Origin: Cyanobacteria bacterium FACHB-DQ100
Lineage (GTDB): Bacteria; Cyanobacteriota; Cyanobacteriia; Leptolyngbyales; Leptolyngbyaceae
Length of the DNA: 64,000 bases
Assembly: GCA_014695195.1 (NCBI GenBank)
Contig: JACJNW010000019.1
Location: 124,001 to 188,000, forward strand
Direction: 5' to 3'
Under the pieces are notes generated by a model, which saw only the letters and a list, made by a program, of their open reading frames with translations, made no database searches and was not told the origin of the DNA. This document shows positions 1 through 64,000 of this stretch, piece after piece. The stretch's first letter is position 1. Each line of letters starts with the position of its first letter. A program made the position numbers and the translations under genes.

Positions 1-405
1 TGTCACCAAAGGACGTAGCGCTTCAATATCGCGATTGTGATCTAAGTAATAAGCTCCCACCACTGCCTCAAAAGTGCTGCTCAGAAGATTTGAATTCTGA
101 TAACCGCCGTCACGAATTGCGCCTTGTCCAAGCCTCATTCTGGAATTTAATCCAATTTCAGTCGCGAACTTAGCAAGTTGCCTTTCGTCTACGAGTGCTG
201 CTCGTCGTCGCGTCATTTCATCTTCTCCCATTTCGGGATAAAGCTGATAAAGGTAGTCGCCACTGATGAAATTGAGAATGGCATCGCCCAGAAATTCTAG
301 ACGCTCGTTATCTCCATCTCCTCTAGGATTTTCATTCACATAGGAACGGTGAGTGAGAGAGCGACGTAGAAGCTTTTCGTCTTTGAACATCAAGAGTTTG
401 TGCAT
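1..405 (-). CDS. rnc: Ribonuclease III, 5' part (C-terminus outside the window)
   Basis: The first 135 codons of an RNase III are present on the minus strand; the rest lies beyond base 1. RNase III cuts double-stranded RNA in rRNA precursors and other transcripts. The diagnostic signature NERLEFLGD is at residues 33-41, and the helix NLLSSTFEAVVGAYYLD, which carries the second acidic metal-binding cluster, is near residue 112. The ATG at 405-403 follows a GAGGAAAAG Shine-Dalgarno sequence. The double-stranded RNA-binding domain would be in the missing part. The gene diverges from mnmA, so the roughly 150 bases between them must hold both promoters. Confidence 0.93.
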   Translation of the reverse strand, partial: MHKLLMFKDEKLLRRSLTHRSYVNENPRGDGDNERLEFLGDAILNFISGDYLYQLYPEMGEDEMTRRRAALVDERQLAKFATEIGLNSRMRLGQGAIRDGGYQNSNLLSSTFEAVVGAYYLDHNRDIEALRPLVT

Positions 406-552
406 CTTTTCCTCGCTACGTTGATTGAAAGCTGAAAAGTCGGGGGATAAAGGCTATTGCCACAACCGTTGTTACAGTCAAAACAAGCCAGTTCTACACC
501 GATTTTGCGGCAAAATGTTAGCCTAGAAGGGATTTTAGATTGCGAAACTCCG

Positions 553-1599
553 ATGAACAAAGTTGTGGTAGGACTCTCTGGGGGAGTCGATAGTTCGGTT
601 GCGGCTGCCACGTTGCATGATCAAGGCTATGAAGTCGTGGGCTTGACCCTTTGGTTGATGAAAGGGAAGGGACAGTGCTGCTCTGAAGGCATGATCGATG
701 CGGCTAAACTTTGTGAGGAGTTGGACATTCCACATCACATTGTCGATAGCCGTGATGTATTTCAGGAAAATATTATCGATTACCTGGTGACAGGCTACGG
801 AGAAGGAATTACGCCGTTGCCCTGTTCGCAGTGCAATAAAGCGGTGAAGTTTACCCCGATGCTGAACTATGCGCGGGAAACGTTGGGGATTGATAAAATC
901 GCCACCGGTCACTATGCGCGCATTCGGGTTGAAAATGGGCGGTATCAACTGTTGAGAGCGATCGATCGATCTAAAGATCAATCTTATTTCTTGTATGACC
1001 TGGATCAAGAAGTTCTGTCGCGGGTGCTCTTTCCGCTCGGTGAAAAACACAAAACCGAAACCCGCCAAATTGCTGCTGCGTTTGGATTGCACACCGCAGA
1101 CAAGCCCGAAAGCCAAGATCTGTGTTTAGTCGAAGCGAACGGTTCAATGCAAGCGTTTCTTGATAAATACATCACGCCGCACAAAGGCGAAATTGTCGAT
1201 CGCGCTGGTAAAGTTCTCGGTCAGCATGAGGGCGTGCATCACTATACGATCGGGCAGCGTAAAGGGTTAGGAATCGCTCACACAGAGCCGCTTTATGTGA
1301 TTGGTTTAGATGCGGCTCGCAATCGGGTGATTGTGGGTGAGCGATCGGAAGCGCAGAACCCCGAATGTACGGTGGGACGGATTAACTGGGTGTCGATCAC
1401 ACAACCGACCGCACCGATCAAAGCCGATGTACAGATTCGGTATCGATCGATAGCGACTCCTGCAACAGTGATTCCGATCGAAGATAATCGGGTGCGGATT
1501 GTGTTTGATGAGCCGCAGTTTAGTATCACACCCGGACAAGCCGCCGTTTGGTATGACGGAGAGGTGCTACTTGGGGGCGGAATTATTGAGCGGGGGTGA
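553..1599 (+). CDS. mnmA: tRNA-specific 2-thiouridylase MnmA
   Basis: MnmA inserts sulfur at C2 of the wobble uridine 34 of Lys, Glu and Gln tRNAs in the cytoplasm, using ATP and a persulfide donor. The PP-loop GLSGGVDSS is at residues 7-15. The two catalytic cysteines are C94 (in [10 protein letters not shown]) and C191 (in ESQDLC). The 348-residue length is normal. A longer reading from a TTG at 457 exists, but its extra 32 residues do not resemble the family, and the ATG at 553 gives the conserved [11 protein letters not shown] start. The 3' end overlaps the opposing dipeptidase gene by 33 bases. Confidence 0.95.
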
Positions 1600-2247
1600 G
1601 GCAATTGCGCCAAGCGGAACATCTCGGACTGAGAAGTTCTGCCAGCCCTTGCCGTCAAAGTGCCACCATTCGGTCGAGAGTGGGATGAATCCTGCTCTCA
1701 CCATTGCATTTTCTAGCAGTTGTCGATTTTTCAGCACTGATGCGGGTAAATCAGTGTAACTCCGGCTGGCGCGTTCTGTGAAATCATCAAATTGAGTCGG
1801 CATGGGAAGTTCTTTTCCAGTGCGATCGATCAGTGTGACATCGACGGCAGCTCCTCGATTATGCCGTGATCCTTTGGCGGGATTGGCGACATATCGCTCG
1901 TCGGGAACAATTTCCCACAGGCGTTTTTGAATCGATAACGGGCGGTAACAATCGTATACTTTCAGTCCAAGCCCTTCTTTTTCTAAGTTTGTTTGCACTT
2001 GCGATAACTGTTGTGCAACCGAAGCGCGTAGAATACATCTCGCTTGGGGATAAAGCTTCCGTTTGACAAAATTGTTAGTGGTGGCGTAACGAATATCGAG
2101 CGCGATCCGGGGGTTGATCGATCGAATATCGACAAACACAGCGGGATTTAGTTCAGTTGCATTCATCGGGCTGTGAATGAGCAAGGCGCACATAAGCGCG
2201 ATCGAGAACGCGAGAACAGACCGAATCTGGGAAGAAGAGGGTTGCAT
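1567..2247 (-). CDS. VanX/DdpX-type D-alanyl-D-alanine dipeptidase (exported)
   Basis: This is a zinc peptidase of the M15D (VanX) family, which hydrolyses D-Ala-D-Ala. The zinc-binding segment [10 protein letters not shown] at residues 127-136 supplies H129 and D136. EWWHF at 193-197 supplies the catalytic glutamate and the third zinc ligand H196. YRP at 101-103 matches the conserved arginine region. A hydrophobic signal sequence covers about residues 10-30, so the enzyme probably acts in the periplasm on peptidoglycan breakdown products rather than in vancomycin resistance. No vanH or vanA partner is nearby. It converges on mnmA and overlaps its end. Confidence 0.85.
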
Positions 2248-2369
2248 TTCAATTTAAGCCAATGAGTTTTGTTGAAAAAACGGACTTGAGCTTTGGGCAC
2301 TTTGTTCACTCCGGTAATCTGTGGTAAGGTAATCAAAACCTTGCTTGTTGCACAATATTTTCAATTACC

Positions 2370-3065
2370 ATGCTGCTGTCTTCGAGAATCAATGTTTGGC
2401 ATATGGTTCCGATCGCCCTTGGGTTACATGGACTGATGTTTATTGTTCCGGTTCCTTCCCAAGATGCGATCGTAGAGCGGCAAAATCCTAAAACGGTAAG
2501 GGTTGCCAATGTGCCCAATCCTTCTTCCAAGGCAACAACGCCGCCGACTCCCAAAGCAAAGGCTTCTCCCAAGCCTACTCCGCCACTGTTGGTGAAGCCT
2601 CGTGTAGTTGAACCTCCTGTAACTCTTTCTCAACCTAAGCCAAGTGCCTCGACTCCTATCGTTGCGACTCCGACCCCCTCTCCAGTTGTGTCACCCTCTC
2701 CAGTGGTATCACCCTCTCCAGCGCCAACGACTTCTCCGACCCCAACGCCGTCCCCCTCGCCTAAAGACGCTTTACAGCTCGATGGTGCAACTCCGGGCTG
2801 TGATGGGCGCGAAGGATGCTGGGAAATTGCTGAAACACAGGGGAGAATGATATCGAAAACGCTAGAGAAGCAGCTACAAGACCAGGGCTATCAAGTGACT
2901 GAGAAAGATATCAACGAAGATGTAGGAATGCGAGTGTATCAAGTTGAGAAATCAGGAACTCAGCCGTATTATCTGCATTTTATCTGGAGCGATCGCGGAA
3001 CCGCTTATGTTCGTCACGCTCAAATTCTCAGCCGTAGCGAACTCGAAGCGATCGCAAATCTCTAG
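2370..3065 (+). CDS. Membrane-anchored proline-rich protein, TonB-like N-terminal half
   Basis: The 231-residue product has one hydrophobic N-terminal segment at about residues 12-28. A Pro/Thr/Ser/Lys-rich stretch follows at about 48-133, including the repeated unit SPVVSPSPVVSPSP. A compact C-terminal domain of about 95 residues begins DGREGCWEIAETQGRM. The anchor, Pro-rich spacer and small periplasmic domain resemble the architecture of TonB-like proteins, but I see no clear TonB C-terminal signature and no ExbBD genes nearby. Its stop overlaps the convergent hpnB stop by four bases. Function unknown. Confidence 0.7.
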   Translation: MLLSSRINVWHMVPIALGLHGLMFIVPVPSQDAIVERQNPKTVRVANVPNPSSKATTPPTPKAKASPKPTPPLLVKPRVVEPPVTLSQPKPSASTPIVATPTPSPVVSPSPVVSPSPAPTTSPTPTPSPSPKDALQLDGATPGCDGREGCWEIAETQGRMISKTLEKQLQDQGYQVTEKDINEDVGMRVYQVEKSGTQPYYLHFIWSDRGTAYVRHAQILSRSELEAIANL

Positions 3066-4186
3066 TACGTGCGCCCTTTCCATGCACCGCCCTGTCCTTG
3101 CCAATGTTTGACAGCAGAATCGATCGTCATGAGTAGATAGAGAAATGCGATCGCAGGTAAGCAAAACGCATACCAAAATGAACAGCGATAAAACTGCACG
3201 ATTGGAAAGTAAGCCAGAGTCATTAATGCGTAAGTTAATAAGCTAATTGAATTTCCGGTTAATATTCCAATTACGGGAGAGAGATAAACAATAAACATTC
3301 CGGATACTGCACCCATTAATAGCAGAGGAGAATAATTTAGTTGGGTATAAGCAGTACGAGAGACCATGTTCCAGATCGTACCGAGTGAATCGTAGGGACG
3401 TAAACTGATTGTCGTTGGAGTCAATCCGAGCCAGATTCTTTTAGAACCCGTCGATTTAATCGCATCCGCTAAGGCACAATCATCAATTAACGCTTGCCGA
3501 ATTGCCGCGACACCGCCAATTCGAATCAATGCCTCACATCGAATGAGACTACATCCGCCTGCCGCAGCCGCTAACGATCGACCCGGATCATTTGCCCAAC
3601 GAAACGGATATAGCTTAGCGAAAAAGAACACAAATGCTGGAATCAGTAACTTCTCCCAAAAACTCACACAGCGTAATCGCACCATGAGCGATACTAACTC
3701 GCGATCGTCTGCGATCGCATGACTCACCAGATCTCGCAAATTGTTCTGATCATGCTCAATATCTGCGTCCGTCAACAAAAAATAATCCGGCTGCAACTCC
3801 ATGCCTTTTTGAATGCCCTGTTCCAACGCCCACAGTTTTCCTGTCCAACCTGCGGGTAGGGGTTGCGCTGAGAGAATCTGTAGCTGAGCGGCTTTTCCGA
3901 GCGATTCGGCTGTTTCCTTGGCGACTTCTGCGGTTCCGTCGGTGCTGTGATCGTCTACTAGAATGATTTGGAGCGAACCAGAATAGGATTGTGTGAGCAA
4001 CGATCGCAAAGTAATCGACAGCAAATCCGCTTCATTTCGGGCTGGAATTACGACGCAAACCGAAGCGCTTTCTAGCTCTCCATCGGGCAGGCGTTGATCC
4101 ATTCGCCAAAACTGCCCCCGGAATCCTAGCAAATAGATCCAAATTAATAAACTTACGATCGACAGCCCAAGAATGATTTCGCTCAT
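3062..4186 (-). CDS. hpnB: Hopene-associated family 2 glycosyltransferase HpnB
   Basis: This 374-residue membrane-bound GT-A glycosyltransferase has an N-terminal membrane segment at about residues 3-22. The nucleotide-sugar-binding stretch VDDHSTDGT is at 77-85, the DxD-type metal site TDADIEH at 139-145, and several membrane helices lie at the C-terminus. Its length, the PAGWTGKLWAL motif (111-121) and its position beside squalene-hopene cyclase match the HpnB family of hopanoid loci. The exact acceptor of HpnB proteins is not established; a role in hopanoid or related lipid glycosylation is inferred from context. It is transcribed away from the cyclase. Confidence 0.82.
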   Translation of the reverse strand: MSEIILGLSIVSLLIWIYLLGFRGQFWRMDQRLPDGELESASVCVVIPARNEADLLSITLRSLLTQSYSGSLQIILVDDHSTDGTAEVAKETAESLGKAAQLQILSAQPLPAGWTGKLWALEQGIQKGMELQPDYFLLTDADIEHDQNNLRDLVSHAIADDRELVSLMVRLRCVSFWEKLLIPAFVFFFAKLYPFRWANDPGRSLAAAAGGCSLIRCEALIRIGGVAAIRQALIDDCALADAIKSTGSKRIWLGLTPTTISLRPYDSLGTIWNMVSRTAYTQLNYSPLLLMGAVSGMFIVYLSPVIGILTGNSISLLTYALMTLAYFPIVQFYRCSFWYAFCLPAIAFLYLLMTIDSAVKHWQGQGGAWKGRTY

Positions 4187-4231
4187 GTCACAATCACGAT
4201 AAATGCTTTAATTACACGGGGAGCGATCGCA

Positions 4232-4489
4232 ATGGCTTTCATTCGCGTTGATGAAAACATCACTGTGAACACCCAGTACATCGTAAAAGTAAAGTGGAAA
4301 CTTAATGCTGAAAATGATGAACTCTCAGGATCAATTTTCCTAACAGGTGGCGACAAGAACGAAGTGGTTGCGATCAAAGGTGCAGCCGCTTATAAATTGT
4401 GGGATATTCTTCATGCGCGTGAGGATTTGCCCCGAAATAAAAATAGCGAAGCGAGCGCAGAATGGCAGCATAGCCGTAGAGGTTGGTAA
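4232..4489 (+). CDS. Small conserved-looking protein preceding squalene-hopene cyclase
   Basis: This gene encodes 85 residues and ends 25 bases before the cyclase start on the same strand, so the two are probably co-transcribed. The product is soluble, starts MAFIRVDENITVNTQYIV, and alternates hydrophobic and polar residues as a small beta-rich fold would. It has no signal peptide, cysteines or motif that I recognise. It lies between divergent hpnB and shc. Function unknown; a link to hopanoid synthesis rests on position only. Confidence 0.68.
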   Translation: MAFIRVDENITVNTQYIVKVKWKLNAENDELSGSIFLTGGDKNEVVAIKGAAAYKLWDILHAREDLPRNKNSEASAEWQHSRRGW

Positions 4490-4514
4490 TGTTTGGGTGT
4501 GAGGAGAATTTGGC

Positions 4515-6542
4515 ATGCAGGAACGATCGCTCTTAACCGCAATTGAAGCAAGTCAGCAGTATCTTTTATCGCTGCAAAAACCAGAAGGATACTGGTGGGC
4601 AGAGCTTGAATCGAATGTGACGATCACGGCTGAGACCATTTTGCTGCACAAGATTTGGGGAACCGATCAAGCACGACCGCTGCACAAAGCCGAGGACTAT
4701 TTACGATCGCAGCAGCGTGATCATGGCGGTTGGGAATTGTATTACAACGATGGCGGCGATCTGAGTACAACGGTTGAAGCGTATATGGCGCTACGGCTGC
4801 TTGGGGTTGCGGCGGCTGATCCGGCATTGGTCAGAGCCAAAGAATTTATCCTGGCGCGGGGCGGAATTACCAAAACGCGGATTTTTACCAAGTTTCATTT
4901 GGCGCTGATTGGGTGTTTTGATTGGCGCGGTATTCCTTCGCTGCCGCCTTGGATTATGTTTTTACCCTCGCTGAAAGTGGAAATCCCGAATCCGTTTGGT
5001 ACAGAGCCGCTTTTTTCAGGACATACCTTCAGCATTTATGAGATGTCGAGTTGGGCGCGAGGCAGTACCGTTCCGTTGTTGATCGCGTTCGATCGCAAGC
5101 CCGTTTTCATTACCAATCCAGCCATTACGCTCGATGAACTCTACACCGAGGGCGTACATAATGCGGTGTATGAGTTGCCGAGAAAATCGGATTGGACAGA
5201 CTTATTTTTGGATCTCGATCGAGCGTTCAAGTTTGCTGAAGAGTTGAATTTCATGCCGCTACGCGAGGAAGGCATCAAAGCGGCAGAAAAATGGATTCTT
5301 GAACGCCAAGAAGCCACTGGAGATTGGGGTGGGATTATTCCCGCGATGATCAATTCGCTGCTGGCATTGCGCTGTTTAGGGTACAACGCGAATGATCCGT
5401 TTGTGGCACGGGGATTAAAGGCGATCGACAATTTCGCGATCGAAGAAGAGAATAGTTATCGGATTCAGCCTTGTGTGTCTCCGGTTTGGGATACGGGACT
5501 GGTGATTCGATCGCTGGTTGAATCCGGTGTGTCTCCGTCTGATCCGGCATTAACCAAAGCGGGTGAATGGCTTTTAGACAAACAGATTCTCAGCTACGGA
5601 GATTGGGCGGTTAAAAACACCGAAGGAAAACCCGGAGCGTGGGCGTTTGAGTTCGAGAATCGCTTTTACCCGGATGTTGATGATTCGGCAGTCATCGTGA
5701 TGGCGCTGGATCTGCTTCAGATGCCGGATGAAGCTTTGAAGCAACAAGCGATCGTGCGGTGTGTGAATTGGATTAGCACGATGCAGTGTAAGCCCGGAGG
5801 CTGGGCAGCGTTTGATCTCGATAACGATCAAGACTGGCTAAACGCGATGCCTTACGGGGATCTTAAAGCCATGATTGATCCGAATACTGCGGATGTGACG
5901 GCTCGTGTTTTAGAGATGTTCGGTCAGCTTCAAACCGGAGATGCCAAACGTTGTGCAACTTTAACACCGGAAAGAATCGATCGTGCTTTAGCGTACTTGA
6001 TGCGCGAACAGGAAGCGGACGGCTCTTGGTTTGGGCGCTGGGGTGTGAATTACATTTACGGAACGAGTGGCGTTTTAGTGGCATTGTCGAAGGCGGCTCC
6101 GAAGTCACATCGAACCAGCATTCGACGGGGAGCGACTTGGCTTGTGCGATCGCAAAATCCTGATGGCGGCTGGGGTGAAACTTGCGAAAGCTACAAAAAT
6201 CCAGCGCTCAAAGGGAAAGGCGACAGTACCGCATCTCAAACCGCTTGGGCAGTGATTGGATTGTTGGCGGCGGGAGATGCCACTGGGGATTATGAGTGGG
6301 ACGCGATCGACAAAGGAATCGCTTATCTGATTGAGACTCAGAAAGATGGCGCGTGGAATGAAGACTGCTTTACAGGTACAGGATTTCCAGGACATTTTTA
6401 TCTGAAGTATCACCTGTATCAGCAGCATTTTTCGCTGACAGCTTTGGGGCGATATCAGATGAGTTTGCAGCAGCGATCGGCGTTGAAAGTGCCGTTGAAT
6501 CTGAAGGTGAGAGAAGTCGTTCTGGAATCGGGAGAGGCTTAG
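4515..6542 (+). CDS. shc: Squalene-hopene cyclase
   Basis: The enzyme cyclises squalene to hopene or diplopterol, the first committed step to hopanoids, and is a monotopic membrane protein. The catalytic acid motif DVDD is at residues 387-390. Several QW-type repeats are visible, such as QQRDHGGWELYY near residue 70, QEADGSWFGRWG near 500 and QNPDGGWGE near 548. The 675-residue length is slightly above the bacterial norm. GAGGAG sits nine bases before the ATG. Paired with hpnB, it shows that this organism makes hopanoids. A small hairpin follows at 6560-6576. Confidence 0.95.
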   Translation: MQERSLLTAIEASQQYLLSLQKPEGYWWAELESNVTITAETILLHKIWGTDQARPLHKAEDYLRSQQRDHGGWELYYNDGGDLSTTVEAYMALRLLGVAAADPALVRAKEFILARGGITKTRIFTKFHLALIGCFDWRGIPSLPPWIMFLPSLKVEIPNPFGTEPLFSGHTFSIYEMSSWARGSTVPLLIAFDRKPVFITNPAITLDELYTEGVHNAVYELPRKSDWTDLFLDLDRAFKFAEELNFMPLREEGIKAAEKWILERQEATGDWGGIIPAMINSLLALRCLGYNANDPFVARGLKAIDNFAIEEENSYRIQPCVSPVWDTGLVIRSLVESGVSPSDPALTKAGEWLLDKQILSYGDWAVKNTEGKPGAWAFEFENRFYPDVDDSAVIVMALDLLQMPDEALKQQAIVRCVNWISTMQCKPGGWAAFDLDNDQDWLNAMPYGDLKAMIDPNTADVTARVLEMFGQLQTGDAKRCATLTPERIDRALAYLMREQEADGSWFGRWGVNYIYGTSGVLVALSKAAPKSHRTSIRRGATWLVRSQNPDGGWGETCESYKNPALKGKGDSTASQTAWAVIGLLAAGDATGDYEWDAIDKGIAYLIETQKDGAWNEDCFTGTGFPGHFYLKYHLYQQHFSLTALGRYQMSLQQRSALKVPLNLKVREVVLESGEA

Positions 6543-6559
6543 AGAAGGGCGATCGATAG

Positions 6560-6579
6560 AACGGATTTGCTCCGTTTTA
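6560..6579 (+). terminator. Weak candidate terminator after shc
   Basis: AACGGA (6560-6565), a five-base loop and TCCGTT (6571-6576) form a short hairpin followed by TT, 18 bases after the shc stop. It coincides with the left end of the inverted-repeat element, so it may belong to that element. Confidence 0.35.
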
Positions 6580-6780
6580 GGTAGTTCTTGCCTCCTAAAT
6601 CCCCCACAAGTGGGGGACTTTGAGAAGAAATCTGATCAGCTTTGGAAGCAGACTTGTCATCAATTTTCATTTAGGTTCTTCTCAAGAGTGTTAACACAAT
6701 TTCAGGGTTGCATATTACTTCAAAGTTCCCCATTCATGGGGGATCTAGGGGGTTGAAGCTGTCCAAAACGAAGCGAAAAA
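6564..6780. repeat. Inverted-repeat element, copy A (MITE-like)
   Basis: The left arm (about 6564-6625) carries CCTCCTAAATCCCCCA, TGGGGGACTTTGAGAAG and a flanking TTTGCTCCGTTTTAGG. The right arm (about 6719-6780), read on the other strand, carries GCTTCGTTTTGGACAGCTTC, CCCCCTAGATCCCCCAT and GGGGAACTTTGAAG. The arms therefore form imperfect terminal inverted repeats of about 60 bases around a 90-base centre with no open reading frame. A second copy lies at 46657-46775 in the atp operon. No transposase is present, so it would be non-autonomous. Confidence 0.7.
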
Positions 6781-6797
6781 CTTATGTCAAAGTTCCA

Positions 6798-7094
6798 CTA
6801 AAGCAACGCAGTACAATTCAACGATCGCACCTCCATCGCGTCCGAGATATAGCACGATCCGCCAAATCGGTTGAGAATTGGGCGGATTTTCTCGATCGCA
6901 TCCTTCAACTGTTCTGGCGCACAAAACGCAATAATATACGCCATTTCAATCATTTCGTCGCTTCCAGAAACCCCGCTACTTTCAAGATTGCGGAACACAG
7001 TATAGCGATCAATTTCGGATTGCTTCAGGCTATTGAGAATTTTTGGAAGCTCGATCGAATCTGAGATGATTTCAATCCGTTTAACAGCGTGCAT
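6798..7094 (-). CDS. sbtB: PII-like signalling protein SbtB
   Basis: SbtB is the trimeric PII-like partner that binds adenyl nucleotides and controls the bicarbonate transporter SbtA. This 98-residue protein has the ferredoxin-like PII pattern (VKRIEIISDSIELPKILNSL at the start, then a glycine/serine-rich loop at about residues 38-45). It starts four bases after the sbtA stop, the usual sbtA-sbtB arrangement. It lacks the C-terminal CGPxGC-type redox loop of Synechocystis SbtB and simply ends NCTALL. Its T-loop region is also short. Identification rests mainly on fold pattern and on position next to sbtA. Confidence 0.82.
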   Translation of the reverse strand: MHAVKRIEIISDSIELPKILNSLKQSEIDRYTVFRNLESSGVSGSDEMIEMAYIIAFCAPEQLKDAIEKIRPILNRFGGSCYISDAMEVRSLNCTALL

Positions 7095-7098
7095 AACT

Positions 7099-8067
7099 TT
7101 ACCAAAGAAGAGTAATTCCGTATTCGTACAATGGAATTCCGATCAGAATATTGAACGGAAACGTGACCGCAAGCGCTGCAGAAATATAAAAGCTAGGATT
7201 AGCTTCTGGAACCGTTAAACGCATCGCTGCGGGAACCGCAATATAAGACGCACTTGCACATAACACCGCAAACAAAAGTGCATCCCCCGAAGACAGCGAG
7301 ATCGCTTTTGCGAGAAAGATGGCGATCGTCGCATTTAGCATCGGGATCAACACCCCAAACGACACCAAAAACGTCCCAGTTTTCTGTAGTTCTTGAATTC
7401 GCTTTGCCGCGACCAGTCCCATATCTAGCAAGAAGAAGGTCAGCACTCCGTAAAACATATCTTGCGTAAACGGTTTCAACGTCTGCCAGCCATGCTCTCC
7501 AGTGATAAAACCGATCGCTACACTCCCCACCAACAGAAACACCGAACCGTTAAAAAATGCTTCTCGCAGCACCTCCGACCATTGAATCGGCTCATCACTA
7601 GCACGATCGGTAAACACATTCACCAAAATTAAGCCAATAATGATCGCAGGTGACTCCATGAGCGCCAATGCTGCGACCATGTAACCGTTATAAGCAATCT
7701 GAAGCTGATCGAGAAATGATCCAGCCGTAATAAACGTCACCGCACTGATTGATCCGTAAGTCGCCGCGAGCGCTGCTGAATTATAGGGATCTAAGCGCGA
7801 TCGCAAAATGAAAAACGTATAGATTGGAACAGCAATCGCCATTACGATCGCAGCGCTCAACGTCACGATAACCGCTTGGCTAATCCCGCTCCGCGCCAGC
7901 TCTACGCCACCTTTAAACCCGATCGACAGTAGCAAATACAGCGAAAACAACTTCGGAATGGGTGCGGGAATATCAAGATCCGATTTCACCAAAACCGCCA
8001 GCATTCCTAGAAAAAAGAACAACACAGGCGGATTCAGAAAGTTAGAAACGATCAGGGTAAAGTCCAT
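7099..8067 (-). CDS. sbtA: Sodium-dependent bicarbonate transporter SbtA
   Basis: SbtA is a single-component Na+/HCO3- symporter of the inner membrane and a key part of the cyanobacterial CO2-concentrating mechanism. The 322-residue product is highly hydrophobic, with about ten membrane segments in two inverted halves. Family stretches include LSIGFKGGVELA, AATYGSISAVTFITAGSFL and FLLDMGLVAAKR. The central cytoplasmic loop near residues 150-170 separates the halves. It is the first gene of a two-gene operon with sbtB. The 155 bases between it and the divergent small gene at 8223 must contain its promoter, which probably responds to inorganic carbon supply; that is known for the family and not shown here. 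Confidence 0.93.
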   Translation of the reverse strand: MDFTLIVSNFLNPPVLFFFLGMLAVLVKSDLDIPAPIPKLFSLYLLLSIGFKGGVELARSGISQAVIVTLSAAIVMAIAVPIYTFFILRSRLDPYNSAALAATYGSISAVTFITAGSFLDQLQIAYNGYMVAALALMESPAIIIGLILVNVFTDRASDEPIQWSEVLREAFFNGSVFLLVGSVAIGFITGEHGWQTLKPFTQDMFYGVLTFFLLDMGLVAAKRIQELQKTGTFLVSFGVLIPMLNATIAIFLAKAISLSSGDALLFAVLCASASYIAVPAAMRLTVPEANPSFYISAALAVTFPFNILIGIPLYEYGITLLW

Positions 8068-8222
8068 TCACAGAAAAAATAACGTTACCTTCCATTCAAA
8101 CGGGGAATGGCGATCGAGGCAAGAACGCACAATCTTTACGACTTCTTGACCAGAGCTTAACCCGCTTTCAGAAAACAGTGGGTACGATCGCGCCTGTAGC
8201 TAACCCCCTGGAGCTTCTGATT

Positions 8223-8366
8223 ATGACAAAAACTCTGGATCAATCGAACGATCGTGCCACTAAATCGGGTACAGAAAATTCTCCGAATAGCCCATCCTTT
8301 AACTTTGAGCTTTGGGCAAAACAATTGCGTCCTCAACTTCTAGCGTCTTTGTACAAACATAAATAG
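8223..8366 (+). CDS. Small protein of 47 residues
   Basis: An ATG at 8223, nine bases after a GGAG Shine-Dalgarno sequence (8210-8213), opens a 47-codon frame. The N-terminal half is polar and Asn/Ser-rich and the C-terminal half is FNFELWAKQLRPQLLASLYK, a likely amphipathic helix. The good ribosome-binding site and ordered composition make it plausible as a real gene. I do not recognise it. It diverges from sbtA. Confidence 0.5.
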   Translation: MTKTLDQSNDRATKSGTENSPNSPSFNFELWAKQLRPQLLASLYKHK

Positions 8367-8395
8367 TACAAAACACAAATAGAACTGATGCTGAG

Positions 8396-8981
8396 CTAAC
8401 GTCCGGCTTTGAGAGTTTGCTCAGCAGTCAATTGCAGGGTTGAGAATGCGGGAGAAACGATCGTATCGGTATGTTTGAACTTCCCTACTTCCCGATAACG
8501 ATCGTTCTCAAGTTGCAGCACTGTAATTATTGATTGCGCTGGATCAATCAGCCAATATTCAGAAATACCACGCTCAGCGTACTCTTTGCGCTTATCAACG
8601 TAATCGCGCTCTCTAGATTGCTGATCGCTGCTTGAAACAACCTCGACCACGAGCAAAGGAGGCGGCATTTCAGGTCTCAACACATTTCCTCCGGCAAGAA
8701 TTGCAACGGCAGATTCTTCGGTATGAACAATTAAGTCAGGTTGTCGCGCTGTTACCTTGGTAGAACGGGTAGCAATCTGATGCCCGATTGCTACCCGATA
8801 AGAGGGAATTCCCCATTTCTAAAAACCTGGCAAAAAGAAAGCTTGCAATCACAACGTTGAGTGGATTCTCCGGAGCCATTGCTACTAATTCTCCGTTTAC
8901 TAACTCATAGCGAGTATCAGTTCCGTCGTCATAGTTAAGGTATTCCTCAAAAGTTCCAAACCGCCGCTTTGCCTGCGTCAT
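8396..8981 (-). pseudogene. Uma2-family endonuclease-like gene (DUF820), frameshifted
   Basis: The 5' part in one frame reads MTQAKRRFGTFEEYLNY...YELVNGELVAMAPENP...FARFLEMG and then runs off into SGSNRASDC. The 3' part, in another frame, continues as IPSYRVAIGHQIATRSTKV...PDLIVHTEESAVAIL and LVVEVVSSSDQQSRERDYVDKRKEY. Together they make one complete Uma2 protein (PD-(D/E)XK nuclease-like fold) with a one-base shift in the run ATGGGGAATT near 8815. The ATG at 8981 overlaps the preceding stop as ATGA, so the gene was once translationally coupled to the large upstream gene. It is a pseudogene unless the shift is a sequencing error. Confidence 0.8.
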
Positions 8982-11900
8982 GAGAATTCGCCTCCCAACT
9001 GCGTCAAGAACTGCATTGCTTTTGCCACTGAACTTGCACAATCGTAAGGGGAAGTCTCATAGAACGATCGCCAAGCAGAGCTTTTGTATTCATCATAGCG
9101 ATCGCGATGCTCTGGATGTCGATCAAGCCATGCCAACCGCACCGCGTGACCAATTAGAACATCCATCACAATGTATTCTTCGACTTTGAACTCTGGGTTA
9201 CGTTGTGCGATCGCTGAAAGTTCCATCAAAGCTTCCACATTCGCCTGACGATATTCGGGAGCTTGAATTTTGTTGAGCAGATGTTCGATTTTTAGTGCAA
9301 AGTTTTTCTCACCTGCGGTCATTTCGGTCGTAAGAAATTCACTCTCAAGCCGATTCCGCCGTTCTAGTTTGTCTCCGATAACTAACCCCTGACAGTGATG
9401 TAGCAGCTTCCATACGCTTGGGTAGAAGTCTTTGGGAACGCGATTGAGTGCCCCATCCACTTGACGTTTACGCCACCAGTTTTGGGCACTGGGTTCGATT
9501 TCGGTTTTATCAACCAGAATCACCCAATCGATCGCGCTGTTAGGCAATTTCACTTTCAGCGATTCTTGTTTCAGCAGCGCTTTGTTTAGATCGGCATAAC
9601 CGACCACAATCTCACGCAGTCGAGTTTTAATTTCAAACGGACTTAAGCTCATCAGTTTCTCGTAAGCTTCATCCTGAGTCAGTTCTAACTCTTGCGCCAA
9701 ATCGGTTGTAATCAACAAAATTAGATAGCCGACTCGTAAGGTTAACAGTCCCTGGAATAGTTTCGGTTCTGCTTTGATCAATAAGCTGAGATAGATAATT
9801 ACTTCCTGAGTCAGTACCCGATCGCGGATATCTTCGCGGCAGAACTCACGAATCTTTTCTAAGACCTCCGTGTGTGGTAGCGGCTGCATAATCAATGAGT
9901 CTTCGCTGTAGGCACGTCCGATCGCAATCTGTTTCTGTCTCACTAAGATATCTGTGACAGCATCCGACAAGCCCACATCAATCTTATCGAGTAATCCTGC
10001 ACATCGCCGTAAGATGCTCCAATACGGCGATCTCGTAGAATCCCCCTTACTTGCTTTCGTGTATAGTTCATTCAGCAAGTCTCGAACTGTCACTGATGAC
10101 TGTGCCCCCGCAAATCCGGTTTCAAAGTTCAGTCCTTCTAGCCGCGCCAATGTTCCTAGTAGTTCAACTTGCTCATAAAGGTTCTGTGACGCTCGTAAGC
10201 TCTCCAACAGCACTTGAACATCAGTTTCATACTCTAGTTTGAATTCCTGCGCAATGCTCAATGGATGGGTACGATCGGGTTCAAATGCCAGGAAATAGCG
10301 AGACACACCCACTTCAGCGACTGATTTTGATTCAAACTGAAAGCCATGCAGCCAATCAATCCGCTCAGTTCCTGCTGTTCTGACAAACTGTTTAAGCTGA
10401 CCCAACTGAACCGGAATGTCTCCGCATCGCCCCGCTTGAAGTTCTTGCACCAAATCTAACAATGCTTCTCGACCGAGTTCATACATTTCATGCGTTAGCA
10501 ACAAGGTGACGATCGGGCGACCCACTTGTTGCCAATGTCGATGAATGTAGGCTAAATCGCTTTTGATGTTTGATACTAAAAAGTGATAGTCCAACGTTAG
10601 ATAAAACCGTTCCGGCTCAAGAAACGAAGGCAGGACTACGATCGTTTCTCCTTGAATGCGATACACCCGTGCAGTGGTGAGACTCCGCATTCGTCGCTGC
10701 GGTCGTCCGGTCAGCGCCAATTTTTCGTTGCGTCCCACCTGGGTATAAGCAGCAGCCAATTCGCGTGCATGACGGACTTGAATTGGTTCCACCTGTTCGA
10801 GCGTTTGTGTGGTCACATTGTTTGCTGCAAGTTTAGCCTGTAGCGTTTCATCCTCTGCTAACAGTGCAATCTGAATCGTTGCTTTTCGGCGTTGTCCTCG
10901 ACGTAAATAGCGCCCACAGGGATCAATATCTCCAACGGAAATCAATCCTTCATGCAGCATTTTCGCTAGCATGTACAAACTCTGTGCCCAAACTAGGGGA
11001 ATGTTTTCATTGGGAATGCGAGTTTGACTATGAGGATTCGCTTTTTCGGCTGCGATCGCGCTCTCCGGCACAATGAATAGTTCAGGCAATAGTTTCACTC
11101 CATCTCGCTCGACCGTCAGCGCATCTAAACGATCGAGATAGTCTTGTGCCTGAACGCGATCGCCCCGAAAAATGCCATCTAACGCAAGATAGGTAAAGAA
11201 TAAGGGCCATTCACACTCGACATGTTCAAACTGCTTCAGTTCAAACGGCTCATAGTGCAATCGTGTGGTGTCTTCGATCACGGTTTGATGTCCGTCGCGC
11301 AAGAAGCGCTTACAGCCATAGCGACCTTGCAGCAGATCGATGATCTTATCGCGGGTGCGATCGACTAGTTCGATATCCTCAACTGCAAACGCAGGAAACC
11401 CGATCGCGCTGAGCAATGCAGCATCGACTTCTTTAGAGCTTGATTCGCGTGGCAGCAATGATTCTAGCGTTGTCCGACAGCGAGCAATCTCATCCGGCAG
11501 CACATGAATCACTGAACTCTGTCCGCCCTGTGTTCCAAACAGATTCAGCCCATTCATCGCTTCGAGTGCCGCTTTTGCCATGCCGACAGAGCTGCCGTTC
11601 AGTTCGGGATTGCCGTGATTGATCTTGTTACCGCGCTCCCAAATTCCATAGTCAGGCGTGCGATAAGTCCGACCAATGTAGTACACCAGGTTTTGCACAA
11701 AGTTCACTTCATCACAGGTGTAAACAATGGACAATCCCGAAGTGGTCATCTGCGCCAACATCAATAGAAATACTGAAGTTGCATCTAGCTGCAAATGTCC
11801 CCATTCATCGTCACCGACTACCGTTGATCCGGTTGCAGTGTCATATTTTGCATGGAGGGCATCTAACGGATTCTGATTATGTTTGAACTTCTCAACCTTT

Positions 11901-12202
11901 TGCGCTTGCTGCATCATCGAAAACAACAATCCGCGCATCAACTTGACGACGCTATGTTCTAGCTCATAGGTGCGTCCACGATCGTCATCAAGTTTTCGAT
12001 AAGCTAATGCCAACCCCCAAACTGCCAGAATGCTATACACATTGTCCCGCACCCAAGCATCGGTGTAGTCTCCGTGAGCGTTCACGGCGGTACTGGCGGG
12101 AAGCAGTCCAGAAATTGGGTTCTGACGACTCAAGATAATCGATCGCACTTCTTCGTAATAGCGATCGAGCCGATTCGCGAGGTCAATTGCTGGAGTTGCC
12201 AT
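8978..12202 (-). CDS. GH15-like protein collinear with phosphorylase kinase alpha/beta regulatory subunit
   Basis: The 1074-residue cytoplasmic protein starts with a six-hairpin (glucoamylase-like) domain over about residues 1-420, including DAWVRDNVYSILAVWGLA at 48-65 and GDDEWGHLQLDATSVFLLML near 130. From about residue 300 it follows animal phosphorylase kinase alpha/beta closely: RFLRDG, EDTTRLHYEPFELKQFEHVE, CEWPLFFTYLALDG, WAQSLYMLAKML and the later VGRNEKLALTGRP. No gamma kinase domain is present. Homologues are commonly labelled glycoside hydrolase family 15. A role in glycogen metabolism is plausible but unproven. The next gene downstream is coupled by ATGA. Confidence 0.85.
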   Translation of the reverse strand: MATPAIDLANRLDRYYEEVRSIILSRQNPISGLLPASTAVNAHGDYTDAWVRDNVYSILAVWGLALAYRKLDDDRGRTYELEHSVVKLMRGLLFSMMQQAQKVEKFKHNQNPLDALHAKYDTATGSTVVGDDEWGHLQLDATSVFLLMLAQMTTSGLSIVYTCDEVNFVQNLVYYIGRTYRTPDYGIWERGNKINHGNPELNGSSVGMAKAALEAMNGLNLFGTQGGQSSVIHVLPDEIARCRTTLESLLPRESSSKEVDAALLSAIGFPAFAVEDIELVDRTRDKIIDLLQGRYGCKRFLRDGHQTVIEDTTRLHYEPFELKQFEHVECEWPLFFTYLALDGIFRGDRVQAQDYLDRLDALTVERDGVKLLPELFIVPESAIAAEKANPHSQTRIPNENIPLVWAQSLYMLAKMLHEGLISVGDIDPCGRYLRRGQRRKATIQIALLAEDETLQAKLAANNVTTQTLEQVEPIQVRHARELAAAYTQVGRNEKLALTGRPQRRMRSLTTARVYRIQGETIVVLPSFLEPERFYLTLDYHFLVSNIKSDLAYIHRHWQQVGRPIVTLLLTHEMYELGREALLDLVQELQAGRCGDIPVQLGQLKQFVRTAGTERIDWLHGFQFESKSVAEVGVSRYFLAFEPDRTHPLSIAQEFKLEYETDVQVLLESLRASQNLYEQVELLGTLARLEGLNFETGFAGAQSSVTVRDLLNELYTKASKGDSTRSPYWSILRRCAGLLDKIDVGLSDAVTDILVRQKQIAIGRAYSEDSLIMQPLPHTEVLEKIREFCREDIRDRVLTQEVIIYLSLLIKAEPKLFQGLLTLRVGYLILLITTDLAQELELTQDEAYEKLMSLSPFEIKTRLREIVVGYADLNKALLKQESLKVKLPNSAIDWVILVDKTEIEPSAQNWWRKRQVDGALNRVPKDFYPSVWKLLHHCQGLVIGDKLERRNRLESEFLTTEMTAGEKNFALKIEHLLNKIQAPEYRQANVEALMELSAIAQRNPEFKVEEYIVMDVLIGHAVRLAWLDRHPEHRDRYDEYKSSAWRSFYETSPYDCASSVAKAMQFLTQLGGEFS

Positions 12203-12304
12203 AGGATCAGGGTAGGGAGTTAGGGGTTTACAAGCGCATCAGCGCTTGAATCAAAGATCTTAACCGAAGTTGCTATGATTCGCTCATCGAAAGAATGGGA
12301 CAAA

Positions 12305-12469
12305 ATGAACAACGCTGATCAACGCAATCAAATTGCCCCTCAGGCAACCGTTAAAGCTTAGATTCAGCGTAATCGGGAATTACAGGAACAATTCAACAGG
12401 GTTATCAATGACACACGATCGCCCCGCACCGAGTTTCTCAAGCGGCAGCGAAACGAAGATCAGGAATAG
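12305..12469 (+). pseudogene. Possible small gene interrupted by an in-frame TAG
   Basis: An ATG at 12305 opens MNNADQRNQIAPQATVKA, then TAG at 12359-12361, then 35 further in-frame codons, IQRNRELQEQFNRVIND... to a second TAG at 12467-12469. Both halves are rich in Gln, Asn and Arg and look like one short helical protein of 54 residues in which a CAG codon became TAG. The 3' end overlaps the convergent amidohydrolase. Evidence is composition only. Confidence 0.3.
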
Positions 12470-13881
12470 CCGATCGTTGATCCCGGTAGTCTCATCACCG
12501 ATCGATATCGCACTTCAGTTTCTGCAACAGAGATCGATTTGCGTTGTGTTGTCCATTCACTACGATCAAACAGTTTTTCTCTCAATTCGTTCACATTCAC
12601 ATTGCAGATTGCATGATCAGAAATGACTTGCCGACCATTCACCCAAACATAACTTACAACATTTACAGGGCGACCGAGAATCAGTAAGCCGATCGGATCA
12701 GTTCGCGGTAACAAGGACAACGATTTCAGGTCGTACATTACCAAATCTGCTTTCTTGCCAACCGTCAAAGATCCAAATTGATCTGCGCGATCCAAGCCTG
12801 TTGCACCGCCTAGGGATGCCATTTCCACAGATTGTCGAGGAGTAATCCAGTGATGATAATCAAAGTCTGTGACTGAATGCAAAATTGACCCAATTTTAAT
12901 CGCTTCGAGTAAATCTTGAGAATCATTACTTGCAGCACCATCACACCCAAATGTAACATTCACTCCTGCTTGACGGTACTTCAGAATTGGAGCGATCCCA
13001 CTTCCTAAGCGTAAGTTGCTCAATGGATTGTGAACTACGGTCGATCTCGTTTCTGCCATGATCTCAATATCTTGGTCATCGAGCCAAACACAATGTGCTA
13101 GGGAAGTTTTCTCACTCAAAAATCCAATCTCTTTAAGATGTTGAACAGCACTACACCCATACTTTTCTTCAGCCAGCATCTTTTGGGCTTTGGTTTCGAG
13201 TAGATGAGCATGGCGACTCAGGTTGTATCGATCGCTGAGTTCAATACAGCCTTCAAACAACGCATCCGAGCAAAGCTGAATTCCAGTCGGCGCAGCGACA
13301 ACTTCAATTCCTTGATCCGGACGATGAAACTGGTAAATTGCTGCTTGAAGAAGTTCAAGCACTGCCTGAGTCGGCTGTTCAAAGTTGCTATGTCTTACTT
13401 CATCACCACCAGTCGGAATGCCTGCGCTCAACGCCTCATCCTGAATCAACGGCGCGATGAAGGCTCGAATGCCCACTTCCCGATAACCTCGATCGACCGC
13501 AGCAATGGTTTCGATTTCTTTTCCTGGAATCAGCACCAAATGATCGACAACACTCGTTCCACCGGTCATGAGAGTTTCGATCGCGGTGCCCACTGCACTG
13601 AGATAAGCTTGCTCCGGGTCGAGCGGTGTAGTTTCGTAGAGTTCTGCGATCCAGAGTTCGAGCGGCACAGGCGGAATCAATCCACGCTGCCACATTTCCG
13701 AGGAGTGGGTATGAGCATTCACAAATCCAGGCAGTAAAAGCTGATTCGTGCCATCGATCGCAGTTCCAATCACCGCTAAGTTAGGCGCGATCGCAACAAT
13801 GCGATCATCTTGGATTTGCACATCGACTGTTTTATACCCCTCACCCTCTGCAATCAAAACATTCTGAATCGTAAAACTCAT
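12460..13881 (-). CDS. Amidohydrolase of the guanine/SAH deaminase (SsnA/MtaD-like) group
   Basis: A metal-dependent TIM-barrel deaminase-type amidohydrolase of 473 residues. The HTH metal motif is at H57 and H59 (GFVNAHTHSSEMWQRG). Further ligands and catalytic residues are H227 (RHAHLLE), H264 (SLAHCVW), H285 (VVHNPLSN) and D315 (TFGCDGAASND). This pattern fits the cytosine/guanine/S-adenosylhomocysteine deaminase branch; the substrate cannot be fixed from sequence. The ATG at 13881 is preferred over a TTG at 13899 because MSFTIQNVLI is a typical family start. It precedes no obvious pathway partner; the cytochrome b-like gene lies 37 bases upstream on the same strand. Confidence 0.8.
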   Translation of the reverse strand: MSFTIQNVLIAEGEGYKTVDVQIQDDRIVAIAPNLAVIGTAIDGTNQLLLPGFVNAHTHSSEMWQRGLIPPVPLELWIAELYETTPLDPEQAYLSAVGTAIETLMTGGTSVVDHLVLIPGKEIETIAAVDRGYREVGIRAFIAPLIQDEALSAGIPTGGDEVRHSNFEQPTQAVLELLQAAIYQFHRPDQGIEVVAAPTGIQLCSDALFEGCIELSDRYNLSRHAHLLETKAQKMLAEEKYGCSAVQHLKEIGFLSEKTSLAHCVWLDDQDIEIMAETRSTVVHNPLSNLRLGSGIAPILKYRQAGVNVTFGCDGAASNDSQDLLEAIKIGSILHSVTDFDYHHWITPRQSVEMASLGGATGLDRADQFGSLTVGKKADLVMYDLKSLSLLPRTDPIGLLILGRPVNVVSYVWVNGRQVISDHAICNVNVNELREKLFDRSEWTTQRKSISVAETEVRYRSVMRLPGSTIGYS

Positions 13882-13918
13882 AGATCGATGCCTACTCAAT
13901 ACATAGCAGCCTAAGCTA

Positions 13919-14506
13919 TTAAACTCGATTTCGGAGTTGTTGAATCCACAATTTTGGGTGGTCGTCCGATCGCACCTTAAAGCTGCTCATCGATAACAAA
14001 AGCGGCACACCTCCCACTTTAGCGCTCATCAATAGATGCAGTGCTAAACAGACAAGCATCGTTGCCCAAGCAGTGAGATGTAAGGAATAAGCCAAATGAT
14101 GCAGTTCACCTGTGGGCAACCAAGTTTCATCCATTAGTTTTCCGCTAATTGCAGCAAATACGATCGCAAGCAACATTACTGTATTTGTTAGCCGTTGTAG
14201 ACTAATCCACCAAATTGGCTTTCCAATGTTCGACAATTGTGCGATCGAGTCTTTTTGAACTAATTTCTTTCGACCGCACCAAAGACTATAAATCACAAAT
14301 AACGGTGCAAATAGAAAAAACGTCAGTCCGATCGTGCCGTGGTAGTCAATGATCGGATTGATTCTGGGTAAGGGAACCTTTCCAAAGCGTCCATCAAATG
14401 TGTCATACACCCAATACCCGCTGATCAATGCCGCAATCACCAACAGTGCATTGACTCCGTGCAGAAAGCGCAGCAGTGAAGGTTGATAAGGTTTAGTGCG
14501 TGACAT
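13919..14506 (-). CDS. Cytochrome b561-like four-helix membrane protein
   Basis: The 195-residue protein has four membrane helices at about residues 15-35, 57-77, 105-122 and 138-160. Histidines near the helix ends (H16, H56, H137, H143, H157) could ligate b-type haems, as in the bacterial cytochrome b561 / hydrogenase cytochrome b families. It would act as a membrane electron carrier. No partner reductase or molybdoenzyme gene is adjacent, so the redox partner is unknown. It may share a transcript with the amidohydrolase 37 bases downstream. Confidence 0.7.
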   Translation of the reverse strand: MSRTKPYQPSLLRFLHGVNALLVIAALISGYWVYDTFDGRFGKVPLPRINPIIDYHGTIGLTFFLFAPLFVIYSLWCGRKKLVQKDSIAQLSNIGKPIWWISLQRLTNTVMLLAIVFAAISGKLMDETWLPTGELHHLAYSLHLTAWATMLVCLALHLLMSAKVGGVPLLLSMSSFKVRSDDHPKLWIQQLRNRV

Positions 14507-14704
14507 AATTCTGTTCTTAGATTGTTCTCTTACTGATATAGCTTAAATTTTTTAAAAATTTGGAACTTATGTGTTGAATTTTTTACGATCGTAAAGTGAG
14601 TATTCGATAACATTTTGCCTCAACAGTGATCAAAAGATTACGTCTATGCGGTTCATCGGATAGATGCGATAGCGTGATGAGGTACTAAAAATTTTGAAGT
14701 GTGA

Positions 14705-15775
<1,071 letters not shown>

Positions 15776-15778
15776 GTC

Positions 15779-15820
15779 ATCTACGATGGGGGTCACCTGA
15801 TCCCTATCGTAGATTTTTAT
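15779..15820 (+). terminator. Rho-independent terminator of gap1
   Basis: ATCTACGAT (15779-15787) pairs with ATCGTAGAT (15807-15815), extended by GGG/CCC, and is followed by a run of T. It begins four bases after the gap1 stop codon. Confidence 0.85.
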
Positions 15821-15900
15821 CTGGCTATTACTTTCGCTGATGAGAAGAACTCGATCAACATAATAAAATGAAAGTCTTAGATACTTGAAAGGTGGCGTTT

Positions 15901-16464
15901 ATGGTTCAGACTCCTGCTAAATCTTTGACGCTAGAAGAATTTCTAAGGCTTCCGGAAACAAAGCCAGCAAGCGAGTATATTGGCGGTCAAATCATCCAGA
16001 AACCCATGCCGCAAGGAAAACATAGTGTTGTTCAGGGAGAACTGACACCAGCCATCAATACAGAACTGAAATCTAAACGCCTGGGTCGTGCGTTCCCAGA
16101 ATTACGCTGTACTTTTGGTGGACGATCGATTGTTCCAGATGTCAGTGTGTTTACTTGGGATCGAATTCCTCGCGATGCAAATGGTGAGGTCGCAAATACC
16201 TTTCAAATTGCTCCAGATTGGATGATCGAGATTCTTTCTCCAGATCAAAGCCCAACGAAAGTGATCAAAAACATTCTGCACTGTATTGATTATCAAACGC
16301 AGATGGGTTGGCTGATTGATCCCGATGAGAAAGTTGTGTTTGTTTATTTTGCCGATCGTACAATCCGATTTTTTGACGTTCCAGAACAGCTTTTGCCTGT
16401 ACCATCGTTTGCAAGCAACATTCAATTAACAGTTCAAACATTGTTCGGATGGTTGTCTGAGTAG
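15901..16464 (+). CDS. Uma2-family endonuclease-like protein (DUF820)
   Basis: This intact 187-residue Uma2 protein is a member of a very expanded cyanobacterial family with a PD-(D/E)XK-type nuclease fold. Visible pieces are LTLEEFLRLPETKPASEYIGGQI, then PDVSVFTWDRIPRD, WMIEILSPDQSPTKVIKNI and YQTQMGWLIDPDEK, which carry the putative active-site acids. The ATG at 15901 follows GAAAGGTGG; a GTG at 15892 is also in frame. Biological roles of Uma2 proteins are not established. A second, broken member of the family lies at 8396-8981. Confidence 0.85.
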   Translation: MVQTPAKSLTLEEFLRLPETKPASEYIGGQIIQKPMPQGKHSVVQGELTPAINTELKSKRLGRAFPELRCTFGGRSIVPDVSVFTWDRIPRDANGEVANTFQIAPDWMIEILSPDQSPTKVIKNILHCIDYQTQMGWLIDPDEKVVFVYFADRTIRFFDVPEQLLPVPSFASNIQLTVQTLFGWLSE

Positions 16465-16477
16465 CACTGCGATCGCT

Positions 16478-18757
16478 CTAGAACTCTACATCGTCTTCAT
16501 CAGACTCTCCGATTACCGACAGTGGAAACTGTTGCTTCAATGCAGGAATCGCTGGGCAAGGTTTGCGATCGTCCAAATTCTCCGGCTTGTTCCAGCTAAA
16601 GGGAGCTTGTTTTGCCGCAGACATCCATAACAATCGTTTTGCGCGAGTCATTGCAACATACAACAATCGAAACTCTTCAGCAGTCTTGAGCGATCCGGCT
16701 CGTTCCCAAGCTTCGTCATTGGTCGGAATCGGTTCGTGATGCACGATCGCCCTAATTTGCGCTCTTGCGACCTCAGATAAAGTAAAGTCGCCAAGAAACT
16801 GCATGGCAGGCGGAATGTAGAGCGATCCGGGAATCATGTTTTCATGCAAAAACGGAATGAAAACATAGTCCCAATCGAGACCCTTTGCTTTGTGCATGGT
16901 GATCACGGTTAGCTGGCTGGGACGAACATAGCGATCGTCGTCTTCTGCTTCGACAGGTTCAAATCGCTCTGAACTGACAACGTCGCTTAACACTTCTAGC
17001 ATTGCTGTAAGTGAGTTCTCGCGGGTTTGCTGCATGACGCGTTCTGCAAGTTTGTCAGCAGTTGCAAGCTCTGTTTGCTCATAGTTCAAGGTATAAGCGA
17101 GAAATGAAATCAATTGATAGAGGGGTAGCTCTAATCTCGCTCTGAGTAGGCTTGTACAGAAACGGCTTGCTTGTTGAACTTGTGGATCTTGTGGTGGATC
17201 AAGCGGAGCAGGATAAAGAAACTGTTCCGGAAAAGTGATCAGAGCATTTAAATCTTGATTCGGAATGATGCGACGGCTGACAAACACAGATAAAGCAGCT
17301 TTGAGATTGTCCGGAGAATGAGGTCGATCGAGGAATTGCAACAGTGATAACATCTCTGCGGGGATGTGAGACTGTCGATCGCGCATTCCCACCTCAAAGA
17401 CTGAAAGCTTGTCATCGAACCATCGCGCTAGTTCTCGTGCTACAAATTTTCCTTGCTCGTTGGTGCGAACTAACACTGCCGCCGATCGCTCTGGATAATG
17501 ATTGAACAATGCGATCGCTCTTTTACCAATCCATTCTACCGTTTGATGCACATCCTCAGGCGTGTGAATCTCAAAGCCTAAGCCTTCAGGACTGGGGTTT
17601 GCATCGGCTTGCGGATCATTGTTAGACACTGGGTGAATCATCTGCGATCGAAATGGCGCAGCGTCTTCGTTTCCGTAAGTTCGATTCACCCAGTTCAATA
17701 CAAAATTTGCAGCTTCGAGAATGATCCGACTACTGCGACCTGCTTGATTCATTTCAGCAAGCCGATTTTCGATCGCGCAAGTCTGACAAAATTCCCGAAA
17801 GAACACCGGATCAGCAGGCGTGAATGTTGAATTAATGGCTTGATTCGGATCACCGACCCGCACTAGGTTTTGATTGTGCAACTGTTCTGGATCGATTGCT
17901 AATAGTTCTAATAATCGCGTTTGTAGGGGGCTTGAATCTTGTGCTTCATCTTCAAACACAGCAAACACTTGAGATTGCCAACGCGCTCTAATTCCCGGAT
18001 GTTCTAGCACTCGTAGCGCACCTAAAACCATCTCGTCATAGTCAATGAAGCTCCTGCTTTGGAGTTGCAGTTGGTATTGTTCATACAGTCCTGCAGCGAT
18101 CGACAAGATCGAATAGTCATCGGATGCAATCTGACTACGTAAATCTTCCGGTAACAACCCTGAGCTTTTCGCTTCTCGAATTACCGTTTCTGCCAGTGCA
18201 GGCAACACTTCGGTTCGCAATACAGCTTGTCTTCGTAACCGCTCGGTTTCTTCCCCGTCGAATTGTTGCCCTTCTAACAAGCGCTGATAGAGATGCGGAT
18301 TCAGTCCTAACCATTGTTCTACACTGGTGCGGATCAGTCGATTTCCTTGCGTGGGTGTGATTAAAATTGAATCGGGATTAAAGCCCGATCGCTCCGGAGC
18401 GCTTCTGGCGATCGACCAAGCTAATCCATGCAGCGTGTGAACCACAAACCCACCTTGAGGAAGGCTTAATTTTTTCAGATACTCACGAATTTTGGCTTTA
18501 ATGTTTGCGGCTGCCGATCGCGTGAAGGTGACGACGACTAACTGACGGCGGCTGTGGAGTTGGTATTGCGCGATCGCGACTGCTGCCGCAACTGCCATTC
18601 CGGTCGATTTCCCCGCCCCCGGAACTGCCGACACCGCCAATCGCCCGCCTTGCCAATCGGCGATTTCTCGCTGTCCCGGACGCAGCGTGCTCCGCAGCGT
18701 TTGTAATAGCTTCTCGCGAATCTCTAACACACTGGAAACAACAGGATCAGCAGCCAT
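16478..18757 (-). CDS. UvrD/Rep-type superfamily 1 DNA helicase
   Basis: A 759-residue ATP-dependent DNA helicase. The Walker A motif SAVPGAGKST is near residue 43, and VFEDEAQDSSPLQ (motif II) is near 265. VGDPNQAI (motif III) lies near 301, VITMHKAKGLDWDYVFIPF (motif V) near 625 and LLYVAMTRAKRLLWM (motif VI) near 705. The domain order is that of 3'-5' SF1 helicases acting in repair or replication restart. No nuclease domain is visible at the C-terminus, unlike AddA or RecB. It diverges from the DUF1824 gene. Confidence 0.88.
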   Translation of the reverse strand: MAADPVVSSVLEIREKLLQTLRSTLRPGQREIADWQGGRLAVSAVPGAGKSTGMAVAAAVAIAQYQLHSRRQLVVVTFTRSAAANIKAKIREYLKKLSLPQGGFVVHTLHGLAWSIARSAPERSGFNPDSILITPTQGNRLIRTSVEQWLGLNPHLYQRLLEGQQFDGEETERLRRQAVLRTEVLPALAETVIREAKSSGLLPEDLRSQIASDDYSILSIAAGLYEQYQLQLQSRSFIDYDEMVLGALRVLEHPGIRARWQSQVFAVFEDEAQDSSPLQTRLLELLAIDPEQLHNQNLVRVGDPNQAINSTFTPADPVFFREFCQTCAIENRLAEMNQAGRSSRIILEAANFVLNWVNRTYGNEDAAPFRSQMIHPVSNNDPQADANPSPEGLGFEIHTPEDVHQTVEWIGKRAIALFNHYPERSAAVLVRTNEQGKFVARELARWFDDKLSVFEVGMRDRQSHIPAEMLSLLQFLDRPHSPDNLKAALSVFVSRRIIPNQDLNALITFPEQFLYPAPLDPPQDPQVQQASRFCTSLLRARLELPLYQLISFLAYTLNYEQTELATADKLAERVMQQTRENSLTAMLEVLSDVVSSERFEPVEAEDDDRYVRPSQLTVITMHKAKGLDWDYVFIPFLHENMIPGSLYIPPAMQFLGDFTLSEVARAQIRAIVHHEPIPTNDEAWERAGSLKTAEEFRLLYVAMTRAKRLLWMSAAKQAPFSWNKPENLDDRKPCPAIPALKQQFPLSVIGESDEDDVEF

Positions 18758-18830
18758 AGGTTTAGTAGAGAATATGTACTACTACTTTAAGCGGTAAACT
18801 GGTTCGATCGTAGACTTCAAACCGAAATTC

Positions 18831-19217
18831 ATGACGCGATCGGAAGCTGAAACTATTTTGCGGCAATTTATCTGTACTGAACAATCATCTGAACCGCTGG
18901 ATTATGCAGCGATTCGAGAAGCGGTCTTAATTGTGGCAGATTTATCTGATTATCAAATTCTAGGAATCTGTGCGGAAACGGCTGAGGAGGGCTTGAAAGC
19001 GCTGTCGAGCTATGTGAGTGCACTGAAATATGATGTGCCAGAAACGCGATCGATTCCTGGAGCCATCTACATTAAATTCAATCCGTTAACGGGTCGATCG
19101 CATATGGAACCCTACAGCGGAAACCATCGGGGGGTATTAATTTCTTGCCAGTCTGCGTTTGAGGATGGCGTAAATGAGACATTTGGGCATTTGCCGCTCG
19201 ATCTGTTCAAACAATAA
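18831..19217 (+). CDS. DUF1824 family protein
   Basis: This 128-residue soluble protein belongs to a family found almost only in cyanobacteria. Family landmarks are LGICAETAEEGLKALSSYVSAL, GAIYIKFNPLTGRSHMEPY and the C-terminal HRGVLISCQSAFEDGVNETFGHLPLDLF. No enzymatic function is known for the family. It is transcribed alone, with a clear terminator right after the stop. Confidence 0.88.
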   Translation: MTRSEAETILRQFICTEQSSEPLDYAAIREAVLIVADLSDYQILGICAETAEEGLKALSSYVSALKYDVPETRSIPGAIYIKFNPLTGRSHMEPYSGNHRGVLISCQSAFEDGVNETFGHLPLDLFKQ

Positions 19218-19218
19218 A

Positions 19219-19251
19219 CCCAGATCGAGGATCGATCTGGGCTTGATTTTT
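19219..19251 (+). terminator. Rho-independent terminator of the DUF1824 gene
   Basis: CCCAGATCG (19219-19227), loop AGGAT, CGATCTGGG (19233-19241), then CTTGATTTTT. It starts two bases after the stop. Confidence 0.88.
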
Positions 19252-19435
19252 AATAAACCAGCACTATTAAAGAGTTTGGCTGGCGGTTTTAATGGCTTGA
19301 ACTATCTCTGTTCATTGATTTCATTCTACAAGACACATCTCAGCTTTGGTGGGAAAACACATTGTTCTTCAACATTTGATACTCAACTTAATCAACTGCT
19401 CGATTTTTTGAATACAGAACCTCGAAGTTTTGAAG

Positions 19436-20764
19436 TTATTTAAAGATTAGATCTAATCTTTGCTGTGCAGCTTTTAGTGCTTCCTCTGGTGTATTGCGAT
19501 CGAGCAATGCCGCCTCGATCGCTCGTCCTAAGTTATCCGAAATTCGGTTGTATCCTGGGAAAATCGGACGCGATCGCCCAAATTGCGCCTGACCGAGAAA
19601 CACATCGACCGCAGGCTGCTTTGCTCGGAAGGCTTTGTAAGCTTCACTTTCTCGCGATTTTAGATTGGTGGGTAGGTATCCTGTGCCGATCGCCCATTCG
19701 GTCTGAAATTCCTCACTCATGACGAATTCAGCAAACTCAAACGCCGCTCGTTCTCGCTCTGGCGTGGATTTGAATAGAAATAGATTTTCGCCGCCGATCG
19801 CTGTTCCTGCTTGAGTTCCCTTTGGAATTGGCAATACCCCAAAATCAACCTGGGTCGCTTGCAGTTGTCCCAATGTCCAAGGCCCTGAAAGCTGCATTGC
19901 GACTTTACCGGTTAAAAATCCATCGAGTTCGTAACCGCGTTCGGGTTGAGACAGAATTGCAGAGCCGTCTTGCATCAAATCGCGCCAGAACTGTAAAGCT
20001 GCGATCGCTCCTGAATTAGCAATATTCACTCCGGCTGAAGCGCTACTGGGAATAACCTTTTCAGGGGTGATTTCGTTGCCATAAGTTACAGTCGCATTGC
20101 TCAACTCTCCAGCCCCGCTAAACATAAACGGCAACCAGGTAAAGACTGCCCATTCTCCTTTGCCCAATGGTAAAAGCATTCCATGTTGGTCTGCTTTTCC
20201 ATCTCCATCTGTATCGCGAGTCAACTGCTTCGCCACTTGCCGAAATTCCGTCCAAGTTCGCGGAAGTTTTTTCACACCTGCTGCTTGAAACAGACTCGGA
20301 CGATAATAAATACCGACATTGTTCGTACCAAAAGGAATCGACCAAGTTTTTCCTTCATATTGCATCGTATTGAGCAAAGCAGGATCGAGTTCTGATTTAA
20401 CCGATGAAGCTGTGAGAAAATCATCGATCGACCTCAGCGCATCCAATTCCACCAATTGCCCAGTAATCATTGGTGCATACCACAACATATCTGGGGGAGC
20501 ATTTCCGACTACTGCCGCGAGAATTTTGGGCATTTGTTGATCGCCTTGTCCAACGTAGAGCGATTCGACTTGAATATTGGGGTGAGCTTGATTGAAACGA
20601 TCGACCAACTTCTGTAAAACATCCCGATTCGGCGGCGGGTTCACCCCTTGCCACAGCGTTAATCGAATTACATTAGAGGATTGAGCAGGTTGACATCCAA
20701 ATAAACTGAGGCAAATCGCGATCGTAAAAACAAATTTCAGCAAATGGGCAAACCGCAGCGACAT
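19436..20764 (-). CDS. Sugar ABC transporter substrate-binding lipoprotein
   Basis: This 442-residue family 1 extracellular solute-binding protein would present a sugar or glycoside to an inner-membrane ABC permease. The signal peptide ends in the lipobox LFGC with C24 as the lipidated residue, followed by VIRLTLWQGVNPPPNRDVLQ, the usual first lobe. RLTRDTDGDGKADQHGM resembles the calcium- or linker-like segment of this family. It diverges from a second binding-protein gene with only 37 bases between the two starts. No permease lies downstream on its own strand, so it may share the permeases encoded at 22055-23775. Confidence 0.87.
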   Translation of the reverse strand: MSLRFAHLLKFVFTIAICLSLFGCQPAQSSNVIRLTLWQGVNPPPNRDVLQKLVDRFNQAHPNIQVESLYVGQGDQQMPKILAAVVGNAPPDMLWYAPMITGQLVELDALRSIDDFLTASSVKSELDPALLNTMQYEGKTWSIPFGTNNVGIYYRPSLFQAAGVKKLPRTWTEFRQVAKQLTRDTDGDGKADQHGMLLPLGKGEWAVFTWLPFMFSGAGELSNATVTYGNEITPEKVIPSSASAGVNIANSGAIAALQFWRDLMQDGSAILSQPERGYELDGFLTGKVAMQLSGPWTLGQLQATQVDFGVLPIPKGTQAGTAIGGENLFLFKSTPERERAAFEFAEFVMSEEFQTEWAIGTGYLPTNLKSRESEAYKAFRAKQPAVDVFLGQAQFGRSRPIFPGYNRISDNLGRAIEAALLDRNTPEEALKAAQQRLDLIFK

Positions 20765-20801
20765 GATTAGGATGAAAGAATTACGAATCTCTGATTAGTG
20801 T

Positions 20802-22052
20802 ATGAGAAAGTTGATTCCAAGCGCGATCACAATCAGTTTACTATTCTTTACGGTGGGGTGTCGATCGGACTCTAATTCAAAACCAGTTGAAATCACGCTA
20901 AGCGGCTGGCAAAGTAATCCAAACGAAGGAAAACTACTCGATCAAGTGATTCGAGAATTTGAGACAAAAAATCTGAACATCAAAGTCAAACGAGAAGTCA
21001 TCAATAGCCAGTATATGGATGTGATTAGAACTCGTTTAATTGGAGAAGTTGCCCCTGATGTATTTTATTTAGAAGCATTTGAAGCACCAGCCTTAATTAA
21101 ATCTGGTGTCTTAGAGCCGCTTAATTCCTACATTAAGCCAGAATTCAAACTGAATGATTTTGAATCCAGCTTATTAAACGCGTTTAAACGAAATAACAGC
21201 GTTTACGGCATTCCAAAAGATTTTTCAACCCTCGCACTTTTCTATAATCAAACTGCTTTGAAAAGTGCAGGAATTGCCCAACCTCCTAAAACCTGGGATG
21301 AGTTGAGGCAGACAGCCAAGAAACTAACGATCGACGAAAACAAGGACGGCAAAATCGATCAGTACGGCATGGGAATTGTCTCTGAATTGCCGCGTCAAAC
21401 CTTTATGATCAAGGCATTTGGCGGAAAGCTAGTGGATCAAACCGACTACGCCGCATTTGATAGTCCAGAGGGACTTCAAGGACTACAGCTTGTGATTGAG
21501 CAATATCGACGCGATCGCACCGCCGCACAAGCAACTGATGTCGGTGCTAATTCAAATAGTGAAGCATTCGGACAGGGACGAGTAGCAATGACACTCGATG
21601 GAAATTGGGCAATTCCCTATCTCAAAGAAACCTTTCCAAACCTGAAATTTCAAACGACAGAAGTTCCGAAAATTAACGATCGACAAGGCACGATGATTTA
21701 TACCGTTGCTTATGTAATGAATCGGCAATCGAAACAGAAAGCAGCAGCCTGGAAATTAATTGAGTTTCTAACGAGTGAATCTGGGATGAAAGCTTGGGCA
21801 AAACAGGGTGTTACCCTGCCATCGCGGCGATCGGTGTTAGCGGAAATGAAATACGATCGTAATCCGATTTATTCACCCTTTGTTGCAGGTGCAAAGTATG
21901 GAACACTCTGGCAAGCGGGCGAAACTTTACCAACCATTGTCACCAGTTTTGATAATCAATTTGTCAGTGCGATGCTCGGACAGCAACCTTTACCCGAAGC
22001 AATGAAACGTGCTCAAAATACTGCAAATCGAGAAATCTATTTATCGAAATAA
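20802..22052 (+). CDS. Sugar ABC transporter substrate-binding lipoprotein, permease-linked
   Basis: A 416-residue family 1 solute-binding lipoprotein with a signal peptide ending TVGC (C20). The lobe I start EITLSGWQSNPNEGKLLDQVI and the linker KLTIDENKDGKIDQYGMGI are typical. It is the first gene of an operon with two permeases; the next start is two bases after its stop. The substrate is unknown; cyanobacterial relatives include glucosylglycerol/sucrose and maltodextrin transporters. Confidence 0.9.
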   Translation: MRKLIPSAITISLLFFTVGCRSDSNSKPVEITLSGWQSNPNEGKLLDQVIREFETKNLNIKVKREVINSQYMDVIRTRLIGEVAPDVFYLEAFEAPALIKSGVLEPLNSYIKPEFKLNDFESSLLNAFKRNNSVYGIPKDFSTLALFYNQTALKSAGIAQPPKTWDELRQTAKKLTIDENKDGKIDQYGMGIVSELPRQTFMIKAFGGKLVDQTDYAAFDSPEGLQGLQLVIEQYRRDRTAAQATDVGANSNSEAFGQGRVAMTLDGNWAIPYLKETFPNLKFQTTEVPKINDRQGTMIYTVAYVMNRQSKQKAAAWKLIEFLTSESGMKAWAKQGVTLPSRRSVLAEMKYDRNPIYSPFVAGAKYGTLWQAGETLPTIVTSFDNQFVSAMLGQQPLPEAMKRAQNTANREIYLSK

Positions 22053-22054
22053 CA

Positions 22055-22936
22055 ATGAAACAAAAATCTAGAGAAGCGTTATCAGGTTATGCCTTTATGA
22101 CACCTGCGATCGTAATCTTGGGTGTATTTTTGGCATTGCCTGTGATTTATGCGATCGTGCTTTCCTTCTATCGAGTTCAATTACTCGGTGAGGTTGATTT
22201 TCGCTTTGCAGGATTGAGAAATTTTATTCGGATTCAAGATGATGAACGAGTTTGGATCGCGCTTGCAAATACAATTCAATACGTCGCGATCGTTGTTCCA
22301 ATCCAAACGATTCTAGCCCTCGTCCTTGCTTTATTACTTAATGCTAAAATTCGGGGTCGAAGCTGGTTTCGAGTTGCATTCTTCTTACCGACTGTGACTT
22401 CTTCAGCCGTTCTCACACTCATATTCATGTGGATTTATAACTCGAATGGGTTGTTAAATAATTTTCTAGATGCAGTCGGTTTACCTACTTATAACTGGCT
22501 TGGTGATCCACAAGTTGCACTCAAAGGAATTATGTTGATGAATATCTGGGCAACTGCACCGTTATTTATGGTGATTTATTTGGCTGCACTGCAAGATATT
22601 CCAGAAAGTTTATATGAAGCCGCTTCGATCGATGGTGCAACAACCTGGGAGAAATTCTGGTGTATCACGCTGCCATTTCTCAAGCCTGTAACGTTTTTTG
22701 TGATTACGATCGGCATTATCGGAACCTTCCAATTATTTGATCAATCTTATATCTTCTCAAATGGCTCAGGTGGCCCTGATAACGCCACATTAACGATCGT
22801 GCTTCTGATCTATCAATACGCTTTCAATCGGTTAGACATGGGATATGCGCTTGCATTAACACTCATTCTTGCGCTCGTCATTATGTTAGCGACTTTAATT
22901 CAACGCTATTTCTTTAGAGAAGAGAGCTTAGATTAA
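22055..22936 (+). CDS. Sugar ABC transporter permease, MalF/UgpA type
   Basis: The 293-residue inner-membrane subunit has six predicted helices. The conserved EAA loop LYEAASIDGATTWEKFWCITLPFLKP, which docks on the ATPase, lies near residues 188-213. It is encoded between the binding protein (two-base gap) and the second permease (two-base gap). The cognate ATPase is not in the window; a shared MsmK- or UgpC-like ATPase elsewhere is the usual solution. Confidence 0.92.
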   Translation: MKQKSREALSGYAFMTPAIVILGVFLALPVIYAIVLSFYRVQLLGEVDFRFAGLRNFIRIQDDERVWIALANTIQYVAIVVPIQTILALVLALLLNAKIRGRSWFRVAFFLPTVTSSAVLTLIFMWIYNSNGLLNNFLDAVGLPTYNWLGDPQVALKGIMLMNIWATAPLFMVIYLAALQDIPESLYEAASIDGATTWEKFWCITLPFLKPVTFFVITIGIIGTFQLFDQSYIFSNGSGGPDNATLTIVLLIYQYAFNRLDMGYALALTLILALVIMLATLIQRYFFREESLD

Positions 22937-22938
22937 TC

Positions 22939-23775
22939 ATGTTAAAAACAAACACAGTTCGCTGGTGGATTTGGTTAATGTATGGTGGACTGATCATTTA
23001 TGCGATCGTCACCTTTATTCCCTTTCTATGGGCGCTCTCTGCTTCGTTTAAACCACTCTCAGAAATCTCAGCGAGTGGAGGTAACTTTATTCCCCAGGAG
23101 TTTACTTTAGAGAATTACAAAGCAATTTTTGCACAAGAACCGCTCTTTGGCAGATGGTTATTCAATAGCGCGATCGTTGCTATTTTTGTCACCCTGTTTA
23201 ATCTTTTATTCAATTCAATGGCGGGATACGCCCTTGCCAGAATTCAATTTCCCGGAAACCGTTTATTCTTCTTTCTGGTTCTGGCAGTTCTCGTTGTCCC
23301 GGCCCAAATTACATTACTTCCCAAATTTCTAATTCTCAAATTTTTAGGCTGGCTCAATTCTTATCAAGGATTAGTTGTCCCAACCGTCGTCAACGCCACT
23401 TTTATTTTTATGATGCGGCAATTCTTTGTTAATTTTCCAAAAGAGCTAGAAGAAGCTGCACAACTCGATGGACTAAATCGATTTGAAACCTTTTTTCAGA
23501 TTGTTCTGCCTTTAGCAAAACCCGCTCTAGCTGCACAAACAATTTTCATCTTCATGAGTTCCTGGAACGATTTTTTATTGCCCCTCGTTGTCATGTCAAA
23601 TCCTGAAATGTTCACCCTACCGATCGGCTTAAACGCCTTCAAAGGTCAATACATCACTTACTGGAATTACATCATGGCAGCTTCGATGGTCTTCACGCTG
23701 CCAGCCCTGATTATCTATGCGTTCTTCAATCGCTATTTTATTCAGGGCGTAACCTTCACCGGAGGCAAATCGTAA
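22939..23775 (+). CDS. Sugar ABC transporter permease, MalG/UgpE type
   Basis: The 278-residue second permease has six helices and the EAA loop LEEAAQLDGLNRFETFFQIVLPLAKP near residues 171-196. The C-terminal FFNRYFIQGVTFTGGKS is a typical MalG-type end. It is the last gene of the three-gene uptake operon; 44 bases separate it from yebC on the same strand, and I see no terminator between them, so read-through is possible. Confidence 0.92.
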   Translation: MLKTNTVRWWIWLMYGGLIIYAIVTFIPFLWALSASFKPLSEISASGGNFIPQEFTLENYKAIFAQEPLFGRWLFNSAIVAIFVTLFNLLFNSMAGYALARIQFPGNRLFFFLVLAVLVVPAQITLLPKFLILKFLGWLNSYQGLVVPTVVNATFIFMMRQFFVNFPKELEEAAQLDGLNRFETFFQIVLPLAKPALAAQTIFIFMSSWNDFLLPLVVMSNPEMFTLPIGLNAFKGQYITYWNYIMAASMVFTLPALIIYAFFNRYFIQGVTFTGGKS

Positions 23776-23819
23776 CTTTTTCGATATCCTATTAATCGCA
23801 CCCGTTTCGATTTGTAGGT

Positions 23820-24626
23820 ATGGCAGGACACAGCAAGTGGGCAAACATTAAACGCCAAAAAGCCAGAGTAGACGCTAAAAGAGCAAACATCTTTACTAAA
23901 GTTTCCCGTGAAATCATTGTTGCGGCTCGCAATGGGGTTCCTGATCCGGCAGGTAATTTTCAGCTCAGAACCGCGATCGAAAAAGCCAAAGCCGCAGGCA
24001 TTCCTAACGAAAATATCGATCGCGCGATCGCCAAAGGTGCGGGCAAACTTGGCACAGATGCCCCCCTGGAAGCCATTCAATATGAAGGCTACGGTGCAGG
24101 CGGTGTGGCTATCCTGATCGAAGCCCTTACCGACAATCGCAATCGAACCGCTGCTGACCTACGAGAAGCCTTTAGCAAAAACGGCGGTAACTTGGGTGAA
24201 CCCGGTTGCGTGGGCTGGATGTTCGAGCAAAAAGGCATTGTCGAACTTTCTTTCGCTCCGCAAAAGACCGGACGCAGCCGCAAAATTGAAGCAGTGTCGA
24301 TCGACGAAGAAGCCCTCCTCGAAGCCTGCCTCGAAGGTGGAGCCGACGCTTATGAGCTAATCGAAACCGAAGACGGACAAGCCGCAGAAATTTTTACCGA
24401 AGTCGAAAACCTGGAATCCCTCAGTCAAAGCCTGAAAGACCGGGGTTACACTGTGGCGCAAGTCGAACTCCGCTGGATTCCCCAAAATACGATCGAAGTC
24501 ACCGACCCCGATCACGCCCGTGCTCTGCTCAAGCTGATGGACGCGCTTGATGCACTCGATGATGTGCAAAACGCGACCGCCAACTTTGACATTGCTGAAG
24601 AACTAATGATGGCATCGATCGCTTAA
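23820..24626 (+). CDS. yebC: YebC/PmpR family protein
   Basis: A 268-residue member of the universal YebC family, beginning MAGHSKWANIKRQKARVDAKR. Typical segments are FTKVSREIIVAARNGVPDPAGNFQL and AIQYEGYGAGGVAILIEALTDNRNRTAADLR. Members have been described as transcription regulators and, more recently, as factors that help translation of proline-rich stretches. It is about 20 residues longer than most, because of a stretch QKTGRSRKIEAVSID in the middle. It is probably cytoplasmic. Confidence 0.93.
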   Translation: MAGHSKWANIKRQKARVDAKRANIFTKVSREIIVAARNGVPDPAGNFQLRTAIEKAKAAGIPNENIDRAIAKGAGKLGTDAPLEAIQYEGYGAGGVAILIEALTDNRNRTAADLREAFSKNGGNLGEPGCVGWMFEQKGIVELSFAPQKTGRSRKIEAVSIDEEALLEACLEGGADAYELIETEDGQAAEIFTEVENLESLSQSLKDRGYTVAQVELRWIPQNTIEVTDPDHARALLKLMDALDALDDVQNATANFDIAEELMMASIA

Positions 24627-24688
24627 CAATTGCTCACATCAAAAATCTACGCGAGAATAGCTGTAAAGTTTCGTATCGCTCAACGGGT

Positions 24689-25909
24689 ATGCAGATCGCT
24701 GAATCGAAAATTCCTGACTATGACATTGCGATCGTCGGTGGCGGTGTCGTAGGAACCACCTTCGCCTGTGCCTTGAAAGATTCTGGCTTTCGAGTCGCAT
24801 TGATCGAGGCTGAAGTATCTTCGCTGGCGGTTTCTCGCGCTCAGGCGTATTCTATTTCGCTCTTATCCAGCCGCATCTTTGAAGGCTTGAACATTTGGCA
24901 ACAGATTTCCCCTCAAGTTGAAACCTACAAGAACGTGCGCCTTTCAGATTCGGACTATCCGACTGCCGTTCAGTTTGCACCCTGCGATCTTGGCACTGAA
25001 ACTTTAGGATATGTCGCAGAACATCGAGTTTTAATTACCGCACTTCAGGATCTGCTTCAAACTTGCTCAAATGTCGATCGCTTCTGTCCTGCCAAAGTGA
25101 TTAAAACCGAGCACCAGTCCAGTGATGTAGTTCTCGATGTTCTGCTCAATGGTGAAGTGCAGCAAATCCGATCTCGCCTAGTCGTTGCAGCAGATGGCGC
25201 GCGATCGCCCCTCCGTCAACAAGCCGGAATTAAAACGCTTGGCTGGCAATATTGGCAGGCTTGTGTCGTCGCTACACTCAAGCTCGATGCTCCCCACAAC
25301 AACACCGCCTATGAATGGTTCTGGAAAACAGGGCCTTCTGGCATTCTCCCACTTCCCGGTAATCGCTGTCGCATCGTCTGGACAGCCCCTCGTGCTGAAG
25401 CCGAAGCTCTGTTAGCGCTTGACGATCGCGCCTTTATTGAAGCCTTCCAAGCCCGATATGGCTCGAAGTTCGGCACACCAGAAATCGAAGGACAGCGCTA
25501 CCTCTTCCCGATTCAGTTGATGCACAGCCGCAAGTATGTCTTGCCGCAGTTTGCCTTAATCGGAGATGCCGCTCATAGCTGCCATCCGTTAGGCGGTCAA
25601 GGCATCAACATGGGAATCCGCGATGCTGCTGCCCTAGCACAAGTTTTACAAACCGCAAAAAAACGCGGCGAAAACATTGCCAGTCTGCGTGTTCTAAAGC
25701 GCTACGAACGTTGGCGACAGTGGGAAAACCTGCTGATCTTGAGCATCACCGACATCTTAAATCGCACCTTCTCGAATCAGATTGTCCCGATCGTGCAACT
25801 TCGTCGCCTGAGCTTGTGGATTTTGCGAACCCTTCAGCCCTTAAGAACGATCGTTTTTCGTATCATGTCAGGCTTGACCGGACGCACTCCCCAACTTGCT
25901 CAGCGCTAA
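24689..25909 (+). CDS. UbiH/COQ6-type FAD-dependent monooxygenase
   Basis: This 406-residue flavoprotein hydroxylase has an N-terminal dinucleotide-binding motif AIVGGGVVGTTFACAL at residues 14-29. The middle motif is VVAADGARSPLRQQAG and the FAD motif ALIGDAAHSCHPLGGQGINMGIRDA begins near residue 289. The family hydroxylates quinone precursors and other aromatics. In a cyanobacterium, which makes plastoquinone, the substrate could be a quinone intermediate or another aromatic; sequence alone does not decide. A hydrophobic C-terminus is consistent with membrane association. Confidence 0.85.
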   Translation: MQIAESKIPDYDIAIVGGGVVGTTFACALKDSGFRVALIEAEVSSLAVSRAQAYSISLLSSRIFEGLNIWQQISPQVETYKNVRLSDSDYPTAVQFAPCDLGTETLGYVAEHRVLITALQDLLQTCSNVDRFCPAKVIKTEHQSSDVVLDVLLNGEVQQIRSRLVVAADGARSPLRQQAGIKTLGWQYWQACVVATLKLDAPHNNTAYEWFWKTGPSGILPLPGNRCRIVWTAPRAEAEALLALDDRAFIEAFQARYGSKFGTPEIEGQRYLFPIQLMHSRKYVLPQFALIGDAAHSCHPLGGQGINMGIRDAAALAQVLQTAKKRGENIASLRVLKRYERWRQWENLLILSITDILNRTFSNQIVPIVQLRRLSLWILRTLQPLRTIVFRIMSGLTGRTPQLAQR

Positions 25910-25981
25910 ATGAATGTCTAGTGGTTGAGAATTACGCGGAGATGGTGCAAAGATCATAGACGGCAAGTTTGGAAGAATATT

Positions 25982-26668
25982 ATGCCGAAAGCGATCGTCT
26001 TACTCTCCGGAGGTTTAGATTCCGCAACCACAACTGCACAAGCGATCTCCGATGGCTATGAACCGATCGCGCTTTCATTTCGTTACGGTCAACGACACGA
26101 TCGCGAACTCCAATGCGCACAGGCGATCGCGCAGCACTTCAAGTTGTCCCAACATTTTGTCATCGATGTGAATCTCGCGCAGTGGGGCGGCTCAGCACTG
26201 ACCGATACAGAAATTGAGGTGCCGACAGAAGGCATTCAGCCTGATCAAATTCCGATTACTTACGTTCCAGGGCGCAATACCGTATTTATTGCGATCGCCC
26301 TTTCTCTAGCGGAGGCACAAAACGCAGAAGCTATCTATCTAGGCATCAATGCGGTGGACTATTCAGGCTATCCAGATTGCCGCCCAGAGTATCTCACTGC
26401 GTTTCAACATTTAGCTGAGTTATCTTCCAAAGCAGGATTAGAAGGCAGAGCGCCGAAATTAATTGCCCCCCTGGTCATGGATTCCAAAGTAGATATCGTG
26501 AAGCGAGCGATCGCGCTTGGAGTGCCAATTGACAAAACCTGGTCGTGCTATCAAGGCGGTGAAGTTCCTTGTGGTGTGTGTGATTCTTGTCGAATCCGCG
26601 ATCGAGCACTCATTGAAGCTGGACATCCGGAGCTTGCCACTTCTCAAAGTCAAGAATTGTTTCAATAA
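25982..26668 (+). CDS. queC: 7-cyano-7-deazaguanine synthase QueC
   Basis: QueC converts 7-carboxy-7-deazaguanine to preQ0 in queuosine biosynthesis, using ATP and ammonia. The PP-loop [10 protein letters not shown] is at residues 8-17. The C-terminal zinc-binding cysteines are in [17 protein letters not shown]. The 228-residue length is normal. The longer frame from 25925 adds 19 unrelated residues, so the ATG at 25982 is chosen. No other queuosine genes are nearby. Confidence 0.93.
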
Positions 26669-27197
26669 ACTTGCCTTAATTAGCTTAAGATTTGCTTCCA
26701 AAAGTTGAATAAAACCGCACATCTGAAGTAGGGCTAATTCTGCATTCATTTCTAGAAAAAACGAGATGAAATCTAAAAGAAATCAGTAGATTCTTGCCTC
26801 ATAAATACTCTAAACATTCTGTTAGAAGAGCAAGTCAAAAATCTTCAAACTCTTTTTGAAGCGGCTTTAATTTAGCGGCCGTCTTGGCTCACTCAATCAG
26901 TACAAAATTAGAAGTAATCTCTATCACTTTATTTTGCCTAAGCCTTGCACCACAAGCAATAGTCCCTAATCGAGCGTACGGAGCAACTCTAATTTGTAGT
27001 TTCTAAAGAGAATAGAAATTGTAGACAAAAAGTTTGTGGGAAGTATTTCTAAAAGCTTAAAAGCTAAGAAATACCGAAGCATAAAAACAAGCAATAAAGG
27101 ATTGAAACTCAAGCATCGAAAGATATTCAGCGAGTTTCACCTTGAAAAAGGCGAATAAACCAGTCGCTATATTGAATTTCAGATTGGTACTTTCGTC
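26669..27197. other. AT-rich intergenic region with a hairpin
   Basis: This stretch of about 530 bases between queC and the receiver-like gene has no convincing gene in any frame. At 27044-27073 TATTTCT pairs with AGAAATA around an inner AGCTT/AAGCT pairing, a possible terminator or leader structure. The rest is AT-rich and probably holds the promoter of the gene at 27198. Confidence 0.5.
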
Positions 27198-27590
27198 ATG
27201 GTCTTTCCGTCCACTTACATTCTGCTGTTAGCTCCACAAATCGAAGAATTGCACGGGCTAGAATCGCTCCTTCAGCAAGTCGCACTCGACGTAGAGATTG
27301 TAGACACCACTGATCAAGCCCTAGCACGAGTGAGCCAAAATCCCCCTTGTCTTGTCATTCTGCAAGAGCATCTGCGATCGGAAGCCACAATTCATCAACT
27401 CCGCACGATTGCCCATGCAGACCGCATGACGCTTGTGATCGTTACAGAAACTGATTCTCCGAGCTGGCTTTATCAAGAGCAGCACCCCGATGTTGATGGT
27501 TTTCTCGTTAAACCGTTAAGTCCAGATGTACTATTTTCACTGATTCATTCTGCTTCTGCTCGTCAATACTGTCAACGATCGCTCATCTGA
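27198..27590 (+). CDS. Stand-alone receiver-like (pseudo-receiver) protein
   Basis: The 130-residue protein follows the CheY fold pattern: YILLLAPQIEELHGL (beta 1), VEIVDTTDQAL (beta 2), PCLVILQEHL (beta 3), TLVIVTETD (beta 4, with the conserved Thr) and DGFLVKPLSPDVL (beta 5, with the conserved Lys-Pro). The phosphoacceptor aspartate expected at the end of beta 3 is absent (ILQEH) and so is the N-terminal acidic pair. It therefore probably cannot be phosphorylated in the usual way. It is preceded and followed by long non-coding regions and lies upstream of the principal sigma factor gene. Confidence 0.75.
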   Translation: MVFPSTYILLLAPQIEELHGLESLLQQVALDVEIVDTTDQALARVSQNPPCLVILQEHLRSEATIHQLRTIAHADRMTLVIVTETDSPSWLYQEQHPDVDGFLVKPLSPDVLFSLIHSASARQYCQRSLI

Positions 27591-28401
27591 ATAGATTCAG
27601 ATTCAGCATTCAACCTCGCATCTTTCCAAAGACAGACATTTTTAATTCGTTCTCAAGCCAAATAAATAAAACTAATACCTCAGCAAATTTCTTTCCATGC
27701 AACCTGGTTTGCAATAGCTGCCGCTTATCATCGAATTAATCGTAGTGAACGCCTCAAAATATCGATTTAGTAGGCATTTGTGCCTTGAATATCGAATCGC
27801 GTTGCATTAGTTAAGCTAATTAACCAATTGATTCAGTCTGATAATTTTGGGCTAACGTTGTCAACAGGCCACAAATTATCTATCACTTTCGGGGGTGGCA
27901 TAGAGATACAAACGTGGATCACGCCAGAATTTTGCGATAGATTTGAATCAGATTGATGCCTGACTCTAACAGAGAGGTTGTCCCATTAAGAGATGAATCA
28001 CTGTGCAACTCAAAGATCCTGATAAAAACGATCGCGATCATCGGAATAGCAACGTGAATGCTAGACACAGCAGCTTTATCAAGAATGATTAATAAAGAAA
28101 TCAGGAAAAGGGTGCAACTTTTGTGAGAAAGGCTACAATCGGGGAGTCATTCCAATCATTTAGAAATAATGATCTCAGAAAATCAGCCTCTGCCAACCGT
28201 ATTTTCTCGGAAGTTGTAGCAGTTGCTCGTTTTGACTGAATCATTTTGCCGATCGCTCTACTGCACACCAGTTGACGAACGAGAGCTTGCTTCGGCAAGC
28301 AACATCGCCTCTGGGTCAGCAAGACTGCATCGAACCACCAACATCTGTTTTCAGTGCTGGGACATTTTACTTCATTACTTAAGGAGCACGAGGAACGCGG
28401 C
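27591..28401. other. Long leader region upstream of the principal sigma factor gene
   Basis: About 810 bases contain no supported gene. A perfect GCTTGC-TTCG-GCAAGC stem-loop with a UUCG tetraloop is at 28285-28300, about 100 bases before the ATG. A -10-like TACAAT is at 28134-28139. The length suggests several promoters or a long 5' untranslated region, as known for some cyanobacterial sigma genes. An AAGGAG sequence precedes the start. Confidence 0.5.
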
Positions 28402-29532
28402 ATGACCCAAGCCAAAGACTTACTTGTTGTAGAAGAGGCATTTGACCCTTCAGAAGCTCTAGAAATCGAGTTAGAACTCGATGACCTTGATGATCTTGAC
28501 GATTCAGATCAAGGAGAGGATGACGAAGAGGGAAAACCCGTTAAGGGGCGTGCAACTCGTCGCCGGACTCAAGCCAAGAAGAAGCACTACACCGAAGATT
28601 CGATTCGGTTATATTTGCAAGAAATCGGTCGAATTCGCCTCCTCCGCGCCGACGAAGAAATTGAACTCGCCCGTAAGATTGCGGACTTGCTGGAATTAGA
28701 GCGCATTCGCTTCAAGTTAGCCGACAAGCTCGATCGCGAACCTTCAGATGCAGATTGGGCACAGGAAGTGAAAATGCCCCTGCCGCAGTTCCGTCATCGC
28801 CTGCATTTAGGTCGTCGCGCTAAAGATAAAATGGTGCAGTCGAACCTGAGATTAGTGGTGTCGATCGCGAAGAAATATATGAATCGCGGCTTGTCGTTCC
28901 AAGATTTGATTCAAGAAGGCAGCTTGGGTCTGATTCGGGCGGCAGAAAAGTTCGACCACGAAAAAGGCTACAAGTTCTCTACCTACGCGACCTGGTGGAT
29001 TCGTCAGGCAATTACTCGCGCCATTGCAGACCAATCGAGAACCATCCGGCTTCCGGTTCACCTGTACGAAACCATTTCCCGCATCAAGAAGACAACGAAA
29101 CTGTTGTCTCAGGAAATGGGACGCAAGCCGACTGAAGAAGAAATCGCAACTCGGATGGAAATGACGATCGAGAAGCTGCGCTTTATCGCCAAGTCTGCTC
29201 AGTTGCCGATTTCACTAGAAACGCCGATCGGTAAGGAAGAAGATTCTCGCTTAGGCGACTTCATTGAATCTGATGGTGAAACCCCAGAAGATCAAGTGTC
29301 TAAGAATCTGCTGCGCGAAGACCTCGAAGGCGTTTTGGCAACGCTCAGCCCACGCGAAAAAGATGTGCTGCGCTTGCGCTACGGCTTGGATGATGGTCGG
29401 ATGAAAACGCTTGAAGAAATTGGACAAATCTTCAACGTGACCCGCGAACGCATTCGTCAAATCGAGGCGAAAGCTCTGCGGAAACTCCGTCACCCGAATC
29501 GCAACAGTGTTTTGAAAGAGTACATTCGCTAG
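28402..29532 (+). CDS. sigA: Principal RNA polymerase sigma factor SigA (RpoD)
   Basis: The group 1 sigma-70 factor recognises housekeeping promoters. The 376-residue protein has an acidic N-terminal segment ([22 protein letters not shown]) and region 1.2 [15 protein letters not shown]. Region 2 is [38 protein letters not shown]...[31 protein letters not shown]. Region 4 ends [21 protein letters not shown]. The ATG at 28402 is chosen over an in-frame start at 28354 because [16 protein letters not shown] is the usual start in relatives. A strong terminator follows. Confidence 0.95.
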
Positions 29533-29556
29533 GGTTTAACTGATTTCGGCTATGAG

Positions 29557-29585
29557 CCGATCGCAGTATTGCGATCGGTTTTTTA
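29557..29585 (+). terminator. Rho-independent terminator of sigA
   Basis: CCGATCGCA (29557-29565), loop GTAT, TGCGATCGG (29570-29578), then six T. Its end touches the stop codon of the convergent folA gene. Confidence 0.92.
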
Positions 29586-30071
29586 TTGGGGCACAACGCG
29601 ACGATAGGTTTCAAATCGATAGCCAGCTCTTGACTCCAAGTTGACTAATTCAAATTCATTTAGACGATCGCGCCACTCTAGGAAAAATACATCGCCCTCG
29701 TAGTGACCTTCTACGATCGTCAACTCCATACGATCCACGAGTTCCAACGCTTGACGGTAAATCGATGCGCCACCGATCACGAACAGCTTTTCTTCTGGTC
29801 GATCAACCGCATCAGAGAGCGATCGTACAAATTCGATATTTGGTAACTCAGATCTCAGTGATTGTGAGGAAACGATAACGTTAGTGCGTTGAGATAATGG
29901 GCGTTTTTGCAGATCAAATTCCCATGTTTTCCGTCCCATAATGACGGTATGATGCAGCGTGAGTTGCCGAAAGCGTTGGAGGTCTTCTGGGATCGACCAA
30001 GGCAGTTTGCCGCGATTTCCAATGACTCCGTTTGTTTGGGCGATCGCAGCAATTAAAATAATCTCGGACAT
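29583..30071 (-). CDS. folA: Dihydrofolate reductase
   Basis: DHFR reduces dihydrofolate to tetrahydrofolate with NADPH. The 162-residue protein shows IAAIAQTNGVIGNRGKLPWSIPEDLQRF (substrate and cofactor binding, with the active-site acid in the PEDL helix), VIMGRKTWE and LFVIGGASIYRQAL, all family signatures. Some cyanobacteria lack folA and rely on ThyX-linked folate chemistry, so its presence is worth recording. It converges on sigA; its stop lies in the T-tract of the sigA terminator. It diverges from pipX over a 211-base spacer. Confidence 0.93.
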   Translation of the reverse strand: MSEIILIAAIAQTNGVIGNRGKLPWSIPEDLQRFRQLTLHHTVIMGRKTWEFDLQKRPLSQRTNVIVSSQSLRSELPNIEFVRSLSDAVDRPEEKLFVIGGASIYRQALELVDRMELTIVEGHYEGDVFFLEWRDRLNEFELVNLESRAGYRFETYRRVVPQ

Positions 30072-30282
30072 GATAGCAACTTATTTTGATGACAGGGTAA
30101 GCTGAGTCACTCAATTTATGCTGTAACTCTCGCGGTTGCAAAAACTCCCCAATCATACTTCGTGCAACTCACGGCTAAGACGGACATATTATTGCAATTA
30201 ATGATTACAATTTCTGAATTCCTATTTCCTATTGATGTTGATGATTCCGAATTGCGCTTACTCTCTTGCTGATGGATGGTAG

Positions 30283-30552
30283 ATGGATACTGAGAATTAT
30301 TTGAACCACCCAACATTTGGGCTGCTGTTTCGGGTGTGTCTAGTTGAAGAACATCGGGAATTATTTAGTACGCTCTACGCGCAACGGTTATTTTTTGTCG
30401 TATCTCAAGGTGCAGACGGACTGGAATTTGAATCGATCGGACGCAGCGATGCAAGAGTAATGGTCGAAAATCGCATGAGAATGTTACGCCGATCGGGAAT
30501 GTACAAGGAGTACGATCAGCTTCAGAAAGTTCACAAAAGCACATTTCAATGA
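30283..30552 (+). CDS. pipX: PII-interacting protein PipX
   Basis: PipX is a cyanobacterial co-activator of NtcA that is released or captured by PII according to 2-oxoglutarate and ATP/ADP levels. The 89-residue sequence has the diagnostic tudor-like N-terminus ENYLNHPTFGLLFRVC, ELFSTLYAQRLFFVV and the C-terminal helices VENRMRMLRRSGMYKEYDQLQKV. Its stop overlaps the pipY start as ATGA, so the two proteins are translationally coupled. No NtcA box GTA-N8-TAC is obvious in the upstream spacer. Confidence 0.95.
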   Translation: MDTENYLNHPTFGLLFRVCLVEEHRELFSTLYAQRLFFVVSQGADGLEFESIGRSDARVMVENRMRMLRRSGMYKEYDQLQKVHKSTFQ

Positions 30553-31217
30553 TCTCGTCTCTACAGAACCACATTGCCGAATTCCGCGCCAAAATTCCAC
30601 CACATATCCGGGTCATTGCCGTGACGAAAACGGTTTCCGTAGAAGCAATGCGAACTGCTTATGCCGCCGGAATTCGGGATTTTGGTGAAAATCGGGTTCA
30701 GGAAGCTGAGACTAAACGCGCAGAATTAAAAGATTTAACCGATGTAACGTGGCATCTGATCGGGCATTTGCAGAGTAACAAAGCAAAAAGCGCGATCGAC
30801 CTGTTTGATTGGATTCACTCGGTCGATAGTTTGAAGCTAGCGCAACGGCTGGATCGGCTTGCAGAAGAACAAGACCGCAAGCCACAAATTTGCCTGCAAG
30901 CTAAACTCATGAGCGATCCCAACAAATCAGGATTTTCAGTTTCAGAGCTTTGGGACGCGATCCCGCAGCTTGAGCAATTAAAGCACTTGCACATTCGAGG
31001 ACTCATGGTGATCCCACCGTTTGACCTAGAAGCCGAGGCCACGATCGCGCTGTTTAGACAAGCTAGAGAACTTGCTGAAAAAATCCGAACTCACAGCCAG
31101 CTCAATCTCGATCAACTGTCGATGGGAATGTCGGGTGATTATGCTTCGGCAATTCAGGCGGGCGCAACGATGATTCGACCGGGACGAGTGCTGTTTGGAG
31201 CAAGACTGCAAAAATAA
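30549..31217 (+). CDS. pipY: PLP homeostasis protein PipY (YggS family)
   Basis: PipY is a fold type III pyridoxal-phosphate-binding protein involved in vitamin B6 and amino-acid homeostasis; in cyanobacteria it is the conserved partner of PipX. The PLP lysine is K27 in VIAVTKTVS. FGENRVQEAETK, HLIGHLQSNKAK and SMGMSGDYASAIQAGATMIRPG, the phosphate-binding end, are all family signatures. The 222-residue length is standard. It overlaps pipX by four bases. Confidence 0.95.
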   Translation: MISSLQNHIAEFRAKIPPHIRVIAVTKTVSVEAMRTAYAAGIRDFGENRVQEAETKRAELKDLTDVTWHLIGHLQSNKAKSAIDLFDWIHSVDSLKLAQRLDRLAEEQDRKPQICLQAKLMSDPNKSGFSVSELWDAIPQLEQLKHLHIRGLMVIPPFDLEAEATIALFRQARELAEKIRTHSQLNLDQLSMGMSGDYASAIQAGATMIRPGRVLFGARLQK

Positions 31218-31233
31218 TCGCAGAATTTCAGCA

Positions 31234-31260
31234 ATAAGTGGTACTGTATGTACCACTTAT
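31234..31260 (+). terminator. Perfect 11-bp stem-loop after pipY
   Basis: ATAAGTGGTAC (31234-31244), loop TGTAT, GTACCACTTAT (31250-31260), starting 17 bases after the pipY stop. There is no T-tract, so it is either a processed 3' end, a weak terminator or a protein-binding palindrome. Confidence 0.45.
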
Positions 31261-31846
31261 CAGAAACGAATCGAAACCTTACTTCAGTGGTGCGCCTCTC
31301 ATCTTGTAATAAAGATCACTTACGTATAGTGCTGAATGCGAAGAGGTCAGGGATAAAGACCCAGCTTTCAGCGTCGATCATGCCGTTTCTATTCTTTCAA
31401 AATATACGCCGGAATTCTATTGAATTAAGCTACTTTTTTGCGGTCAAATTTTCCCTATGTTTGAAAATGAGCTGCCTATCTCAATAGTTTGAATCAGTCA
31501 GAACAGTCTGCATCACCGAATTGCAACAAATTTAAAAAAAATCTCTAGATTTATGCTCCAACTTCTAAAACTACCGATACAATTGCAGCCGGGGACGAAA
31601 AACTCCAAAAGAAATATTCAAGTTCGATCGCTGGATGTATACTGATTTTTCAATTCATCATTTATGCGACAGTGTAGGAATTTCTCTAAGCTGTCAGCCC
31701 AAAAGATGGAATTTGCCTGACCCGCGAAACAGTCTAGCGGTGAATCGAGAACGATTTTCCACATCAGAGGTCGATCTACTACTCCTAATGATTTGACCGT
31801 ACCTTTCCCAAGCAAACTCAATAACGATTCGGATGGAGCGTGAACA
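31261..31846. other. Intergenic region between pipY and sepF
   Basis: Almost 600 bases without a convincing gene in any frame. It is AT-rich in the middle and must contain the sepF promoter. I see no tRNA, repeat copy or clear -10/-35 pair. Confidence 0.4.
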
Positions 31847-32449
31847 GTGAGTATTTTCAGTAAATTACGAGATTTCGTTGGACTCAATGAACCTGTCGAA
31901 TACGAGTACGAATACGACGAGATGGACGGACAAGACTATCAGTCGCTCTATCAAGAAGAGAGCGCTCCGGCTCCAGTCGCAGCCACCGAAGAAGAAACTC
32001 GATCGCGTCGGGCAAATCGTTTTCGCGATCGAAGTGTTGGAATTGCAAGTGAAACCACTGGTGTAGGAGCCGCTATGAATAATGTGATTGGAATGCCTGG
32101 AGCAGCAAACGGAATTTCGGAAGTCGTGGTGGTTGAACCCCGCACGTTTGAAGAAATGCCTCAAGTGATTCAAGCATTGCGTGAGCGTAAATCAGTGGTG
32201 CTGAATCTGACGATTATGGATCCGGATCAAGCTCAACGCGCTGTAGATTTCGTGGCAGGCGGTACTTATGCGATCGACGGTCATCAAGAGCGCATCGGTG
32301 AAAGCATTTTCTTGTTCACGCCAAGCTGTGTTCAAGTCAGCACCCAAGCAGGCGTGATCAATGAATTGCCCCAAGCTGCTCCTGCTCGTCCCCGCGCCTC
32401 CGCTCCGACACCCGTTTGGGGCACAGAACCGAGAGCAGTACAAGGTTAG
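31847..32449 (+). CDS. sepF: Cell division protein SepF
   Basis: SepF anchors FtsZ to the membrane and shapes the septum; it is the usual FtsA substitute in cyanobacteria. The 200-residue protein begins with an amphipathic membrane-targeting helix [13 protein letters not shown]. It then has an acidic linker, and the conserved core [52 protein letters not shown] at about residues 92-142. The start is GTG at 31847. It is followed closely by proC, an order seen in many bacteria. Confidence 0.94.
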
Positions 32450-32517
32450 AGAAATAGTTAAGGGTGAAAGATAGTTTGATCTCGAACCCTTTAATCTCTT
32501 TATCTGAGGTTAATAGA

Positions 32518-33315
32518 TTGTCTAAACAATTTGGCCTGATAGGCGGCGGGATGATGGGAGAGGCTCTCTTGTCCCGCCTTGTTGCTCAGAACGTGTTTGA
32601 TTCTGCTGCGATCGTCGTGAGCGAGCCGAATCGATCGCGCCAGGAATTCTTAGCGCAGCAATATCACGTTCAAGTGACCGAGCAAAATCGACAAGCGGCA
32701 GATTGCGAGATTGTTTTACTCGCGATTAAGCCGCAGATATTTCCGCAGGTTGCGGAGGAATTAGCAAATCAGCAGGTTTCTGCCCTGGTCATTTCAATTT
32801 TGGCAGGAACGACGATCGCGCAGCTTGAAGCGGCATTTCCCAACGCGCCCGTCATTCGAGCGATGCCTAATACGCCCGCAGCCGTTGGAGCTGGGATTAC
32901 CGCGATCGCCCCAGGTCAGCGTGTTGAGCCACATCACATCGAACAAGCGAAACAGATTCTCAGCACGGTCGGAGAAGTGGTTGAAGTGCCCGAATCGATG
33001 TTAGATGCGGTGACAGGTTTATCCGGTTCAGGGCCGGGATATCTTGCGATCGTCATTGAAGCTTTAGCGGATGGCGGAGTTGCGGTGGGATTGCCAAGAG
33101 CGATCGCGCTCAAGTTAGCGATTCAAACAGTGCGGGGAACGGCTCAACTGCTGCAAGAGTCAAATCTCCATCCGGGGGAACTGAAAGACCGTGTGACCAG
33201 TCCTGGAGGCACGACGATCGCTGGAATTGCAGAACTCGAAAAAGCGGGGGTGCGATCGGCATTGATCGAAGCGGTAAAAGCAGCCGTGAATCGATCCAAG
33301 CAACTCGGTCAATAA
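32518..33315 (+). CDS. proC: Pyrroline-5-carboxylate reductase
   Basis: ProC reduces pyrroline-5-carboxylate to proline with NAD(P)H. The N-terminal Rossmann motif FGLIGGGMMGEALLSRL is at residues 5-21, and the C-terminal signature SPGGTTIAGIAELE is the usual dimerisation and substrate region. The TTG at 32518 is chosen because GAGG lies eight bases before it and it gives the family start MSKQFGLIGGG. A GTG at 32464 would add 18 unrelated residues. It follows sepF in probable operon. Confidence 0.93.
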   Translation: MSKQFGLIGGGMMGEALLSRLVAQNVFDSAAIVVSEPNRSRQEFLAQQYHVQVTEQNRQAADCEIVLLAIKPQIFPQVAEELANQQVSALVISILAGTTIAQLEAAFPNAPVIRAMPNTPAAVGAGITAIAPGQRVEPHHIEQAKQILSTVGEVVEVPESMLDAVTGLSGSGPGYLAIVIEALADGGVAVGLPRAIALKLAIQTVRGTAQLLQESNLHPGELKDRVTSPGGTTIAGIAELEKAGVRSALIEAVKAAVNRSKQLGQ

Positions 33316-33372
33316 TTTCAAACTTCAAATCAAATGCTAAAATCTGGGCGATCTTCTTCGCAGGCGGTTTCT

Positions 33373-33816
33373 ATGCGGTGGTCTTCAGTCCTCAAATTTG
33401 TTCTGGGCGTGTTCTTCGCGATCGCACTTCTTGCGACAGGTGGTTTGGTTGCCGCAAGAGTTATGATGGCGCGTCTTTCCGTCATGCCGCCTAAGCCCAC
33501 GTTCCCGAATGATACTCCTACCAAAAATCCAGCCGCCAAGCCTGCTGCAAAACCTGCGGTAGAGAAATCGGATAAGCCTGATACTGCTGCAAAACCGCTT
33601 CCAGCCGGGGCATTTCCAGCACGGGTGACGCAATCGATCGGGCTTGTGGTGCGCGATGCTCCGGGAAGTGAAGGGGGATCGATCGGCGGTGTCGATTTCA
33701 ACGATCGCGTTACGGTGCTGGAGTCGAATGCCGATAAAACTTGGCAAAAAATTCGCTTAAACAATGGTCAAGAAGGGTGGGTTCGGGCTGGAAACGTTGA
33801 GCAGATGAGTCAATAA
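33373..33816 (+). CDS. Membrane-anchored SH3 domain protein
   Basis: From the ATG at 33373 the 147-residue product has an N-terminal membrane anchor (VLKFVLGVFFAIALLATGGL), then an Ala/Lys/Pro-rich spacer with the repeated AAKPAAKPA. A bacterial SH3 domain of about 60 residues ends it: ARVTQSIGLVVRDAPGSEGGSIGGV...WQKIRLNNGQEGWVRAGNVEQM. Such domains bind peptidoglycan or peptides in the periplasm. Function unknown. Confidence 0.75.
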   Translation: MRWSSVLKFVLGVFFAIALLATGGLVAARVMMARLSVMPPKPTFPNDTPTKNPAAKPAAKPAVEKSDKPDTAAKPLPAGAFPARVTQSIGLVVRDAPGSEGGSIGGVDFNDRVTVLESNADKTWQKIRLNNGQEGWVRAGNVEQMSQ

Positions 33817-33860
33817 GTTATAGTTGCGCTTATTACGGCAAAGTAAAGTCTGTAACGCTT

Positions 33861-34299
33861 ATGGTCAGCAAACAAGAAAAGTATCGTCGTATGGAAGTTC
33901 GACGGAACATCGGCAATCGAACCATCAGAAATCGAACTATCAGATCACTTTATCAGCCGTCGCAGTCTTCATATCCCTACTTGATTGCTCATGCTTGTTT
34001 TAACTGTCAGAAAAGCTTCAAGCTAACTTACCACACAGATCATGTTTGTCCCCAGTGCGGCGGGACAATTTATCTAATGGGGCGTGCATTCAAAGCTCCT
34101 AACTAAATGGGGCGATCGTGAGCAGTGGAAGAAAGTCCAGAAGTTGTATGCGCTCGGCTTTCGATTTCATCGGTATCGCGGAGCATATCCGTCTTTACCA
34201 GACCGCTTACGAGAGGTCGATCAATTTGTTGAGCAATATCCCGATCATGCACTCCGAATTGCTAAACCCGATGAAACGCTACTTCCTGACGAGAAGTAA
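33861..34299 (+). pseudogene. Zinc-ribbon protein gene split by a one-base frameshift
   Basis: The first frame (33861-34106) encodes 81 residues with a zinc ribbon, CFNCQKSF...HVCPQCGG, ending MGRAFKAPN-stop. The second frame (34084-34299) carries DREQWKKVQKLYALGFRFHRYRG...LPDRLREVDQFVEQYPDHALRI. Removing one T from CCTAACTAAATGG (34098-34110) joins them as FKAPNKWGDREQWKKV. The joined protein of about 145 residues reads as one continuous product, which I believe matches a conserved cyanobacterial zinc-ribbon protein from memory only. Sequencing error and programmed +1 shift at the TAA are alternatives. Confidence 0.6.
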
Positions 34300-34349
34300 T
34301 ATTATTTCTGATACGATCAAAATTCTTGATTGAATTTCTTAGAGTGCTT

Positions 34350-34575
34350 GTGTCTTCGCCTGCCATCATTACGATCGTAAAAATGATCGAATCTCTTCCA
34401 GATGACTTGCAAGAAAAAGTTGTAGAACATCTTCGGGACTACATTGCTGATCCAGAAGATGAAAAGCGTTGGGATGCCTCGTTCAAGGGGACGCAGAATA
34501 ACTTATTGACAGCGAAAGGCAAAACAAGAAATTTCAGAAGGTCGCTCAAAGCCAATGAACTATGAGCAGCTATGA
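34350..34575 (+). pseudogene. Antitoxin-like small gene, frameshifted near its 3' end
   Basis: From GTG 34350 the product reads MSSPAIITIVKMIESLPDDLQEKVVEHLRDYIADPEDEKRWDASFKGTQNNLLTAK, a pattern common in cyanobacterial putative antitoxins. In this frame it ends KTRNFRRSLKANEL at 34565. In the next frame the same DNA gives AKQEISEGRSKPMNYEQL ending at 34575, which is the expected family end. A shift near 34515 in GCGAAAGGCAAAAC is therefore likely. No toxin gene follows; ruvX starts on the other strand. Confidence 0.6.
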
Positions 34576-34578
34576 AGT

Positions 34579-35040
34579 TTACTCTTGATTAGAGCTTGCG
34601 AGACGATCGAGATCGCGCTTCGCCCTCCGTTCATCCAGCCATTGCTGAAGAATAATTGCGGCGGCTTTGCGATCAATCAGTCCTTTATTATGCTGAAGCG
34701 AAATTCCTGCCGTGATCATTGATTGTTCCGCCTGAAAGCTGGTCAATCGCTCATCCACGTACTCGATCGACAACGATAACGCCTTTGAAATCGTTTCTCC
34801 GAATTTTTGGATATGCTGAGCTTGCTTGCCGATCGAGCCATCCATCGAGTAGGGCATCCCAACTACGAGAATTTCGACATCGCGATCACGCACAATCTGC
34901 CGGAGATCTTCGATCGTCTGCGGATAAGATTTACGAACGATCGTGGTGAGCCCGGTCGCGATTAGCCCTGTACCATCGCAACCTGCAACCCCAATTCGCC
35001 TCTGCCCCACATCTAATCCGAGTGCCGCAACTCTCTCCAT
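34579..35040 (-). CDS. ruvX: Putative pre-16S rRNA nuclease / Holliday junction resolvase YqgF (RuvX)
   Basis: A 153-residue RNase H-like protein. The first acidic motif GLDVGQRRIGVAGCD is at residues 8-22, VVGMPYSMDGSIG is near 59-71, and VDERLTSFQAEQ holds the later acidic residue. YqgF acts in 16S rRNA 5'-end maturation and may also act on recombination intermediates. Its ATG lies two bases after the stop of the acetyltransferase gene, so the two are in one operon. Confidence 0.92.
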   Translation of the reverse strand: MERVAALGLDVGQRRIGVAGCDGTGLIATGLTTIVRKSYPQTIEDLRQIVRDRDVEILVVGMPYSMDGSIGKQAQHIQKFGETISKALSLSIEYVDERLTSFQAEQSMITAGISLQHNKGLIDRKAAAIILQQWLDERRAKRDLDRLASSNQE

Positions 35041-35042
35041 GT

Positions 35043-36341
35043 TTAGCAGCAGGGATCTTCGCGATGTGGTTCTTGGGATGCAGCTTTCATCAGTTCTTGC
35101 ACGCTTTTCGGCGTGGATTTATCTGCTTCTTGAGCCTTTTCCGGTGCCGGGAGCTTAACCGATTTCAGCATTGAAATGCGTCCAGGTACAGGTTTACGGC
35201 TGGGCTGAAGATTCTGAAGCATCTCTGCGAGTTGCAGTCCTTCGGCGATCGACTTCGTTTCTCGAACCTTGTGCCACACCGATCGCGACATCAGCAGGGT
35301 ATGCCCAATTCGCTCGGCTCCAATGCTGTCTAAATATTCCTCGCGTTCCGGTTGATAGTCGGGCGATGCCATTTGTAAAGATTGAGCAGGGAGATCCTGC
35401 ATAATCCGCGCCATTTGCGCCATCAGTTCGGGGTAAAGCCAAGTGTAAGCTGGATTTACCGTTAGATGAGCGATATGCGGCTGTGAACCATCGCGGCAGA
35501 GGTGCAGTTGAAAATAACCGATCGCTGCTTTACGCTGCGGCTCAAACACATAGCCGCCCACCACTTCAGTCCGTGTAAAGACTTGCTTTGCCCATTCGAC
35601 CAGGCTACCGAAAACGCTAACCTTGAAATCTTGAACATGGCGATCGAAGACCTGACGCACCAAAGGCGGCATCGCCATCGTATCAAGCTGATAGAGCAGT
35701 TGGGCATCTGCGTTACTGACCGGAAGCAGATTCGGTAGATCCGGCTCTCGTTCTGCCAGTTCTTCTAGCTGTTCTGGCGAAATCGACCAGTAGGTCATGT
35801 TTGCTAACGGCTGAAATCCATTATGACGATATAGATCTAGCGCCGCTTTGTCATTGACATCGATTTCAAGTACCCAAGTCCGAGCTTGCCAAATCCGCTC
35901 TAGACAGAAGCGAATCAGCAGAGAACCGATATCTACTTGCGTCATCACTTGAGCTTCCGCACCTTCCGACTCAACGATCGCAGGCGCAACCACGACGCGA
36001 TCGACGCGCCAAGTGCTGCGAGTCCGGTTGAACGGAGAAACCTGAATCATGCCTTGAATCCGCTGATTTAGCTCTGCAACATGAACACAGGGCAAGTTTT
36101 GCAGCGGATTCGGAAACAGACTGAGGAGCTTCATCACTCCATACCAGTTGCGAATTGAGACGCTTTTTTCACGAACAGCAGAGCAGTGCGGCAATTCATG
36201 TTCCGGTGATTGCTGCGTCAGTTGGTCGATCGCATCAAGATCCCGATATTGCACGGGACGAATCAGGGCATTAGCAGTCTGAGGAAGTCGAGGCATAAGA
36301 AAGGAAGGCAGCAGTTCAACCCCAGAGTAAGAATTGGACAT
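35043..36341 (-). CDS. GNAT-fold N-acetyltransferase family protein
   Basis: The 432-residue protein has an N-terminal acetyltransferase-like domain at about residues 25-190: ALIRPVQYRDLDAIDQLTQ, VDRVVVAPAIV, GSLLIRFCLERI, then WVLEIDVNDKAALDLYRHNGFQPL, the classic GNAT C-terminal motif. The second half (about 200-370) may be a second degenerate GNAT fold. The Lys/Pro-rich tail ends EDPCC. An internal ATG at 36296 (MPRLPQ) may be the true start. Substrate unknown. It is coupled to ruvX. Confidence 0.78.
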   Translation of the reverse strand: MSNSYSGVELLPSFLMPRLPQTANALIRPVQYRDLDAIDQLTQQSPEHELPHCSAVREKSVSIRNWYGVMKLLSLFPNPLQNLPCVHVAELNQRIQGMIQVSPFNRTRSTWRVDRVVVAPAIVESEGAEAQVMTQVDIGSLLIRFCLERIWQARTWVLEIDVNDKAALDLYRHNGFQPLANMTYWSISPEQLEELAEREPDLPNLLPVSNADAQLLYQLDTMAMPPLVRQVFDRHVQDFKVSVFGSLVEWAKQVFTRTEVVGGYVFEPQRKAAIGYFQLHLCRDGSQPHIAHLTVNPAYTWLYPELMAQMARIMQDLPAQSLQMASPDYQPEREEYLDSIGAERIGHTLLMSRSVWHKVRETKSIAEGLQLAEMLQNLQPSRKPVPGRISMLKSVKLPAPEKAQEADKSTPKSVQELMKAASQEPHREDPCC

Positions 36342-36373
36342 CGGTTTTGGGTACAGCCTTAAGGGGTATTCGT

Positions 36374-37588
36374 TTAAGGTTGATTCACCGATTGCAGCCC
36401 AATGGCGGATCGTTTTTCAGCGGCATCAATTGGACGAATCAGCACCACAGGGGTCTGCTCGTTGGCGTTGCCTGCGGGATTATCGATCAGTGCCTGCTTG
36501 AGCAAAGGCATCGATATATCAGATGACGCTGCCAATATTTTAACTGCTTTCAAATCGTTGACATCAACAATTGCCGCAGATAATCCAGTTTCTCGCTGAA
36601 TCCTGTCCACAATTTCTTGCGATTTATCTGGACCTAAGACGATAAATTGATCGTAAGGCGGAATTGTTCCAGTTACATCGTCAATTAGTCGGGCTTGCTC
36701 ACCTGCCAAGCGATAGAACATCCCCTTGACCCCGAATAGTTTCGCGATCGAGCCGATAATAAACGCAGCCAGCACCCGTGGCGCTCCCTCAATGTCGATT
36801 AAAGTTTGCATACCGCAAGCTGTCGCTAGGCTCGATGTGGGGAAGAACATATAGCAGAGCCGAGTTGCCAACCAGCCGGGTTTCACTTCACGCGGATCGC
36901 GGAATCGTCCTTGCATAATTGCGAGCGGGGATTCACCGATCGTCACGATATCGCCGGGTTGAGCGTGAGGCATGACGTAGCGCTTAACGACGCTGACCGG
37001 ATCATCCAGGTGAGTGAGCAGGTGAGTTTTAATTGGTAGGACATCAGCATGGGTTGCAGGTCGCCAGCGTTTTGATTCCTCGGCTGAAGGGAATTTAAGC
37101 GGCACGATCACATGCCGAACTTTGGGAATCCAGCCTTGAGAGCCGTAATAGACATAATGCAGTTGAATCCAGGCAACTTTGAGGTCGCGCAGATCTTCGC
37201 CTTCGATTTCGATCACGGCTTCGATCGGATCACGCGCTCCCAGCTTAACGACACGCCCTTCCCAGTAGCCATCCTCGCGGACTTCTGCATCTTTGAATCG
37301 GGGAATGATGCGGGTTTTGACCTTGATCTCGTCAAGACTTCCAGAAGACAGCAGTTTAACCTCTGCATCAATGCGCGGGGTCATCACCTCTAATCGGCGG
37401 GCAAGATTTTGTAGCTCTAGCTGTCCGACTAAAACGTATCGCTGAGGCTCATAAACTGCCAGTTCCCACTTGCCCAAACTCAGATCGAGTGTGCGGGTGG
37501 GTCGCTGCCTGTACTGAACTTCAAGCGCCAACATCACCAACAGAATAAATCCGACGATGCTACCGAGAATGCCGATGACTATGCTCAC
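36374..37588 (-). CDS. CofE-like F420-0:gamma-glutamyl ligase family membrane protein
   Basis: A GTG at 37588 preceded by AAGGAG gives a 404-residue protein that begins with one membrane helix (SIVIGILGSIVGFILLVMLAL). The frame is open further upstream to 37762, but that part is antisense-like to the methyltransferase. The C-terminal region (about residues 200-330) resembles the CofE fold, with HAQPGDIVTIGESPLAIMQGR, which would bind nucleotide, and IDDVTGTIPPYDQFIVLGPDKSQEIVDRI. Cyanobacterial members are annotated as F420-0:gamma-glutamyl ligases, although the role of F420 in these organisms is unclear. Confidence 0.75.
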   Translation of the reverse strand: MSIVIGILGSIVGFILLVMLALEVQYRQRPTRTLDLSLGKWELAVYEPQRYVLVGQLELQNLARRLEVMTPRIDAEVKLLSSGSLDEIKVKTRIIPRFKDAEVREDGYWEGRVVKLGARDPIEAVIEIEGEDLRDLKVAWIQLHYVYYGSQGWIPKVRHVIVPLKFPSAEESKRWRPATHADVLPIKTHLLTHLDDPVSVVKRYVMPHAQPGDIVTIGESPLAIMQGRFRDPREVKPGWLATRLCYMFFPTSSLATACGMQTLIDIEGAPRVLAAFIIGSIAKLFGVKGMFYRLAGEQARLIDDVTGTIPPYDQFIVLGPDKSQEIVDRIQRETGLSAAIVDVNDLKAVKILAASSDISMPLLKQALIDNPAGNANEQTPVVLIRPIDAAEKRSAIGLQSVNQP

Positions 37589-37653
37589 AAAAACTCCTTG
37601 TGTCGTTGCCTGAAAAAGATATACGGCAGTTGTACGATCGTCAACTGAATTTT

Positions 37654-38604
37654 TCAAAATGTTTGGCGAATTTTTGTGCGGCGTTCTTCGCGATCGCGAT
37701 CGTGCCAGAACCAGTCTTCGTCGCTGCGGTGTTCGGCAGATTCGATCCGCTCGACTGCCCAAGTGAGATATTCGGCTGAGCGATCGCAGCCGAGCCAGTT
37801 GCGTCCGAGTTGTTCCGCGACAACGGCGGTTGTGCCAGAGCCGATAAAGGGATCGAGAATGCGATCGCCTCTTTGGGAAGAAGCGAGAACGAATTTTCGC
37901 ACCAGTTCTTCGGGTTTTTGGGTGGGATGCGGCGTTTTTTCGTTCATTCCGTTGCAGGTGGTCGGGATTTCAATTACATCTCGCGGTTTTGCGCCTTTTG
38001 GGTGCGGATGCCAGAGTTTTGTGTCGTTTTTGCCGCGATCGCTGTATCGACTGGTGGAAGCTTGCGGATGTTCGGGATATTTCAGCGTATGTTCGTTGTA
38101 ACGGGTGCGAATGTTTTCAACTGTAAGCGTGAATTTCTTCGTTTTACGAAAATGCAAAATGCTTTCGTGGGATCGACCCCAATCATTTGAAAGATTGGCT
38201 TTGTTTTTGTAGTGCCAAACCAGCCAGCGGCACCCTTGAAAAAATTGTGAAGCCGGGAGTCTTAGATCTGCCAAAATCTCAGAAAAGCCGCAGATATAAA
38301 ACGTTCCAGTGGGCTTTAGAATTCGTGCAGCTTGTTCGATCCACTGCATCGACCATTCAACATACGATCGTTGAGATTCAAAGCTGTCCCATTCTGCTTT
38401 TTTCAAGTTGTAGGGAGGATCGGAAAACACTAAATCAATTGACTCAGAAGGGAGTGATTTCAGCCATTCCACCGCATCTCCAAGCCAAAGCTGACCGTTA
38501 TCATGATCGTAGAAAAGGTTAGGAGAAGAAGTTTTTTGATCTGAATTGATCATGATTCGATCGAGCGAATTAAGATGATCAATAGCTGAGTCAAATTGCT
38601 GCAT
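37654..38604 (-). CDS. Beta-class amino DNA methyltransferase (N4-cytosine or N6-adenine)
   Basis: A site-specific DNA methyltransferase of 316 residues. The catalytic motif DPPYNL (motif IV) is at residues 62-67. Motif I, DPFIGSGTT, comes later at 251-259, after HPTQKP at 226-231. This order, IV before I, defines the beta class, which holds both N6-adenine and N4-cytosine enzymes. No restriction endonuclease is adjacent, so it is probably one of the solitary methyltransferases common in cyanobacteria. The start may be the ATG 51 bases downstream of the first one (MINSDQKTSS). Target sequence unknown. Confidence 0.88.
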   Translation of the reverse strand: MQQFDSAIDHLNSLDRIMINSDQKTSSPNLFYDHDNGQLWLGDAVEWLKSLPSESIDLVFSDPPYNLKKAEWDSFESQRSYVEWSMQWIEQAARILKPTGTFYICGFSEILADLRLPASQFFQGCRWLVWHYKNKANLSNDWGRSHESILHFRKTKKFTLTVENIRTRYNEHTLKYPEHPQASTSRYSDRGKNDTKLWHPHPKGAKPRDVIEIPTTCNGMNEKTPHPTQKPEELVRKFVLASSQRGDRILDPFIGSGTTAVVAEQLGRNWLGCDRSAEYLTWAVERIESAEHRSDEDWFWHDRDREERRTKIRQTF

Positions 38605-38676
38605 CTCTCACTCAAAATTTTTCACTTAAAATTGGTGCATTAGCACTATATCCGATCGTTTCCTTCTTTTTGCTAA

Positions 38677-39159
38677 ATGATGCAATATTCTGTCCATCCA
38701 CCAAGCGAGTTTATCTGTCAGCATTCCGAGAAATTACTTCCAGAATGGTCTACCCCAGTTCGCTCGATCGTGGTGGTTTTGCAGCCTTCTGATCGAGAAT
38801 TAACCGAGCGGTGTTGGGAAACTGATTTGCAAAAACAAATTTTGCGATCGCAGTTTCTTGAATTTGGATTCAAGGTAGCAGAATTGCTGCGTCAACGCGG
38901 ATATTTAGCGGAATTGTTCGACCCTAAAACAGGATTACCAATTTTGTCGAAAGCGGGATCTTTACGGCTCGACGATGTGGCAGTGGTGCGATCGACCTTG
39001 GGATATGGGATCACACCTGCGGGAAATTGTTTCACAATTGTGCATCCGCGCTGGGGAAGTGCGGTTTATCCTTCAATTTTGATGTCTTCAGCAGATCTGT
39101 CTTCTGTTGAAGCGGCAGTCGCAGGTTTACGGGAATGCCACCATTCTTTCAGGGGTTGA
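38677..39159 (+). CDS. CblD/MMADHC-like protein
   Basis: The 160-residue protein begins MMQYSVHPPSEFICQHSEKLLPEW. It continues PVRSIVVVLQPS, FLEFGFKVAELLRQRGYLAELFDPKTGLPIL, and ends with the conserved-looking ITPAGNCFTIVHPRWGSAVYPSILMSSAD. I associate this pattern with cyanobacterial proteins annotated as methylmalonic aciduria and homocystinuria type D (MMADHC), the human cobalamin-trafficking factor; this is from memory and moderate. If right, it would handle cobalamin for methionine synthase. The 3' end overlaps the opposing gene by 94 bases. Confidence 0.6.
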   Translation: MMQYSVHPPSEFICQHSEKLLPEWSTPVRSIVVVLQPSDRELTERCWETDLQKQILRSQFLEFGFKVAELLRQRGYLAELFDPKTGLPILSKAGSLRLDDVAVVRSTLGYGITPAGNCFTIVHPRWGSAVYPSILMSSADLSSVEAAVAGLRECHHSFRG

Positions 39160-39467
39160 GGCAGTTTGACCCAGTACAACGTCAGCACGATCGGCTCGTG
39201 CGCCTCACGCCCGACGATTTCAACGTTGTAAGACGGGCTATTTCGAGAAGCCAAATCGACAATAAACCTTCGTCCGATGCGTCGCCAGCTTGGTTCCTTG
39301 CCGCGCCATTCGATCCGGCAGCAAGGATAGGGGAGTTGTTCTCGATCGAATAAGCGACAGCAAGACCCAATCACGCGATACGTGAAGTGACCACCGGGAC
39401 TAGAGAAAATATGCCCATGAGCAAACGGATGGGACATCGCGGGCAAGTTTGGTTCATGGGCGGACAT
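39066..39467 (-). CDS. Conserved-looking cyanobacterial protein, 133 residues
   Basis: The product reads MSHPFAHGHIFSSPGGHFTYRVIGSCCRLFDREQ from an internal ATG at 39437, then RIEWRGKEPSWRRIGRRFIVDLASRNSPSYNVEIVG and LTLYWVKLPQPLKEWW. This is well-formed protein sequence with two vicinal cysteines. The first possible start (39467) lies five bases after the PRC-barrel gene stop, so they form an operon. The last 94 bases overlap the CblD-like gene in antisense. No function recognised. Confidence 0.62.
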   Translation of the reverse strand: MSAHEPNLPAMSHPFAHGHIFSSPGGHFTYRVIGSCCRLFDREQLPYPCCRIEWRGKEPSWRRIGRRFIVDLASRNSPSYNVEIVGREAHEPIVLTLYWVKLPQPLKEWWHSRKPATAASTEDRSAEDIKIEG

Positions 39468-39471
39468 ATAT

Positions 39472-40563
39472 CTAGTAGCCTTCCTCCTCGTATTCGGGCT
39501 GTTTTTGCTTCGGCTTATCTGGAATCTTCAGTTCTTGCAGGGGTTGAGGAGGAATATCTTCTTCTGGCGCGTCTGCCCAAGGATCTTCATCGAGATTTCC
39601 TGGCTCAAAGCTTTCTGGCGATGCAGGTGCCTCAGATCCTACTTCCTCAAACTCTACTGCGATCGCGTCATCTTCTTCATCGACATAGGTATTGTCATAC
39701 GCTTCGTCATCGTATTCAGGCTCGTCGTTGCGCGTCGAGAGTCCCCAATTCGTGTCGTCGCTATCCTCCCAGTTCTCTTTTTCATCGTCGTCATAGACCG
39801 AAGACGGCGGATAAATTTCGGCTTCGCGATATTGCTGACGCGGAGGTTCTTGTTCTCGGCGCAGTGGAATCGGCTCGCGCTCCCATTCATCAGTTTCCCA
39901 GGTTTCCTCAACTTGCACGATCGGTTCTTGAATGCGCGGACGCACATCGACCTGCGTGGGTTGACCCGACGGAAGCTGATTTTCCGGGCGAGCGGGGGCG
40001 AGGTATTGGTCTTGTTCGCGCTCCCACGGGGCTTTGCCGATGCCAAGCCGCTCTAGAACACCCACGCTGAGCTGGGTCATACGGTCTTCGGAACCTTCGA
40101 TTACGATTAATCGATCAGGCCCGCTACTCACAATTTCGGTGATCGGTAATTCGTAGGTGCTCACCACTTGATCGGGAATGAGGGGAAGCCCGATCGACGC
40201 AATGACCAGATTATCCAGCTTGCCTGTATCGATGTTGAATCGGAAGCCGCGCACTTTTCCGAGTAATTCCCCAGTTTCGGTGATGACTTCGTAGCCGATC
40301 AGATTGCTATATCCTTCGAGATCGACATCTTCAACCACGTCTTCGTCATCCACCAGGATGACATCTCCGATTTGGCGGATGCTGGAGAGCATCATTGGTT
40401 GAGCGGTGCCATACAACAGATTCGGACGCAAACTAAGGGCAACAACTTCTTGCGCGTCAATATCGACCCAAAGCTGACTCACCACGCCGAGTCTTTTGCC
40501 CGTACTGCGTGTAATCACCTGAGTTCCAAGAAGGTCGGAGCGTTGGCGAAATTCTTCTGTCAT
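39472..40563 (-). CDS. PRC-barrel domain protein with acidic C-terminal half
   Basis: Two PRC-barrel repeats occupy about residues 8-75 (LLGTQVITRSTGKRLGVVSQLWVDI) and 83-160 (YSNLIGYEVITETGELLGKVRGFRFNI). PRC barrels occur in photosynthetic reaction centre subunit H and in RNA-processing proteins. The C-terminal half (about 190-363) is low-complexity, rich in Glu, Asp, Pro and Gln, and ends EYEEEGY; it is probably disordered. It lies 111 bases downstream of smc on the same strand. Confidence 0.8.
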   Translation of the reverse strand: MTEEFRQRSDLLGTQVITRSTGKRLGVVSQLWVDIDAQEVVALSLRPNLLYGTAQPMMLSSIRQIGDVILVDDEDVVEDVDLEGYSNLIGYEVITETGELLGKVRGFRFNIDTGKLDNLVIASIGLPLIPDQVVSTYELPITEIVSSGPDRLIVIEGSEDRMTQLSVGVLERLGIGKAPWEREQDQYLAPARPENQLPSGQPTQVDVRPRIQEPIVQVEETWETDEWEREPIPLRREQEPPRQQYREAEIYPPSSVYDDDEKENWEDSDDTNWGLSTRNDEPEYDDEAYDNTYVDEEDDAIAVEFEEVGSEAPASPESFEPGNLDEDPWADAPEEDIPPQPLQELKIPDKPKQKQPEYEEEGY

Positions 40564-40674
40564 TGAGTGCCGAATCCTGTTGCTTACACTTTTTTCTAAT
40601 TATCAAACCATATCAAGGATCGATCGATACGGAATTCCGAACGCAATTTGGGTTAGACGCACTCTAAACGCACT

Positions 40675-43600
40675 CTAAACGCTTTGAGGCAGCTTGATTC
40701 CCAGAACTTGGGTAAAGGCTCCTCGCGCCTGAGTGACCCCGATCGTGCGTTGGGCAGATTCGATCATCGGACGACGCAAGCTCACCACAATAAATTGCGC
40801 TTGTTGGGCTTGCTGCTTGATCATTTTAGCTAATCGCTCCACGTTTGCCCCATCTAGGAACATATCAACTTCGTCAAACGCGTAGAACGGCGATGGGCGG
40901 TAGCGCTGTAGGGCAAAAATAAAGCTGAGTGCGGTGAGAGATTTTTCTCCTCCCGACATGGAAGCCAACCGCTGAACGGGCTTGCCTTTTGGGTGAGCGA
41001 TCAGATTTAAGCCGCCGTTAAAGGGATCGTTGGGATCTTCGAGTTGGAGTCGTCCGTCGCCATCAGACAAGGTGGCAAAGATCTTTTGAAAGTTGATGTC
41101 TACGGCTTCGTATGCCTCCATAAAGGCGCGCTGTCTGAGCGTGGTGAAGTTTTCAATTCGCAGCAGCAGTTCGGTGCGTTCTTCTTGAAGCGTTTCGAGT
41201 TTTTCAGTGAGTTCATCAAGGCGGGCTTGGGTGCGATCGTATTCCTCTAATGCCAGCATATTCACAGGTTCCATCGCCTGTAAGCGCTTCTGCATTGAGC
41301 GAATTTCGTGCTGAAGTTGTCCCAGATCACGAGTAACGGTTTCAGGGACTTCGGGAATCGGGTCGGGAAGTTCTGCGCTTTGAACCGAAAGCTGTGCTTG
41401 TTCGGTCAGCAGTTGCTCCCGCCGCGCTTGAATGGTTTCGTGAGTTTTATCACGCTGCCATCCGTGTTGCTGCTGGCGGTTTTGAAGGTCGCGCAGTTGT
41501 CGATCGACCGCGTCGCGCTGATGTCTTGCTTCACCTAGCGTTTTATCGAGTTCAGCCAGTGCGTTTTTCAACTCAGTGATTTGACTCTGAACGGCGGTCT
41601 GTTGGGTAGTGTTTTCAGATTGTTGTTGCAATAAAAGCGTTTGCTGCGATCGCGCTTCCTGGATGCGGAGTTGTCCTTGCTCGATTTTTTCTTGTAGTCG
41701 TTGGAGGCGAGTTTCGAGATCTTGCGATCGTTGCTCGATGGCTCTCAGGGCGAGTTCCTTGTCGTTTAGGGCAGACTCGAGCGATCGTAGCGCTGCCTGA
41801 ATGTGTTGCCATTCGCTGTGCGTTTGGGATTGTTCGAGGTCAGCGAGAGAAGTTCGGAGTCGATCGAGTTGCGCTTCTTGAGTTGGAACTTCGGTATCTA
41901 GGACTTTTAAGCGAACCTGAGCCGTGGAAAGCTCCTGCTGATTCTTTTCAAGAGCGCGAGTGAATTGGATTTGCTCAGATTCAAGCCGTTTCAGTTCCTT
42001 TTGTACCTGTTCTCGTTTGAGTTCTAATTCTCGGTGTTGTTGACGCGCTTCGTTGAGAGCCTTGGTCTGGTCTTTTTGGGCGATCGTCGCTTTTGCGATC
42101 GCGCCTTCGCAATGCCCCAAAATTTGGTCAATTTCCTGCAACCTGCGGCGGAGGGCTGCAAGTTCGGGCGATTCTGCCGCGTGACCTGTGCCAAATCTGA
42201 GCGACGATCGATGTCCGCTACTTCCCCCGGTCATTGCGCCACTTGCTTCTAGCAATTCTCCATCAAGCGTGACGATCCGATATTGCCCTAAATGCCGCCG
42301 TGCATCGCCTAAAGTTTCAAAGACAACCGTTGTCCCAAACACATAAGCAAACACATCGTAGTAGCGCTCTTCAAACTCGATCAGATTGATCGCATAACCG
42401 ATACAACCTTGCATCGATCGCATCGTTGCCCGATTGGGAATGTGTGGCGGGTTGAGTTTGTTGAGCGGGAGAAATGTGGCACGTCCAGCGCGGCGTTGTT
42501 TGAGAATGTCGATCGCAGCCGCCGCGATCGCGTCATCTTCGACCACGATATTTGCTAATCTCGCGCCGGCTGCGGTTTCTAAAGCAAGCTGATATCGCGG
42601 ATCGACCTGTCCCAACTCTGCGACTAACCCACAAATGCCCGTCAATCCCATTTTCAGAATGACTTGTGAGGCTTGGGTTCCTTGTGCTTCTTGTACCGCT
42701 TGCGTTTGTGCTTCTAGTTTGTCTAACTTGCGTTGCTTGTCGCGTTGTTCTTCAAGGAGCCGTGATTGAGTTTGCTGTTGAATTTGTAATTCCTGTTCAA
42801 CTGATGAAAGCGATGCTGCTAGTGATTGAACTTGAGTCATTGCAGCACTTAATTGCTGTGATAACTCGCCTTCTTCAATTTGCTGTTCGCTGAGTTGAGC
42901 GGTAGTTGTTCTGAGTGATTCGGTTTGGTCTTGAACTTGTCGATCGAGTTGATTAATCTTCTCTCCTAGTGCAGCTTGTTCAGTACGCTGAGGCTCCAAT
43001 GATTTAATCAGTGTTTCAATGTGATGGTGTAACTGCGTTTGTTCCTGCACCCAAGCATCCGCATTTGCAGCAGAAGCATTCGCTTCATCGCGTTTACGAT
43101 CGAGCAATTCCCGCGCCTGATCACGCTGCTGTTTTGCCTGAATTAGCTCTTGCGTGTCGATCAATTGTTTCTCGCGAGTTAAAGCGGTTGACGTTTGAAT
43201 ATTTCCTTGTAGATCCTGCTGCGATTTCGCTAAGTTCTCACTCAGTTCTCGACTAGCTTTCTGTAAGTCTTGCTGCTGACGCTCTAATTGTCGCAATTCA
43301 GCTTCGCGGGTGGCTAAAGTGGATTGCACTGCGATCAATTCTTCTTCACCGAGCGATCGCACATGAGCATTGAGTGCTTCTAACTCAACCGTCTTTTCAT
43401 TCATTTGCAGATCGATCGCAGCAATTTGCTCGGTTAAATCTGCAATTTCTTTTTCACCCGCTTGAATCTGTTCCTGCAATTTGCGAACGCCTTGAGCCGC
43501 CTGCTCGTAGCGAATCACAGTTTCCCATTGTTCTTTGGCTTGCAGTTCAGATCGCAGTTTTTTGTATTTCTCAGCTTTGATTCGATCTTGCGCTAAGCGA

Positions 43601-44340
43601 TCGCGCTGCTCGATTAATTCACGTTCAACAATGTGGAATTTATCTTCCTGATCCTTAACGGCATCGAGCTTATCTTTGGCTTGATTAATCTTGCGATCGA
43701 ACGATGCGACTCCCGCCAATTCATCGATAATCTCACGCCGCTCTCGACCATTCATCGAGATGATTCGCGTGACATCCCCTTGAAGTACAACGTTGTATCC
43801 TTCCGGGTAAATCCGCATCCGTTCTAACTGTTCATGTAGCTCTGTTAGTGTGCATGGTTCACCATTGATGTAATAGTTTGATGTATAGGTTCCCTGCTGC
43901 GTTACACGAAGCTTACGAGTGACGCTCCATTCTGCATTAATCGAGCCATTGCCATTTCCATTCAATTCATAAACGGTATCCGGTTGATGTCCATTCTCGC
44001 GATGTGGCTCATTCAGCGAAACATCCGCGTTTTCTTCGTTCGGATTGCTTAATGCCTGAAACAAATCCAGCTCATCCGACAAATCAAACACCGTAGTTAC
44101 GGCGGCTTCAACGGTCGATCGACCTTTCGATGCCTGCGTATGATTCACTAAATCCGGCAAGCGCTCCGCCCGCATTCCTTTCGAGCCAGCAAGACCGAGA
44201 CAAAACAACAGAGCATCGAGCAGATTCGATTTTCCTGACCCGTTTGGTCCTGAAATCACAGTAAATCCCGGCAGCAACGGAATCGGCGTTGTGCCGCCAA
44301 AGGATTTGAAGTTAGTCAGTTCAACGCGCTTGACGTACAC
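40675..44340 (-). CDS. smc: Chromosome segregation ATPase SMC
   Basis: SMC forms the condensin-like complex with ScpA and ScpB that organises the chromosome. The 1221-residue protein has Walker A GPNGSGKSN at residues 31-39, then a long coiled coil rich in Gln and Glu. The hinge is around residue 560-680 (LGQVDPRYQLALETAAGARLANIVVEDD), followed by a second coiled coil. The ABC signature LASMSGGEKSLTALSF is near the C-terminus with Walker B PSPFYAFDEVDMFLD. The stop codon lies in the second unit of an 11-bp tandem duplication. Confidence 0.96.
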   Translation of the reverse strand: MYVKRVELTNFKSFGGTTPIPLLPGFTVISGPNGSGKSNLLDALLFCLGLAGSKGMRAERLPDLVNHTQASKGRSTVEAAVTTVFDLSDELDLFQALSNPNEENADVSLNEPHRENGHQPDTVYELNGNGNGSINAEWSVTRKLRVTQQGTYTSNYYINGEPCTLTELHEQLERMRIYPEGYNVVLQGDVTRIISMNGRERREIIDELAGVASFDRKINQAKDKLDAVKDQEDKFHIVERELIEQRDRLAQDRIKAEKYKKLRSELQAKEQWETVIRYEQAAQGVRKLQEQIQAGEKEIADLTEQIAAIDLQMNEKTVELEALNAHVRSLGEEELIAVQSTLATREAELRQLERQQQDLQKASRELSENLAKSQQDLQGNIQTSTALTREKQLIDTQELIQAKQQRDQARELLDRKRDEANASAANADAWVQEQTQLHHHIETLIKSLEPQRTEQAALGEKINQLDRQVQDQTESLRTTTAQLSEQQIEEGELSQQLSAAMTQVQSLAASLSSVEQELQIQQQTQSRLLEEQRDKQRKLDKLEAQTQAVQEAQGTQASQVILKMGLTGICGLVAELGQVDPRYQLALETAAGARLANIVVEDDAIAAAAIDILKQRRAGRATFLPLNKLNPPHIPNRATMRSMQGCIGYAINLIEFEERYYDVFAYVFGTTVVFETLGDARRHLGQYRIVTLDGELLEASGAMTGGSSGHRSSLRFGTGHAAESPELAALRRRLQEIDQILGHCEGAIAKATIAQKDQTKALNEARQQHRELELKREQVQKELKRLESEQIQFTRALEKNQQELSTAQVRLKVLDTEVPTQEAQLDRLRTSLADLEQSQTHSEWQHIQAALRSLESALNDKELALRAIEQRSQDLETRLQRLQEKIEQGQLRIQEARSQQTLLLQQQSENTTQQTAVQSQITELKNALAELDKTLGEARHQRDAVDRQLRDLQNRQQQHGWQRDKTHETIQARREQLLTEQAQLSVQSAELPDPIPEVPETVTRDLGQLQHEIRSMQKRLQAMEPVNMLALEEYDRTQARLDELTEKLETLQEERTELLLRIENFTTLRQRAFMEAYEAVDINFQKIFATLSDGDGRLQLEDPNDPFNGGLNLIAHPKGKPVQRLASMSGGEKSLTALSFIFALQRYRPSPFYAFDEVDMFLDGANVERLAKMIKQQAQQAQFIVVSLRRPMIESAQRTIGVTQARGAFTQVLGIKLPQSV

Positions 44341-44493
44341 AGGGGTTGAGTAAAAATCAGTGTTTAGTGTAGCCCGGAATCCGACAATTAAACGAGAATC
44401 ATCGGATTTCTATCATAGATAGCACACTTAGAACGCTTGATCTACATAATTTTGAATATTTTGTCTCAAGTTAGAGCATTACTGTCATGAAAT

Positions 44494-44725
44494 TCACTGC
44501 GTCCGTTGTGCGGCATACTCTTGCAAGGTCATACAATCGCCAGCCTCATAATCTGCGTAAGCTGCTTGAATTTCAGCAATGTCTTCTGGAGAATCTTCTT
44601 CATCGTCGAAAAGCTCAGCGTCGAGAACTTGCCACAATTGCCGCTTTTCTGAGAGGTCTAGAGAAGAAACAGCTTCTAGAAGCGATCGATCAGGAAATTT
44701 CTACTTTCAGGATGTTCTCAGACAT
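44494..44725 (-). pseudogene. Antitoxin-like small gene with a +1 frameshift at TCC-TGA
   Basis: ATG at 44725 gives MSENILKVEIS and then TGA. In the +1 frame directly after the TCC codon the sequence continues as DRSLLEAVSSLDLSEKRQLWQVLDAELF, DDEEDSPEDIAEIQAAYADYEAGDCMTLQEYAAQRTQ, to TGA at 44496-44494. The joined 76-residue protein is acidic and resembles small cyanobacterial antitoxin-like proteins. The shift site is TCCTGAT. No toxin gene lies downstream before smc. The opposite-strand frame over the same bases is probably a shadow. Confidence 0.55.
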
Positions 44726-44884
44726 TGCAAGTCCCCTTAAGTTGCCTATCCTCATTGTGCCTGGTTCAATTTGGCAATGCAAAGCGATCAAGTATTTACT
44801 CAACTGATGTTAGGACGATCGTTCGCGATACCCACTAGAGAAGTGGAGTATATTATCACTGGTATTCTTTAATATCTATCACTA

Positions 44885-45538
44885 ATGAAATCTTTAGGCT
44901 CTTTTCTAATAAGTCTCTCTCTTAGCCTCATCGCTTGCACAACTGTTACAGTGCAGACACCCCAAACATCTCAATCCTCTCAAACTCCCCAAGCAGAAAG
45001 TACACCAAAAGATCCACCAGTAACAAATACACCGACTGAAACAGCGCCTTCTCCAATTAATAAATCTCTTCAATCGTCCAAGCAGATCAATGCGTCCTGT
45101 AATTATGCGGCTGGTAAGGCTGTAGGAGGGCAGGAAATCAATGTTGATCTTTGCTCAATCCGAGTAAAAAATTCACAGTCTGTGGCTTTCATTTACTACT
45201 TAAACAGCGATCAAGTAGAAAGCGAGGCAGACTGTTCTAATAGAACTTGGGTAACTTTTCCAGAAAGACAAGTCAATCGGCCGCAATCTCCCGCCACACA
45301 AAATATGCTTGATACTGTTTGTAGCCGCCGAAATTCTACCAGTAGCACAACTTCATCAGCAGGGACGGCAATTGTATTTGATCCCCCATCTAATGTCCGT
45401 GTGTCACCTAACGGAGCTATTTTATGTTCTGTGCAAAAGAAAACAACAATCAATATTTATGGCTCTGATGGCTCTTGGTATAAAACAGACGTTTGCGGAT
45501 CAATTGGCTTTATTCATGCTGATCAGGTAAGGTTTTAG
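44885..45538 (+). CDS. SH3 domain lipoprotein
   Basis: The 217-residue product has a signal peptide ending LSLIAC (C18 lipidated) and a Thr/Pro/Ser-rich spacer to about residue 60. A middle domain follows (residues 70-150), beginning NASCNYAAGKAVGGQEINVDLC with several cysteines that may pair in the periplasm. A C-terminal SH3 domain includes DPPSNVRVSPNGAILCSVQKK and GSWYKTDVCGSIGFIHADQVRF. Function unknown. It converges on the atp operon. Confidence 0.75.
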   Translation: MKSLGSFLISLSLSLIACTTVTVQTPQTSQSSQTPQAESTPKDPPVTNTPTETAPSPINKSLQSSKQINASCNYAAGKAVGGQEINVDLCSIRVKNSQSVAFIYYLNSDQVESEADCSNRTWVTFPERQVNRPQSPATQNMLDTVCSRRNSTSSTTSSAGTAIVFDPPSNVRVSPNGAILCSVQKKTTINIYGSDGSWYKTDVCGSIGFIHADQVRF

Positions 45539-45550
45539 CTATCGCATGAT

Positions 45551-45578
45551 AAAAAGCGCCCAAGTTTCCCTGGACGCT
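45551..45578 (-). terminator. Terminator of the atp operon
   Basis: Read on the minus strand, AGCGTCCAGG pairs with CTTGGGCGCT around a GAAA tetraloop (two G-U pairs) and is followed by a short run of T. It begins 22 bases after the atpG stop. Confidence 0.75.
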
Positions 45579-45600
45579 CTAAAACATTTCGAGAATTGTC

Positions 45601-46551
45601 TTAAGTCAGTGCATCTGCACCCGCAACCACTTCCAGCAGTTCTTGAGTAATTGCCGCCTGACGTGCCTTGTTGTACGACAACGTAAGCGAACCAATCAAA
45701 TTCTTGGCGTTATCACTCGCGTTGTTCATCGCTGTCATCCGAGCCGCCAACTCACTCGCCGCTGCCTCTTGCAGCGCTCTGAGCAATTGGTTATTCAGAT
45801 ACAACGGCAACAGCGCATCGAGAATTTGCACCGGATCTTGCTCGAAGATCATGTCTTGCGGGAAGCTTTGAACTTCAGGAGCCGCGACTCGTTCACGTTC
45901 AACTTGGAACTGTCCGCCGCGAGTTGTGAGCCGGAAAATTTCATCATCAGAAACTTCCAACCCTTGCGGATCGAGCGGTAACAATGTTTGAACCACCGGA
46001 CGAGACGCAATCAAGGACACGAATTTCGTGTAGATTAACTCAACTCGATCGACACTCTCCGACAAGAACTGAGTCAGCACCACATCCGCGATTTGTGCTG
46101 CTTCTGCTGAGGTTGGAATCTGCTCTAAGCCTGAATAGCTTTCGACGATCGGATAGTCCCGACGCTGGAAATACTGTGCCGCTTTACGCCCAACTACAAC
46201 CATTTTGTAGTCGATGCCTTCCGCTTTCAGTTCTTGAGCGCGGTTTTCAGCCCGACGAATCACGTTGGCATTGTAGCCGCCGCACAATCCTCGATCGCCT
46301 GAAATCACAAGCAATCCAACGGTTCCAACGTCGCGCCTTCTCAAGAGCGGCAGATCTGCTTCTTCAAATCTCAATCGCGCTTGCAAGCCGTATAGCACTT
46401 GCGCGAGGCGATCAGCGAACGGACGAGTTGCTGTCACTTGTTCTTGTGCCCGACGCACTTTCGCTGCTGCCACGAGCCGCATCGCTTCTGTAATCTTTTT
46501 GGTGTTCTTGACCGACTGAATGCGATCGCGAATAAATTTTAGGTTTGCCAT
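45601..46551 (-). CDS. atpG: ATP synthase gamma subunit
   Basis: The gamma subunit is the central rotor shaft of F1. The 316-residue protein begins [36 protein letters not shown] and ends [21 protein letters not shown], the conserved coiled-coil termini. The photosynthetic-type insertion is present around residues 195-235 ([25 protein letters not shown]). It lacks the two regulatory cysteines of chloroplast gamma, as expected for cyanobacteria. It is the last gene of the operon, 225 bases after atpA; that spacer carries an inverted-repeat element. Confidence 0.97.
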
Positions 46552-46656
46552 AGTTTGAAACGATTTTAGAGTTTAGATTTTGGATTCTGGATCAATCTAA
46601 AATCCAAAATCCGAAGCTGTTTCAGAGAGCGGTTTATCTGAGTTCAAATTGCTTAG

Positions 46657-46775
46657 GGTCTACCTTCTAAATCCCCCACTTGTAAAGAACCTCAAACCAA
46701 GAAAGTCTCGATTTTCAAAGTTCCTCAGAATGGGGGATTTAGGGGGCAGAAGTCGTTTTCAACGAAGCAAAATAA
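46657..46775. repeat. Inverted-repeat element, copy B, between atpA and atpG
   Basis: The left arm at about 46657-46690 holds GTCTACCTTCTAAATCCCCCA. The right arm at about 46714-46775, read on the other strand, holds TTTTGCTTCGTTGAAAACGA, CTTCTGCCCCCTAAATCCCC and GAGGAACTTTGAAAA. This matches the arms of copy A at 6564-6780, with a shorter centre. It starts at the atpA stop and fills much of the spacer, so it is transcribed inside the operon mRNA where it can fold into a long hairpin. Confidence 0.7.
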
Positions 46776-46776
46776 A

Positions 46777-48306
<1,530 letters not shown>

Positions 48307-48338
48307 TTAAAGGATGAGAAATGAAAGGAAAAAGGGAG

Positions 48339-48896
48339 TTAGTTTGAACTGCTCAAACGTAGCGTAATCCGTCGCAACTGACCGCGCAGACTCGCATCAA
48401 TCACTTGTGAACCAACTTTAATGATCACACCACCGATCAATTCTGGATCGATCTTAGTTTCGATTTCGACTGAGTTCGCATTCGTCATTGCAATGACTTT
48501 CTCGCGAATCGCATTCTTCTGATCATCGTTCAGTTCAACCGTCGAAGTGACTTCTGCTAAAACAGCTTGCTTCAGCTTCCGGTACAGTCTTTGGTATTGC
48601 TGACAGATGCCTTCGAGAAACATCACGCGGCGACGATCGACGAGCAACATGATGAAATTCCGCATGAACGGATGCACCGCATCACCGAACACCTGAGACA
48701 AAACTTCTCTCTTGAGATCGCCTTTTGCCAAAGGATTCGCGATAAAGTCCTTCAGGTCTTGTGAACCGTTCAATGTATCGAGAATGTTGCCAACATCTTC
48801 AGCAAATCGATCGGTGAGATCATTCGACTTTCCCAAAGACATCAACGCCTGAGCGTAGGGATCTAAAACTTCTGACCTTAAAATATTCTCTGCCAT
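48339..48896 (-). CDS. atpH: ATP synthase delta subunit
   Basis: The delta subunit caps F1 and joins it to the peripheral stalk. The 185-residue protein has LRSEVLDPYAQALMSLGK near its start and GVIIKVGSQVIDASLRGQLRRITLRL at the end, the conserved C-terminal signature. It starts four bases after the b subunit stop. In cyanobacterial nomenclature it is often called atpD. Confidence 0.95.
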   Translation of the reverse strand: MAENILRSEVLDPYAQALMSLGKSNDLTDRFAEDVGNILDTLNGSQDLKDFIANPLAKGDLKREVLSQVFGDAVHPFMRNFIMLLVDRRRVMFLEGICQQYQRLYRKLKQAVLAEVTSTVELNDDQKNAIREKVIAMTNANSVEIETKIDPELIGGVIIKVGSQVIDASLRGQLRRITLRLSSSN

Positions 48897-48900
48897 CGCT

Positions 48901-49446
48901 CTACCCCTCGCTCAATAACGCAATACTGCGATCGACTAACCGTTGCTGAGACTCATCATTCAAGCGTCCCGGCAATTCGCCTTCTGCGCGTTGCAGTGCT
49001 AGAGTTGCCACTCGCTGACGCAATTCATTAATGATGCGCTCTTGCTCTGAAGACAAATCTGCGGCTGCGGTTTCACGCATCCGAACGATATCTTGTTCAG
49101 CTTTCGCCAAAATATCGTCGCTTGCTTTCTTCGCAGCAGCTTCCGCGTCAGAACGAATCTTTGTGGCTTCTTGTTGGGCTTGAGCAAGCTTCTGCTGTTG
49201 TTCAGCGAGTTTAGACGCAGCCGTCTTCTTGCGGGTTTCTGCTTCTGAAATCGCAGTCTCGATCGCGGTGCGGCGTTCGGTCAAGGTTTTACCGAGGAAA
49301 CCTCGTCCAAAGTAAACGACGATCGCAATCACGATGCTGAGGTTAATCAGGTTGGTTTCGAGGATATCGAAATTGAATCCGAAACCGCCCCCCTCTGCTT
49401 CTGCCAGTAAACTCACCCCGCTGGCGAGTCGCAAATATATTTCCAT
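48901..49446 (-). CDS. atpF: ATP synthase b subunit
   Basis: A peripheral stalk subunit of 181 residues. An N-terminal membrane helix (NIVI-type segment [21 protein letters not shown] at about residues 31-51) is followed by a long, highly charged helix rich in Ala, Glu, Gln and Lys that dimerises with b'. It is closely coupled to delta. The 102-base gap before it is the longest inside the Fo part. Confidence 0.95.
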
Positions 49447-49548
49447 GACACTTATCCAAAACTGCGCGTGACTATCCCAAGTTCATTGGGCCCAAACCGG
49501 ACGGGGAACTTAAAATTCATTGGGAGCCTTGATTAACCAGCAGCCTCG

Positions 49549-49971
49549 TTAAACTCCAGTTAGCAATTTATCTAGAATTTCACGGCTTAAGGCTTCAACC
49601 TGTTGTTCCAACGTTTGAAGCGCTTCTTGTTTTTGCTGGTCTAACTCCTTCTGAGTTTGTTCCCGCTGTTGTTGTGCTTCTTGTTGCGCCGCTGCAATTT
49701 TCTGTGCTGCGATTTGATTGGCTTCGGCTTGAGCTTGGGCGATCGTATTTTGATATGCCCGACGCGATGCTGCGAGTTCAGTTTCGTACTGCTTAGCTAA
49801 CATTTCAGCCTTTGCCAACCGCTCTTTCGCATCTGCTTCACTGCCTCGAATAAAATCGTTACGATCTTCAACCACTTTAGTGAGCGGCTTGAAGAACACA
49901 GCGTTTAGCACTGCGACCAACAGTAAAAATTGCACCGCCATCAACGGCAGCGTTGCGTCAAAATCAAACAT
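49549..49971 (-). CDS. atpG': ATP synthase b' subunit
   Basis: The second peripheral stalk subunit found in photosynthetic organisms, 140 residues. [27 protein letters not shown] forms the membrane helix at about residues 7-27. An extended helix follows, with [21 protein letters not shown] and a very Gln/Glu-rich stretch. It lies downstream of the c-subunit gene, separated by 70 bases that contain a perfect 26-nt palindrome. Confidence 0.95.
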
Positions 49972-50004
49972 GATGAGGAGAAGAATGAAGATGAATAAGA
50001 AAGC

Positions 50005-50030
50005 GAGATCTGGAAGGCCTTCCAGATCTC
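50005..50030 (-). promoter_or_regulatory. Perfect 26-nt palindrome between atpE and atpG'
   Basis: GAGATCTGGAAGG (50005-50017) is followed directly by its complement CCTTCCAGATCTC (50018-50030). It lies 11 bases after the atpE stop in the transcribed direction. Downstream bases are pyrimidine-rich (CTTTCTTATTC). It could act as an attenuator or as a 3' stabilising hairpin for an atpE-ending transcript. Confidence 0.7.
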
Positions 50031-50041
50031 AGGCTTCATAC

Positions 50042-51080
<1,039 letters not shown>

Positions 51081-51141
51081 TTCAGTTCAGGCGGCTTTTC
51101 CCAGATTCAAGGAGCAATATTTTTCTGCGAATTTCTATTAC

Positions 51142-51552
51142 TTAACTCTGAGTTTGATCAGGCGTGAATAGAGTTCGCAAGGTGTACACGAGCAGCGTAC
51201 CTTTATACGTGAGAAATCCCAGAAATACAGGTAACACATGGAGTTCTTTCATTTGGGTCGCGACAATAATCACTCCCGCAAAAATCGCTAAATGTGTTTT
51301 GCTAATCTGTTGTTTCTCGGTACCGAGGCGTTCTACGTTTCGTGCCAATAACTTTAAGTAAACCACACCTGTACACGCTCCAATTAAATAATTCAGAGCA
51401 GTGTTGAGCGAATAGAAATACCAGACGGGAAAGAAGATCAATCCGGTGAGGACAATGGTTGTAATTAACAACTCGTTTTGGAGTCGATAATATTCCACCA
51501 TTGAGGCACTCGGCTCTGGTGTTTCTGTACCAGTGTGGATCGTTTCTTCCAT
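51142..51552 (-). CDS. atpI: ATP synthase protein I (assembly factor)
   Basis: AtpI is a small membrane protein that assists c-ring assembly. From the ATG at 51552 it has 136 residues beginning MEETIHTGTETPEPSASMVEYYRLQNELL, then four hydrophobic segments (TTIVLTGLIFFPVWYFYSLN, YLIGACTGVVYLKLLA, LAIFAGVIIVATQM, LPVFLGFLTYKGTLLVY). An upstream extension to 51642 looks non-coding. It is the first gene of the operon, so the promoter should lie in 51553-51737. Confidence 0.9.
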   Translation of the reverse strand: MEETIHTGTETPEPSASMVEYYRLQNELLITTIVLTGLIFFPVWYFYSLNTALNYLIGACTGVVYLKLLARNVERLGTEKQQISKTHLAIFAGVIIVATQMKELHVLPVFLGFLTYKGTLLVYTLRTLFTPDQTQS

Positions 51553-51737
51553 AGCAGGCGCGGCTCCAAAGTTAGGTCTACATTGCCATGATAACGATCG
51601 AATTCGGTTGATATCCGAGCGATCCCGACAATGCTGAACCACGAGTCATCATATCATGTGGAGGTAATAATACTTAATGACTTTCGATAGGGCGATTTTT
51701 TTGATTCAGGATAAAAGAATTTCTAATCTGTCAATGA

Positions 51738-52154
51738 TCAAAAGTGACTAGAGTGTGCTAGGTGTAACTTTTGTGATCCATAAGGTAACAAGCCTAACTC
51801 AGTATCAAGGATAATTCCTAGCCATGGGTATACAGCGACAATCTGAAGGAGAAAGCTAATTATGAAAAAAAGAGCAGGAACTACAAATTGTCCCCAATTG
51901 CAAATAGTAATTCGTTGAGAATCCAGCACCTTGCTGAGTGTGCCGAACAGAGTACTAACGAAAGCTCCTACGACTAATCCCGTAATGATTCCAAGTATGA
52001 GTGTAAAAAATATAAGAGCGAACTCCATGACTAAGACATTAATCGCTTTAATTATCGCCACAATCGTGAGTAGTAACGTAGGAGCGCTCCCACCGGCTGC
52101 TCCTAACCTAAGACTTAGTAAAGCAATTCTCCAAAATTGCTGATCGTCATACAT
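51738..52154 (-). CDS. Hypothetical membrane protein, 138 residues
   Basis: The product begins MYDDQQFWRIALLSLRLGAAGGS and has about three strong membrane segments (TLLLTIVAIIKAINVLVM, FALIFFTLILGIITGLVVGAFV, FVVPALFFIISFLLQIVAVY). I recognise no family. It lies upstream of atpI on the same strand with about 190 bases between them. The ordered hydrophobic pattern favours a real gene. Confidence 0.6.
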   Translation of the reverse strand: MYDDQQFWRIALLSLRLGAAGGSAPTLLLTIVAIIKAINVLVMEFALIFFTLILGIITGLVVGAFVSTLFGTLSKVLDSQRITICNWGQFVVPALFFIISFLLQIVAVYPWLGIILDTELGLLPYGSQKLHLAHSSHF

Positions 52155-52299
52155 TCATCGGACTCCGAGCCATGAGTTTCGTCAAGCTTACAGTACCTGT
52201 AGAGAAAATCGTTTGTGATCAATGCTTCTGATTAATTGGAAGTTGCTCGATCGAGTTCTCGTAATATAGAGGCATCCGCTTTTGATAAGGAATTCGCTT
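52155..52299. other. Short intergenic part with no recognised feature
   Basis: Between the membrane protein start and the HicB remnant I see no gene or repeat. It presumably contains the promoter for the minus-strand gene. Confidence 0.35.
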
Positions 52300-52419
52300 G
52301 TGAAATTTAGCGTAATGCTCGCTCGTGATGTAGATGGCGTTTAGATTGTCGAGTGTCCGAGTATTCTTGGGTACATAAGTCAGGGTGAGACCAAACGAGA
52401 AGCACTGGAAAATATTTAG
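52300..52419 (+). pseudogene. HicB-type antitoxin remnant with in-frame stops
   Basis: The GTG at 52300 opens MKFSVMLARDVDGV, then TAG where HicB proteins have Trp, then IVECPSILGYISQGETKREALENI, then a second TAG. This is the N-terminal half of a HicB/UPF0150 antitoxin (pattern W-IVECPS-PG--SQGET-EEAL-NI). AAGG precedes the start. No HicA gene is adjacent. The gene is clearly dead. Confidence 0.75.
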
Positions 52420-52469
52420 AGATGCGATCGCAACGTGTTTAAGTAGACAAGCTTAATTAAAACCGATCC

Positions 52470-52545
52470 GCCCTCACCTTAACTCTCTTCCACAGGAGCT
52501 TGGGTGGACATGATAGCTTCTCCAGGAAGAGGGCTGAGTGAGAGT
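52470..52545. repeat. Small imperfect inverted-repeat element
   Basis: CCCTCACCTTAACTCTCTTCC (52471-52491) and GGAAGAGGGCTGAGTGAGAG (52525-52544) are near-complements flanking a 33-base centre. The composition is like the CCCTCACCC.../...GGGTGAGGG palindromic repeats scattered in many cyanobacterial genomes. It differs from the two-copy element at 6564 and 46657. Confidence 0.55.
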
Positions 52546-52607
52546 AGATTCAGGGTTGATTTAATCCACAATCCCTAATAGAAGAAACGCAAGAACTTTG
52601 TCGATCG

Positions 52608-52622
52608 ACCGCTTCAAGCGGT
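52608..52622. promoter_or_regulatory. 15-base palindrome upstream of the TolC-type gene
   Basis: ACCGCTT-C-AAGCGGT lies about 95 bases before the ATG at 52717. It is a possible repressor-binding site for the efflux gene; no other evidence supports this. Confidence 0.35.
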
Positions 52623-52716
52623 ATCCTGCATAAGACTGAAGAACTGAGAGCGAGTTAACTAAAACACAGTCACTCGTCTCTTGCTGATTGTGATACCGTG
52701 GGCGAACCGAAATCGT

Positions 52717-54456
52717 ATGAAACCGTCTCTTAGATTACTGACTTTAGGTGTGGGAGTTTGGATGATCCTTGGATTGATCGGTGCGGCATTCGCCAATCCT
52801 GCCCGGACTCAAACCGATCCGGAACCTCCCACCTCCAATTTCACCCTAGCCGCAAGCCGCGACGCAGAGGGCGATCCAACGCCGCCGTTTATGATCACGC
52901 AAGCTCTTGCAACACGCAAGCCCAACCCCGCAAAACTCACGCTCAAGCCGCAGACGACCGCTCAAGGCGGATCGACTCCATCCCCTTCTGCACCCCTCCC
53001 TGCTCCAGCAGGATCGCCGCGCACTCCGAATCCCGCACCCGCCGCAACTCCCACTCCGACCACTCCGGCTCCAACCACGCCAGCAACCGGAGGAGCCAAT
53101 CAACTCGTTCCTACCCCCGCCTCCCTCGACCCCTCGCCCAACCGCCTTCAGTTTCCTACCCAGCCCGGAGAAGTTCAAGTCCGAGCGACGCAGCCGATTA
53201 CTCTCCAGCAAGCTTTAGAACTGGCAGAACGCAATAACCGCGATTTAGAAGTGGCGCGTTTACAAGTCGAGCAAAGCCGCGCCGCGATTCGTGAAGCCAG
53301 AGCAGGTAATTTTCCCACGCTCGGACTGACGGCAAACTTAACTCGATCAGGCAGTGTCTTCATCACGCAAGACACGCAGCAAAACAGTTTTCTCGATCAG
53401 CTTGGCGTTGATTCCGGCAACAGTGGTGCCACCCGTACCGCCTTCAGCACAGGCGCACAGCTCAACTACGACCTCTTCACATCAGGATTACGTCCTGCCC
53501 AGATCGAAGCCGCAGAGCGTCGATCGCGGGGCGCAGAACTCCAGCTTGAGCAAACTCGCGAAGACTTGCGCTTACAGGTATCGAACGATTATTACAGCCT
53601 GCAAAACGCAGATTCTCAAGTAGCAATCAACGAAGCAGCGGTTCGCAATGCTGAAGCAAACCTGCGAGATTCTAGAGCGCAGGAAACCGCAGGGCTAGGG
53701 ACTCGATTCGACACGCTCAGAGCCGAAGTCAACTTAGCCAATGCGGCTCAGTTGTTACGCAACGCCCAAGCCAACCAAGAAATTGCGCGACGACAACTGG
53801 CACAGCGGCTTAGTTTAGCTGAAACGGCAACGCTCACCGCCGCTGATCCCGTGCAGCCTGCCGGGACTTGGACAATTCCGCTCGAAGACAGCATTGTTTT
53901 AGCGTACAAAAATCGGGCAGAGCTAGAACAGCAGCTTGTACAACGCGAAATTAGTCAAACGCAAATTCGAGCCGCCCGCGCCCAAAATGGCGTAACCCTA
54001 AGCCTTGTTGGGGCTTACAATTTTCAGCGATCGGACACCACCACTAGCTCCGCCCGCAATTCAGACAACTACAGTCTAGGACTGCAAGCCCGTTGGAACT
54101 TGTTTGACGGCGGCGCAACCAACGCCCAAATCGCTCAGCAAGAGCGCAACCGCGAAATTGCTGAAGCTCGATTTGCCCAAAACCGCAACCTGGTTCGTTT
54201 CCAAGTCGAGCAAGCCTTCGCCAACCTGCAAGCAAACCTAGCGAATATCAATACCACGCAGCAATCGGTAGCACAGGCAGAAGAAGCGCTGCGGCTGGCG
54301 ATTTTGCGCTTTCAGGCAGGGGTTGGTACACAAACCGATCGCATTAGCGCAGAAGCAGCCCTGACCCAAGCCCAAGGCAACCGCGTTAGCGCCATCATCA
54401 ACTACAACCTCGCGCTTGCCCAGCTCCGACGCGCCGTGAGTAACTTAAGTCCCTGA
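52717..54456 (+). CDS. TolC-type outer membrane efflux protein
   Basis: An outer membrane channel of the TolC family, 579 residues from the ATG at 52717. It has a signal peptide (LLTLGVGVWMILGLIGAAFA) and a Pro/Ala/Thr-rich spacer to about residue 145. The OEP domain comes in two halves, starting TQPITLQQALELAERNNRDLEVARLQVEQSRAAIREARAG and later LEDSIVLAYKNRAELEQQLVQREIS. RWNLFDGGATNAQIAQQ is the usual beta-strand end of the second half. Long spacers before the channel are typical of cyanobacterial TolC proteins. No pump is adjacent, so it may serve several. Confidence 0.88.
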   Translation: MKPSLRLLTLGVGVWMILGLIGAAFANPARTQTDPEPPTSNFTLAASRDAEGDPTPPFMITQALATRKPNPAKLTLKPQTTAQGGSTPSPSAPLPAPAGSPRTPNPAPAATPTPTTPAPTTPATGGANQLVPTPASLDPSPNRLQFPTQPGEVQVRATQPITLQQALELAERNNRDLEVARLQVEQSRAAIREARAGNFPTLGLTANLTRSGSVFITQDTQQNSFLDQLGVDSGNSGATRTAFSTGAQLNYDLFTSGLRPAQIEAAERRSRGAELQLEQTREDLRLQVSNDYYSLQNADSQVAINEAAVRNAEANLRDSRAQETAGLGTRFDTLRAEVNLANAAQLLRNAQANQEIARRQLAQRLSLAETATLTAADPVQPAGTWTIPLEDSIVLAYKNRAELEQQLVQREISQTQIRAARAQNGVTLSLVGAYNFQRSDTTTSSARNSDNYSLGLQARWNLFDGGATNAQIAQQERNREIAEARFAQNRNLVRFQVEQAFANLQANLANINTTQQSVAQAEEALRLAILRFQAGVGTQTDRISAEAALTQAQGNRVSAIINYNLALAQLRRAVSNLSP

Positions 54457-54528
54457 GCCATTTTGCTCAATTCTCGGCACAATAGTTCTGAGCCTTCTCG
54501 ACCCACTGTTGTTCTCTCGACTCGTTTT

Positions 54529-55455
54529 ATGACTCACTCTTTTTCTCATGCTGCTTTGATGATTCGGATTCTAATCCTGTCGGGGCTGATCGGGGTCAGT
54601 GGTATCGCCCGCGTTCAGGCGCAAACTCTCGATTCCAAGGCGAAGCAAAGCGCAGATCCAATTCCAACCGTAAACATTGAACCTGCCGTACCTGCGGCTC
54701 CGCCTAGCGGAGATGCCTTTATCGATCGCACCGATTACAGTTTGGGAGCAACCGAGCGCATCGAAACGCCTGCGGTGGTCGCAAAGCCATCTGCCCCCGT
54801 TGCTCCGCGTCGATATGAAGTGGCGGAAGCAGTGAGCGCAGCTCCCGTTGAAGTCGGCGGCTTTAACTTATCGTCTAGGGGAATTGAGTGGAATGCAGTG
54901 GCTCCCTCAAACCCGATCGGCTCCGCCTATAGCACTGTTCAAACCTATTTCAATCGCACGATTCGCCCGATCGGTCGAGTCGGCAACGGGGATTTGAAGC
55001 TCATTTTCCCCCTAGCGATTCCGTCTCCGATTACGTCGATTTTTGGCTGGCGGGTGCATCCGATTAGCGGTGATACGCGACTGCACACCGGAACAGATTT
55101 AGGTGCGCCACTGGGAACTCCGGTATTAGCAGCGCTGACAGGTCGGGTGATCATGGCGGAATTCTTTGGCGGATATGGGTTAGCCGTAGCGCTCGAACAC
55201 AATGCGGGCGCACAGCAAACCCTTTACGCTCACTTGTCTGAGATTTTCGTCAAGCCTGGAGACATTGTGAAACAGGGTGCGGTCGTGGGACGAGTTGGCA
55301 GCACCGGAAACTCGACTGGGCCGCATTTGCACTTTGAAGTGCGGCAGCAAACCACAGACGGATGGGTGGCGCTGGATGCGGGAGCATCGCTAGAAACAGC
55401 GATGGCAGAATTGGTTAAGTCGATGCAAGTCGCTCAGAAACCGCAAACGCCCTAA
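54529..55455 (+). CDS. M23 (LytM-type) peptidoglycan peptidase
   Basis: A secreted zinc endopeptidase of 308 residues from the ATG at 54529. The signal sequence is MIRILILSGLIGVSGIARVQA, then a long Pro/Ala linker. The M23 domain runs from about residue 165: FGWRVHPISGDTRLHTGTDLGAP (zinc ligands in HTGTD), LYAHLSEIFVKPGDIV, VGSTGNSTGPHLHFEVR (HLHF ligands). Such enzymes cut peptide cross-links in the wall or activate amidases. It starts 72 bases after the TolC gene, possibly in one transcript. Its stop lies in an 11-bp tandem duplication. Confidence 0.9.
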   Translation: MTHSFSHAALMIRILILSGLIGVSGIARVQAQTLDSKAKQSADPIPTVNIEPAVPAAPPSGDAFIDRTDYSLGATERIETPAVVAKPSAPVAPRRYEVAEAVSAAPVEVGGFNLSSRGIEWNAVAPSNPIGSAYSTVQTYFNRTIRPIGRVGNGDLKLIFPLAIPSPITSIFGWRVHPISGDTRLHTGTDLGAPLGTPVLAALTGRVIMAEFFGGYGLAVALEHNAGAQQTLYAHLSEIFVKPGDIVKQGAVVGRVGSTGNSTGPHLHFEVRQQTTDGWVALDAGASLETAMAELVKSMQVAQKPQTP

Positions 55456-55462
55456 TCTTCAC

Positions 55463-56458
55463 CTAATCTTCAACAGTGCCATCCGATCGAATCATGTCTT
55501 GGACGATCGCTGACTTCAGGAGTGCGCTACTCATCTCTGCGCGGGTAAAGTTGGCGCGAGTAAGGTCGGCGTAGCTCAGGTCAGCACGTCCAAGGTAAGC
55601 TTCGACTAAAACAGCATCGATCAACTGAGCGTGTTGAAGATTCGCACGGCTGAGATCAGCGTGATTTAATTTAGCGCGGGTAAGAGTTGTGTGAGTCAGT
55701 ACAACTTTATGTAATTTGGCGTGATTCAGCGTGGCTTCGGTCAAGATTGCCGATCGCAGATCCGCTTGAGTGAGAATCGCTCGATTTAACTTCGCGTCTT
55801 TCAGGTTCGCGTGGCTCAAGTTGGCTTCGGTTAAATCAGCCTCCGTGAGAAACGCTCCGGTCAGGATTGCCTCACTGAGGCTGGCTTGGGTTAGCGTGGC
55901 TTGGCGTAGATTTGCTTCGCTTAAATTGGCTCCTGCGAGATTCGATCGACTTAAATCCGCTCCGGTTAGGTTCGCGCCTCGTAAATCCGCTCCCCGCAGA
56001 TCTGCACCGCGTAACACCGCGCCTTCGTAGCTTCTTTTCTCTTCTCGAAAATTGGCTCCATGCAGATCCGCCCCGCGCAAATCAGCGCCGCTAAAGTTGG
56101 TGTTGCGTAAATCCGCACCGCTGAAATTGGCATCTACGATCGAGGCAAGCGAGAGATCGGCTCCCCGCAAATCAGCATCCTTGAGGATTGCACCATGTAG
56201 ATCGGCATCGCGCAAATTGGCATTGAGCAGAGTTGCTTGGCTTAGGTTTGCACCACTCAAGCTGGCATGAGTAAGATTGGCGCGAGTTAAGGTGGCGCGA
56301 TTGAGATAGGCAAAGGTCAAGACTGCGTGATTTAAGTCGGCTTGGGTGAGATTAGCGCCGATCAGATCTGCGTAAGTGAGATCAATGCCTGCAAAGTTTT
56401 TGCCAATAAACTCTAATTCTCCCGCGTCGTATCGTTGCAGCAATTCTTGAGCATTCAT
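55463..56458 (-). CDS. Pentapeptide repeat protein
   Basis: Nearly the whole 331-residue protein is A(D/N)L-type pentapeptide repeats, roughly 60 units from about residue 25 to 315 (for example ADLIGANLTQADLNHAVL). This gives a right-handed beta helix. One break, ANFREEKRSYEGAVL near residue 145, interrupts the register. The N-terminus MNAQELLQRYDAGELEFIGKNFAGIDL is the usual capping segment. No signal peptide. The function of cyanobacterial pentapeptide proteins is mostly unknown. It converges on the M23 gene with only seven bases between stops. Confidence 0.92.
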   Translation of the reverse strand: MNAQELLQRYDAGELEFIGKNFAGIDLTYADLIGANLTQADLNHAVLTFAYLNRATLTRANLTHASLSGANLSQATLLNANLRDADLHGAILKDADLRGADLSLASIVDANFSGADLRNTNFSGADLRGADLHGANFREEKRSYEGAVLRGADLRGADLRGANLTGADLSRSNLAGANLSEANLRQATLTQASLSEAILTGAFLTEADLTEANLSHANLKDAKLNRAILTQADLRSAILTEATLNHAKLHKVVLTHTTLTRAKLNHADLSRANLQHAQLIDAVLVEAYLGRADLSYADLTRANFTRAEMSSALLKSAIVQDMIRSDGTVED

Positions 56459-56516
56459 GGCGAAGCAAGCTTTTGAAGATCCTCAGTCCTAGTTTGCCCG
56501 TTGCGATCTCTTTGTT

Positions 56517-57545
56517 TCACAAGCTGGGCTGGGTGGAGCTTGCGAGAGTCGCATCTGCAACGCTACTGGCTCTCAGTGAGACCAAAAGGGTTTGACGCAA
56601 AGTGTAGTAACTTGATTTGAGCGATCGCGTCAAAACAGGCACGATTTCTAAATAAGTCTCTGGCTCTTTAAGCTGGCTAGCTTTGTGAATTAGAAGCTGC
56701 TGAAATTCGTCGATCGTTTCTACTTGAGTCAAACTCGTTCTCAGCAATCCATCTAAACTATAAAGCTTGAGGTTTGACCAATCTTGGGGACAGAATTCAA
56801 ACACATAATAGACCGCTGAAAATAAAAGGATTTTTGCTTTCAACGGGTTTGTGTATTTCAAAATTTCTCGACGCACATCGAACAGATCAATCCGTTCTGC
56901 TTGAGCAGGTTCAGAGCCTGAATTTTTTTTTCCATAAAAAGGTTCCACTTCGCGCAGAATAATCTCTGCAACTAGCGAATACTCGGCCGGTTTATTCAGC
57001 GTTTTGACGATCGTACTCAAGCCCGGTCGTAAGTCTTCTAGAGTGGGATAACGTTGCATCAACTCGTTCAGCAACTCTGCTGTTGATACCTGGTCGATCA
57101 CGCATGAATTCGCCTCCCAATATCGCCGGCAAGTATAGATTAATAGCTTTTTAATCCGGCTGATATTGACATCTTGATCTAATGTCGTCGCTCGCGTTGA
57201 AGCAGTAACGATCGTGGTGGCATCTTGGGCATAAGCTCGTTCTAAAATGGAGAGAATAATCTGCCCGATCAAAGCATATTCAGCCGATTTATTCAGCGTT
57301 CCGATTTGATACGTTAAGCGCGATCGTAGCTGTGCGAACGTCGGATAGGCTTGTCTCACTTCTTCTATCAGCGAATACCAACTCAGTGCATCGAGACGAG
57401 TGCAATCGCCCTCCCATTGATCACGACAGAGATAAAACAGCAGCTTTTGGATGCGGACGGCGTTTGGATTGTGTTGAAGTTCGCCAATCACATTGAGAAT
57501 TGCACTCGGTAGTGTCGCTCCGATGGGGGTAATCGATTCGCGCAT
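56517..57545 (-). CDS. Uncharacterised protein with three internal repeats
   Basis: From the ATG at 57545 the product has 342 residues. Three blocks of about 90 residues align. The first is RIQKLLFYLCRDQWEGD...YPTFAQLRSRL...GTLNKSAEYALIGQIIL. The second is RIKKLLIYTCRRYWEANS...YPTLEDLRPGL...KTLNKPAEYSLVAEIIL. The third, more divergent, is KAKILLFSAVYYVFEFCPQDW...TIDEFQQLLIHKASQLKEPETYLEIVPVL. They are probably helical. No family is recognised. A TTG at 57581 would place the start inside a hairpin loop; the ATG is preferred. It diverges from the ferredoxin gene. Confidence 0.75.
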   Translation of the reverse strand: MRESITPIGATLPSAILNVIGELQHNPNAVRIQKLLFYLCRDQWEGDCTRLDALSWYSLIEEVRQAYPTFAQLRSRLTYQIGTLNKSAEYALIGQIILSILERAYAQDATTIVTASTRATTLDQDVNISRIKKLLIYTCRRYWEANSCVIDQVSTAELLNELMQRYPTLEDLRPGLSTIVKTLNKPAEYSLVAEIILREVEPFYGKKNSGSEPAQAERIDLFDVRREILKYTNPLKAKILLFSAVYYVFEFCPQDWSNLKLYSLDGLLRTSLTQVETIDEFQQLLIHKASQLKEPETYLEIVPVLTRSLKSSYYTLRQTLLVSLRASSVADATLASSTQPSL

Positions 57546-57551
57546 CGTCTT

Positions 57552-57599
57552 GGTTAACTCTTCGGGGCTAGAGTTCCCCAATGGCTCGAAGAGTTAACC
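57552..57599 (-). promoter_or_regulatory. 13-bp perfect inverted repeat abutting the start codon at 57545
   Basis: GGTTAACTCTTCG (57552-57564) and CGAAGAGTTAACC (57587-57599) are exact complements around 22 bases, with GGGG/CCCC pairing inside the loop. In the minus-strand mRNA the hairpin ends six bases before the ATG and contains the only purine-rich Shine-Dalgarno candidate, GAAGAG. It could block translation, or act as a DNA operator between the divergent genes. Confidence 0.6.
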
Positions 57600-57651
57600 C
57601 GCATCACCATCGCTTTATAATGGTGATCTTTGATTAAACACGCGCATTCAT

Positions 57652-57975
57652 ATGGCTAACCTATACACGGTTGAAATTCGGCATCAAGGGCAGACTCACA
57701 TCATCGAAGTTCCCGAAGACCGCACTATTCTGGACGTTGCTAACAACGAGAAAGGCTTAGAGCTGCCAGTATCTTGTACAGCAGGGGTCTGTACAACCTG
57801 TGCCGCATTGATTACAGAAGGAACTGTCGATCAAAGTGAGGGAATGGGTGTCAGTCCTGATCTGCAAACTCAAGGTTATACGCTGCTTTGCGTCGCTTAT
57901 CCTCGATCGAACATCAAGCTTGAAACCGAAAAAGAAGAAACCGTTTATCAAAAACAATTCGGACAGCAAGGATGA
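57652..57975 (+). CDS. Plant-type 2Fe-2S ferredoxin with short C-terminal extension
   Basis: A 107-residue ferredoxin whose cluster ligands are the cysteines of SCTAGVCTTCA (C42, C47 and C50) and LLCVAYP (C80). The C-terminal stretch after the fold (ETVYQKQFGQQG) extends beyond classical PetF. Together with GMGVSPDLQTQGY it resembles the FdC-like ferredoxins rather than the main photosynthetic ferredoxin. It would carry one electron to a specific partner. Its stop overlaps the next small gene as ATGA, so the operon is translationally coupled. Confidence 0.85.
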   Translation: MANLYTVEIRHQGQTHIIEVPEDRTILDVANNEKGLELPVSCTAGVCTTCAALITEGTVDQSEGMGVSPDLQTQGYTLLCVAYPRSNIKLETEKEETVYQKQFGQQG

Positions 57976-58139
57976 TTACGGATTTCATTACGATCGAACT
58001 AACCCTTCCGGGTTCTGTTGGCGAACTGCATCACTCGATCGAGCAGCAGTTACGCGCTTTCGGAGAGCCGTTACGTTGGGCAATTACGCGAGTGAATTCG
58101 CAAACCGTTGAAATTGAAGCAGTCGTCACTCGTGAATAA
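57972..58139 (+). CDS. Small protein of 55 residues between ferredoxin and DUF3326 genes
   Basis: An ATG at 57972 overlaps the ferredoxin TGA (ATGA). The frame reads MITDFITIELTLPGSV, HHSIEQQLRAFGEPLRWAITRVN and TVEIEAVVTRE, ending TAA at 58139, which overlaps the GTG start of the DUF3326 gene by eight bases. The tight overlap on both sides and the ordered sequence argue for a real coupled gene. It may have an alpha-beta fold of one helix and three strands. Function unknown. Confidence 0.75.
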   Translation: MITDFITIELTLPGSVGELHHSIEQQLRAFGEPLRWAITRVNSQTVEIEAVVTRE

Positions 58140-59226
58140 GCCGTACACTGTCGGATTGATTGTTCCAACCGGAATCGGAGCCGCGATCGGCGGGTATGCA
58201 GGCGATGCGTTGCCTGTTGCTCGTGCGATCGCTGAAGTTGCTGATCGCTTGATCACGCACCCCAATGTCCTGAATGGGGCACAGCTTTACTGGAATCTGC
58301 CGAATGCTCTCTATGTTGAAGGCTATGGTTTAGATCAGTTTGCAGTGGGGCACTGGGGCTTATTGCCGCAAGCCTCGAACCGAATTGGATTGATTCTCGA
58401 TCGGGCGATCGAACCTGATCTACAACTCAGACATCTACAGGTTGCAGATGCGGCTAGAGCGACGTTGGGACTCAATTTAACAGACTATGTTGTGACGGAT
58501 CAGCCGTTGAATGTAGAGCTGAGAACAGCGAAATCGGGGGCAACTTGGGGAACGATCGGACATCCCGATAGCTTGCTCAGAGCGGCTGAAAAATTGATTG
58601 ATCAAGCAGGAGCGACTGCGATCGCGGTTGTAGCTCGATTTCCTGATGATCCGAGCAGTGAGGCTTTGCAGGATTATAGATACGGTCAAGGCGTGGATCA
58701 TTTAGCTGGAGCAGAGGCGGTAATCAGTCATTTGATTGTTCGTACCTTCCGAGTGCCTTGCGCTCATGCACCTGCGTTGTCTCCATTGCCGATTGATCCG
58801 AACTTATCACCGCGATCGGCTGCTGAAGAACTCGGTTATACCTTTCTGCCTTGTGTGTTAGTTGGACTGAGCCGCGCCCCCCAGTTTACGGAATTTCCGA
58901 ATGCTCATGCGATTTGGGCGGATCAGATGAATGCGCTGGTAATTCCGGCATCAGCGGCAGGAGGCAGTGCAATCTTAAGTTTGAGCCAGTCTAAAACGCG
59001 AATTATTGCAGTTGAGGACAATCAAACAAAATTACAGGTTCGACCGGAAGCATTGGGAATTCGATCGATGATCGTAAAGTCTTATCTCGAAGTGATCGGG
59101 GTGCTAATCTGCGATCGCGCGGGGATCAATCCTGCTGCTTTGAGTCCAGAAATTTCTTCACTTCGCCCTTTAGATCGATCGCAATTTTTGGGGGTGGAAC
59201 GCCCTAGTATCCTTTCTGAGTCTTGA
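58132..59226 (+). CDS. DUF3326 domain protein
   Basis: A 364-residue soluble protein of an uncharacterised cyanobacterial family. The GTG at 58132 gives MNKPYTVGLIVPTGIGAAIGGYAGDALPVARAIAEVADRLITHPNVLNGAQLYW. Other conserved stretches are LGLNLTDYVVTDQPLNVELR, SGATWGTIGHPDSLLRAAE and DHLAGAEAVISHLIVRTFRVPCAHAPAL. No enzyme function is known. It is coupled upstream to the 55-residue gene and downstream to the CPBP protease gene by a TTGA overlap, so the four genes form one operon. Confidence 0.88.
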   Translation: MNKPYTVGLIVPTGIGAAIGGYAGDALPVARAIAEVADRLITHPNVLNGAQLYWNLPNALYVEGYGLDQFAVGHWGLLPQASNRIGLILDRAIEPDLQLRHLQVADAARATLGLNLTDYVVTDQPLNVELRTAKSGATWGTIGHPDSLLRAAEKLIDQAGATAIAVVARFPDDPSSEALQDYRYGQGVDHLAGAEAVISHLIVRTFRVPCAHAPALSPLPIDPNLSPRSAAEELGYTFLPCVLVGLSRAPQFTEFPNAHAIWADQMNALVIPASAAGGSAILSLSQSKTRIIAVEDNQTKLQVRPEALGIRSMIVKSYLEVIGVLICDRAGINPAALSPEISSLRPLDRSQFLGVERPSILSES

Positions 59227-59864
59227 GTTATATTCAAGGCTCAGTTAGAAATAAGCGCGGTAAGACTCCAGTGGCAGAACAAATCCCTGATACACCCGAA
59301 ATGCAGCCGCTCACCCGCATCCAAGTTCTGATTGCGATGGGTGTGACTGCTGTTGTTTTATTAGTTGTCTCTAAAGTTTGGTTGCACTTCAGCGCAGTGC
59401 CGCTGCTTGCGGTGCGATTTTCGGTGCAATCGCTACTACAAGGGATTGGATTGGGAATTGGGATTTCGGTTGCGAGTGCGATCGTCTACCGCATCTGGGC
59501 GGAATACCGTAGAAGTGCAAATGAATATCTGACGCTGGTGATAAAGCCGCTGCTACTTCCGGACATCCTCTGGCTGGGACTGCTCCCTGGATTAAGCGAA
59601 GAATTATTATTTCGGGGTGTGATGCTGCCGGAGATTGGGCTGGATTTTGTAGGCGTTCTGCTCTCTAGTCTTTGCTTTGGAGTGCTGCACATGAGCAATT
59701 TGAAGCAATGGTCGTATGTGGTCTGGGCATCGATCGTCGGGATTGCGCTGGGAATGAGTGCGGTTTGGACAGGGAATTTATTGGTGCCGATCGTGGCGCA
59801 CATTCTAACGAATCTGATTTCTGGAGCGTTTTGGAAGTTGAGCGATCGGGCTTCAAAAATATGA
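59223..59864 (+). CDS. CPBP family intramembrane metalloprotease
   Basis: A 213-residue membrane protein of the CAAX protease/bacteriocin-processing (CPBP, Abi) family. The conserved motifs are EELLFRG (the catalytic Glu pair and Arg), FGVLHM (second motif His) and VAHILTN (third motif). The N-terminal 25 residues are polar, followed by at least five membrane helices. The TTG at 59223 overlaps the DUF3326 stop; a GTG at 59271 is a second possibility. It ends just before a strong bidirectional terminator. Confidence 0.87.
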   Translation: MSYIQGSVRNKRGKTPVAEQIPDTPEMQPLTRIQVLIAMGVTAVVLLVVSKVWLHFSAVPLLAVRFSVQSLLQGIGLGIGISVASAIVYRIWAEYRRSANEYLTLVIKPLLLPDILWLGLLPGLSEELLFRGVMLPEIGLDFVGVLLSSLCFGVLHMSNLKQWSYVVWASIVGIALGMSAVWTGNLLVPIVAHILTNLISGAFWKLSDRASKI

Positions 59865-59870
59865 TCATCA

Positions 59871-59905
59871 AAAAAGCCCAGTTCCATTGAAGAACTGGGC
59901 TTTTT
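59871..59905. terminator. Bidirectional Rho-independent terminator
   Basis: AAAAAGCCCAGTTC (59871-59884), loop CATTGAA, GAACTGGGCTTTTT (59892-59905): a perfect 14-base inverted repeat with T-tracts on both strands. It ends the ferredoxin-CPBP operon on the plus strand and the initiator tRNA transcript on the minus strand. Confidence 0.95.
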
Positions 59906-59909
59906 AATT

Positions 59910-59986
<77 letters not shown>

Positions 59987-60097
59987 TCGAATTCCCAACT
60001 CGTCTAGTATAACCATAACTCCCCGAAAGTTGCAATACCTAATTTAAAGCGAGAAGATAGAGAAGTTCTGTTCGAGCCAATTTTAGAGAGTCTAGTC

Positions 60098-60448
60098 ATG
60101 GCAACTTGGCGCTGCGTCAAATATTGTGGAGCTTGCTGCAATCTCGATCCGAGCGATCGACCCGATTTAGAAGACTACCTCAACCCCGAAGAACTCTACC
60201 TTTATCTCAGCATGGTCGGCGAAGATGGCTGGTGCGTCAATTTCGACAAGATTACCCGCGAATGCAGCATTTATGAAGATCGCCCCCGCTTCTGTCGCGT
60301 TACGCCGGAGACGTTCGAGGAAATGTTTGGGGTTGAGCCAGAAGAAGTGAACGATTTCGCGATCGACTGCTGCCGTGAACAAATTGAAGGCGTTTATGGC
60401 GATCGCAGTCTAGAGCTGCTGAAATTCGAGCGAGAGATCGGTCTCTAG
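60098..60448 (+). CDS. YkgJ family cysteine-cluster protein
   Basis: A 116-residue protein with the clustered cysteines of the YkgJ/UPF0153 family: WRCVKYCGACCNLDP near the N-terminus, then WCVNFDKITRECSIYEDRPRFCRV and IDCCREQ. These could bind zinc or an iron-sulfur cluster. The function is unknown. It is transcribed away from the tRNA gene and followed by the UPF0016 pair 59 bases later. Confidence 0.88.
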   Translation: MATWRCVKYCGACCNLDPSDRPDLEDYLNPEELYLYLSMVGEDGWCVNFDKITRECSIYEDRPRFCRVTPETFEEMFGVEPEEVNDFAIDCCREQIEGVYGDRSLELLKFEREIGL

Positions 60449-60507
60449 CAAAAATTTGCAAATCCGAGTATAGTGACAGATAATGAAAAGAAAATGAAAA
60501 CAGCTTC

Positions 60508-60864
60508 ATGTCTTCCAACCTACCCGTTACAGAAACCAGAGAACTGCTGATTCTCGAACAGACTCAACCCGCGAAAGCAAAGTCTTCCTTTCTTAGCGTG
60601 TTTGGCTCGACGTTTATCACCATTTTTCTTGCAGAACTCGGAGACAAAACACAGCTTGCAACGCTACTGATGAGCGCCCAATCTCACGCTCCCTGGGTCG
60701 TGTTTGCGGGAGCGGCTTCTGCGCTGGTTGCAACCAGCTTGGTCGGGGTTCTTGTCGGGCGCTGGCTGTGTCAGAATATCTCTCCGAAAACCTTAGAGAA
60801 GGCAACAGGCGGAATTCTGCTTTTGGTCGCGGCGCTGTTGGTTCTAGATGTAGTGAGGATGTAG
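60508..60864 (+). CDS. UPF0016/Gdt1 family cation exporter, first half-protein
   Basis: Members export Mn2+ or Ca2+ with the motif E-x-G-D-(K/R)-(T/S). This 118-residue protein carries ELGDKT at residues 43-48 on the first of three membrane helices, after a polar N-terminal extension. Full-length family members have two such motifs in one chain; here the second motif is in the next gene, three bases downstream. The two products presumably assemble as a heterodimer. Confidence 0.9.
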   Translation: MSSNLPVTETRELLILEQTQPAKAKSSFLSVFGSTFITIFLAELGDKTQLATLLMSAQSHAPWVVFAGAASALVATSLVGVLVGRWLCQNISPKTLEKATGGILLLVAALLVLDVVRM

Positions 60865-60867
60865 ACA

Positions 60868-61164
60868 ATGGACTGGCAACTGATTGGAATTAGTTTTGTC
60901 ACTGTGTTTCTCGCGGAGCTAGGCGATAAGAGTCAACTTGCAGCGATCGCGCTCAGCAGTAATTGTAATAATTCCGCAAAAGCAATCTTCTTTGGAACTG
61001 TGACAGCGCTGATTCTTGCGAGTTTGATTGGGGTCGTGCTGGGTGAAGGCACAGCACACTTATTACCCACGAAGTGGACAAAGATTATTGCTGCGATCGG
61101 CTTTGTGATTCTAGCGGTTCGATTGTTATGGTTTAGCGGCACCGAAGAAGAAGCCGCAAAATAA
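60868..61164 (+). CDS. UPF0016/Gdt1 family cation exporter, second half-protein
   Basis: The 98-residue partner has ELGDKS at residues 17-22 and three membrane helices. It starts three bases after the first half. Known single-chain cyanobacterial members (Mnx type) protect against manganese by export across the thylakoid or plasma membrane; half-size pairs also occur in the family. The strict adjacency and one motif each support a functional pair. Confidence 0.9.
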   Translation: MDWQLIGISFVTVFLAELGDKSQLAAIALSSNCNNSAKAIFFGTVTALILASLIGVVLGEGTAHLLPTKWTKIIAAIGFVILAVRLLWFSGTEEEAAK

Positions 61165-61169
61165 CAAGG

Positions 61170-61199
61170 AAAAAGCCTCCAGCATTGGAGGCTTTTTTT
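61170..61199. terminator. Bidirectional Rho-independent terminator
   Basis: AAAAAGCCTCCA (61170-61181), loop GCAT/TGC-type, TGGAGGCTTTTTTT (61186-61199). It lies just after the UPF0016 pair and just before the 3' end of the convergent DUF4149-like gene. Confidence 0.93.
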
Positions 61200-61225
61200 A
61201 ATGGAGTTCACCGCATCCAAACTTG

Positions 61226-61696
61226 TTAAAATTCGCGCTTCAGCAGCCAGCTGCCTGCAAGCAACTTAGACGCTTCCAGCACCCAATAGGCGACATGAAG
61301 CTGATTCATTCCTGCTGGAATGTGAGTGGGTTCAAACCAGTTCAGGTTTAATCCGAGCGAACTCATTTGCGGGGATAGAAAATAAGTGCAAGCGATCGTA
61401 ATTGCAAATAAAGCACCTGCCAGCACCGTTGAAATGGGTGCATTCTCGGATTGTTGCCGGACTAATACCGCCGTCAAAACAAAGGCAGCACACAGCAACT
61501 CTAAACGATTAAATATCCAAAAAATTCCATACCCAGCCGTTGCAAAGTCAGCTTGCGACATCATTCCAGCCGCAAAAAGGCTTGGCATGATCACAAAATC
61601 AAGCAATATGCTACTGCTGATCCAGAATGATAAAGCGAGCACTAAACTTTTGTGCCAACTAATAGACTTGAAATCGGCCCTTGAAACGATCGCCAT
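61226..61696 (-). CDS. DUF4149-like membrane protein
   Basis: A 156-residue protein with four hydrophobic segments. SLVLALSFWISSSILLDFVIMPSLFAAGMMSQADF and FWIFNRLELLCAAFVLTAVLV match the pattern I associate with cyanobacterial DUF4149/TMEM205-like proteins. HIPAGMNQLHVAYWVLEASKLLAGSWLL forms the last helix. Function unknown. It converges on the UPF0016 pair. Confidence 0.7.
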   Translation of the reverse strand: MAIVSRADFKSISWHKSLVLALSFWISSSILLDFVIMPSLFAAGMMSQADFATAGYGIFWIFNRLELLCAAFVLTAVLVRQQSENAPISTVLAGALFAITIACTYFLSPQMSSLGLNLNWFEPTHIPAGMNQLHVAYWVLEASKLLAGSWLLKREF

Positions 61697-61795
61697 CGCC
61701 TAAACCTATGCTTGAAATGTTCTAAATTCAGACTAACAAATCCCCCTGTAAGCAGTTGGCATGGATAGAAAACTTAGCAAATGATTCGATTTAAC

Positions 61796-61833
61796 AATAA
61801 AGGGTCTAGCTCATAAAAACTAGACCCTTTATT
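61796..61833. terminator. Orphan 14-bp stem-loop
   Basis: AATAAAGGGTCTAG (61796-61809), ten-base loop, CTAGACCCTTTATT (61820-61833). It lies 100 bases upstream of the DUF4149-like gene start and 360 upstream of the DUF2808 gene, so it terminates no annotated gene. Confidence 0.7.
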
Positions 61834-62075
61834 CAAATGAAAGTAATGTGAATCGAGGTGGACTAAAATCCTGCAACATCCAAACTGAAGAGATACAAAT
61901 TCCTCCTTGATATCTAACAGTACGAACTTAATCAGCAACGTATCGAAATCATTGAGACATTCAGTTGCAGGTGCTTTGAGGCGGGAGACACAGTTCTCAA
62001 AGCGGTGGTGTGGAGATTGAGGAGATATCTCTCTGTGTCTACGTTTAAATTAGCATTCCTAACCGAGCGTGGAGC
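61796..62075 (-). ncRNA. Candidate small RNA on the minus strand
   Basis: A promoter-like TTGTAT (62110-62105) with a 17-base spacer and TATTAA (62087-62082) would start transcription near 62075. A perfect 14-bp stem-loop at 61833-61796 would end it, giving about 280 bases. The RNA would contain TATCTCCTCAATCTCC, with two anti-Shine-Dalgarno-like CUCC elements, and further on AAGGAGGA that can pair with them. No open reading frame of credible start spacing is inside. The call rests on these signals only. Confidence 0.35.
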
Positions 62076-62192
62076 ACCCTTTTAATAGTTAAAGACCGAA
62101 GTTAATACAAGTTAATCTTGTCTTAAACTGGGTACAAATTCGGCTCTAAGTTCGATCGACTACACTAGAATTATTAGCCTGAAAATTCTTTT

Positions 62193-62780
62193 ATGAAAAG
62201 CCACCTTGCTCGTCACTTTGTTGTCCCGCTGGGAATTTTCTTAGGTTCGATGGTCTCCAGCGTGGCGCTTCCGACCCAAGCTGTTCAAGTTCGCGGCACC
62301 AGCTATTTCACGTCTCCGCCTCGATTGGTTGGCGCTTCCACCACTCAGAATTATGTTTATGCGTGGAGCGTGACGTATTATTTTACGCTGGATGTCCCAG
62401 AGAATGCGGGAGAACCTTTGCAAAGAGTGACGATCGCCCAAAATGAGGGTGTGGATCGGGTTCGTTTTAATCTCAAAGACACCGAAGCCTTCGAGGGCGA
62501 TCGCAACTCAAACCGCAAAATCGGCTTAGGAGAAGTCACTCAGGATGACAAAACCAGAGCGATCACGGTGAATTTCAATCCGCCTGTTGCACCCGGAAAA
62601 CGAGTGACGATCGCGCTTGAGCCGTACCAAAATCCAGCTTATGGGGGCGTTTACCTGTTTGGAGTGACTGCCTTTCCGCAAGGGGAACCTGCTTACGGTC
62701 AGTTTCTTGGCTTTGGGCGGATTTCGATCTACGAGAGCCATCATTCGCTATTCCGCTTTAGCCCCTTCTTCCGGCACTAG
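62193..62780 (+). CDS. DUF2808 secreted protein
   Basis: A 195-residue exported protein of a cyanobacterial family. It has a signal peptide ending about residue 30 (VALPTQA). The mature protein begins VQVRGTSYFTSPPRLVGASTTQ and contains YYFTLDVPENAGEPLQRVTIAQNEGVDRVRF, VNFNPPVAPGKRVTIALEPYQNPAYGGVYLFGVTAFP and GFGRISIYE, the family core. The function is unknown; the beta-rich domain suggests an extracellular or periplasmic role. The last four bases overlap the convergent tautomerase gene. Confidence 0.88.
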   Translation: MKSHLARHFVVPLGIFLGSMVSSVALPTQAVQVRGTSYFTSPPRLVGASTTQNYVYAWSVTYYFTLDVPENAGEPLQRVTIAQNEGVDRVRFNLKDTEAFEGDRNSNRKIGLGEVTQDDKTRAITVNFNPPVAPGKRVTIALEPYQNPAYGGVYLFGVTAFPQGEPAYGQFLGFGRISIYESHHSLFRFSPFFRH

Positions 62781-63130
62781 CCAAAGGTTGCACTGTTCCA
62801 GCCCCACATATAACCTTTTGCATCTGCAAACTCGATGTAGATGCGATCGACAGGGACATTCAAGGACTGCTGAATTTGCTGACAAAAATCCTGGCTCATT
62901 GATTTCGTTTGATCTGGGGTCATTGAGCCAACGCTTTTGATTTCGATGTAGCAGGTTGGATCAGTTGTGCCGCCAAAGGTCATGGGTACGCCGGACTCAA
63001 ATGCTGTCATTACATACGATTCTGGCTTGCGGGTGTGGTTTGCGAGGGCGGCAGACAGATGTTTGAGTAGGTCAGTGACTTGGCTCGAATCGGGATTCGC
63101 GATCGAGGTTTGAACTTTGATTAATGGCAT
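62777..63130 (-). CDS. MIF/tautomerase family protein
   Basis: A 117-residue member of the macrophage migration inhibitory factor family, with the catalytic Pro directly after the initiator Met (MPLIKVQTSI). Other family segments are YVMTAFESGVPMTFGGTTDPTCYIEIKSVG and VPVDRIYIEFADAKGYMWGWNSATFG. MIF-like proteins tautomerise phenylpyruvate or similar compounds; the physiological role in cyanobacteria is unclear. The ATG at 63130 is chosen because the proline must be residue 2; the frame is open to 63202. Confidence 0.92.
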   Translation of the reverse strand: MPLIKVQTSIANPDSSQVTDLLKHLSAALANHTRKPESYVMTAFESGVPMTFGGTTDPTCYIEIKSVGSMTPDQTKSMSQDFCQQIQQSLNVPVDRIYIEFADAKGYMWGWNSATFG

Positions 63131-63264
63131 TGTTAAGGGTCTCGCACTCAATGAGAGCATTGTAATGCCCGTGCCACTTGTGGAACAGGAACAGTCCCTC
63201 AAAAAGTGAAGGTATCACTCGTCATACTGAAGATAAGCGGTGTTCAGAGTCTCTAGGAGTGAAT

Positions 63265-63687
63265 ATGATGCAAGCTTCTCTACGGTGGTCAATTTTTCCG
63301 ACTGCGATCGCAGCCGTTTTAGCAATATCCGGTATGGCTGCGGGTCAAATGGTGTCAGTTTCACCGAATACGCAGCCGATTACGCTCAATGGAACATCCG
63401 GTGGCACAAAGAAAGATTCTAGCTGTGCCGGATTTACTTCCGATCAGCCAAATCACACCGTCCAGGTTACGGCGGATAGTAATTTGAGGTTTACCCTGCA
63501 AGGAAGTGGTCAACCGACTTTATTAATTACTGGAGCGCAAGGACAGGCGTTTTGTGTTCAAGCCGATCGCTTATCGAATGGCAAGGTCGAAATACCGGGA
63601 CGCTGGACTAGAGGAACTTACTCGGTATTCGTGGGCGATCGCGCACAAAGTCAGAATCCTTACACTTTATCGATCGCTCCACAATAG
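63265..63687 (+). CDS. Secreted protein, 140 residues
   Basis: The ATG at 63265 follows TAGGAGTG. The signal peptide is SIFPTAIAAVLAISGMAAGQ. The mature part, beginning MVSVSPNTQPITLNGTSGG, is rich in Ser, Thr and Gly, with two cysteines (SSCAGF and FCVQ) that may form a disulfide. RWTRGTYSVFVGDRAQSQNPYTLSI at the end resembles a small beta-sandwich (pre-peptidase C-terminal-like) fold. Function unknown. It is followed by a strong terminator. Confidence 0.75.
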   Translation: MMQASLRWSIFPTAIAAVLAISGMAAGQMVSVSPNTQPITLNGTSGGTKKDSSCAGFTSDQPNHTVQVTADSNLRFTLQGSGQPTLLITGAQGQAFCVQADRLSNGKVEIPGRWTRGTYSVFVGDRAQSQNPYTLSIAPQ

Positions 63688-63719
63688 CGATCGATTAGCG
63701 GGTGATGTTAGAGCATTTG

Positions 63720-63755
63720 AAAAGCCAGACGTGAAACTTCACCTCTGGCTTTTTG
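63720..63755. terminator. Bidirectional Rho-independent terminator
   Basis: AAAAGCCAGA (63720-63729) pairs with TCTGGCTTTT (63744-63753), with TGAA/TTCA continuing the stem; T-tracts on both strands. It serves the secreted-protein gene and gltD. Confidence 0.85.
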
Positions 63756-63756
63756 A

Positions 63757-64000
63757 TTAAGGCAAATCAGTTTCGCCCATGAGATAGCGATCGCATTCTC
63801 GTGCGGCTCCTCGACCTTCGTTAAATGCCCAGACGACTAGGCTTTGTCCGCGTCGGCAATCTCCCGCAGCAAACACACCCGGAATGGTAGTTGTGTATTT
63901 GCCGTATTCGGATTTGATGTTGCTGCGACTATCGCGATCGAGTCCCATTGCATCGAGTAACGGTTGCTCAGGGCCTAAGAATCCCATTGCGAGTAGAACG
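63757..64000 (-). CDS. gltD: Glutamate synthase small subunit, 3' end (N-terminus outside the window)
   Basis: The last 80 codons of a GltD-type NAD(P)H-dependent oxidoreductase lie on the minus strand. [20 protein letters not shown] and [41 protein letters not shown] form the FAD-binding end typical of glutamate synthase beta subunits. The frame is open to the window edge. Other members of the family (for example dihydropyrimidine dehydrogenase subunits) share this end, but the [11 protein letters not shown] stretch is that of GltD. Confidence 0.9.

Follow-up and report, generated by a model that had tools for sequence, protein, structure and literature searches.

The window, by which we mean the whole 64,000-nucleotide stretch of DNA that was analysed, carries on its minus strand a gene for a 1074-residue protein in which a glucoamylase-like GH15 domain is followed by a KPBB_C domain, the order found in the alpha and beta subunits of animal phosphorylase kinase (PhK). 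Its open reading frame had been proposed by a sequence-only reading, which gave no strand; the frame is real and its coordinates are exact. The features needed for what follows are listed below, with domain names (D1 etc.) taken from PMC10978961.

8978-12202, minus strand: gene for the GH15-KPBB protein related to PhK alpha/beta; 1074 aa, beginning with ATG and without CaaX tail
10958-12202, minus strand: D1, glucoamylase-like GH15 domain, residues 1-415 (borders approximate)
12044-12049, minus strand: WxRD motif with R52-D53, common to canonical GH15; human beta has Q at R52
11906-11989, minus strand: residues 72-99, corresponding to Asp68-Arg94 of human alpha, a helix packed against beta; contains LMRGL
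11636-11638, minus strand: E189, equivalent to human alpha Glu185 and to the GH15 GIWE glutamate (general acid)
11081-11083, minus strand: E374, equivalent to human alpha Glu371 (general base); human beta has K408
10373-10957, minus strand: D2-like region, residues 416-610
10427-10444, minus strand: residues 587-592, where human alpha has its Lys588/Tyr593 contacts with the gamma N-lobe; E587 and R592 here, not conserved
9692-10237, minus strand: D3/D4-like helical region, residues 656-837, from the PDB-chain search and the match of the C-terminal piece
8996-9691, minus strand: KPBB_C domain, residues 838-1069 (Pfam E=7.1e-103)
8396-8981, minus strand: Uma2-family gene in two frames, split near 8811-8820, with an ATGA overlap with the stop of the PhK-like gene
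12460-13899: amidohydrolase-like gene (named by eye), on the other flank of the PhK-like gene

Family, homology and distribution

Pfam also matches Glyco_hydro_15 to the protein (E=4.3e-92), and no NCBIfam model scores above cut-off. With the GH15-like domain and KPBB_C collinear with PHKA and PHKB, as in KPBB proteins, assignment to the KPBB/GH15 family can be regarded as safe on sequence grounds; the family is already covered by Pfam, and the gene in the window is an ordinary member of it. A phmmer search of all PDB chains gave PHKA1 (E=2.1e-248) and PHKB (E=6.2e-205), and PhK alpha and beta chains were the only meaningful matches, by phmmer and in a profile search alike. The match begins at residue ~10 and extends to ~1000 in alpha and ~1054 in beta, so that collinearity with PhK alpha, which had been placed from about residue 300 onward, holds but starts far earlier. 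The motifs on which it was based (RFLRDG, EDTTRLHYEPFEL, CEWPLFFTYLALDG, WAQSLYML and GRNEKLALTGRP) are all found, in the order of PhK alpha. Similarity extends well beyond the six-hairpin domain: besides the KPBB_C match, the C-terminal piece past residue 647, searched alone, matches PHKA1 (E=1.7e-48) and PHKB (E=2.5e-35). Over D1-D2 the protein shares 52% identity with PHKA1 and 45% with PHKB, PHKA1 and PHKB being 42% identical to each other, and in the same comparison alpha is nearer than beta for all 111 cyanobacterial sequences.

Of 39 near relatives 30 have KPBB_C, as do 115 of the 194 Cyanobacteriia genomes, nearly always in single copy; phylum-wide it occurs in 103 of 386 genomes, every above-cut-off match lying inside the class of the window's genome. 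Synechococcus elongatus is its only carrier among 14 control genomes. The gene is missing from the small-genome members of family f2 and from many f21 genomes. A GTDB scan with the protein as query, which reaches close relatives only, gave cyanobacteria and nothing else, and other phyla may hold members; tblastn of a plasmid collection gave one match, of 23% identity, in an E. coli record. Recent transfer into the window's genome was considered and rejected: the GC content of the gene (48.0%) is close to that of the window (47.9%), and the gene is present in all seven congeners searched. Three irregular cases were seen: one genome (G222, loci L091 and L092) is the only one with two full-length PhK-like copies, and the KPBB_C match falls in two pieces in L224 (G453), within one open frame and hence as an insertion, and in G012 (C1:275260-275965), in two frames and possibly as a broken gene. 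In the literature we found no functional study of any cyanobacterial member; a proteome paper on Synechococcus WH8102 uses the term "glycogen phosphorylase kinase" (PMC6716455).

The stop of the gene had been described as coupled to a decayed Uma2 gene. The coupling is there (ATGA, 8978-8981), and the decay consists of a single frame change near 8811-8820. It is incidental, a matter of a local neighbour without bearing on function, since in a 97%-identical relative (L010) Uma2 is intact with the same overlap, and other close relatives (L011-L013) have no Uma2 at the equivalent place.

The GH15 active site

E189, E374, R52 and D53 are identical throughout a set of 111 sequences and in all of a further 40, and this invariance extends to lineages that are only 42-45% identical. 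The two GH15 catalytic glutamates, which the sequence-only reading had singled out for checking, are thus both present in all 151 sequences. Conservation is highest in D1, where 33% of the positions are invariant, against 18% in KPBB_C and 5% in D2. Canonical GH15 proteins from cyanobacterial genomes align with it at both WxRD and GIWE; the base glutamate of these proteins coincides with E374 after one gap is moved by hand. Their YRY arginine lies opposite E318 in one alignment and is ambiguous in the profile comparison; with its counterpart so unsure, the substrate may be a different one, or there may be no turnover at all.

Human alpha carries the same pair, Glu185 and Glu371, and beta is without some of the catalytic residues, according to the 2024 cryo-EM study (PMC10978961), in which both the alpha-gamma-delta complex and the holoenzyme were inactive on maltose, isomaltose and glycogen, and PhK bound acarbose. 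An intact site does not therefore prove catalysis. AlphaFold models of the protein were poor (mean pLDDT 54 for the whole and 61 for D1-D2) because only 29 near relatives were usable as input, and we accordingly make no claim as to active-site geometry; Foldseek with these poor models still placed PhK chains first.

The sequence-only reading had left the choice between a regulator of glycogen metabolism and a glucoamylase-like enzyme. Of the two, the enzyme is the better supported, with glycogen as no more than a candidate target. We tentatively take the protein, with somewhat less than even confidence, to be a stand-alone intracellular GH15-type glycoside hydrolase with alpha/beta architecture and no animal-type kinase partner. 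This is favoured because the dyad is invariant in all the sequences compared, because D1 is so much better conserved than D2, and because the two kinase contacts, the animal add-ons and an RKxIS-type motif on the genome's own glycogen phosphorylase, all taken up below, are absent. Such an enzyme would be a single-gene cyanobacterial version of the PhK alpha/beta fold, presumably cytosolic and probably homodimeric, with the animal alpha-beta helix as its interface. It would cleave alpha-glucosyl linkages with inversion, in the manner of GH15, E189 being the acid and E374 the base, and glycogen-derived glucan would be its default substrate by family.

The main rival to the enzyme model is a non-catalytic glycan sensor or scaffold, which we think rather less probable though still a serious contender: the end of a glucan would be bound in the GH15 pocket, and the rest of the protein would signal this to a partner protein. 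That human alpha keeps the whole pocket without glucoamylase activity, in a PhK able to hold acarbose (PMC10978961), speaks for it, as does the large and partly invariant KPBB_C part, which canonical GH15 enzymes of ~600 aa do not need. Binding alone, on the other hand, would call for no exceptionless acid and base across so many sequences, although the same logic hits the inactive human alpha.

A divergent glycosyltransferase among the neighbours

Gene neighbourhoods were compared at 120 loci from 26 families. At 33 of these, in seven families, a GT26 (WecG/TagA/CpsF) glycosyltransferase gene stands head-to-head with the PhK-like gene, upstream and divergent in all 33. Linkage is complete in f2 (18/18) and f12 (2/2), and is seen in f25 (4/5), f20 (6/15) and once each in f19, f54 and f4; examples of the GT26 gene are:

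L137, 5292-6038: GT26 gene, in head-to-head arrangement with the PhK-like gene
L112, 4830-5561: GT26 gene, same arrangement
L083, 5248-5994: GT26 gene, same arrangement
L208, 4369-5127: GT26 gene, same arrangement

The interval between the two genes is often short or overlapping, the overlaps partly reflecting over-long ORF starts. The linked loci share ancestry within families, which brings the independent observations nearer to seven than to 33; if the arrangement is ancestral, it is one old arrangement retained in seven lineages. GT26 is the sole neighbour conserved in position, and its linkage is new here. Within the stretch read, it is absent from the remaining 87 loci and from the window's genome, whose GT26 copy lies on another contig (C23). 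A single copy of this type of GT26 gene is carried by 177 of the 194 genomes in the class, many of them without a PhK-like gene, and the small f2 genomes are without both; phyletic dependence of the PhK-like gene on GT26 was rejected, GT26 being near universal in the class.

In f2 only, a UDP-GlcNAc 3-dehydrogenase-like gene (Gfo/Idh/MocA) is convergent with the PhK-like gene and ends a few bases from its stop (L137:9295-10287 and 11 other f2 loci). No glycogen gene is conserved as a neighbour across the loci, a point against the hydrolase model, and the neighbourhood in the window has no glycogen link; nor is any protein-kinase-like neighbour conserved. Other candidates were set aside: ExbB/ExbD-like, MgtE-like and tRNA-guanine transglycosylase-like neighbours (names by eye) as confined to single families, and histidine-kinase-like and ABC-ATPase-like clusters (16 and 8 families), of mixed orientation, as superfamily noise.

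It is conceivable, though in our estimation unlikely, that the enzyme acts with the GT26 transferase on an envelope or lipid-linked glycan and not on glycogen. The single orientation of the pair in seven families and its constancy in f2 would fit this, as would the dehydrogenase-like gene often found on the other side in f2 and the joint absence of both partners from small f2 genomes. That absence fits a single episode of genome reduction as well, and an ancient gene order, or a promoter region used by both genes, may last without a shared pathway; the many genomes with GT26 and no PhK-like gene, and the 87 loci and window genome without linkage in the stretch read, also count against it. The pairing nevertheless provides a specific alternative to glycogen as substrate, and one worth testing.

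Kinase-linked features, origin and known systems

In human PhK, Lys588 and Tyr593 of alpha hold the N-lobe of the kinase, a hydrophobic surface of D5 binds the autoinhibitory region of gamma, and the alpha CaaX cysteine is farnesylated and sits in the gamma interface (PMC10978961). The two N-lobe contact positions are occupied in the window protein by E587, which is Glu or Asp in most of the 151 homologues, and by R592, which is variable among them. No CaaX cysteine (position -4) occurs in any of 120 sequences. Farnesyl transfer is not known in bacteria. A pattern search of the main glycogen phosphorylase of the window's genome gave no match to an RKxIS-type motif, so that the phosphorylatable N-terminal motif expected on the phosphorylase where there is a PhK holoenzyme was not found. 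Since both the contact test and the CaaX test failed, "phosphorylase kinase subunit" would not be a safe label for the protein. The LMRGL of the dimer helix, by contrast with these features, is kept in every cyanobacterial sequence, and suggests a homodimer formed through the alpha-beta helix. Regulation of a bacterial Hanks-type protein kinase, as alpha and beta regulate gamma, is very improbable: the genome encodes 22 Pkinase matches and the architecture is that of the animal regulator, but the two N-lobe contacts are not conserved, CaaX is absent, the linkers are short, no kinase is a conserved neighbour and the phosphorylase has no RKxIS-type motif.

In rough trees with a saturated GH15 outgroup, the two human subunits, both on long branches, are placed within the cyanobacterial diversity and apart from f2 and f24. 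Rooting with canonical GH15 was set aside on account of that saturation, and we therefore claim no direction of transfer; that eukaryotes received the gene from cyanobacteria is no more than a possibility. Quite unlikely, in our judgement, is the fuller scenario in which the protein would be a living form of the enzyme ancestral to PhK alpha/beta, acting with GT26 on some glycan that is not glycogen, and eukaryotes would have acquired the gene from cyanobacteria and made of it a kinase regulator. The 2024 cryo-EM paper (PMC10978961) raises the question of why animal PhK alpha should retain an intact glucoamylase site when no activity can be measured. A 52%-identical bacterial relative, encoded by a single gene, without a kinase, and present in S. 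elongatus, a model strain species, makes the fold's own role and the ligand of its pocket directly testable.

Set beside known systems, the window protein shares its whole architecture with human PHKA1 (PDB 8jfk and related), Glu185/Glu371 of which correspond to E189/E374; PHKA1 differs in having Lys588/Tyr593, the CaaX and linkers of 144 and 77 residues, whereas the cyanobacterial protein has neither these two contacts nor the CaaX, and its two linkers are of about 44 and 29 residues. Human PHKB has the same whole architecture and the lower D1-D2 identity given above, but has lost the arginine (Q85) and the base (K408), both kept in the cyanobacterial protein. Canonical GH15 glucoamylase-like proteins (~600 aa, L184-L191) align with it at WxRD, GIWE and the base glutamate; they are without KPBB_C or D2-D5, and their profile match to it is weak (hhalign probability 84-88%). 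From other cyanobacterial KPBB proteins, such as those of Synechococcus elongatus and the Nostocaceae, to which it is 42-97% identical, it shows no difference of kind; the genes for such proteins in seven other families are paired with GT26, and that of the window stands unpaired.
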